A stretch of DNA of 33,775 nt from an uncultured Ectothiorhodospiraceae bacterium. GTDB lineage: Bacteria > Pseudomonadota > Gammaproteobacteria > Nitrococcales > Nitrococcaceae. The position numbers were made by a program, and so were the translations under genes. Below the pieces are notes generated by a model that saw only the letters and a list, made by a program, of their open reading frames with translations, made no database searches and was not told where the DNA came from. Of this stretch, positions 1-33,775 are shown one piece after another. The stretch spans positions 1-33,775 of the forward strand of contig CAJXSH010000016.1 in NCBI GenBank assembly GCA_913061005.1. The letters are read 5' to 3'. How positions within the stretch are numbered: position 1 is the first letter of the stretch; the number at the start of each line of letters is the position of its first letter.

Positions 1-500
1 TTCTGCAGGGCCTGGAGCGCGGCGTCGTAGTCCGGCTCCTGGCGGATTTCCGGGACCAGCTCGGCGTGGATGACGGTGTCATCCCGGTCGAGCACCAGCA
101 CTGCCCGGGCGGTGAGCCCGGCCATGGGGCCGTCCAGCTGGAGGATGCCGTAGTCTCTGGCAAAGCTGTGGTCGCGCATCATCGAAAGCGCCTCCACCCC
201 CTCGATGCCCTCGGTCTCGCAGAAACGGGCCGCGGCGAAGGGCAGATCGGCGGAGATGTTGAGCACCACCGCGTCGTCGAGGGCCGCCGCCTTGACGTTG
301 AACTGGCGGGCCGACATGGCGCAGGTGGGGGTATCCAGGCTGGGGACGATGCTCAACACCTTGCGCTTGCCGGCATAGTCGGCCAGCGAGACATCGCTCA
401 GGTCGGTGCGCGTGAGGCGAAAATCCGGCGCCTTGTCGCCGACCCGCGGCAGATCGCCGCTCAGCTGGACCGTCTCACCCCGTCTTGTCACTGTGGTCAT
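1..500 (-). CDS. tpx: Thiol peroxidase Tpx (3' end cut by window edge)
   Basis: This is a periplasmic or cytosolic atypical 2-Cys peroxiredoxin that reduces H2O2 and organic, especially lipid, hydroperoxides using thioredoxin. 166 codons are visible. E. coli Tpx has 168 residues, so only the last one or two residues and the stop are missing. The peroxidatic cysteine is C60 in the motif SLDTPTC and the resolving cysteine is C94 in ARFCETEG, both in the family positions. The start is the ATG at 500, preceded by an AGGAG ribosome site about 7 nt upstream. The gene follows gcvH after a 34-nt gap on the same strand and is probably the last visible member of the ygfB-pepP-ubiH-gcvH run. Thioredoxin (12831-13157), its usual electron donor, is encoded in the same window. 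Confidence 0.95.
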
Positions 501-534
501 CGTTGTTCTCCTGTTGAGGGTCTCGAGCCGAGCC

Positions 535-927
535 CTAGGACTCCTCGGCCACCACCTCGGCGTAGCCGTCGGCGTCGAGCAGTTCCTCGAGTTCACCCGG
601 GTCGGTGGCCTGCATGACAAAAAGCCAGCCTTCGCCGTAGGGGTCCTGGTTGACCTGCTCCGGAGCGTCGGCAAGGGCTTCGTTGACGGCCACCACCTCG
701 CCGTCCACCGGCGCGTAGATATCCGAGGCGGCCTTGACCGACTCCACCACCGCGCAGGTATCGCCGGCCTGGACGTTGCCCTGCTCCCCCGGCAGCTCGA
801 CAAACACCAGATCACCCAGCGACTGCTGGGCATGCTCGGTGATGCCGATGGTCACACGGCCGTTGCCTTCATCACGGACCCACTCGTGGGTACGGGCATA
901 GCGTAAATCAGCGGGTATATGGCTCAT
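535..927 (-). CDS. gcvH: Glycine cleavage system H protein
   Basis: This is the lipoyl carrier protein of the glycine cleavage system. It shuttles the aminomethyl group between the P, T and L proteins in the cytosol. The protein has 130 residues, the usual family length. The lipoylated lysine is K65 in the hallmark motif [13 protein letters not shown], and the N-terminal THEWVR block is also typical. The start is the ATG at 927, because a GAGGAG site lies 9 nt upstream. A TTG six bases further up would be only 3 nt from that site. In E. coli the ubiH locus continues into visC and gcvTHP. Here only gcvH follows ubiH, 30 nt downstream, and no gcvT, gcvP or ubiI is present in the window. The partner genes may lie elsewhere. 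Confidence 0.96.
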
Positions 928-957
928 CGACAAGGGCTCCTCGCGGTCATCGGCGCA

Positions 958-2358
958 TCATACGGGATCGCGGCAGAGTTCGGGGACATCGCCGGCGGCA
1001 CCGGTGGCCTGTTTAAGCAACGCCCGCCGCGCCGGCGGGAAGAGATCGAGCAGCGTCAGCCCGACATTGCGCGCCGCCACCAGCGGCAGGAATTCGTTGG
1101 AAAAAACCCGCACCAACCCGTCGGTAAAGGTAAAGGTGCGGCGATAGTCGCTGCGGCGGCTGCGGGCATAGGCGGCCAGCCGGTCCGGGTCGCCAGGATC
1201 CGCGGCCCCGGCGGAACCATCCGCCTCGGCCTGTCGCTCCGCTGCGTCCGTCTCCACCGGCCCCGTGGCGTCGGCGGTCTCGCCGGCCGTACCAAGCGGC
1301 CTGCCGCCGCCCAGGGCCTCCACCAGCCCGGCCACATCCCGTAGCGCCAGGTTGAGCCCCTGGCCGGCCACCGGATGCAGGGCATGGGCGGCGTTGCCCA
1401 TGATCACCGCCCGCTGGGCGCAGAACTGATCGGCGGTAACCGCCCAGAGCGGGTAGACCTGTCGCTTGCCCACCGCCTCGAGCCGGCCCAGCCGCCAGCC
1501 GAAGGCCGATTGCAGCGCTTGCAGGAACGCCGTCTCGCTCCACTGCGTCGCCGCCGCCTGGGCCTCGTCATGGGGCAGGGTCCAGACCAGCGAGGCGGCG
1601 TCCTCACCCGCCGGCAGCACCGCCAGCGGCCCGTCCGGGGTGAACCGCTCGTAGGCGGTGCCGTGGTGGGGGTATTGGGTGCGCAGGTTGGCGATGATCG
1701 CGCTCTGGCCGTAATCGCGCTCATCAAGCCCGACCCCCAGGGCCTCGCGGGTGGTCGAGCGCATGCCATCGGCGACCACCAGCAGCCGGGTCGAGACGGT
1801 CTGCGGGCCGGACTCGGTCTCGATGACCACCTGACGGGCAATGGCCCGGGTCTCGGCCGGCGATATCGCATCGCCCGGTCGATCATCCGCCGCCGGGATG
1901 CGCCCGGCATCCGGGTCCGATCCCGCCTCGGCGGGTGCCATCACCGGATGGGTCTGGGTGATCCGCGCCGGGCAGAAGACATCCGCCGCCTCGGCCATGG
2001 CCGGCGCGAGCACCGCGCCCAGCACCCGGTTGGGGGCGACATGGCCGAGTGCCGGCAGGCCCTCCTCGGTGGCATCCAGCCGGGTGAACCCACCATGCCC
2101 CCGGTCCGAGACATGGATGCGGCGGATGGGCGAGGCGCCGGCCTCGATGGCCTCCCACAGCCCCAGGTTTTCAAAAAACCGCCGCGAGGTGGGGGCCAGG
2201 GCCGTCTGGCGATCGTCAAAACTGGGCTGGGACTCGGCCTGGGGCGGGACCGGTTCGACCACCGCCACCCGGTAGCCCGAGCCGCGCAGCGCCACCGCCA
2301 GACTGGCTCCCACCAGGCCGCCGCCGGCGATGACGATATCGTAGTCAAAGCCGCTCAT
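958..2358 (-). CDS. ubiH: 2-octaprenyl-6-methoxyphenol hydroxylase UbiH
   Basis: This is an FAD-dependent aromatic hydroxylase of ubiquinone biosynthesis (UbiH/UbiF/COQ6 family), membrane-associated. Visible motifs are the N-terminal dinucleotide fold AGGGLVGAS (residues 11-19), the FAD/NADPH motif VVADGMRS (about 194-201), and the second FAD motif GNAAHALHPVAGQGLNL (321-337). The blocks YERFTPDGPLAVLP and LQSAFGWRLG match UbiH more closely than the paralogues UbiI or UbiF. The protein has 466 residues against about 390 in E. coli. The excess lies in two acidic, Ala/Gly/Asp-rich insertions at roughly 140-171 and 351-390. The ATG overlaps the pepP stop by 4 bases (ATGA), so translation is probably coupled. 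The pepP-ubiH order is conserved in gammaproteobacteria. Confidence 0.93.
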   Translation of the reverse strand: MSGFDYDIVIAGGGLVGASLAVALRGSGYRVAVVEPVPPQAESQPSFDDRQTALAPTSRRFFENLGLWEAIEAGASPIRRIHVSDRGHGGFTRLDATEEGLPALGHVAPNRVLGAVLAPAMAEAADVFCPARITQTHPVMAPAEAGSDPDAGRIPAADDRPGDAISPAETRAIARQVVIETESGPQTVSTRLLVVADGMRSTTREALGVGLDERDYGQSAIIANLRTQYPHHGTAYERFTPDGPLAVLPAGEDAASLVWTLPHDEAQAAATQWSETAFLQALQSAFGWRLGRLEAVGKRQVYPLWAVTADQFCAQRAVIMGNAAHALHPVAGQGLNLALRDVAGLVEALGGGRPLGTAGETADATGPVETDAAERQAEADGSAGAADPGDPDRLAAYARSRRSDYRRTFTFTDGLVRVFSNEFLPLVAARNVGLTLLDLFPPARRALLKQATGAAGDVPELCRDPV

Positions 2359-3662
2359 CGCGCCGACTCCATCATCGCCTCGATTTCGTCGATGGCCTTG
2401 GGTGCGGCCTCGGTGAGGTTTTCATGGCCCTCGCGGGTGATCAGGCAGTCATCCTCGATCCGCACGCCAATGCCCTGCCAGCGCGCATCGACATCGCTGC
2501 CCGGCGGGATGTAGAGCCCCGGCTCGACGGTGAGCACCATGCCGGGTTCGAGCTCGCGCCAGTGGCCGTCGACTTTGTAATCGCCCACATCATGGACATC
2601 CATGCCCAGCCAATGGCCGGTGCGATGCATGAAAAACCGCCGGTAGTCGCCCGACTCGAGCGCCTCGTCGACACTGCCCGAGAGCAGCCCCAGATCGACC
2701 ATGCCCTCGGTCAACACCCGGGTGGCGGCCTCGTGGCCGGCGTTCCAGTGCTGTCCGGGGCGAACCTGGGCCAGCGCGGCGCGCTGGGCATCGAGTACCA
2801 CCTCGTAGACGGCGCGTTGCTCGGCACTGAACCGGCCGCTGACCGGCAGGGTGCGGGTGATATCGGCGGCATAGCCGTCGATCTCGGCGCCGGCATCCAC
2901 CAGGATCAACTCGCCCGGGCACAGCTCGGCCTGGTTGGCGATGTAGTGCAGCACACAGGCGTTGGCCCCGCTGCCGGCGATCACCGGATAGGCGGGGTGG
3001 CCGTTGTGGCGGCGAAAATCGTACAAAAGCTCCGCCTCGATTTCGTATTCGCGCATGCCCGGGCGGATGACACTCAAAAGCCGGCGATGGGCGGCCGCGG
3101 TCACCCGGGCGGCGTAGCGCATGCGCGACTGCTCGGCGCGGGACTTTAAAAGCCGCATCTCGTGGAGGACATGCTCGAGGGCGACATACTCCATGGGCAC
3201 CCGCACCCCGCTGCGGGCCCGGCCGCGCAGGGCGTTGACCCAGCCGATGAGGCGCTGGTCGAACTCCGGGTCGGCGCCCATGGTGCAGTAGACCTTGCTG
3301 CGGCCTTCCATCAGCCCCGGCAGGATGTCGTCGATATCATCGATGGGAAAGGCGTCATCTGCGCCGTAGACATCCACCGCGGCGGTCTGGCCGATGGTCC
3401 GGCCCTGCCAGACCTCTCGGTCGGGGTCGCGTTCGCGCGAGAAAAGGATGTAGGCGCCGGCCTCGCGGCCGGGGACGAGCACCGCCACGGCGTCGGGCTC
3501 GTTAAAGCCGGTGAGGTAGAAAAAATCGCTGTCCTGTCGATAGGGGTGGTGGACATCGCGGTTGCGCGGCCGCTCGGGCGCGGCGGGCAGAATGGCGATG
3601 CCATCCTCGCCGAGATGCTGCATCAACCCCTCGCGGCGTTTTCGGTACTCGAGCATTTCCAT
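2355..3662 (-). CDS. pepP: Xaa-Pro aminopeptidase PepP
   Basis: This is aminopeptidase P II, a cytosolic dimetal (Mn) peptidase that removes N-terminal residues preceding proline. It has 435 residues, close to the 441 of E. coli. The five metal ligands of the pita-bread fold are all present: D256 (LVDAG), D267 (AADITR), H350 (RTGHWLG), E380 (LTVEPG) and E403 (VRIEDD). The N-terminal creatinase-type domain contains the DSDFFYLTGFNEP block at about 44-56. The start is the ATG at 3662. A second ATG lies two codons in, and the ribosome site is weak. The gene starts 14 nt after the ygfB stop and overlaps ubiH by 4 nt, giving the conserved ygfB-pepP-ubiH operon. Confidence 0.97.
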   Translation of the reverse strand: MEMLEYRKRREGLMQHLGEDGIAILPAAPERPRNRDVHHPYRQDSDFFYLTGFNEPDAVAVLVPGREAGAYILFSRERDPDREVWQGRTIGQTAAVDVYGADDAFPIDDIDDILPGLMEGRSKVYCTMGADPEFDQRLIGWVNALRGRARSGVRVPMEYVALEHVLHEMRLLKSRAEQSRMRYAARVTAAAHRRLLSVIRPGMREYEIEAELLYDFRRHNGHPAYPVIAGSGANACVLHYIANQAELCPGELILVDAGAEIDGYAADITRTLPVSGRFSAEQRAVYEVVLDAQRAALAQVRPGQHWNAGHEAATRVLTEGMVDLGLLSGSVDEALESGDYRRFFMHRTGHWLGMDVHDVGDYKVDGHWRELEPGMVLTVEPGLYIPPGSDVDARWQGIGVRIEDDCLITREGHENLTEAAPKAIDEIEAMMESAR

Positions 3663-3676
3663 GGTACTTGGACGCC

Positions 3677-4267
3677 CTAGCTGTCCAGAAAATCCCCGCC
3701 CGCCGGCCCGGCGCCGGCCACCGGCTGGGCCGAGGAGGGCAGCGCGGTGTGTTCACGCAGCAACAAGGTCGCCGCCCGCAGGTACTCGACCAGCTCGGTG
3801 AAGGCCATTTCGTTGTCTTCATCGGCGGTCAGATCCGTATCCACCCGGGCGATCTCGGTGAGATCGTTGACCACCTCATTGGCCTCCCGCGGCAGCTTCG
3901 CCGGCTGGTGACTGCCCGCCACCCCCAGGCCAAACAAAAACCCCTCGCACCACTGACCCAGCTCGCGGGCCCGCTCGGGCAGGGGGGCCGCGTCGTCGGG
4001 CAGCAGCGGCTCGAACTCAAGGCTGTCATTGCGCAACCGCTCGCGGGTGTCCTGGTAGGTCTCGGTGAGCGCCTCGAGCACTTCGCGGGCGGCATCGCCC
4101 TTGGGCGAGAGCCCGTCGAGGACCTGAGCGATCCACTGGGCGGTCTCGGGCTCGTCGGGGCTGCAGAAAAGCCCGCAGAGCATCCCCTGCGCCCCGGCGG
4201 CGGTGACATCGGCATCGATCGCCTGCAACGCGGCGGCGAGCCTTGTATAGCTTTGTGTCTCGGTCAT
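3677..4267 (-). CDS. ygfB: UPF0149 family protein YgfB
   Basis: This is a YgfB/YecA-like protein of the UPF0149 family, 196 residues (E. coli YgfB 192). Family features are the block GMLCGLFCSPDEPET near residues 33-48, the block QWCEGFLFGLG around 110-120, and the acidic segment DLTADEDNEMAFTELVEYLR near the C-terminus. The last of these is typical of this helical family. The molecular role is poorly defined. In Pseudomonas the homologue has been linked to beta-lactam resistance control, which is family knowledge and not visible here. The start is the ATG at 4267 with AGGA about 9 nt upstream. It is the first gene of the leftward ygfB-pepP-ubiH-gcvH-tpx run and is divergent from the zapA cluster. 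An in-frame upstream extension would run antisense through the zapB-like gene and is rejected. Confidence 0.92.
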   Translation of the reverse strand: MTETQSYTRLAAALQAIDADVTAAGAQGMLCGLFCSPDEPETAQWIAQVLDGLSPKGDAAREVLEALTETYQDTRERLRNDSLEFEPLLPDDAAPLPERARELGQWCEGFLFGLGVAGSHQPAKLPREANEVVNDLTEIARVDTDLTADEDNEMAFTELVEYLRAATLLLREHTALPSSAQPVAGAGPAGGDFLDS

Positions 4268-4324
4268 GGGGCAATATCCTAGCATTCGTGCTAGCCTCCG
4301 GGGGGTCGAAGGGAGGTCGCTCAA
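4268..4324. promoter_or_regulatory. Divergent promoter region ygfB / zapB-like with TTCG hairpin
   Basis: This 57-nt gap separates two divergent operons. At 4279-4294 it holds a perfect inverted repeat, CTAGCA-TTCG-TGCTAG, which has a 6-bp stem and a UUCG-type tetraloop if transcribed. AT-rich hexamers resembling -10 boxes overlap it on both strands (TAGCAT on plus, TAGGAT on minus), but no convincing -35 box is visible. GGGAGG at 4311-4316 is the ribosome site of the rightward gene. A role as an operator or leader hairpin is inference. Confidence 0.45.
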
Positions 4325-4543
4325 GTGGTTGATTCCGTTAGCGAACAGATCGCGCAGCTGGAGACGCGGGTGGAAGAGCTCATGCGGCTTTGCGATCGGC
4401 TGCGCGAGGAAAACCGCCTGCTGCTTGATGCCCAGGAGTCCCTCAACGCCGAACGCGCGGCGCTGCTTGATAAAAACGAAACCGCCCGGGCCCGGATCGA
4501 GGCGATGATCAGTCGGCTGAAAGCGCTGGAGCAAAACGCATGA
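4325..4543 (+). CDS. TIGR02449-type ZapB-like coiled-coil protein
   Basis: This is a small 72-residue protein predicted to be almost entirely alpha-helical coiled coil, with heptad-like spacing of Leu, Ile and Val from residue 5 to 68 and many Glu and Arg. Small coiled-coil proteins of this kind are encoded directly before zapA in Pseudomonas and relatives (TIGR02449 family). They resemble ZapB, the Z-ring-associated protein that binds ZapA in E. coli. The start is the GTG at 4325, with a strong GGGAGG site 8 nt upstream. The stop overlaps the zapA start (ATGA at 4540), implying coupled synthesis and a shared role at the division septum. The ZapB-like function is inferred from context and architecture. 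Confidence 0.85.
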   Translation: MVDSVSEQIAQLETRVEELMRLCDRLREENRLLLDAQESLNAERAALLDKNETARARIEAMISRLKALEQNA

Positions 4544-4857
4544 GCGAACCGGTCAAAGTCGAAATCCTGGATCGCGAGTTCATGGTGGCCGCCCCGCCGG
4601 AAGAGCGCGAGGGGCTGATGGCCTCGGCCCGGCAGCTCGATGCCCGAATGCGCGAGGTCCGGGATACCGGCAAGGTGGTGGGCATCGATCGCATTGCCAT
4701 TATGGCCGCGCTCAACATCACCCACGAAATGCTCCAGGCCCAGGCCTCGGCATCGACGGCGAGCGACGCCGGCGAGCGCATCGGCCGGCTGGGCGAGCGG
4801 CTCGAGGCGTATCTGGCCGAGGTCAACGGCGGCGATGGGCCCACCGATCGGGGCTGA
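4540..4857 (+). CDS. zapA: Cell division protein ZapA
   Basis: This is a 105-residue FtsZ-binding protein that bundles protofilaments and stabilises the Z ring. The N-terminal block VKVEILDREFMVAAPPEE is the beta-hairpin head of ZapA. The block ASARQLDARMREVRDTGKV and the conserved IDRIAIMAALNITHEML segment (about 55-72) follow. The C-terminal half is helical and would form the tetrameric coiled coil. The length equals the family norm. It overlaps the upstream coiled-coil gene by 4 nt. Immediately downstream comes 6S RNA and then fau, the arrangement zapA-ssrS-fau found in E. coli and many other gammaproteobacteria. Confidence 0.95.
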   Translation: MSEPVKVEILDREFMVAAPPEEREGLMASARQLDARMREVRDTGKVVGIDRIAIMAALNITHEMLQAQASASTASDAGERIGRLGERLEAYLAEVNGGDGPTDRG

Positions 4858-4910
4858 GCGGTCTCATCGATGACAGCGCTGGACGGCCCTCGCTGGTGTA
4901 TGCAGACTGG

Positions 4911-5110
4911 AGATGGGTTTCCTGCGGCGTTCGAGAACGGGCTTTCAGCATTCTTGACCCTACAATCATGCGCCTCAGGGGAGTTGTTGTTTTATCGCCA
5001 GTGTGCAGGTCCGCCACGCAGCGGAAAGCCTAAGGCGGTATTCGCCCTCCCCGACCTGAACCACAGGGTTCAAGGGCGTTGCCCGAACGGCGCTGCGGGA
5101 CCCATTCATT
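4911..5110 (+). ncRNA. ssrS: 6S RNA (SsrS)
   Basis: This is a regulatory RNA that mimics an open promoter and binds sigma70 RNA polymerase in stationary phase. The conserved hairpin TGAACCACAGGGTTCAAGGG (about 5057-5078) matches the E. coli CTTGAACCAAGGGTTCAAGGG segment. The piece GGTCCGCC...GGAAAGCCTAAGGCGG (about 5008-5040) matches GGTCCGTCCGAGAAGCCTTAAAAC. The two ends can pair: ATGGGT near 4913 with ACCCAT near 5100, and CGTTCG near 4928 with CGAACG near 5087. They form the long closing stem that defines the rod. The position between zapA and fau is the canonical locus. The ends given are estimates from pairing. An open frame of 96 codons through this region is not considered coding. Confidence 0.9.
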
Positions 5111-5116
5111 GCCCAT

Positions 5117-5134
5117 CGGGGGTGTCAGCCCCCG
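5117..5134 (+). other. GC hairpin between 6S RNA and fau
   Basis: There is a perfect 6-bp stem CGGGGG / CCCCCG with the 6-nt loop TGTCAG, ending 9 nt before the fau start codon. No T run follows, so it does not look like an intrinsic terminator. It could mark the processing boundary of a 6S-fau precursor, since the two are co-transcribed in E. coli. It could also affect fau translation, because fau has no clear ribosome site. Confidence 0.4.
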
Positions 5135-5143
5135 TCACCTGTC

Positions 5144-5758
5144 ATGACCCTCGAGGATAAGCCCGGCCTGCGTCGCCGGCTGCGGCAACGACGACGCGCC
5201 ATCTCCCCGGTCGACCAGCATCGCGCCGCCCAGGCCGCGGCCGAGCGGCTGAGCGCGCTTGCCCGTTGGCGTCACGCAAAGCGCGTGGCGGTCTATCTGC
5301 CGGCGGATGGCGAGATGGGCACCGCCGCGGTGATGGACGCCGCCTGGCAGGCCGGCAAGGCCATCTATCTGCCGGTCATCCAGCCCCCGCGGGGACAGCA
5401 CGGGGCCGCCGCGGCGCGACGCGCCGGGCATCTGGTCTTTCGCCGCTATCAACCCCACACCCCGCTGCGACCGGGGCTGCTGGGTATTCCCGAGCCGGTC
5501 CGCGGTGCCGCGCCCTGCCTGCCGCTGGCAGCGCTCGATGTCCTGGTCATGCCGCTTGTCGGGTTTGATGCCCGGGGTCGGCGGCTTGGCATGGGGGGTG
5601 GGTTTTATGACCGCACCCTCGCCGGCCGTGACGGCCATCGACGCCCCTGGCGGGTGGGGCTTGCCCATGCCATCCAGCAGATACCCGCCCTGCCCGAGGA
5701 CCCGTGGGATCAACGGCTTGATGCCTGTGTCACAGAATCGTCCACGTGGCTCTGGTAG
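5144..5758 (+). CDS. fau: 5-formyltetrahydrofolate cyclo-ligase (Fau/YgfA)
   Basis: This is 5,10-methenyltetrahydrofolate synthetase, which uses ATP to convert 5-formyl-THF back to the active one-carbon pool. It has 204 residues (E. coli YgfA 182). Family motifs are RRLRQRRRAIS near the N-terminus (basic substrate-binding helix), VLVMPLVGFDARGRRLGMGGGFYDRTL (about 134-160), and a C-terminal block ending in DPWDQRLDACVTE. The start is the ATG at 5144, with no convincing Shine-Dalgarno sequence. Transcription as the distal part of the 6S RNA transcript, as in E. coli, would fit. The EVE-domain gene follows 11 nt later. Confidence 0.94.
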   Translation: MTLEDKPGLRRRLRQRRRAISPVDQHRAAQAAAERLSALARWRHAKRVAVYLPADGEMGTAAVMDAAWQAGKAIYLPVIQPPRGQHGAAAARRAGHLVFRRYQPHTPLRPGLLGIPEPVRGAAPCLPLAALDVLVMPLVGFDARGRRLGMGGGFYDRTLAGRDGHRRPWRVGLAHAIQQIPALPEDPWDQRLDACVTESSTWLW

Positions 5759-5769
5759 ACTGATCGGTT

Positions 5770-6249
5770 ATGGCGTATTGGTTGATGAAATCCGAACCCG
5801 ATGTCTATGGCATCGACCACTTGGCCGCCGAGCCCGACGGGCGGGACCACTGGGATGGCATCCGCAACTACCAGGTGCGGAACATGTTCCGGGACCAGTT
5901 CAAGGTCGGTGATCAGGCGTTTTTCTACCACTCCAACACCAAGGTCCCGGGGATCGTGGGGGTCATGGAGATCGTCAGCGAGGCCTACCCCGACCACACG
6001 GCCTTTGACCCCAACGAAAAGTACTACGACCCGAAAAGCGATCCGGACAACCCGCGCTGGCTGATGGTGGATGTGCAATACCGCCGCCACACCCGCCGGG
6101 TGATCCCCCTGGCGGAACTCAAGGCCGATCCCGCCCTCTCACAGATGAAGCTTGTGCAGCGCGGCAACCGCCTGTCGGTGATGCCGGTCAGCGAGGCCGA
6201 GTGGCAGCACATCCTGGATCTGGAAAAGCAGGGCGAGACAGGTGAGTGA
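5770..6249 (+). CDS. EVE domain-containing protein
   Basis: This 159-residue protein consists of a single EVE domain, the PUA-like fold first described in thymocyte nuclear protein 1. It begins with MAYWLMKSEPDVYGIDHL. It contains the aromatic cage block WDGIRNYQVRNMFRD (about 28-43), then FFYHSNTKVPGIVGV and WLMVDVQYRRH. EVE and related ASCH/YTH domains bind modified bases in nucleic acid, so a modified-base-binding role is likely for the family. The exact ligand is unknown. Such genes commonly follow 6S RNA and fau in Pseudomonas-type genomes, which matches here. Its stop overlaps the start of the next gene by 8 nt. Confidence 0.9.
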   Translation: MAYWLMKSEPDVYGIDHLAAEPDGRDHWDGIRNYQVRNMFRDQFKVGDQAFFYHSNTKVPGIVGVMEIVSEAYPDHTAFDPNEKYYDPKSDPDNPRWLMVDVQYRRHTRRVIPLAELKADPALSQMKLVQRGNRLSVMPVSEAEWQHILDLEKQGETGE

Positions 6250-7171
6250 ACCGGCAAAGGCGTTGAACCAACTGCGGGCCTTGATCGATGCCATCCCCCT
6301 GACCGCACTGGTCCTGGCGCTGGCGTTGTGGTGGATGGGCTGGCCGGGTATTGCCAACAGCGACGGCGAGATCCCGCCGCTCGAGCCGGTCCAGGCCCAG
6401 AGCGTGGAAAAGCTCGAGGGGATTTTCAGTCAGGCGGGCTATTTCTGGCCGGCCCGGCAGGTGCCGCCGCTGACCTTAAAGGCCTTCCCCGACGACATGG
6501 GCGAGGCGCCGAGCGAGCAGCGCAAGGCGTTGTTCTTTCGCGCGCTGATGCCGCTTGTCCTCGCCGAAAACGAGCGCATCCGGCGCCAGCGGCATCAGCT
6601 CCATCAGGCGCTCAGCGAATCGCTGCCCGAGCAGCGGCGCAAGAACATCCTCAACCGCCTGGCCGAAGACTACCGGGTGGATGGCCCGCCCCTTGCGGCC
6701 GAGACCTGGCAGACGCTGGAGCGGCGCATCGATACGGTACCCGCGGCCCTGGCCCTGGCCCAGGCGGCCAAGGAAAGCGGCTGGGGCACATCGCGGTTTG
6801 CCCGCGAGGCCAACAATCTCTTTGGCGAGTGGACCTGGGATGCCTCGCAGGGCCTCAAGCCGCTGGATCGGCCCGAGGACGCCGATCACTATGTGCAGGT
6901 CTTCGATAACCTGCGCGACTCGGTGCGCAGTTATCTGCAAAACCTCAACAGCCACCCGGCCTATGAGCGTTTTCGCCGCATCCGGGCCCAGGCGCGAAGC
7001 GAGGACCGGGCCATGACACCCGCCGAGATGACCGCCGGGCTCGAGAGCTACTCGCAGCGCGGGATGGCCTATGTCGAAGAGGTCCGCGAGATGATCCGCG
7101 CCAACCGCCTCCACCGGCTGGCCACCAACACCACCCTGGCCCGCAAGTCCGAGCGGGTCGCCCTGCGCTGA
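6242..7171 (+). CDS. Bax-like glucosaminidase-domain protein
   Basis: This 309-residue protein has an N-terminal membrane anchor or uncleaved signal (about residues 17-34, IPLTALVLALALWWMGW). Its C-terminal domain belongs to the mannosyl-glycoprotein endo-beta-N-acetylglucosaminidase family (FlgJ/Bax type). The signature ALAQAAKESGWGTSRFAREA (about 174-193) contains the predicted catalytic Glu, followed by NNLFGEW. It presumably cleaves peptidoglycan glycan strands in the periplasm. The start is a GTG at 6242, overlapping the EVE gene by 8 nt. It ends 7 nt before the convergent argA stop with no terminator between them. E. coli Bax is of comparable size and order, but the physiological role is not established. 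Confidence 0.85.
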   Translation: MSEPAKALNQLRALIDAIPLTALVLALALWWMGWPGIANSDGEIPPLEPVQAQSVEKLEGIFSQAGYFWPARQVPPLTLKAFPDDMGEAPSEQRKALFFRALMPLVLAENERIRRQRHQLHQALSESLPEQRRKNILNRLAEDYRVDGPPLAAETWQTLERRIDTVPAALALAQAAKESGWGTSRFAREANNLFGEWTWDASQGLKPLDRPEDADHYVQVFDNLRDSVRSYLQNLNSHPAYERFRRIRAQARSEDRAMTPAEMTAGLESYSQRGMAYVEEVREMIRANRLHRLATNTTLARKSERVALR

Positions 7172-7178
7172 TCCGCCG

Positions 7179-8525
7179 CTAGCCCGGCGTCAGGGTCTTG
7201 GCAAGCACCCGCGACGCCCGGTCGGGCTGATAGTCCGCACGCCGGGCCGGCGGCAGCGCCTCGGGGTCGGTGGGCTGATACCCCCGCTCGACAAACCAGT
7301 GACTGGCCTGGGTGGTGAGCACGAAAAGCTCTCGCCAGCCCCGCGCCCGGGCCTGTGTCTCGAGTTTTTCAAGCAACTGCTCGCCCCGCCGGCTGTGGCG
7401 GTATTCCGGGTGCACCACCAGGCAGGCGATCTCGCCACCGCTCGGGCTGCCATCACCCCCATCGATGCCATGGAGGGCGGCACAGGCAACGATGGTGCCT
7501 TCGCGCTCCATGACCAGAAAATCATCGATCTCGGTCTCGAGCCGCTCGCGGGTGCGGGCCACCAGCACGCCATCGGCTTCGAGGGGCCGGATCAGCGCCA
7601 GAATCCCCGGGATATCGCCGGTGCCGGCGGTGCGCAGCTGCTCGAAGGGCCGCGCCGCCACCAGTGTCCCCACCCCGTCCCGGGTGAAGAGCTCGCCCAG
7701 CATGGCGCCGTCCTGGCGCCGGGGCAGCAGATGCACCCGGGGCACACCGCCGCGGCAGGCCGCGACGGCCCGGGCCAGTTGCTGGCGGATCATCTCTGGC
7801 ATGGCCTCTGCCTCGGCGCTTTCGAGCAGCGCCCGGGCCTCGTCCAGGGTGAGCTCGCCCCGGCGGTGACCCTCGCCGTCCACCAACCCGTCGCCTTCGT
7901 GGAGGAATAAAAGCTTGTCGGCCTGCAGCGATCGGGCCACCGCCACCGCCACGTCGCCGGCGTGGAGGTTGAAAAGCTCGCCGGTGGGCGAGACTCCCAG
8001 GGGGCTGACGATGACCACCGCCCGGTCGTCCAGGCGCTGGCGCAGGGCATCGGCATCCACCCGCCGAACGGTGCCGGTGTACGCATAATCGACGCCCTCG
8101 AGCACGCCCAGGGGCCGGGCGGTGACGAAGTTGCCGCTTGCCACCTGCAGCCGCAACCCGGCCATGGGCGAGTTGGCAAGGCCCATCGAGAAAAGCGCCT
8201 CGAGCTGCAACCGCACCGCGCCCACGGCATCGCGGACACAGTCCATGGCCGCGGCATCGGTGATACGCAGGTCATTGGCCCGTCGGGGCTCGATGCCGGC
8301 CCGGGCCAGGCGCTCGTCCACCTGGGGCCGGGCCCCGGGGACCAGCACCAGCCGGATACCCAGCCCGCTTAAAAGCGCCAGGTCATGGACCAGGGCGTCC
8401 GCGGCCTCGGCATCGACCAGCGCCTCACCGTCGAATCCCACCACAAAGGTGCGGTCACGATGGGCGTGGATAAACGGTGAGCTGTGCCGAAACCAGGCCA
8501 CCAGCTGTGCAAGGGATTGGGTCAT
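7179..8525 (-). CDS. argA: N-acetylglutamate synthase ArgA
   Basis: This is amino-acid N-acetyltransferase, the first step of arginine biosynthesis (glutamate plus acetyl-CoA). It has 448 residues (E. coli 443). The N-terminal amino-acid-kinase-like domain (about 20-290) contains VLVPGARPQVDERL and the block VVIVSPLGVSPTGELFNL. The C-terminal GNAT domain (about 300-440) contains the acetyl-CoA-binding stretch EYRHSRRGEQLLEKLE. The start is the ATG at 8525, since AGAGG sits 6 nt upstream. A GTG three bases before it would be too close to that site. The gene follows the SH3-domain gene by 9 nt and is probably co-transcribed with it. Arginine feedback on the kinase-like domain is known for the family. 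Confidence 0.96.
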   Translation of the reverse strand: MTQSLAQLVAWFRHSSPFIHAHRDRTFVVGFDGEALVDAEAADALVHDLALLSGLGIRLVLVPGARPQVDERLARAGIEPRRANDLRITDAAAMDCVRDAVGAVRLQLEALFSMGLANSPMAGLRLQVASGNFVTARPLGVLEGVDYAYTGTVRRVDADALRQRLDDRAVVIVSPLGVSPTGELFNLHAGDVAVAVARSLQADKLLFLHEGDGLVDGEGHRRGELTLDEARALLESAEAEAMPEMIRQQLARAVAACRGGVPRVHLLPRRQDGAMLGELFTRDGVGTLVAARPFEQLRTAGTGDIPGILALIRPLEADGVLVARTRERLETEIDDFLVMEREGTIVACAALHGIDGGDGSPSGGEIACLVVHPEYRHSRRGEQLLEKLETQARARGWRELFVLTTQASHWFVERGYQPTDPEALPPARRADYQPDRASRVLAKTLTPG

Positions 8526-8534
8526 CACCGGCCT

Positions 8535-9209
8535 CTAGAGATCGCCCCAGCTGCTGCGCCGTCGCCAGCGAATGCGCGTCACGGCAATGCCAAGCAGCAT
8601 GCCAAACACCACCACCGCGGCGCCGGCGACAAACCAGTCCTGGCGCTCGCGCTCGGCCATGCGCTCGGCGCCGCGTTGCAGATCCTGCACCTGCCGCTCC
8701 AGGTCGATGACCTGCTTGCGCAGACGCTGGTTTTCATCGGCAAGGGCCAGCCCCTCGCCGGCCTCCTCGAGACGTTGGGCCATGCGCTGGTTGTCGGTCT
8801 CGAGGGTTTCGTTCTGCTGCGAAAGCGCCTCGAGCCGCTCGCGGGCACGGGCCAGCTCGGCCTCGAGGCGACGGTTATCGGCGCGCACCCGCTCCAGCCC
8901 GGCTTCGGCCTCGGCCAGTCGGGCGGCGGCACCCGGCTGGTCATCCAGATAGATGCTGCGCACGAACCCCTCATCCTCGCCCACCCGCACCCGGGTCCAG
9001 GTCTCGCCCCGGCTGAGGACGCTCACCTCGGCGCCCGAGCGCAGCAGGCGGATGATGCGATAATCATTGCCCTGGCCGCTGCGCAGGGTGATCTCGAGCT
9101 CGTCGGTGACATAGGCGCGGGTCTGGGCCTGGACCGCGGTGGCCGCGCAAAGGCCCACCACCAACAGCATCAGCAGCATCCCAGCGATTTTTCCTGACAC
9201 ACGCCGCAC
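8535..9209 (-). CDS. TIGR04211-type SH3 domain, coiled-coil membrane protein (YgiM-like)
   Basis: This 224-residue envelope protein has a clear order of parts. A signal peptide (about 1-28, hydrophobic LLMLLVVGLCAATAVQA) is followed by a bacterial SH3 domain (about 30-90, with LRSGQGNDYRIIRLL and WTRVRV). A long coiled coil then runs from about 95 to 185, rich in Leu, Glu, Arg and Gln. It ends with a C-terminal transmembrane helix (about 190-210) and a basic cytosolic tail. This matches the YgiM/TIGR04211 architecture. The function is not defined beyond the cell envelope. The preferred start is the GTG at 9209, with GGGGAG 7 nt upstream. A TTG 36 bases earlier lacks a site. A TAGACT hexamer upstream may be its -10 box. 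Confidence 0.85.
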   Translation of the reverse strand: MRRVSGKIAGMLLMLLVVGLCAATAVQAQTRAYVTDELEITLRSGQGNDYRIIRLLRSGAEVSVLSRGETWTRVRVGEDEGFVRSIYLDDQPGAAARLAEAEAGLERVRADNRRLEAELARARERLEALSQQNETLETDNQRMAQRLEEAGEGLALADENQRLRKQVIDLERQVQDLQRGAERMAERERQDWFVAGAAVVVFGMLLGIAVTRIRWRRRSSWGDL

Positions 9210-9327
9210 CGGCGAACTCCCCGTTGAACAGTCACTTCGGAACAAGTGTTGCAGTCTAGCGTAAGCCCGGTGGCCGGGACACCCGAAGTGCGTGTCATCA
9301 AGTGCCTCGATCGGTCACAATGCGCGC

Positions 9328-10113
9328 ATGCTGCAGTATCCGGCAATCGACCCGGTGGCCATCTCGATTGGCCCGCTGGACATCCACTGGTACGGGGTGA
9401 TGTACGCCATCGGCTTCGGGCTTGCCTGGTGGCTGGGGCGGCTGCGCGCCCGCCGGCCGGACACCCCGGTGGGACCGGCGCAGATGGACGATCTGCTGCT
9501 CTACGGCGCCATCGGCGTGGTGCTGGGCGGCCGCATCGGCTACATCCTTTTTTATGCCGCCGATGCGTGGCTGGCCGACCCGCTCTCGCTGCTGCGCGTC
9601 TGGGAAGGGGGGATGTCGTTCCACGGCGGGCTTTTGGGGGTAATCGTGGCCATGGCCCTCTATGCCCGGCGCCATCGCATCCCGGCGCTGGCGCTGGGGG
9701 ATTTCATCGCGCCGCTGGTGCCGCCGGGGCTGGCGGCCGGGCGGCTTGGCAACTTCATCAACGGCGAGCTCTGGGGTGCGCCCACCCAACTGCCCTGGGG
9801 CATGGTTTACCCGCCCCTGGGGCCGGAACCACGTCACCCCTCGCAGCTCTACGAAATGGCGCTCGAGGGCCTGGTGCTGTTTGCGCTTTTGTGGTGGTTC
9901 TCGCACCGCCCCCGGCCGGCCGGGGCGGTGACCGGGTTTTTCCTCATCGGCTATGGGCTGGCGCGCTTTGCGGTGGAGTTTGTCCGCCTGCCGGATGCCC
10001 ACCTGGGGTATCTGCTCGCCGGGATGACCATGGGCCAGCTCCTGTCGCTGCCCATGATCGCCATAGGCGTTATGCTGATGGTGATGGCCCGACGGCCGCA
10101 GCCGTCATCCTGA
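9328..10113 (+). CDS. lgt: Prolipoprotein diacylglyceryl transferase Lgt
   Basis: This integral inner-membrane enzyme transfers diacylglycerol from phosphatidylglycerol to the lipobox cysteine of prolipoproteins. The preferred form has 261 residues. Family motifs are [13 protein letters not shown] near the N-terminus, the catalytic-histidine block [10 protein letters not shown] (about 95-104), the Lgt signature [13 protein letters not shown] (about 137-149) and HPSQLYE. About seven hydrophobic segments are visible. The start is the ATG at 9328, because MLQYPAIDP aligns with the family N-terminus. An in-frame GTG at 9292 would add 12 unlike residues. No ribosome site precedes the ATG, and CACAAT at 9316-9321 could be a -10 box giving a near-leaderless transcript. 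It heads lgt-thyA-folA. Confidence 0.95.
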
Positions 10114-10143
10114 TCGGTCGCTAGAAGGGATATCCGCACCGCC

Positions 10144-10938
10144 ATGCAGCAATACCAGACACTCCTCGGCCATGTCCGTCACCACGGCGTGGAGAAATCC
10201 GATCGCACCGGCACCGGGACGCTTTCCATTTTTGGCTGGCAGATGCGCTTTGATCTGGCCGATGGCTTTCCGGTGGTGACCACCAAAAAGCTCCACCTGC
10301 GCTCGATCATCCACGAGCTGCTGTGGTTTCTGGCCGGCGAGAGCAACATCCGCTATCTCAAGGAAAACGGGGTGCGGATCTGGGATGAGTGGGCCGATGA
10401 AAACGGCGATCTGGGCCCGATCTACGGGGTGCAGTGGCGCTCGTGGCCGGCGCCGGATGGCCGCGCCATCGACCAGATCCGCCAGGTGGTCGAGCAGATC
10501 AAGACCAACCCCGACTCGCGCCGGCATATCGTCACCGCCTGGAACCCGGCCGAAATCGACCGTATGGGGCTGCCGCCGTGTCATTGCCTGTTCCAGTTCT
10601 ATGTGGCGAACGGGCGGCTTTCGTGTCAGCTCTATCAGCGAAGCGCGGATATCTTTTTGGGCGTGCCCTTTAACATCGCCTCATACGCGCTTTTAACGCA
10701 TATGGTCGCCCAGGTGACCGGCCTCGAGCCCGGGGAATTCATCCACACCTTTGGCGATGCGCATCTGTATCTCAACCACCTCGAACAGGCCGATCGGCAG
10801 CTTGCCCGCGAGCCCTTGCCGCTGCCGCGGTTAAAGCTCAACCCAGAGGTGGACAGCCTGTTTGATTTCCGCTTTGAGGACATCGAGCTGGTGGGCTACG
10901 AAGCGCATCCGCATATCCCCGCGCCGGTGGCGGTTTAG
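10144..10938 (+). CDS. thyA: Thymidylate synthase ThyA
   Basis: This enzyme converts dUMP to dTMP with 5,10-methylene-THF as carbon donor and reductant. It has 264 residues, the same as E. coli. The nucleophile is C146 in [10 protein letters not shown]. The dUMP phosphate-binding arginine near the N-terminus (DRTGTGT, about 20-26) is present, as are [10 protein letters not shown] and the [18 protein letters not shown] block. The C-terminal PVAV is close to the folate-binding tail. An AGAAGGGA ribosome site precedes the ATG by about 11 nt. It follows lgt by 30 nt, as in E. coli, and precedes folA by 33 nt. Dihydrofolate produced here is recycled by the folA product. Confidence 0.98.
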
Positions 10939-10971
10939 CCCGTCGCCGGGCCACCAACCAGGAGCCCGCTC

Positions 10972-11487
10972 ATGACCGAGACCGCCAACCACTCGCCCCG
11001 GATTGTCATGGTGGTGGCCATGGCCATGAACCGGGTCATTGGCCGGGACAATGACCTGCCCTGGCGTCTGCCGGATGACATGCGGCATTTCGTGGCGCTG
11101 ACCCGGGGCAAGCCGATCATCATGGGCCGCAAGAACTTCCGCTCCATCGGCCGGCCCCTGCCCAACCGGCGCAACATTGTCATGACCCGCGACCCGGACT
11201 GGCATCACGAGGGCTGCGAGGTGGCCGGCGGGGTGGATGAGGCCCTCAAGATGGTGGCGGATGCCGAGGAGGTGGCCATCATCGGCGGCGCGGATATCTA
11301 CGCGGCCTTTCTGCCCATGGCCCATCGCCTGGAACTGACCCGGGTTCATGCCGAACCCACCGGGGATGTGTTTTTTCCGCCATTCGAGGGGCCGGCGTGG
11401 CGCTGCACCCAGACCACCCACCACCCGGCGGATGCCGAACACGCCTATGCCATGGATTTCGAGACCTGGGAGCGGGTCGATCACTGA
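10972..11487 (+). CDS. folA: Dihydrofolate reductase FolA
   Basis: This is an NADPH-dependent reductase that regenerates tetrahydrofolate after thymidylate synthesis. It has 171 residues. Motifs are VVAMAMNRVIGRDNDLPWRLPDDM (about 13-36, with the catalytic acidic residue in LPDD), IIMGRKNFRSIGRPLPNRRN (NADPH and folate site) and IIGGADIYAAFLP (about 103-115). The usual GRKTxxSIG threonine is replaced by Asn (GRKNFRSIG). This position lies by the NADPH adenosine-phosphate site, so it is a mild oddity. There is a short hydrophilic N-terminal extension of about 8 residues. GGAG precedes the ATG. The gene is convergent with rho. Confidence 0.96.
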   Translation: MTETANHSPRIVMVVAMAMNRVIGRDNDLPWRLPDDMRHFVALTRGKPIIMGRKNFRSIGRPLPNRRNIVMTRDPDWHHEGCEVAGGVDEALKMVADAEEVAIIGGADIYAAFLPMAHRLELTRVHAEPTGDVFFPPFEGPAWRCTQTTHHPADAEHAYAMDFETWERVDH

Positions 11488-11490
11488 CCC

Positions 11491-11505
11491 CGGGCCATGG
11501 GCCCG
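11491..11505. other. Hairpin between convergent folA and rho
   Basis: An inverted repeat CGGGCC-ATG-GGCCCG lies in the 29-nt space between the two stop codons. It is symmetrical and would form in transcripts of either direction. No T run follows on either side, so intrinsic termination is doubtful. It may act as a 3'-end protecting hairpin, which is inference. Confidence 0.4.
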
Positions 11506-11516
11506 ACGCGTGGCCG

Positions 11517-12773
<1,257 letters not shown>

Positions 12774-12830
12774 CGCTGGTTCCAGGCCGCCCGGCGGGCG
12801 ACCGTGACACGGGTGGATATGGCCCTGTCG

Positions 12831-13157
12831 CTACAGATTGCTGTCGATAAAGGCCGAGAGCTGGGCCTTGGACAGGGCGCCAACCTTGGTGGCCTCGACA
12901 TTGCCGTTCTTGAACAGCATCAGGGTCGGGATACCGCGAATGCCGTACTTGGGCGGCGTCTCGGGGTTTTCATCAATGTTGAGCTTGGCGATCTTGATCT
13001 TGCCGTCGTAGCCGGCGGCCACCTCTTCGAGGATGGGCGCGATCATCTTGCACGGCCCACACCACTCGGCCCAGTAGTCAACCAGCACGGGGGCGTCGGA
13101 TTGCAGGACCTCGGTCTCGAAATCGGCATCGGAGACATGGACGATGTTGTCGCTCAC
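12831..13157 (-). CDS. trxA: Thioredoxin TrxA
   Basis: This is the general cytosolic dithiol reductant, 108 residues (E. coli 109). The redox motif WCGPCK has C33 and C36. The buried Asp lies in VLVDYWAEW and the cis-proline in [10 protein letters not shown]. The start is the GTG at 13157, since GGAGGG sits 7 nt upstream and the resulting [10 protein letters not shown] matches the family. An in-frame ATG 24 nt further up would bypass that site. It probably supplies electrons to the thiol peroxidase at the start of the window. It is transcribed with rho from the promoter at 13277-13305, leaving a 5' UTR of roughly 110 nt. Confidence 0.97.
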
Positions 13158-13276
13158 GGAACAACCCTCCAGGGGAAACAAGCTTGTGAGTGTCGGGGGT
13201 GGAGTGCCCGCCTTGGCTGCGGCGCTATGGCTGAAATCATGACGGGGGAATCCGCCCCTTGGGGCGCGATGTGCGG

Positions 13277-13305
13277 ACGATAGCCCCCTGGCCCGGGCAT
13301 GTCAA
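13277..13305 (-). promoter_or_regulatory. Sigma70 promoter of trxA
   Basis: On the minus strand a perfect -35 box TTGACA (13300-13305) is followed by a 17-nt spacer and TATCGT (13277-13282, four of six consensus bases). Transcription should start near 13270. The leader to the GTG is about 110 nt and contains a small perfect hairpin (CGCCCC/GGGGCG, 13252-13265). The rest of the 204-nt gap up to cysQ holds a TAGGAT hexamer at about 13322 that could serve cysQ. It has no convincing -35 box. Confidence 0.75.
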
Positions 13306-13361
13306 CTGACCCCCCGCCAAGGTAGGATGGTGGGCTGATTGAAAGGCCAAAGGCACACCCC

Positions 13362-14195
13362 ATGTCCGCCACCGCCACACCGAGCCTGCTCGACCAGGCC
13401 GTTCACATCGCCGAGGCCGCCGGCCGCGAGATTCTGTCGATCTATGCCGCCGGCTTCGAGGTCGAGACCAAAACCGACGACTCGCCGCTGACAAGCGCCG
13501 ACAACGCCGCCCACCGCTTGATCCAGACCCAACTCCAGGCCCTGACCCCAACTATCCCGGTGCTCTCCGAGGAAGGCGGCATCCCGGCCTTTGCCGAGCG
13601 CCGGCAGTGGCCGCGCTACTGGCTGGTGGACCCGCTGGACGGCACCCGTGAGTTCATCAAGCGCAACGGCGAGTTCACCGTCAATATCGCGCTCATCGAG
13701 GCGGGCCGGCCGGTGCTGGGGGTGGTGCATGCCCCGGTGCTGAGCCGCACCTACACCGGCATGATCCCCGCCGATGCCCCGGCGGTGGCCGAGCGACAGG
13801 ACAGCGAGGGGCGGGCGGCGATTGCCACCGCAAAGATCGGCGAGGGACCCCTGCGGCTGGTGGTCAGCCGCTCGCACCGCCACCCCCAGGTAGAAGCCCT
13901 GCTCGAGCGGCTGCCGGCGTTCGAGACCGTCTCGATGGGCAGCTCGCTGAAGTTCTGTCTGGTGGCCGAGGGGGCGGCGGACTGCTATCCGCGCTTCGGG
14001 CCCACCTCGGAGTGGGACAGCGCCGCGGCGCAGTGCGTGGTCGAGGCGGCCGGCGGCAAGGTCATGACCCCGGACGGGACGGCGCTTCGCTACAACACCC
14101 AGGATTCGATCCTCAACCCCAACTTTGTGGTGGTGGGCGACCCGCAATGGCGCTGGATGGACTACCTCGAAGGCCTGCCGGTGGAGCGGCGCTGA
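13362..14195 (+). CDS. cysQ: 3'(2'),5'-bisphosphate nucleotidase CysQ
   Basis: This is a Mg-dependent phosphatase of the inositol-monophosphatase superfamily that removes the 3' phosphate from PAP, the by-product of sulfate activation. It has 277 residues (E. coli 246). Metal-site motifs are PLTSADNAAH (about 46-55), LSEEGG (Glu pair) and VDPLDGTREFI (about 90-100). The C-terminal signature SEWDSAAAQCVVEAAGG follows. The extra length sits in an Ala/Asp-rich segment around residues 140-160. The gene is monocistronic and divergent from trxA. It ends 7 nt before the convergent phaC stop. Confidence 0.93.
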   Translation: MSATATPSLLDQAVHIAEAAGREILSIYAAGFEVETKTDDSPLTSADNAAHRLIQTQLQALTPTIPVLSEEGGIPAFAERRQWPRYWLVDPLDGTREFIKRNGEFTVNIALIEAGRPVLGVVHAPVLSRTYTGMIPADAPAVAERQDSEGRAAIATAKIGEGPLRLVVSRSHRHPQVEALLERLPAFETVSMGSSLKFCLVAEGAADCYPRFGPTSEWDSAAAQCVVEAAGGKVMTPDGTALRYNTQDSILNPNFVVVGDPQWRWMDYLEGLPVERR

Positions 14196-14202
14196 GCCCG
14201 GC

Positions 14203-15954
14203 TCAGCGCATCAGCACATACTCGCCCGGGGCATCGGCGAAGGGCGCGTAGCCGGCCCCGGGCGCGCCCATGGCCGGCGGGTCGACGGGCTCGCCGCTGC
14301 GATCGGCCAGCCATTGCTGCCAGGCCGGCCACCACGAGCCCGGCTCGGCGGCCACCTCGCGCTCGAAACGCTCGGCCGGGCAGGTCGGATCGGCCGGGCT
14401 GAAATGGGCCAGCTGGTATTCCCGACGCGGATGGCCGGGCTCGCTGACCACCCCGGCGTTGTGGCCCCCGGCGCTCAGGGCAAAGGTCACATCGGTTCGT
14501 GCCAGGCGCACGATCTTGTAGACCGACCGCCAGGGGGCGATGTGATCGCGCCGCGTTGCCAGTGAGAAGATCGGCACATCGATATCGCCCACCGACACCG
14601 GCCGGCCGTCGATGTCGTACCGCCCCTCCACCAGATCGTTGTGCAGGAAAAGATCGCGCAGATAGTCACTGTGCATGCGATAGGGCAGCCGGGTGGCGTC
14701 GGCGTTCCAGGCCATGAGATCGAACATGGCCTCGCGCTCGCCCATGAGGTAGTGACGGATGTGACGCGACCAGATCAGATCCTGCGAGCGCAGCAGGTGA
14801 AAGGCGCCGGCCATCTCGTCGCGGCCCAGATAGCCCCGGGCCCACATCACATCCTCGAGAAACGAGACCTGGGACTCGTCGATGAAAAGCTCGAGTTCGC
14901 CCGGCTCGGTAAAGTCGGTCTGGGTGGCCAAAAGCGAGAGGCTGGCCAGCCGCTCGTCCCGGTCACGGCCCATCGCCGCGGCGGCGAGCGTGAGCAGCGT
15001 CCCGCCCAGGCAGTAACCCACGCCGTGGACCCGCTGGCCGGGGCAGACCGCGTTGACCGCCCGCAGGGCCGCCTCGACGCCCAGGCGGCGGTAATCGGCC
15101 ATCCCCATCTCGCGGTCGCGGGCATCCGGGTTTTTCCACGAGACCATGAACACCGTATGGCCCTGGTTGACCAGGTATTCCACCAGCGAGCGCGTCGGCC
15201 GCAGATCGAGGATGTAGTACTTCATGATCCAGGCCGGGACGATCAACACCGGCTCGGGGTGGACGGCGCCGGTGGCCGGCTCGTACTGAATCAGCTCCAT
15301 CAGCGCGTTGCGATGGATCACCCGGCCCGGGGTGGTGGCGAGATCCTCGCCCACGCGGAATGCCCCGGTGGGGTGTTCATCGCCGCCGGCCAGGGTCTGC
15401 TGGGCATCTTCCAGCCAGTTGGAAGCGCCCCGCAGCAGGTTCCAGCCGCCATCCTCGGCGGTGCGATGCAGCACCTCGGGGTTGGTGGGCAGAAAGTTGG
15501 ACGGCGAGGCGATATCCAGCATCTGCCGGACGGTGAAATTGACCACCTCTTCGTGGTGGGGATCGACCCCGGGGACCCCGGTGGTGGCCACATGCCACCA
15601 CTGCTGCTGGAGCAAAAACCCCTGGTGGAGCAGCGAGAACGGCCATTGCTGCCAGGCCGGATCCTCGAAGCGGTCATCGTTGGCGAGCGGCTCGATGCAG
15701 CGGCCCTCGGCGTCACCGGCGATGCAGTGGCCGGAGTAGGCGGCAAGCCGCATGGCCTTGCGCATGCCCTTTTCCGCCAGCGCCAGCTGACGGCCGGGGT
15801 TGAGGGCAAGATGGGCGGTCCAGTCAAAAAAGGCGAGCTGCAGCGCGGTGGGTGACAGCCCGCCGGTCAGGCGCCCGATGCCGGCGTGAAAGAGCCGGTC
15901 CCAGGGCACGGGACCGGCGACGTTTTCTTCAAAGGCATGCTCGAGGCGCGTCAT
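14203..15954 (-). CDS. phaC: Polyhydroxyalkanoate synthase (PhaC family)
   Basis: This is an alpha/beta-hydrolase-fold polymerase that joins (R)-3-hydroxyacyl-CoA units into PHA granules. It has 583 residues, typical of class I. The lipase-like box GYCLGG contains the catalytic C315. The other triad members are visible as D470 (TRRDHIAPW) and H498 (SAGGHNAGV). The N-terminal domain (about 90-200) includes the PSNFLPTNPEVL block typical of PhaC. The C-terminal SEPGHPRREY variant marks a sub-branch of the family. No phaA, phaB, phasin or phaR is nearby, so the monomer supply genes must be elsewhere. It lies 77 nt downstream of ybbP on the same strand, with GGAG before the ATG. Confidence 0.92.
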   Translation of the reverse strand: MTRLEHAFEENVAGPVPWDRLFHAGIGRLTGGLSPTALQLAFFDWTAHLALNPGRQLALAEKGMRKAMRLAAYSGHCIAGDAEGRCIEPLANDDRFEDPAWQQWPFSLLHQGFLLQQQWWHVATTGVPGVDPHHEEVVNFTVRQMLDIASPSNFLPTNPEVLHRTAEDGGWNLLRGASNWLEDAQQTLAGGDEHPTGAFRVGEDLATTPGRVIHRNALMELIQYEPATGAVHPEPVLIVPAWIMKYYILDLRPTRSLVEYLVNQGHTVFMVSWKNPDARDREMGMADYRRLGVEAALRAVNAVCPGQRVHGVGYCLGGTLLTLAAAAMGRDRDERLASLSLLATQTDFTEPGELELFIDESQVSFLEDVMWARGYLGRDEMAGAFHLLRSQDLIWSRHIRHYLMGEREAMFDLMAWNADATRLPYRMHSDYLRDLFLHNDLVEGRYDIDGRPVSVGDIDVPIFSLATRRDHIAPWRSVYKIVRLARTDVTFALSAGGHNAGVVSEPGHPRREYQLAHFSPADPTCPAERFEREVAAEPGSWWPAWQQWLADRSGEPVDPPAMGAPGAGYAPFADAPGEYVLMR

Positions 15955-16031
15955 GGCGGCTCCGTTCCAACCCGCGATGCCTTTTGGGCTGCGTCGCCCG
16001 CGCCTCAGTTCCTCATGCGCTGTAACCGAAT

Positions 16032-18509
16032 CTATCCGCCCTCGCGCAACAGGCGCATGGGTGAGGCGCGGTAATAGCGCCTCGCCCCCAGGCTCCCCGC
16101 CGCCCAGACGGTGACCACTCCCACCAGGGCGCCGACGAGCAGCGTCAACGGCCGGAACGGGTAATCAAGGCTGAAAAGCACCTCGGCCACCACCGCCCCC
16201 GCGGCGGTGGCCGCCCCACCGGCGAGCCCCCCGGCAAGAGCACCAATGAGCAGAAACTCCAGCCGGGCCATGCCGCGGATGCGCCGCCCCGGCGCCCCAA
16301 GCGCCCGCAGCAGGGCGCTTTCAAAGCGGCGCTGCTCGCCGGTGATCTGCAACGCCGCCAGCAGCACCAGCACCCCCGCGGCCAGGGTCAACAACGCCAT
16401 CAACTCGACCACCCGCACCCCCTGGTCGATGATATCCCGCACCAGGCGCAACACGCTGGTGACATCGATGGGGGTGACACTGGGGAAGTCGCGGATCAGC
16501 TGGTTCAAAAGCCCGGTCTGGTCATCGGGCAGATAAAAGCTGGTCAGCCAGGTCCGCGGCAGATCATCGAAGGTGCCCGGCGAGGCGAGGACGAAGAAAT
16601 TGACGTTAAAGCTCTCCCAGCGGACCTCGCGCAGGCTGGTGATCGGCGCGGTCACCGACTGCCCCCCGGCGCTGAAGGTCAGGGTATCGCCCAGGCCGAC
16701 GCCGATCTCCTCGGCAAAGTCGGTCTCCACCGACAGCTGCGGGGCCGGATCCGGCTGCCCACCCCACCATTGACCGGCGGCGATGCGGTTGTCCGGCTGC
16801 AGGGTGTCGGTCCATGAGAGATTGAACTCGCGGGTGGCCAGCTGCCGGGCCCGGGGGTCATCGTAGTCGCGGGGGTCCACCGCATCGCCGTTCAACTCGG
16901 TCATCCGGGCCCGGACCATGGGGTAGAACACCGTCTCGATGCCGGCATCGGCAAGGGTCTGACGAACCCCGTCCACCTCGTCGGACTGGATGTTGATCAA
17001 AAACTGGTTGGGGGCATCCGGGGGGATTTCGGCCTGCCAGGCACTGAGCAGGTCATTGCGCACCACCGCCAGCAAAAAGAGGCTCATCAGCCCGACCCCG
17101 ACGGCCACGGTCTGGATGATGGCGGTCACCGGCCGGCGGGTGAGCCCGGTGAGCCAGAGCAGCCGGCCGCTGTCGCTGCGCCGCGACCACCGCCGGGCGC
17201 CATAGACCAGCGCCGCGGCGCCCGCCCCCAGCAGGGCCAGTGTGGCCACCACGGCGGCGAAGACACTGCCTGTCACCCGCCAGTCTCCGGCCTGCCAGGC
17301 CATGAGCGCGACGATGATCACCACCGCGGCGAGCAGCGGATAGCCTGCCCGCAGCAGCCCGCCACCCAGGTCCTGGCGCAGCACCCGCATGGGCGGGGCG
17401 TGCCTGAGGCGGACCAGCGTGGGCAGGGCAAAGCCAAGCAATGCGGCGGCGGCGGTCAACCAGCCAGTGGCAAGCGGCTGCCAACCCGGCGCCGGCAGCT
17501 GGCCACCCAGAAGATCCGCCACCAGTGCCAGCATAGCGAGATGCAGCCCGTAGCCAAGCGCCGCCCCCAGCGCCCCGGCAAAAAGGCCCAGCCAGACCAG
17601 CTTGCCGATGAATAGCGCCATGACCCGGCTTCGGGTGGCACCCATCGCCCGCATCACCGCCACGCCGGTGATCTGGCGCTCGGCGTAGTGACGGACGGTG
17701 AGCAGCACCGCCACCCCGGCGACGATCACCGTCAGCACCGCCGCCAGGCCCAGGAAACGCTTCGCCTGGTTGATGATCTCGGCCGTTCCCCGGCCCTGCT
17801 CGGCCGGGGTTTCGATTTCGACCTGGTTGCCGAGCGCCTCGGCAATGCCATCGGTGTAGGCATTGACCGTCTCGAGCGGGCCGGCCAGCAGCAGCTTGTG
17901 CCGCACCCGGCTGCCCGGGCCGAGCAGTTCGGTGGCCGCCAGATCGGCCTGATTGAACATCACCCTTGGGGCCAGGTTGCCAAAGCCCTGGCCGCGGTCC
18001 GGTTCAAAGCTCAGGATGGCCGCCACCCGCAGCTCGCGGGCGCCGAGGGTCAGGGTCTCTCCAACGGCCAGATCCAAAAGCCCCAGCAGCCGCGACTCCA
18101 CCCAGGCGGTGCCCGGCGCCGGGCCCTGGGGGGCGCGCTGTTCCGGCCCGCCGGGCTGGCGCTGGATACGCAGCTCGCCGCGCAGCGGGTAGCCCGGGCT
18201 GACCGCCTTGGCCGAGACCAGCCGATTGGCGCTTTCGGTGAGCACCACCGTGGGGAACACCGCGGTGCGGGCGGTCTCGAGGCCCTGGGCCGTGGCGCGC
18301 TGGATCCATTCGGCGGGGATCGGCTCGGTGGATTCGACGGCCCGGTCCGCCGCCAGCAGATCCGCGGCCCGGGCCTCGGTGGCCCCGGCCACCCGATCGG
18401 CCAGCCAGGCCACACCGGTCACCGCCGCCACGGCAATCACCACCGCCAGTGCCAGCAGCCGCAGCTCGCCGCCGCGCCAGTCCCGATAGAGCAGTTTGAG
18501 CGCCAGCAT
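16032..18509 (-). CDS. ybbP: ABC transporter permease YbbP (FtsX/MacB-type)
   Basis: This large 825-residue inner-membrane permease consists of two FtsX-type halves. It begins MLALKLLYRDWRGGELRLLALAV with the first transmembrane helix. A large periplasmic domain (about 45-240) follows. Next is a three-helix FtsX block (about 250-380, including AVMRAMGATRSRVMALF), further membrane helices (about 400-500) and a second periplasmic domain (about 500-690). The C-terminal FtsX block contains ESALLRALGAPGRRIRGMARLEF. This equals E. coli YbbP in plan and length (804 residues). The start at 18509 shares one base with the ybbA stop (TGATG). The substrate is not known. The family contributes to lipid or hydrophobe export and mechanotransmission. 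Confidence 0.93.
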   Translation of the reverse strand: MLALKLLYRDWRGGELRLLALAVVIAVAAVTGVAWLADRVAGATEARAADLLAADRAVESTEPIPAEWIQRATAQGLETARTAVFPTVVLTESANRLVSAKAVSPGYPLRGELRIQRQPGGPEQRAPQGPAPGTAWVESRLLGLLDLAVGETLTLGARELRVAAILSFEPDRGQGFGNLAPRVMFNQADLAATELLGPGSRVRHKLLLAGPLETVNAYTDGIAEALGNQVEIETPAEQGRGTAEIINQAKRFLGLAAVLTVIVAGVAVLLTVRHYAERQITGVAVMRAMGATRSRVMALFIGKLVWLGLFAGALGAALGYGLHLAMLALVADLLGGQLPAPGWQPLATGWLTAAAALLGFALPTLVRLRHAPPMRVLRQDLGGGLLRAGYPLLAAVVIIVALMAWQAGDWRVTGSVFAAVVATLALLGAGAAALVYGARRWSRRSDSGRLLWLTGLTRRPVTAIIQTVAVGVGLMSLFLLAVVRNDLLSAWQAEIPPDAPNQFLINIQSDEVDGVRQTLADAGIETVFYPMVRARMTELNGDAVDPRDYDDPRARQLATREFNLSWTDTLQPDNRIAAGQWWGGQPDPAPQLSVETDFAEEIGVGLGDTLTFSAGGQSVTAPITSLREVRWESFNVNFFVLASPGTFDDLPRTWLTSFYLPDDQTGLLNQLIRDFPSVTPIDVTSVLRLVRDIIDQGVRVVELMALLTLAAGVLVLLAALQITGEQRRFESALLRALGAPGRRIRGMARLEFLLIGALAGGLAGGAATAAGAVVAEVLFSLDYPFRPLTLLVGALVGVVTVWAAGSLGARRYYRASPMRLLREGG

Positions 18510-19216
18510 CAGCCTGCGTCCTCGACCAGCCGGCCTTCCCGGAGGTAGGCCACGCGCTGACACCGGCCGGCCACCGCCCGGTCGTGGGTGACCAGCACCA
18601 GGGTGGTGCCATGGTCGCGGTTGAGGGCAAAAAGCAGATCGATGATCTGCTCGCCGGTCTGGTGGTCCAGGTTGCCGGTGGGCTCGTCGGCAAAGAGGAT
18701 CATGGGCTCGCCCAGAAAGGCCCGGGCCAGGGCCACGCGCTGTTGCTCACCCCCCGAGAGCTGGGCCGGATAGTGGGCGGTGCGATGCGCCAGTCCCACC
18801 CGCTCGAGCGCCTCCCGGGCCTGGGTGCGGGCGCGGCTGTCGCCGGCGATCTCGGCCGGCAGCATGACGTTTTCCAGCGCGGTCAGCCCGGGCAACAGGT
18901 GAAAGGCCTGAAAGACAAAGCCCACCCGACCGGCCCGCTGTCGGGCCCGGGCATCCTCATCGAGGGCATTGAGATCGGCGCCATCCAGGGTGACACCGCC
19001 GCCGGTGGGCAGGTCCAGGCCGGCCAACAGCCCCAGCAGGGTGGATTTGCCCGACCCCGAAGTGCCCAGGATGGCCAGAGAATCGCCGGGCGCGATGCTA
19101 AGATTGAGGTCTTCGAACAGACTGATGCGGCCTTCCGGTGCCTCGAACTGCATGGTCAGGGAACGCGCCTCGAGAACGGCGGTCTGTGGATTTGCCCCAT
19201 TGGGTTGCGTGGCCAT
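18509..19216 (-). CDS. ybbA: ABC transporter ATP-binding protein YbbA
   Basis: This is a 235-residue ATPase subunit of the LolD/MacB/FtsE class that partners YbbP. Visible motifs are Walker A GTSGSGKS (51-58), the Q-loop in VFQAFHLLPGLT (101-112), signature LSGGEQQ (153-159), Walker B LFADEPT (174-180), and the switch histidine in LVTHDRAV. The start is the ATG at 19216, giving MATQPNGAN. An upstream ATG at 19297 would run 82 nt antisense into tesA and is unlikely. The start codon lies in a CCATGG that also contains the tesA start on the other strand. The tesA / ybbA-ybbP divergence is conserved with E. coli. Confidence 0.94.
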   Translation of the reverse strand: MATQPNGANPQTAVLEARSLTMQFEAPEGRISLFEDLNLSIAPGDSLAILGTSGSGKSTLLGLLAGLDLPTGGGVTLDGADLNALDEDARARQRAGRVGFVFQAFHLLPGLTALENVMLPAEIAGDSRARTQAREALERVGLAHRTAHYPAQLSGGEQQRVALARAFLGEPMILFADEPTGNLDHQTGEQIIDLLFALNRDHGTTLVLVTHDRAVAGRCQRVAYLREGRLVEDAG

Positions 19217-19832
19217 GGCGATGAGACTCCTGATCCTTTTGTTTCTACTGCTTGCAAGCGGTGCCGGCACGGCGGCCGAGACCCGGGTACTGGTCATCGG
19301 CGACAGCCTGTCCGCCGCCTACGACATGCCCACCGAGCAGGGCTGGGTCGCGCTGCTGGATGAGCGGCTGGGCGAGCGGGCCGAGGTCATTAACGCCGCC
19401 ATCAGCGGCGATACCTCGGCCAGTGCCCGGGCGCGGCTGCCCCGGGCCCTCGACGCCCATGCCCCGGATGTGGTCATCATTGCCGTGGGCGGCAACGACG
19501 GCCTGCGCGGCATCCCGCTGGCGGCCCTGCGGGGCAACCTCACCGCCATGATCGACCAGGCCCGGGCCGCCGGCGCCCGGGTCCTGCTGGCCGGGGTGCG
19601 GCTGCCCACCAACTACGGCCCGGCGTTCATCGACCGCTTTCTGGCCACCTTTCAAAAGGTGGCCGATGCAACCGGTGTCGCCTTTGTCCCCCGCATCCTC
19701 GAGGGCGTGGCCGGCGACCCGGCATTGATGCTCGACGATGGCATTCATCCCAATGCCGATGCCCAGCCCATTATCCTCGACAACATCTGGCAGGCGCTCG
19801 CGCCCATGCTTGCCACCCAGCACGCCGGCTGA
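19215..19832 (+). CDS. tesA: Multifunctional acyl-CoA thioesterase/lysophospholipase TesA
   Basis: This is a periplasmic SGNH/GDSL hydrolase (thioesterase I, protease I, lysophospholipase L1), 205 residues. The signal peptide is about 1-21 (LLILLFLLLASGAGTAA). Catalytic S31 is in the block GDSLSAAYDMP, N94 is in GGNDGL, and D175 and H178 are in DGIHPNA, so all SGNH blocks are intact. The start is the ATG at 19215 or the second ATG at 19221. Neither has a clear ribosome site. The first ATG overlaps the divergent ybbA ATG within one CCATGG palindrome. The stop TGA directly abuts the stop of the convergent downstream gene (TGATCA at 19830-19835). Confidence 0.95.
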   Translation: MAMRLLILLFLLLASGAGTAAETRVLVIGDSLSAAYDMPTEQGWVALLDERLGERAEVINAAISGDTSASARARLPRALDAHAPDVVIIAVGGNDGLRGIPLAALRGNLTAMIDQARAAGARVLLAGVRLPTNYGPAFIDRFLATFQKVADATGVAFVPRILEGVAGDPALMLDDGIHPNADAQPIILDNIWQALAPMLATQHAG

Positions 19833-20621
19833 TCAGACCCGCAACGCCGCCGGCAGGCGGATGGCCATGGTCAGCGGCAGATGGTCCGAAAGCGGTGCAT
19901 CGAGCACCCCCACCGACTCCACTGTCAGGTGAGGAGACACCAGAATGTGGTCAATGTTGCGCTGCGGCCGCCAGCTCGGATAGGTGGGCTGGTCGTGGTG
20001 GGGCTCGCTCAGCCCCGCCTCGGCGCAAAAATAACGCAGCTCCGGGCTGTCGGCGTGGCAGTTCATGTCACCCATGACGATCACATGCTCGGCCTCCGCC
20101 ACCAGGCCGGCCACGAATGCCAGCTGCCGCAGCCGCGCCCGCTGGCCGAGCGCAAGATGCAACAGCACCACCACCAGTTCGGCGCCGGGCGCGCCCAGAT
20201 GCAGCACCAGCGCCCCCCGGCCCGGCACCGGCCCGGGCAGGCGGTGCTCGGTGACCTGATAGGCGCCAAAGTGGCTGAGCACCCCGTTGGCGTGCTGGGC
20301 CAGTCGCCCCAGGGGGCGGTTGGTCTGCTGATACCAGTGCGGAAAGCCGCCCTGCTCGGCCAGAAACCGGGTCTGCTCGACAAAGCCACTGCGCAGGCTG
20401 CCCCCGTCGAGCTCCTGCAGCCCCACCAGGTCGTAGCCGCTCATCAAATCGGCGATCCGCTGGAGGTTGGGCAGCCGCCCGGCGTCGGGCAGCACATGCC
20501 GCCAGCCGCGGGTGAAGTACTGGTAGTAAAAACGCGTCTCCATCCCGGCCTGGATGTTGTAGCTCATCAGCCGCAGGCGCGGCGGCAGCCCCGGGCCGGG
20601 ATGGGCGGCGGTGGCGGTCAC
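19833..20621 (-). CDS. Endonuclease/exonuclease/phosphatase (EEP) family protein
   Basis: This 262-residue protein has the EEP (DNase I-like) fold. Visible catalytic blocks are LMSYNIQAG (about 18-26), LQELDG (metal-binding Glu, about 68-73), MGDMNCHADS (Asp/Asn, about 181-190) and the C-terminal LSDHLPLTM (Asp-His). No signal peptide is evident, so it is probably cytosolic. The substrate could be DNA, a phosphoester or a lipid head group, and the family call does not decide it. The start is a GTG immediately after the dsbA stop (TAAGTG), so it is tightly coupled to dsbA. An EEP gene next to dsbA also occurs in Pseudomonas. Confidence 0.88.
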   Translation of the reverse strand: MTATAAHPGPGLPPRLRLMSYNIQAGMETRFYYQYFTRGWRHVLPDAGRLPNLQRIADLMSGYDLVGLQELDGGSLRSGFVEQTRFLAEQGGFPHWYQQTNRPLGRLAQHANGVLSHFGAYQVTEHRLPGPVPGRGALVLHLGAPGAELVVVLLHLALGQRARLRQLAFVAGLVAEAEHVIVMGDMNCHADSPELRYFCAEAGLSEPHHDQPTYPSWRPQRNIDHILVSPHLTVESVGVLDAPLSDHLPLTMAIRLPAALRV

Positions 20622-21245
20622 TTAAGGGGCGTCGCCGGCCTCTTCGACCAGGCCCTCGGCCACCTCGAGCATGCCCTGCTGGCCGCCGGCGGCGCGGACA
20701 TCGATCAGATAGCGCCCGGCCACGCCCACCGCCGGGGTGCCCCTTACCCCGTAGGCGGCCACCAGCCGCTCGGCGCGGTTGACGCTGGCGCCGACGGCAA
20801 AGCCGTTAATGGCTGCCAGCGCATCGGCCTCGGCCACATCGGCCACCTCGGCGAAAAAGGCGGCAACATCCTCGGGACGGCGAAAGCGCCGGCCCTCGTC
20901 GTGGATGGCCTCGAACATCGCCCTATGAGTGGTATCCAGAATCCCCAGCGCTTCGGCGGCGTAGTACGCCCTCGAGAGCAGCCGCCAGCTGTCGCGGCCA
21001 AAGGTCACCGGGGTGTGGACCACCTCGATGCGCTCGCCCATGCCCTCGGCCCAGCGGCTGAACTGGGGCTCGAAGTCCCGGCAGTGGGGGCAGCCGTACG
21101 AGAAGAACTCGCGCACCTCGACGCCCTCGCCGCGGGTGGACTGGGGCACCTCGAGCACGGTGTAGGGCTGGGCCTGGGCCGCGGTGGCGGTGAGCAGCAC
21201 GGCGGCGAGCATCAGCCACCGCCGGATGGGTTGTGCCATTGGCAT
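20622..21245 (-). CDS. dsbA: Thiol:disulfide interchange protein DsbA
   Basis: This is a periplasmic oxidase that introduces disulfide bonds into exported proteins. It has 207 residues. The signal peptide ends near residue 25 (ATAAQA). The active site C52-P-H-C55 lies in SYGCPHCRDF, and the cis-proline loop is VRGTPAV. The helical insertion between them is of DsbA type. The start is the ATG at 21245 with GGAG 7 nt upstream. A second in-frame ATG lies two codons in. It is 16 nt downstream of ccsA and directly abuts the EEP gene. Grouping with ccsA-resB and cytochrome c4 fits a periplasmic thiol/heme module, because apocytochrome CxxCH cysteines are DsbA substrates. Confidence 0.95.
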   Translation of the reverse strand: MPMAQPIRRWLMLAAVLLTATAAQAQPYTVLEVPQSTRGEGVEVREFFSYGCPHCRDFEPQFSRWAEGMGERIEVVHTPVTFGRDSWRLLSRAYYAAEALGILDTTHRAMFEAIHDEGRRFRRPEDVAAFFAEVADVAEADALAAINGFAVGASVNRAERLVAAYGVRGTPAVGVAGRYLIDVRAAGGQQGMLEVAEGLVEEAGDAP

Positions 21246-21261
21246 GCCTTGTCTCCGTTAT

Positions 21262-22428
21262 CTAGAGCTCGCCATAGGAGTGCAGTCCCGAGAGGAACAT
21301 ATTGACCCCCAGAAAGGCGAAGGTGGTGACGAAAAGGCCGATGATGGCCCACCAGGCCATGGGCTTGCCGCGCAGTCCCTTGGTAAAGCGCATATGCAGC
21401 CAGCCGGCGTAGTTCAGCCACACAATGAGTGCCCAGGTCTCTTTGGGGTCCCACGACCAGTAGGCACCCCAGGCCTCGGCGGCCCACAGCGCGCCCAGGA
21501 TGGTGGCGACGGTGAAAAAGGCAAACCCCAGGGCGATGGCGCGGTAGCTGACATCATCGATCTGCTTGAGCGTTGGCAGCCGCGCCGCCCACGGACTGTC
21601 ATCGGCCACCCGGGCGCGGATGAGATAGGCCACCCCCAGCATGGCGGCGATGGCAAAGCAGCCATAGCCGATGAAGTTGGTGGGCACGTGGATTTTCATC
21701 CAGTAACTCTGCAGCGCCGGGACCAGGGGCTCGATCTGATAGGCCTGGCGGTCGAAGTGGTACCACAGCAAAAAGCCCACCGACGCGGCGATCACCAGCG
21801 AGACAAAAAAGCCCATGGTCCGGGCGCGGTAGGCGCTTTCGTAGTAGAGATAGATCAGCGCGGTGATCACCCCGAAGAGCACGAACACCTCGTAGAGGTT
21901 GCTCACCGGGATATAGCCGATGCCGCCTTCATAGAGATGGGTCTCGTGCCAGCGCACCAGCAGCCCGATCAACCCGGCGCCGGCGGCCAGCCAGGTAAAG
22001 CGACTGCCCAGCCGGCCCATGAAGTCGTTGCCGGTGAAAAGCGCCGCCCCGTAGGCCAGGGTTGCTGCCGGGAAAAGCGCGCTCATCCACATGATCGCCG
22101 ACTGGCTGGAGAGCAGGTATTTCAAAAAGAAATCCGCCTCGGCGGCGGCCAGGTCGGGGTAACGACTGATGGCAAAAAGGCTCAGGCCGCAGACGGCGAT
22201 CATGTAGCCCCGCGAGGCCGGCCAGTGCCACCCGAGGCCGATCATGGTGGCGGCGGTAAAGGCGGTGATCACCACCTCGTAGCCATTCATGACCTCGCCC
22301 AGGACGATGTAGGTGCCGGCGGTGGCGGCCACCACCAGCGCCGCCCAGGCCCAGTCCAACACGCCCAGCCGCTGCCAGAGCGAGGGCTGCCGCATCTGCC
22401 GAATCATCTGTTCACGGGAAGCCACCAT
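21262..22428 (-). CDS. ccsA: System II cytochrome c biogenesis protein CcsA/ResC (often named CcsB)
   Basis: This is a polytopic membrane component of the System II heme export and cytochrome c synthetase complex, 388 residues. About eight transmembrane segments are visible. The heme-handling tryptophan-rich WWD-type motif is WGAYWSWDPKETWALIVW (about 317-334). Conserved histidines flank it (YHFDRQ, KIHVPTNFIGYG, LHMRF). The start is the ATG at 22428 (MVASREQM), 10 nt after the resB stop. Upstream in-frame sequence belongs to resB in another frame. It works with ResB to deliver heme to apocytochromes such as the cytochrome c4 encoded two genes upstream. Confidence 0.94.
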   Translation of the reverse strand: MVASREQMIRQMRQPSLWQRLGVLDWAWAALVVAATAGTYIVLGEVMNGYEVVITAFTAATMIGLGWHWPASRGYMIAVCGLSLFAISRYPDLAAAEADFFLKYLLSSQSAIMWMSALFPAATLAYGAALFTGNDFMGRLGSRFTWLAAGAGLIGLLVRWHETHLYEGGIGYIPVSNLYEVFVLFGVITALIYLYYESAYRARTMGFFVSLVIAASVGFLLWYHFDRQAYQIEPLVPALQSYWMKIHVPTNFIGYGCFAIAAMLGVAYLIRARVADDSPWAARLPTLKQIDDVSYRAIALGFAFFTVATILGALWAAEAWGAYWSWDPKETWALIVWLNYAGWLHMRFTKGLRGKPMAWWAIIGLFVTTFAFLGVNMFLSGLHSYGEL

Positions 22429-22438
22429 GCCTGATCCC

Positions 22439-24523
22439 TCACTGATCCTCGGTTCGGGCCGATCCCGCATCGGGCCGGCCGATCTGTCCGTCCACCGCGT
22501 TGGCGATGGTCTCGAATTCCTGCTCGAAGGCCTCGGGGCTTCGCTGGTTGACCCCGGCCATGATGAGCTCACTGCCGCCCCCCTCACCGGGCCGGACCAT
22601 GGCCCAGACCCGGCGCTGCGAGACGTAGAAGAGCATGAAAAGCCCCGCCACCAGCATCGCCGAGCCGGCGTAGACCACATTCTTGCCCGGTGCCTTGGTG
22701 ATCTGAAGCCCGGTGGCCTGGCGGTGGTTGAAATGATCGATCTCAAAGATGATGGGCGCGCCGTAATCGGCCACGCCCGAGACCGCATTCACCGCATCCT
22801 CGAAAAACGCCTGTTCGTCGGCGCCGATCTGTAGCTGATCCGGACTCACACCGCGGCGGGTCGCGAGCGATTCGCGATAGAGCTCGAAGAGCGTTCGCTG
22901 CAGCACCGCCTGCGAGAACTGCCGCAACATCTCGGGCCGCGAGGCATCGGCGAGGCGCGCTTCGAGCCGGGCGTTGACCGCCCCCAGGCCGGCCTCGACC
23001 AGGGTGGCGACCATGTCATCGGTGGTCCCCGCCACGCGGCTTGCCAGATCCGGGTTGGCCACCCCCATCTGGGCGAGCACCGCATCCGCCGCCCGCTGTC
23101 CGGCCCGGCGGACCCGGTCCCGCTGGTGGAGGGCCTGATGGAAGGCCATGAAGGTATCCATCGAGGCGTTCTCATCGGCGGGGATGTGCAGATAGCGGAA
23201 GGGCTGGCTGGCGTCGGTGCGCATGCCGTGGAGGTAGTACCAGCGTTCCTCGATTTCCACCGGGGCCATGTAGGTGTGGAACTCGCGGGCCTGGCCGGCT
23301 TCGTCGCGCAGGCTGTAGTTGAACGACGGGCCGACGTTGACAAACTCATCCCGCGCCCCGGTGCGCTCGACCGAGCGCGGGTCGCGGTTGACGTTGAATA
23401 ACTGAAAATCGTTGATCTCGAGTACCCGCTCAACACCGCCGAGCTGCAGCCGCATGTCCTCGAAGACCCGGCCGTCGATGGGCAGCGTCTGGCCCGAGCC
23501 ATCCAGGATATGGCCGGTGAGATCAAGCTGGGTGCCGCCATCGGTAAAGCTGGCCTGATAGATGGTATGCCCCCGGTGGGTGAGCGGGTGGTTGACCGAA
23601 ATGGTCTGCCGGATGGGTTCATCCAGGGCCGGGTCGTGCAACACCAGATCGCTTTCGTAGGACCGGGGCATGCCGTTGGGATAGTGGTCGATGCGGAAAT
23701 CCTCGACGACAATCTCAAAGGGCAGTTCCTGGACCACATAGCCATCGCGCAGCTGCAAAAAGACCACGCCGCTGTTGCTCTGCTCGGGGATGGTGACATT
23801 GCCGCGGAACGAGCCGCTGCCCGCCGGCAGCCAGCTGTCCCCGGGCACCTGCGAGAGGGGCAGATCCCGGGTCTCGACGGCGAGGTTGCCGGTCATCTCG
23901 CGGATCTTGAGCCCGATGTTGCCATCGGCAAGCGCCCCCAGGGCGATCACCACCACCGCCACATGGGTGAGCACATACCCCATGCGGGTGGCGGCACCTT
24001 TCATGCCGGCGACGATCACCGCATCGCCACGCCGCTCGGTGCGGGTGCGAAAGCCATGCCCCTGGAGCGCGGCCGCGGCGACGTTCTCGGCGTCATCCGG
24101 GCCCTCGGCAAGACGCCAGCGGCGCTTTTGCGAAAGCGCCATGAGGGATTGTTCACGCACATGGGTGCGGTAGCGGGTGATCTCGCGCCACACCGAGGGG
24201 ATATGGCGCGAGATGCACACCCCGGTGGAGAGCACCAGAAAGCCCATGATGGCCAGAAACCACCAGGCGGAGTAGACATCGTAGAGGTTGAGCAGCCGGA
24301 AGACCTCGAACCAGAACGGCCCGAACTGGATCAGGTACTCGGTATAGGCCTGGTTCTGCGGCAACACCGTGCCGATGACCGAGGCGATGCTCACCACCAC
24401 CAGCAGGGTGATGGCCAGGTTCATCGAGCCGAGAAACTCCAGCCACACCCCCGCCAGCCCGCGGCGCGTCTGGCGGCGCGCCGGGGATTCCGTCTGGGAT
24501 AGGGTGGCGGCTGTCTGGACCAT
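22439..24523 (-). CDS. resB: System II cytochrome c biogenesis protein ResB (Ccs1)
   Basis: This 694-residue ResB-like protein has three N-terminal transmembrane regions: about 28-52 (MNLAITLLVVVSIASVIGTVLP), 84-105, and about 180-200 (GYVLTHVAVVVIALGAL). A large periplasmic domain (about 205-615) follows, with a last transmembrane helix near 620-642 (VVYAGSAMLVAGLFMLFYVS). The histidine in LTHVAV and the FEIDHFNHRQATGLQITKAP block before the last helix are typical of proteobacterial ResB. It partners CcsA, whose gene begins 10 nt downstream. No strong ribosome site is seen before the ATG at 24523. The 108-nt gap upstream may hold its own promoter. Confidence 0.93.
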   Translation of the reverse strand: MVQTAATLSQTESPARRQTRRGLAGVWLEFLGSMNLAITLLVVVSIASVIGTVLPQNQAYTEYLIQFGPFWFEVFRLLNLYDVYSAWWFLAIMGFLVLSTGVCISRHIPSVWREITRYRTHVREQSLMALSQKRRWRLAEGPDDAENVAAAALQGHGFRTRTERRGDAVIVAGMKGAATRMGYVLTHVAVVVIALGALADGNIGLKIREMTGNLAVETRDLPLSQVPGDSWLPAGSGSFRGNVTIPEQSNSGVVFLQLRDGYVVQELPFEIVVEDFRIDHYPNGMPRSYESDLVLHDPALDEPIRQTISVNHPLTHRGHTIYQASFTDGGTQLDLTGHILDGSGQTLPIDGRVFEDMRLQLGGVERVLEINDFQLFNVNRDPRSVERTGARDEFVNVGPSFNYSLRDEAGQAREFHTYMAPVEIEERWYYLHGMRTDASQPFRYLHIPADENASMDTFMAFHQALHQRDRVRRAGQRAADAVLAQMGVANPDLASRVAGTTDDMVATLVEAGLGAVNARLEARLADASRPEMLRQFSQAVLQRTLFELYRESLATRRGVSPDQLQIGADEQAFFEDAVNAVSGVADYGAPIIFEIDHFNHRQATGLQITKAPGKNVVYAGSAMLVAGLFMLFYVSQRRVWAMVRPGEGGGSELIMAGVNQRSPEAFEQEFETIANAVDGQIGRPDAGSARTEDQ

Positions 24524-24631
24524 GGCGCTCGATGTGGTTAGGGGCTGGGCGTGACCAACGTGACCGATCGGTTAAATAGACCACAAACCGAGGCGATAAT
24601 TCTTGCCCGGGATCAACCGGGCGGCCAACGG
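24524..24631. other. cytochrome c4-resB intergenic region with inverted repeats
   Basis: This is a 108-nt gap between two leftward genes. It contains a hairpin GCCCGG-GATCAA-CCGGGC (24605-24622) just after the cytochrome c4 stop. No T run follows on the minus strand, so it is at best a weak terminator or 3' stabiliser. A 10-bp palindrome ACCGATCGGT (24563-24572) lies next to a GTGACC direct repeat (GTGACCAACGTGACC, about 24551-24565). On the minus strand a TATTTA hexamer near 24574 could be a -10 box for resB, but no -35 box is convincing. Confidence 0.4.
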
Positions 24632-25270
24632 TTATTCGGCGGCCATCTCCGCAGGATACAGGCCACGGACATAGGCGGAGACGGCCTGGATCTCGTCATC
24701 GGTGAGATTGGCGGCGATGCCGTTCATCACCGAGGCCTGGCCGTACCCGGAACGCTCACCCGAGCGGTAGAGCATGAGCTGATCCATGGTGTACTGGGTT
24801 TTCTGGCCACTGAGGCGCGGATACCCGCTGCTGGGCACGCCCATGCCGGCCGGGCCGTGGCAGCTGACACAGGCCGGCACACCCTTTTCGGCGATCCCGC
24901 CCATGTAAATGCTCCGCCCGGTGGCCAGCAGCTCTTCGGGGGTCTCGCCGATCTCGGCCTCGAGGCCTTCGTAATACACCGCCAGATCGGCCATGGTCTG
25001 CTCGTCCAGGCCGGCGGCCTGGCCCAGCATGATGGCGTTGGCCCGCTCACCGGATTTGTAGTACTTGAGTTGCTCGAAGATGTAATCGGCATGCTGCCCG
25101 GCCAGGTTGGGCCATTCCGGCGACATGCTGTTGCCCTGCTGGCCATGACAGGCCGCGCAGGCCGCTGCTGCGTTCTCGCCGCGCTTGGGATCGGCATTGT
25201 CCAGTTGCGCCCAGGCCACCGGGGTCAGCAGCAGAAAGGCGAACAGCGCGGGGATCAGATGTTTGGTCAT
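24632..25270 (-). CDS. Diheme cytochrome c4
   Basis: This is a periplasmic, usually membrane-associated electron carrier to terminal oxidases. It has 212 residues with a signal peptide (about 1-21, ending in PVAWA). The two c-type domains carry heme motifs C38AAC41H42 and C134VSC137H138. The repeat is internally similar: CHGQQGNSMSPEWPNLAGQ in the first half and CHGPAGMGVPSSGYPRLSGQ in the second. This is the hallmark of c4. The start is the ATG at 25270. A strong promoter lies 33-61 nt upstream. It is encoded beside its likely maturation machinery (resB, ccsA, dsbA). Confidence 0.95.
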   Translation of the reverse strand: MTKHLIPALFAFLLLTPVAWAQLDNADPKRGENAAAACAACHGQQGNSMSPEWPNLAGQHADYIFEQLKYYKSGERANAIMLGQAAGLDEQTMADLAVYYEGLEAEIGETPEELLATGRSIYMGGIAEKGVPACVSCHGPAGMGVPSSGYPRLSGQKTQYTMDQLMLYRSGERSGYGQASVMNGIAANLTDDEIQAVSAYVRGLYPAEMAAE

Positions 25271-25302
25271 GGTCGGCACAACTCTCGAGTACAATCGCCG
25301 GA

Positions 25303-25331
25303 TTTATACCAACGACCCCTCGAGGGGTCAA
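25303..25331 (-). promoter_or_regulatory. Sigma70 promoter of cytochrome c4
   Basis: On the minus strand TTGACC (25326-25331, five of six consensus bases) is separated by exactly 17 nt from TATAAA (25303-25308, five of six). Transcription should start near 25296, about 26 nt before the ATG. A perfect 16-bp palindrome overlaps the -35 box and spacer, making this a good candidate for a regulated promoter. Confidence 0.8.
25314..25329. repeat. Perfect 16-bp palindrome GACCCCTCGAGGGGTC
   Basis: The two halves match exactly with no spacer. It covers four bases of the -35 box and most of the spacer of the cytochrome c4 promoter. It also lies 22 nt before the engB start on the other strand. A dimeric repressor bound here would block cytochrome c4 transcription. 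The regulator is unknown. Confidence 0.6.
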
Positions 25332-25351
25332 TTTGAATCGGGGATTTTGCC

Positions 25352-25960
25352 GTGTCGCTGGACTACCGTCAGGCCGCTTTCTCGCTCTCTGCACCGGACA
25401 GGCAACAGCTGCCGGCGGACACCGGGGCCGAGGTGGCCTTCGCCGGGCGCTCCAATGCCGGCAAATCCAGTGCGCTGAATGCCATTACCGATCAAAAGCA
25501 GCTGGCTAGGGTCAGCAAGACCCCGGGCCGTACCCAGCAGATCAATGTCTTTCCGCTGGATGCGACCCACCGGCTGATCGATTTGCCAGGCTATGGCTAT
25601 GCCAAGGCCCCACCGGCGGTCCGCGAGCACTGGCAGCAGGCCCTTCCCGCCTATCTGGAATGCCGCCAAAGCCTGCGCGGGCTGATCCTGATCAGCGATA
25701 TCCGTCACGCCCTCAACCCGCTGGACGAGCAGATGCTCGCCTGGTGCGAAGCCGCCGGGCTGGCGGTGCATATCCTTTTGAGCAAGGCCGACAAACTCCG
25801 CCGCGGCCCGGCGGGCAACACCGCCGCGCGCATCGCCCCGGCGGCGGCGCGCCTGTGTCCCGGTGCGACGGTGCAGCTTTTCTCGGCGACGACCCGGCAG
25901 GGCGTGGACGAGGCCCGGGCGCGGCTGGACGAGTGGCTTTTGGCCGATGATCGGGCATAA
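25352..25960 (+). CDS. engB: Ribosome biogenesis GTPase EngB (YihA/YsxC)
   Basis: This is an essential TRAFAC-class GTPase needed for 50S subunit assembly. It has 202 residues. G motifs are G1 GRSNAGKS (32-39), G2 TPGRTQ, G3 DLPGYGYA and G4 LSKADKL. The block PAYLECRQSLRGLILISDIRH is typical of the family. The start is the GTG at 25352, with no clear Shine-Dalgarno sequence. Its TAA stop overlaps the T-run end of the terminator that serves the opposite strand. The engB-polA convergence is conserved with E. coli and Pseudomonas. Confidence 0.96.
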   Translation: MSLDYRQAAFSLSAPDRQQLPADTGAEVAFAGRSNAGKSSALNAITDQKQLARVSKTPGRTQQINVFPLDATHRLIDLPGYGYAKAPPAVREHWQQALPAYLECRQSLRGLILISDIRHALNPLDEQMLAWCEAAGLAVHILLSKADKLRRGPAGNTAARIAPAAARLCPGATVQLFSATTRQGVDEARARLDEWLLADDRA

Positions 25961-25995
25961 AAAACCCCGGAGCCCATGGGGAGTGGGCCCCGGGG
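25959..25995 (-). terminator. Intrinsic terminator of polA / candidate sRNA
   Basis: On the minus strand the stem pairs CCCCGG with CCGGGG and GCCCA with TGGGC. It has a single internal mismatch and a 7-nt loop, and a run of six T follows (A run at 25959-25964 on plus). It acts leftward only, since no T run follows on the plus side. Its tail overlaps the engB stop codon. Confidence 0.85.
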
Positions 25996-26082
25996 ACCTT
26001 GGGGCCGGCCTTGGGGGCAGAACCGGCCCCGGGTGGCCCGCTAGCAAGGGAGGGAGTAGCGGGCCGCGCCGGGCACTGGCGC
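25959..26082 (-). ncRNA. Candidate small RNA at the Spot 42/ErsA locus (polA-engB gap)
   Basis: Read on the minus strand, three hairpins follow one another. H1 (26035-26065) has a 9-bp perfect stem and the loop CTCCCTCCCTTGC. H2 (26001-26030) has an 8-bp perfect stem GGGGCCGG/CCGGCCCC and the loop TTCTGCCCCCAAGG. H3 (25965-25995) is an intrinsic terminator with the loop CTCCCCA. All three loops are C-rich and complementary to Shine-Dalgarno sequences. Spot 42 in E. coli and ErsA in Pseudomonas aeruginosa lie at this locus on the polA strand. A TACAGT hexamer (26084-26089) is a possible -10 box with a poor -35. A sigma-E-like GAACTC-N16-GTCACT (26089-26116) overlaps the polA stop. The 5' end is a guess. 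The alternative is a structured polA 3' UTR. Confidence 0.5.
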
Positions 26083-26114
26083 AACTGTAGTGACAGCAGA
26101 CGGTGGCGATGAGT

Positions 26115-28841
26115 TCAGTGGGCGGCGTCCCAGTTTTCGCCCACGCCGATATCCACCTCCAGCGGCACATCCAGCTCGGCGGCCCGGGTCATGAACTCGC
26201 GGATGCGCTCGCCGACCGCCTCGGCCCGATCGGCCGGGACCTCGAGTACCAGCTCGTCATGGACCTGCATGACCAGCGCCACATCGCTCGCCTCGGACTC
26301 GATCCACGCGTCCACGGCAATCATGGCGCGTTTGATGATATCCGCCGCGGTGCCCTGCATGGGGGCGTTGATGGCCGTGCGCTCGGCGTACTGACGACGC
26401 TGGTTGTTGCGGCTAATGATTTCGGGCAGATAGAGCCGCCGGCCATAGACGGTCTCGACATAGCCCTGCTCGCGGGCCTGGGCGCGGATCCGGTCCATAA
26501 AATCGCGCACCCCGGGGTAGCGCTCGAAGTAGCGATCCACATAGGTCTGGGCCTCGCCGCGCTCGATGCCCAGCTGCCGGGCCAGTCCCCAGGCGGACAT
26601 CCCGTAGATCAGCCCGAAGTTGATGGCCTTGGCCGCCCGGCGCTGCTCGTCGCCGACCTGGCCGGGCTCGCCGCCGAAGACCTCGGCGGCGGTGGCGGCA
26701 TGGATGTCCTCGCCCTGCTCGAAGGCCTTGAGCAGCCCGGCATCCCCCGAGAGATGGGCCATGATCCGAAGCTCGACCTGGGAGTAGTCGGCGGCCATCA
26801 GCACGTGGCCGGCGGCCGGCACGAAGGCACGCCGGATACGCCGGCCCTCGGCCGAGCGCACGGGGATGTTCTGCAGATTGGGGTCGGATGAGGAAAGCCG
26901 CCCGGTGGCCGCCACCGCCTGGTGATACGAGGTATGCACCCGGCCGGTGTCGGTGTTGATGAGCTGGGGCAGTTTTTCGGTATAGGTCGAGCGCAGCTTG
27001 GAGACCCCGCGGTAGTCAAGGATCAGCCGGGGCAACTCGTGGCCCTGGGCGGCGAGCTCTTCGAGCACCGACTCGGCGGTGGATGGCGCACCCTTGGGGG
27101 TTTTGGCGAGCACCGGCAGGCCCTGGCGCTCGTAGAGGATCTCCTGGATCTGCTTGGGCGAGCCCAGGTTGAACGCCCCGCCGGCGGCTTCATGGGCTTC
27201 GCCTTCCAGGCGCTGCATGGTCTCGGCGAGCTCCTGGCTTTGCTGGCGCAGCCGATCGGCATCCACCCGCACCCCGGTCCGCTCGATGCGCGAGAGCACC
27301 GGCAGCAAAGGGATCTCGATGTCTTCGTACACCGATCGTGGGCCCTCGAGGTCGGCGAGCTGCGGCCAGATGGCCTGGTGCAGCCGCAGGGTGATGTCCG
27401 CATCCTCGGCGGCATAGTCCACCGCCTGGTCCAGCGCCACCTGGTCGAAGGTGATCTGCTTGGCCCCCTTGCCGGCCACCGCCTCGTAGGCGATGGGCTG
27501 GTAGTTGAGATACTGACCGGCCAGGGTGTCCATGTCGTGCCGCGAGGCGGCGGCGTCCAGGCAATAGGACTCGAGCATGGTGTCGTGGACCACGCCCCGC
27601 AGGGTGATGCCGTGGTTGGCCAGAACGCTCATGTCGTATTTGAGGTTCTGCCCCAGCTTGGGCCGGTCCGGGTCCTCGAGCAGCGGCCGGAGCCGCTCGA
27701 GGGTGGCATCGCGGTCGAGCTGCTCGGGCTGGTCAGGGCCGGTATGGGCAAGCGGCAGGTAGGCGGCCTCGCCGGCTTTCACGGCAAACGACACCCCCAC
27801 GATGCGGGCTTTCATGTACTCGAGACTGTCCGTCTCGAGGTCAAGGGCAAAGCACTCGGCCTGTGCCAGGCGCGCCAGCCAGTCATCGAGGCTTGCCTGA
27901 TCCTGGATGCCGACATAATCGGCATCGGGGCAGTCGCTGTTGTGCCGGTCCACGGCCGGCTGGCCGGGCGGGTCGCCGGCGTCATCGCCTGCGAGTTCGC
28001 GCAGCCAGGTGTTGAACCCCAGCGACTTGAACCACCCCACCAGGGCCTCGCGATCGGGCTCGCCCAGGCGGATATCCAGCGGCGCCAGGGGCAGGTCGAC
28101 ATCGCAGTGGATGGTGGCCAGTTGCTGCGAGAGGGCCAGCTCGTCGAGATGGGCGCGCAGGTTTTCGCCCACCTTGCCGCCGATCTCGTCGGCGTGCTCG
28201 CGAATGCCCGCCAGCGAGCCGTACTGGTTGAGCCATTTGACCGCGGTCTTGGGCCCGACCTTGGGCACACCGGGGATGTTGTCGACGCTATCCCCCACCA
28301 GGGCCAGATAATCGATGATGCACCCCGGCGGGATGCCGAATTTCTCGACCACCCCATCGTGGTCGAGCACGGTGTTGGACATGGTGTTGAGCAGGGTGAC
28401 ATCGCCGTTGACCAGCTGCGCCATGTCCTTGTCGCCGGTCGAGATCAGCAGACTGAGGCCGGCCTCTCGGCCGCGCACCGCCAGGGTGCCGATGACATCG
28501 TCCGCCTCGACGCCACCGACCTCGATCAGCGGCAGCCCCATGGCCTGGACCACCGATTTGAGCGGCGCGATCTGGCAGGCCAGATCCTCGGGCATGGACG
28601 GACGGTTGGCCTTGTATTCGGCGAAAAGCTCATCGCGAAAGGTCTTGCCCGGGGCGTCGAAGACCACCCCCATGTGCACCGGCTGGTAGTCCTGGATCAG
28701 CCGCCGGAGCATGCTGATGACGCCATAGATGGCGCCGGTGGGCTCGCCGGCGGGGTTGGTCAGCGGTGGCAGCGCGTGGTAGGCCCGATAGAGATAGGAC
28801 GAGCCATCCACCAGCAATAACCGTTTGTCGGGATCAACCAT
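26115..28841 (-). CDS. polA: DNA polymerase I
   Basis: This 908-residue repair and Okazaki-fragment polymerase has all three domains. The 5'-3' exonuclease (about 1-290) includes LLLVDGSSYLYRAYHALP and GVEADDVIGTLA. The 3'-5' proofreading domain (about 310-500) has its acidic residues: DLETDSLE, NLKYDMSVL and YAAEDADITLRL. The polymerase domain includes the LMAADYSQVELRIMAHLS palm motif, the O-helix block RRAAKAINFGLIYGMS and MQVHDELVLEV. The length is close to E. coli (928). The start is the ATG at 28841 (MVDPDKRLLLVDG), preceded by GGAGG at 5 nt. Further in-frame upstream codons lack similarity. It ends 120 nt before the hairpin terminator and is divergent from the LOG gene. Confidence 0.98.
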   Translation of the reverse strand: MVDPDKRLLLVDGSSYLYRAYHALPPLTNPAGEPTGAIYGVISMLRRLIQDYQPVHMGVVFDAPGKTFRDELFAEYKANRPSMPEDLACQIAPLKSVVQAMGLPLIEVGGVEADDVIGTLAVRGREAGLSLLISTGDKDMAQLVNGDVTLLNTMSNTVLDHDGVVEKFGIPPGCIIDYLALVGDSVDNIPGVPKVGPKTAVKWLNQYGSLAGIREHADEIGGKVGENLRAHLDELALSQQLATIHCDVDLPLAPLDIRLGEPDREALVGWFKSLGFNTWLRELAGDDAGDPPGQPAVDRHNSDCPDADYVGIQDQASLDDWLARLAQAECFALDLETDSLEYMKARIVGVSFAVKAGEAAYLPLAHTGPDQPEQLDRDATLERLRPLLEDPDRPKLGQNLKYDMSVLANHGITLRGVVHDTMLESYCLDAAASRHDMDTLAGQYLNYQPIAYEAVAGKGAKQITFDQVALDQAVDYAAEDADITLRLHQAIWPQLADLEGPRSVYEDIEIPLLPVLSRIERTGVRVDADRLRQQSQELAETMQRLEGEAHEAAGGAFNLGSPKQIQEILYERQGLPVLAKTPKGAPSTAESVLEELAAQGHELPRLILDYRGVSKLRSTYTEKLPQLINTDTGRVHTSYHQAVAATGRLSSSDPNLQNIPVRSAEGRRIRRAFVPAAGHVLMAADYSQVELRIMAHLSGDAGLLKAFEQGEDIHAATAAEVFGGEPGQVGDEQRRAAKAINFGLIYGMSAWGLARQLGIERGEAQTYVDRYFERYPGVRDFMDRIRAQAREQGYVETVYGRRLYLPEIISRNNQRRQYAERTAINAPMQGTAADIIKRAMIAVDAWIESEASDVALVMQVHDELVLEVPADRAEAVGERIREFMTRAAELDVPLEVDIGVGENWDAAH

Positions 28842-28895
28842 GAGCGCCTCCTGCTGACTGTACCGGCATGATAACCGGGCAAGCGGCTCAGGTGG

Positions 28896-28931
28896 GTTGC
28901 CCATCGCCGGCAACGCCCATGCGATCATGGG
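28896..28931 (+). other. Tandem hairpins upstream of the LOG-family gene
   Basis: Two adjacent inverted repeats lie in the 116-nt divergent polA/LOG gap. They are GTTGCC-7 nt-GGCAAC (28896-28914) and CCCATG-CGAT-CATGGG (28916-28931). They end 14 nt before the GAGGAG ribosome site of the LOG gene. In RNA they would form a structured leader, and in DNA they could be operators. On the minus strand TATCAT near 28870 may be the polA -10 box, with no clear -35. Confidence 0.4.
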
Positions 28932-28957
28932 GCCTGACAGGTGTGAGGAGCGCAGCA

Positions 28958-29677
28958 ATGAGCGTCGAACCCCGGCATCCATCCAACCCCGACCCGGACG
29001 GTGGCCTGCTCAAGGGCGAGTCCTGGCGGATCTTTCAGATCATGGCCGAGTTTGTCGAAGGCTCGGAGCGGCTGGCGGCGCTGGGGCCGACGGTGAGCTT
29101 CTTTGGCTCGTCACGGGTGGCCGCGGATCATCCCTGGTATGAAAGCGCCCAGGACACCGCCCGGCGGCTGGCCGAGGCCGGGTTTGCCATCGTCAGCGGT
29201 GGCGGGCCGGGCGTCATGGAGGCCGCCAACAAGGGCGCCCAGCAGGGCGGGGCGACCAGCGTGGGGCTCAACATCCAGCTGCCCCGCGAGCAGATCCCCA
29301 ACGCCTATCAGGATATCCGGCTGTATTTCCGGCACTTTTTTGCCCGCAAGGTGATGTTCGTGAAATACGCCTCGGCCTATGTGGTCTACCCCGGCGGCTT
29401 TGGCACGCTGGATGAGCTCGGCGAGATCCTCACCCTGATCCAGACCGGCAAGAGCCGCCGCATCCCGGTGATCCTGGTCAACCAGGGGTACTGGCAGGGG
29501 CTATTGGACTGGATGGCGCAAAGCCTGGTGGCCGAGGGCAGCATCGACCGGGCGGATCTGGATTTGCTCTGCCTGGTGGACCGGCCCGAGGCGGTCCTCG
29601 AAGCAGTGCTCGATCATTACCGTGGCCGGGGGATCGAGCCTTCGCAGGAAGAGCGCGAGCGCCAGCTCGATCTCTAG
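28958..29677 (+). CDS. LOG family protein (TIGR00730-type Rossmann fold)
   Basis: This 239-residue protein belongs to the LOG family, formerly mis-called lysine decarboxylase. Members hydrolyse nucleoside 5'-monophosphates at the N-glycosidic bond, for example as cytokinin-activating phosphoribohydrolase, or act as AMP/IMP nucleosidases. Diagnostic motifs are GGGPGVMEAANKGA (about 83-96) and PGGFGTLDELGE (about 143-154). The Arg/Lys pair in FARKVMFVKYA is also present. The start is the ATG at 28958 with GAGGAG 7 nt upstream. The stop TAG shares a CTAG with the convergent uvrD stop. The substrate cannot be told from sequence. Confidence 0.92.
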   Translation: MSVEPRHPSNPDPDGGLLKGESWRIFQIMAEFVEGSERLAALGPTVSFFGSSRVAADHPWYESAQDTARRLAEAGFAIVSGGGPGVMEAANKGAQQGGATSVGLNIQLPREQIPNAYQDIRLYFRHFFARKVMFVKYASAYVVYPGGFGTLDELGEILTLIQTGKSRRIPVILVNQGYWQGLLDWMAQSLVAEGSIDRADLDLLCLVDRPEAVLEAVLDHYRGRGIEPSQEERERQLDL

Positions 29678-31848
29678 AGCCGCTCGAGGTTGGCGTAGGC
29701 GGCCACCAGCCACTTGGCGCCGACATCATCGAAGTTGACCTGGATGCGGGCATTGGGGCCGTTGCCCTCACAATCGAGCACCACCCCCTGGCCAAAACGG
29801 CTGTGCTGGACCCGCTCGCCCAGGCCGAACGCCGCCTCGGCCACCGCACCGGCCCCCAGGCCATCGCCGGCGCCGGCCGCGCCCGGGCCGGTCACCGAAA
29901 ACCGGGCCCGGACCTCGTCCACCAGCTCGGCGGGCAGCTCGCGGATAAAGCGCGAGGCGATGCCAAAGTCATCCCGGCCATGCAGCCGGCGACGCTCGGC
30001 GTAGGTGATGACCAGCTGGCGCCGGGCACGGGTGATGCCCACATAGGCAAGCCGCCGTTCCTCCTCGAGCCGGCCGGGCTCCTCGACGGACATGCGATGG
30101 GGGAAAAGCCCTTCCTCGACGCCCACCAGAAAGACCACCGGAAACTCCAGGCCCTTGGCCGAGTGCAACGTCATCAGCTGGACGCAGTCCTCCCAGGCGT
30201 CGGCCTGACCCTCGCCGGCCTCGAGTGCGGCGTGGGCCAGGAAGGCGGTGAGGGTGTCCATGCCCTCCTCGATTTCGCCGTCCTGCTCGAAGTTGCGAGC
30301 GGCGGTGATGAGCTCATCCAGGTTCTCCAGCCGGTCCTGGGCACGTTCGGAGCGGTCCTTGGCCACATGGGCGCGCAGACCGGTTCGCTCGAGCACGGTC
30401 TCGATGCGATCGGGCAGGGTCATCTCGGCGGTCTCGGCGGCCAGCCGGTCGATGAGCCCGACAAAGGCGCCCAGGGCGTTGACCGCCCGGGCCGAGAGGC
30501 TGCCGCGGTTTTCCATCAACCCCCGGGCGGCCACCCAGAGGCTGACCGCCTGCTCGCGGGCGGTCAGGCGGATGGCCTCGAGGGTGCGATTGCCGATGCC
30601 CCGGGTGGGGGTATTGATGACCCGCTCCAGCGCGGCGCTGTCATCCCGGTTGGCGAGCAGTCGCAGATAGGCCAGGGCGTCCTTGATCTCGGCGCGCTCA
30701 AAAAAGCGCAGTCCGCCATAGACCCGATAGGGGATGCGGCGGGCGAGCAATGCCTCTTCAAAGGTCCGCGACTGGGCATTGCTGCGATAGAGGATGGCGA
30801 TGTCGCTGCGGCGCAGGTTGTCCTCTTCGACCTGGCGCATCAGCCGCTCGACTACAAAGCGGGCCTCGTCCTGTTCGTTGAACGCTGCATAAAGGGCGAT
30901 GGGCTCGCCCCGCTCGCCCTCGGTCCAGAGCTTTTTGCCCAACCGGTCGCTGTTCTGGGCGATCAGCGTGTTGGCCGCCTCGAGGATGGTGGCGGTGGAG
31001 CGGTAGTTCTGCTCCAGCCGCATGACCTGGGTGTTGCTGTAGTCGTTGCGAAAGCGCTGCAGGTTCTCCACCCGGGCGCCCCGCCAGCCATAGATGGACT
31101 GATCGTCATCGCCGACGATAAAGACATCGGCCTCGGGGCCGGCGAGCAGCTTGAGCCACTGATACTGGATGCCATTGGTGTCCTGGAACTCGTCCACCAG
31201 CACGTGGCGGAACCGCCGACGGTAGTGGCCGAGCAGCTCGAGGTGGTTTTGCAGCATCTCGACGGTGCGCAGCATCAGCTCGGCAAAATCCACCACCCCG
31301 GCGCTGCGGCAGGCGGATTCGTAGGCCTGATAGACCCGGCCCATCTGGCCGCTGTAGGGATCATCCAGGTCCAGGTCCTCGGGCCGTTCGCCGGCATCCT
31401 TGCGGGCGTTGATAAAGCCCTGGACCTGGCGGACCGGCCAGCGGTTTTCATCCACCTCGAGATCGCGCATGACCCGTTTGACCAGCCGGCGCTGATCCTC
31501 GCTGTCGAGGATCTGAAAGCCCTGGGGCAGACCGGCCTCATGCCAGTGTAGCCGCAATAGCCGGTGGCTGAGCCCGTGAAAGGTCCCCACCCACATGCCC
31601 GAGCCGGAGACACCCAGCAGTGACTCGATGCGACCGCGCATCTCGCTGGCGGCCTTGTTGGTAAAGGTCACCGCCAGCAGGTTGTACGGGGTGGCGCCCT
31701 CGACCCGGACCAGCCAGGCGGCCCGGTGGGTGAGCACCCGGGTTTTGCCACTGCCGGCACCGGCCAGGACCAGGGCATGGCCGAGCGGGGCGGAGACCGC
31801 CTCGCGCTGGGCGGTGTTGAGCGGGTCGATCAGATCAGAGACATCCAT
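29674..31848 (-). CDS. uvrD: DNA helicase II UvrD
   Basis: This is a superfamily 1A 3'-5' helicase of nucleotide excision and mismatch repair, 724 residues (E. coli 720). Motif I is GAGSGKT (30-36). Motif II/DEFQDT (VDEFQDTNGIQYQW) distinguishes it from motifs of unrelated families. Motif III GDDDQSIYGWRGA, motif IV QNYRSTATIL, motif V TLHSAKGLEFP and motif VI VGITRARRQL are all intact. The C-terminal Tudor-like tail (GERVQHSRFGQGVVL, DVGAKWLV) is typical of UvrD rather than Rep. The start is the ATG at 31848, 14 nt after the oxyR stop, so it is likely co-transcribed with oxyR. The stop overlaps that of the LOG gene. Confidence 0.97.
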   Translation of the reverse strand: MDVSDLIDPLNTAQREAVSAPLGHALVLAGAGSGKTRVLTHRAAWLVRVEGATPYNLLAVTFTNKAASEMRGRIESLLGVSGSGMWVGTFHGLSHRLLRLHWHEAGLPQGFQILDSEDQRRLVKRVMRDLEVDENRWPVRQVQGFINARKDAGERPEDLDLDDPYSGQMGRVYQAYESACRSAGVVDFAELMLRTVEMLQNHLELLGHYRRRFRHVLVDEFQDTNGIQYQWLKLLAGPEADVFIVGDDDQSIYGWRGARVENLQRFRNDYSNTQVMRLEQNYRSTATILEAANTLIAQNSDRLGKKLWTEGERGEPIALYAAFNEQDEARFVVERLMRQVEEDNLRRSDIAILYRSNAQSRTFEEALLARRIPYRVYGGLRFFERAEIKDALAYLRLLANRDDSAALERVINTPTRGIGNRTLEAIRLTAREQAVSLWVAARGLMENRGSLSARAVNALGAFVGLIDRLAAETAEMTLPDRIETVLERTGLRAHVAKDRSERAQDRLENLDELITAARNFEQDGEIEEGMDTLTAFLAHAALEAGEGQADAWEDCVQLMTLHSAKGLEFPVVFLVGVEEGLFPHRMSVEEPGRLEEERRLAYVGITRARRQLVITYAERRRLHGRDDFGIASRFIRELPAELVDEVRARFSVTGPGAAGAGDGLGAGAVAEAAFGLGERVQHSRFGQGVVLDCEGNGPNARIQVNFDDVGAKWLVAAYANLERL

Positions 31849-31862
31849 GGGCGGCGAGTATA

Positions 31863-32795
31863 TCAACCGGCCCGGGGCAGGGTGTCGGGCAGATCACGCA
31901 CCGGCGGCAGCTCGCGAATGAGGTCGGCGAGGGCGTTGATCACCGGCTCCCGGGCACAGCCCCGGCGGCGGTAGATGGCAAGCTCGCGGACCGGTGGCTC
32001 GCCGGCAAAGCGTCGCACCACCAACCCCTCGGTGGCGGTGCCCGGCGGGTCCACCGCCAGCGCCGGCAACAACGTCACCCCGGCGCCCGAGGCGACCATC
32101 TGCCGCAGGGTCTCGAGGCTGGTGGCGCGAAAATCCTGTTGCTGCTGCGCGCCTACCCGTGAGCAAAAATCCAGTGCCTGATCGCGCATGCAATGGCCTT
32201 CCTCGAGCAACAGCATGGGCGCGGCATCCAGATCGGCCCGCCGGATTTTGCGCTGCCGGGCCAGGGGGTGGTCCGCCGGCATGGCCACCTCGAAAGGCTC
32301 ACGGAAAAGCGACTGGGCGATCAGGCCTTCATCAGGCACCGGGGCGCCCATGATGGCGGCATCCAGGGTGCCCTCCTGCAGCCGCTGGGTGAGCCCACTG
32401 GTGCGCTCTTCATGCAGCAGCACCCGCAGCTTGGGGTAGCGCTCGCGCAGCACCGGGAAGAGATGGGGGATGAGGTAGGGCCCCAGGGTGGGGATGATCC
32501 CCAGGCGCAGCTCACCACTCATCGGATCACCGGCGGCCCGGGCCACATGCACCAGATCGTCCACCTCGGCGAGGATCTGCCGGGCCCGCTCGGTGACCAC
32601 CCGGCCGATGGGGGTGACCAGCACCTTTTTGCTGGTGCGCTCCACCAGCTGGACCTCGAGGTAGTCCTCGAGCTTTTTGATTTGAGTGCTGAGCGTCGGC
32701 TGGCTGACGTAACAGGCCGCAGCGGCCCGGCCGAAGTGCTGATGATCGGCCACCGCCACCAAATAGCGCAGGTCACGGAAGTTCACCTGAATCAT
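31863..32795 (-). CDS. oxyR: Hydrogen peroxide-responsive regulator OxyR
   Basis: This is a LysR-family activator of peroxide defence genes, 310 residues. The N-terminal winged helix-turn-helix covers about 6-65 (FGRAAAACYVSQPTLSTQIKKLE). The sensor cysteines are C202 and C211 in EEGHCMRDQALDFC, nine residues apart as in E. coli C199/C208, so the disulfide switch should work. The start is the ATG at 32795. An internal GTG three codons later is an alternative. The start overlaps the parA stop by 4 nt (ATGA), giving a parA-oxyR-uvrD run. It has no visible promoter of its own. Confidence 0.96.
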   Translation of the reverse strand: MIQVNFRDLRYLVAVADHQHFGRAAAACYVSQPTLSTQIKKLEDYLEVQLVERTSKKVLVTPIGRVVTERARQILAEVDDLVHVARAAGDPMSGELRLGIIPTLGPYLIPHLFPVLRERYPKLRVLLHEERTSGLTQRLQEGTLDAAIMGAPVPDEGLIAQSLFREPFEVAMPADHPLARQRKIRRADLDAAPMLLLEEGHCMRDQALDFCSRVGAQQQQDFRATSLETLRQMVASGAGVTLLPALAVDPPGTATEGLVVRRFAGEPPVRELAIYRRRGCAREPVINALADLIRELPPVRDLPDTLPRAG

Positions 32796-33544
32796 CGTGC
32801 TGCTTTGAGGTCCTGTGACAGCTCGGCCCACAACCGCTCATAAGCCACGGTCGCCGGCGAGCGCGGTGCAAATGCCATCAGCGGCTCACGTCGAAGGCTC
32901 ATTTTTTCTACCTCCGTCGAGTAGGGAATCCACGTCTCGTAGCAACGGCGCAACGAGGTAGGCTTGGCCTCCACCCAGTCACGATGGAGCCGACGGCGTC
33001 GGTCGACCATGCCCAGAAACGGACGCAGTTTGTCACGTCCGTAGCGCCCTCGGTCAAAATGCCCCTCCATCTGCCGCCAGGCATTGAGCGATAAGGGCGC
33101 GGGAATCAGTGGGCAAAGCACACGATCCGCGGCGCGGACCACCGCTTCGGCCAGCCGTGAAAAGCTTGGCGGACAGTCCAGCAGCAATAAGCCGTAGTTC
33201 TCGGAGAACGGCTTGAGAAGCCCATGCAGCAGTTGCCCGCCGTCCCTGCCCTTTTCGATCAATTGATCGATATGACGCAGCGACTCGTCGGCGGGCACCA
33301 CATCCAGATAGGGCCAGGACGTGCGTTGACGCTCCTTGCCAATCGGGGCGTTGCGACGGAACAGTTTCTTCGGCGCCCGCCCCAGTCCCGGGCGCGTATT
33401 CAGACACCAGGTCGCAGCACCCTGTGGATCCAGGTCCCATAGCAGCGTCGGTACCCCGCTGCGAGCCGATTGATCGGCCAGATTGACCGCCGCGGCGGTT
33501 TTACCAACGCCGCCTTTGAGGTTGTGAAGGGCAACGATATGCAT
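32792..33544 (-). CDS. ParA-family partition ATPase (orphan)
   Basis: This 250-residue deviant Walker ATPase of the ParA/Soj type has deviant Walker A KGGVGKT (10-16), the LWDLDPQGAA block (about 35-44) and Walker B-like LLLLDCPPSF (about 118-127). LIPAPLSLNAWRQMEGH corresponds to the usual P-loop partner segment. No ParB gene or parS-like repeat is seen next to it, so the cargo is unknown. By eye its base composition is lower in G+C than the neighbouring genes, with more CGT and A/T-ending codons. This hints at a different origin. Its stop overlaps the oxyR start by 4 nt. The start is the ATG at 33544, without a strong ribosome site. Confidence 0.88.
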   Translation of the reverse strand: MHIVALHNLKGGVGKTAAAVNLADQSARSGVPTLLWDLDPQGAATWCLNTRPGLGRAPKKLFRRNAPIGKERQRTSWPYLDVVPADESLRHIDQLIEKGRDGGQLLHGLLKPFSENYGLLLLDCPPSFSRLAEAVVRAADRVLCPLIPAPLSLNAWRQMEGHFDRGRYGRDKLRPFLGMVDRRRRLHRDWVEAKPTSLRRCYETWIPYSTEVEKMSLRREPLMAFAPRSPATVAYERLWAELSQDLKAAR

Positions 33545-33632
33545 AACCCGGCCACGCCGACCTGAAAAGCCCGTAGTCTAGCGCGTTGACCGGGTTTTTT
33601 TGACCGCTTCGACAGCAGGCGAGTCGCAATCG
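33545..33632. other. Short intergenic region upstream of parA
   Basis: This 88-nt gap lies between two leftward genes. It contains TTGACC twice with a 14-nt period on the plus strand (33586-33591 and 33600-33605), a run of seven T between and into the second copy, and TAGACT on the minus strand (33575-33580) as a possible parA -10 box. No proper -35 box for it and no stable hairpin before the T run are visible. Confidence 0.3.
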
Positions 33633-33775
33633 CTAATTGCCGAGGCAATCCACCATGCGGTCGGCCAGATCACGCAGCAATGCGGGATAGAACGACGCAC
33701 CCACCGCCAGATCGCTGCCGAGAGGATCGAGCACGCCCGTATCGGCGTCGGTGCCATCGACGACGCTCGCCACCA
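33633..33775 (-). CDS. C-terminal end of an unrecognised protein (cut by window edge)
   Basis: An open frame enters from the right edge and ends at TAG (33633-33635), giving 46 residues. They run from VASVVDGTDADTGVLD to LLRDLADRMVDCLGN. The first part is Asp-rich, and the last part looks helical with a single late cysteine. I do not recognise the family. It is accepted as probably coding because the frame is open to the edge, lies on the parA strand, and has plausible codon use. Confidence 0.45.
   Translation of the reverse strand, partial: VASVVDGTDADTGVLDPLGSDLAVGASFYPALLRDLADRMVDCLGN

Follow-up and report, generated by a model that had tools for sequence, protein, structure and literature searches.

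The convergent housekeeping genes engB and polA of a salt-loving bacterium leave a gap between them, and this locus raises the question of whether the gap holds an RNA gene of its own and, if so, whether that gene is related to the small RNAs (sRNAs) already known beside polA. A position at polA is common to sX13, Spot 42 and the alpha-r7 RNAs, and the authors of the sX13 study posed the question of sRNAs being encoded at further polA loci as well (PMC3771888). The DNA analyzed here is a stretch of 33,775 nucleotides, referred to below as the window, in which the gap spans positions 25961-26114.

Position and Structure of the RNA Gene

A single RNA gene, on the same strand as polA, occupies almost all of the 154 bases between the convergent genes (Table 1, in which R1 is a covariance model built from the genus copies only). 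The RNA ends in a U-tract that runs into the engB stop codon, and the -35-like box at the other end runs into that of polA, so promoter and RNA together take up the whole gap. The 5' end of the sRNA is predicted to lie near 26083-26086.

Table 1. Features of the engB-polA region, in window coordinates.
Feature	Position	Strand	Evidence or remark
engB (yihA/ysxC) GTPase gene, convergent neighbor	25352..25960	+	TIGR03598, 218 bits, above cut-off
sRNA gene, ~125 nt	25959..26083	-	R1 match, 131 bits; sX13 match, 25958-26077; fold
Terminator U-tract, six T	25959..25964	-	Two-base overlap with engB stop codon (25958-25960)
SL3, intrinsic-terminator hairpin	25965..25995	-	Loop CTCCCCA
SL2 hairpin	26001..26030	-	Loop TTCTGCCCCCAAGG; invariant CCCC, covarying stem
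SL1 hairpin	26035..26065	-	Loop CTCCCTCCCTTGC; CCCTCCCTT invariant across the genus
SL0, 5' hairpin GCGCC-AGTGCCC-GGCGC	26066..26082	-	8/10 stem and 6/7 loop positions invariant (15 genus sequences)
-10-like box GTCACTA	26088..26094	-	16 bases downstream of the -35-like box
-35-like box GAACTC	26111..26116	-	Shares two bases with polA stop TGA (26115-26117)
polA, upstream neighbor on the RNA strand	26115..28982	-	ORF as listed; Pfam DNA_pol_A, 542.8 bits

The minus strand folds with a minimum free energy of -77.5 kcal/mol, compared with a shuffled mean of -61.3 kcal/mol (z = -4.05), a value that none of the 200 shuffles equaled. Between 25900 and 26300, a scan for terminator-like sites detected SL3 with its T-run and no other (shuffle mean 0.1). 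The plus strand is also stable (z = -3.39), as is usual for inverted repeats, but has no terminator-like site in the same scan. The mean unpaired probability is 0.93 for the SL1 loop, 0.99 for the SL3 loop and 0.66 for the SL2 loop, with the four central C residues of the latter at 1.0.

An earlier note on this DNA, made from the sequence alone, had described three successive hairpins with C-rich loops on the polA strand, the last of them a terminator with six T, and the sequence matches that description. The label of a three-hairpin RNA holds for these three and fails as a count, as it overlooks a fourth hairpin, SL0, which is the most conserved part of the RNA, together with the promoter-like motif at 26088-26116. 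The broader proposal, that the polA-engB gap houses a separate sRNA gene whose C-rich loops are able to pair with Shine-Dalgarno sequences, is supported.

Conservation and Covariation

The best relatives of the window engB are found in Spiribacter and Ectothiorhodospiraceae MAGs, and the genus of the window and of the 14 genomes compared is probably Spiribacter. The gap was read in each of these genomes and contains the RNA in all 14 (15 copies, two of them in genome G046). The expectation that stems and C-rich loops would be kept in relatives was borne out by a covariation check on the 15 aligned copies. Standard pairs are kept in 96.4% of the paired cells, and both sides have changed at 13 of the 35 pairs, which amounts to 44 doubly changed cells, compared with 15.9 after shuffling. 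The covariation score was reached by none of 500 shuffles, and pairing falls to at most 46% when the partners are slid by one base. Within the genus, the loop cores CCCTCCCTT, CCCC and CCC show no variation, unlike the stems of SL2 and SL3 (mean identity 0.78 and 0.81, respectively).

Beyond the genus, SL0 is near-invariant across 35 copies from the order, which were collected with an SL0 pattern. Matches to R1 and to a second model, R2, in the stretches read place a copy near polA or engB in at least 42 of the 54 order genomes: 14/14 in the genus, on which R1 was trained, 7/9 in the rest of the family and 21/31 in other families. The figure is a lower bound, as in the remaining 12 genomes either the stretch read had no copy or another stretch was read. 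Two genomes belonging to a single genus have four tandem copies of the RNA each (G223:C33:13150-13901, locus L174; G330:C8, locus L211, 1501-2433), and two copies each are present in G053 (L188), L185 and L199. The strand of the RNA gene within the gap is switched in families f3 and f4 relative to family f1 (for example, L127:1366-1483 and L164:1720-1839).

Orientation Relative to polA and engB

The main alternative named in the earlier note was an RNA derived from the 3' UTR of polA. In its wider form, this alternative holds that the RNA is a fragment of the polA mRNA, or a mere strong terminator between convergent genes, with neither promoter nor function of its own. The RNA starts 31 bases past the polA stop codon on the same strand and has a terminator at its end, and a sigma-70 scan gave no promoter for it, all of which suits such an origin. 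Against this stands the arrangement in related families. The RNA lies on the strand opposite polA in 12/12 copies of family f3. Five copies in family f4 (G022, G023, G024, G029 and G030) lie on the engB strand, those of G022, G023 and G024 at 44-46 bases from engB in stretches that contain no polA, and in family f1 the RNA is on the strand opposite to engB. An RNA that is inverted in the gap, or that stands beside engB without polA, is not a polA 3' UTR, and since the arrangements in f1 and in f3/f4 differ, no single 3' UTR explains both. The identification as a polA 3' UTR was rejected on these grounds. Furthermore, the GAAC...GTC motif is conserved, the C-rich loop cores are invariant though the stems of SL2 and SL3 covary, and the invariant 5' hairpin would be superfluous for a plain terminator. 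An RNA with neither promoter nor function of its own is accordingly considered most improbable here.

A Candidate Sigma-E Promoter

The motif GAACTT-N15/16-GTC is located upstream of the order copies and resembles the sigma-E consensus, GGAACTT..TCTGA. Its strict form occurs in 32 of the 35 order copies, the set in which it was first noticed, and is missing from three. Outside the order, it is present in 25 of the 40 R1 matches at named loci (missing from 15) and in 17 of the 27 class loci (missing from 10), compared with a background of 0.67-0.95% in random windows. Three Pseudomonas-type copies have GAAC..GTC, and the betaproteobacterial loci with anti-hemB have GGAACT. In G325, G217 and G065, sX13 has GAACC but a TATA-like -10 box, and a further match in Xanthomonadaceae, G684, has GAACC..GTC. 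In genus genomes with short gaps, ACTT or ACTC recurs at the start of the gap after polA, in the register of the motif.

RpoE and Hfq are both found above cut-off in the genome from which the window comes, and a sigma-E promoter of its own (RpoE/AlgU type) probably drives the window RNA. For ErsA, transcription is described as sigma-22-dependent (PMC5819304). In Burkholderia cenocepacia, the anti-hemB RNA ncS04 is unchanged in all seven conditions of the expression table (PMC5688073), which disfavors simple stress induction in that organism.

Relationship to sX13, ErsA and anti-hemB

No Rfam family matches the polA-engB gap at gathering thresholds. The sole Rfam match above cut-off in the window is 6S RNA (RF00013) at 4916-5105 on the plus strand, with 82 bits. 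The top two of the 15 window matches at E<=10 are sX13 (RF02232; 35.2 bits, E 2.6e-5, model positions 1-115 of 115) followed by ErsA (RF01719; 31.8 bits, E 1.2e-4, model positions 34-114 of 116), each of which is below its cut-off of 50. The anti-hemB family (RF02837) scores 17.8 bits (E 0.065), below its gathering score of 49.5. Other weak window matches, among them 6C, Scr3202 and sX11, were set aside, all being below cut-off. At E<=1, the sX13 model matches 28 of the 54 genomes of the order and also 3 of the 14 controls, and a single genome, G043 of the same genus, exceeds its cut-off (50.2 bits). The ErsA model matches 27/54 order genomes and 0/14 controls, with 0/54 above cut-off, and the two models coincide in position in 11 order genomes.

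The search was also run in the opposite direction, with the genus-only model. The 75 named engB loci searched, all from outside the genus, amount to 580 kb and give 43 R1 matches at E<=1; 42 of these lie between -60 and +250 bases of the engB stop codon, where uniform scatter would place 1.81. Rfam models applied to 17 of the R1-searched loci found ErsA above cut-off in 11 and anti-hemB in 4; R1 recovers 9 of the former and all 4 of the latter, and R2 adds the remaining two. R1 matches reach E<=0.01 in 53 of the 369 class genomes, and engB or polA is present at 26 of the 30 class loci listed for this model, own locus counted. The sX13 cut-off is exceeded in three genomes of the class, and R1 recovers the same RNA in two of them (E 3.6e-5 and 2.4e-5). 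It misses the sX13 of G217, which R2 (90 hits) recovers at 57.4 bits with a same-genus copy in its training set. Double changes occur at 35/35 pairs in the 90-hit alignment, which is biased towards R1, the model to which it was fitted; the support that the wider set gives to the features of the superfamily comes from this model-fitted alignment. The window RNA itself has the position beside engB/polA, the covarying stems, the C-rich loops and the GAAC..TC motif.

These results do not support the earlier view of a third, sequence-unrelated sRNA type at this site, as the sX13 and ErsA models match the window RNA and a model from its genus alone finds ErsA, anti-hemB and sX13 loci. Judged from its sequence, the window RNA is a real sRNA gene, and it is new as a relative of sX13 and ErsA, scoring below the thresholds of both.

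The weak R1 matches (15-25 bits) may reflect a shared terminator and C-rich loops alone. Neither engB nor polA is present at six of the 15 class loci with sX13-model matches (L210 and L212-L216), and some sX13-model matches in the class are clearly due to chance; L214, with a GAACTT motif and C-rich hairpins, may be a real copy. Second weak matches of the ErsA or sX13 type occur in the genome of the window (G000:C4:110196-110271, minus strand, 27.6 bits) and in G040 (G040:C1:534592-534676, locus L111, 27.9 bits), and these are possibly paralogues or chance matches.

One Family or Convergence

It is reasonably probable that a single ancient sigma-E sRNA moved with engB through the gamma- and betaproteobacteria, that sX13, ErsA, anti-hemB and unannotated copies descend from it as an envelope-stress anti-Shine-Dalgarno RNA, in some cases flipped or in tandem, and that Spot 42 replaced it in the Enterobacteria. 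The main rival to this unification is convergence, whereby unrelated RNAs with C-rich loops arose repeatedly beside engB/polA, a site tolerant of sRNAs, and came to act alike without common ancestry. Single-model scores between the families are modest, as would suit convergence: for the majority of Pseudomonas and beta loci, R1 scores are 15-31 bits. In ErsA, SL1 and SL2 are separated by a U-rich unstructured domain (PMC8575079), and Spot 42 and, reportedly, the alpha-r7 RNAs also lie at polA without detectable relation (PMC3771888). However, position, hairpin order and promoter motif are shared jointly by the families, and intermediates link them, including Kangiellaceae locus L039 (53.9 bits with R1) and the numerous genomes of the class in which SL1 has CCCGCT-TCCCTCCCTG-AGCGGG as its core. 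Repeated independent origin is considered unlikely on balance.

The family has limits. R2 matches 32 of 398 genomes in the phylum, and 19 of the 22 in-class loci checked have engB or polA. Eight genomes with R2 matches are outside the class, and 0 of the 7 loci that could be checked has engB, polA or the promoter motif, so that these seven look like chance. A link to alpha-r7 was rejected as unsupported by R2, a judgment drawn from the seven outside-class loci. Spot 42 was likewise rejected as a relative: R1 scores it at 10.3 bits (E 0.096 in 5.5 kb), behind a chance match of 11.3 bits, no R2 match to Escherichia coli Spot 42 was found at E<=1, and the family (RF00021) is not among the 15 window matches at E<=10.

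What appears to be newer is the claim that sX13, ErsA, anti-hemB and the window RNA form one family. In the literature open without subscription (the first ErsA paper, for example, falls outside it), no statement of sX13, ErsA and anti-hemB as one family was found, nor were ErsA and sX13 found named together. sX13 has been studied in connection with virulence in Xanthomonas, ErsA with biofilm and anaerobic growth in Pseudomonas, and anti-hemB through transcriptomics in Burkholderia. Two papers treat the RNAs singly or in other pairings, with anti-hemB paired with ncS04 (PMC5688073) and sX13 given its own accession in a Xylella vesicle paper. If common descent is correct, three RNA families that are catalogued apart are one gene, and knowledge of targets and control becomes transferable between them. 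Descent from one gene also predicts sigma-E control of sX13 and anti-hemB, as well as a deep ancestral target set. The question of a polA-engB hot spot for sRNAs then becomes partly testable, with one RNA linked to engB, rather than polA, over much of the group.

Proposed Mechanism and Candidate Targets

The best explanation of the locus, and one held with good confidence, is a sigma-E-driven sX13/ErsA-like sRNA of an engB/polA-linked superfamily whose C-rich loops would act on G-rich ribosome-binding sites. The window RNA would be a free-standing trans-acting sRNA of ~125 nt with its own terminator, in which stable stems present the C-rich loops UCCCUCCCU, GCCCC and UCCCC. By analogy, these loops would form short duplexes with many mRNAs, at G-rich ribosome-binding sites or within the first codons, and would mostly block translation. 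This expectation comes from sX13, which represses mRNAs carrying 4G motifs and for which repression is reported to need its own C-rich motifs and G-rich motifs in the target and not to need Hfq (PMC3771888).

Duplexes are predicted at -13.0 kcal/mol for the SL1 loop with AGGGAGG and at -15.0 kcal/mol for the SL2 loop with the start region of hfq. Apart from the sRNA itself, no site in the genome of the window is complementary to all 10 nt of the SL1 loop, which suggests that pairing would proceed via short or imperfect seeds. AGGGAGG-N3-9-ATG occurs at 13 places in this genome, compared with 1 for the backwards control; as this enrichment is explicable by Shine-Dalgarno use alone, no target is claimed from it. 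A frame of at least 90 codons opens at 11 of the 13 places, and the frames include yifB, murB, ssb, crp, mdh, a nucleotide-sugar dehydrogenase and a quinone reductase. Twenty AGGGAGG-N3-9-ATG places across the genus were read. AGGGAGG precedes yifB (Mg chelatase-like ATPase) in at least five genomes of the genus (that of the window and G039, G040, G041 and G048; loci L297 and L309-L312), making yifB a possible conserved target across the genus. In the genome of the window, the hfq start region (L171:1683-1705, minus strand) reads ATGTCAAAGGGGCAG, carries AAAGGGGCAG and has 7 nt complementary to the SL2 loop, which is suggestive at most. Repression of hfq by sX13 is reported (PMC3771888).

The RNA could instead bind a protein, for example by titrating Hfq or another RNA-binding protein, rather than pair with mRNAs. 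The near-invariant SL0 has no obvious part in anti-Shine-Dalgarno pairing, and tandem copies such as those seen in some genomes might be expected of a titrating RNA. The dependence of sX13 repression on loop C-rich and target G-rich motifs, and not on Hfq, argues against such protein binding (PMC3771888), which is regarded as quite improbable relative to the pairing of C-rich loops with mRNAs.

Comparison with Known sRNAs

The window RNA shares its location with several known sRNAs. Spot 42 (spf) of E. coli likewise lies between polA and yihA, in the orientation of polA. The alpha-r7 sRNAs of Alphaproteobacteria are also located at polA and, according to PMC3771888, have three stem-loops with apical C-rich motifs.

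The anti-hemB/ncS04 RNAs of Burkholderiales resemble the window RNA in their position beside engB, GGAACT motif and C-rich loops, and R1 and Rfam matches coincide at four beta loci. In contrast to the window RNA, anti-hemB is described by an 81-position model, and in most beta loci no polA was found in the vicinity of engB. Transcription of ncS04 as a 105-nt RNA has been detected (PMC5688073). ErsA (Pseudomon-1) of Pseudomonadaceae lies in the polA-engB gap on the polA strand, as the window RNA does, and SL2 and the terminator with its CUCCCC loop align between the two. The ErsA model leaves the 5' part of the window RNA unmatched, and ErsA, with its U-rich domain, is Hfq-dependent on its reported targets (PMC8575079).

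sX13 of Xanthomonadaceae is located downstream of polA on the polA strand and, like the window RNA, has three stems with apical C-rich loops and a terminator. sX13 measures 115 nt, and its model matches the window RNA end to end. In PMC3771888, sX13 is described as exclusive to Xanthomonadaceae, as rising at high salt, at 37 °C and in minimal medium, and as using G-rich motifs near start codons. The window RNA differs from sX13 in its extra 5' hairpin, GCGCC-AGTGCCC-GGCGC, and in a sigma-E-like -10 box where three sX13 copies have a TATA-like one.
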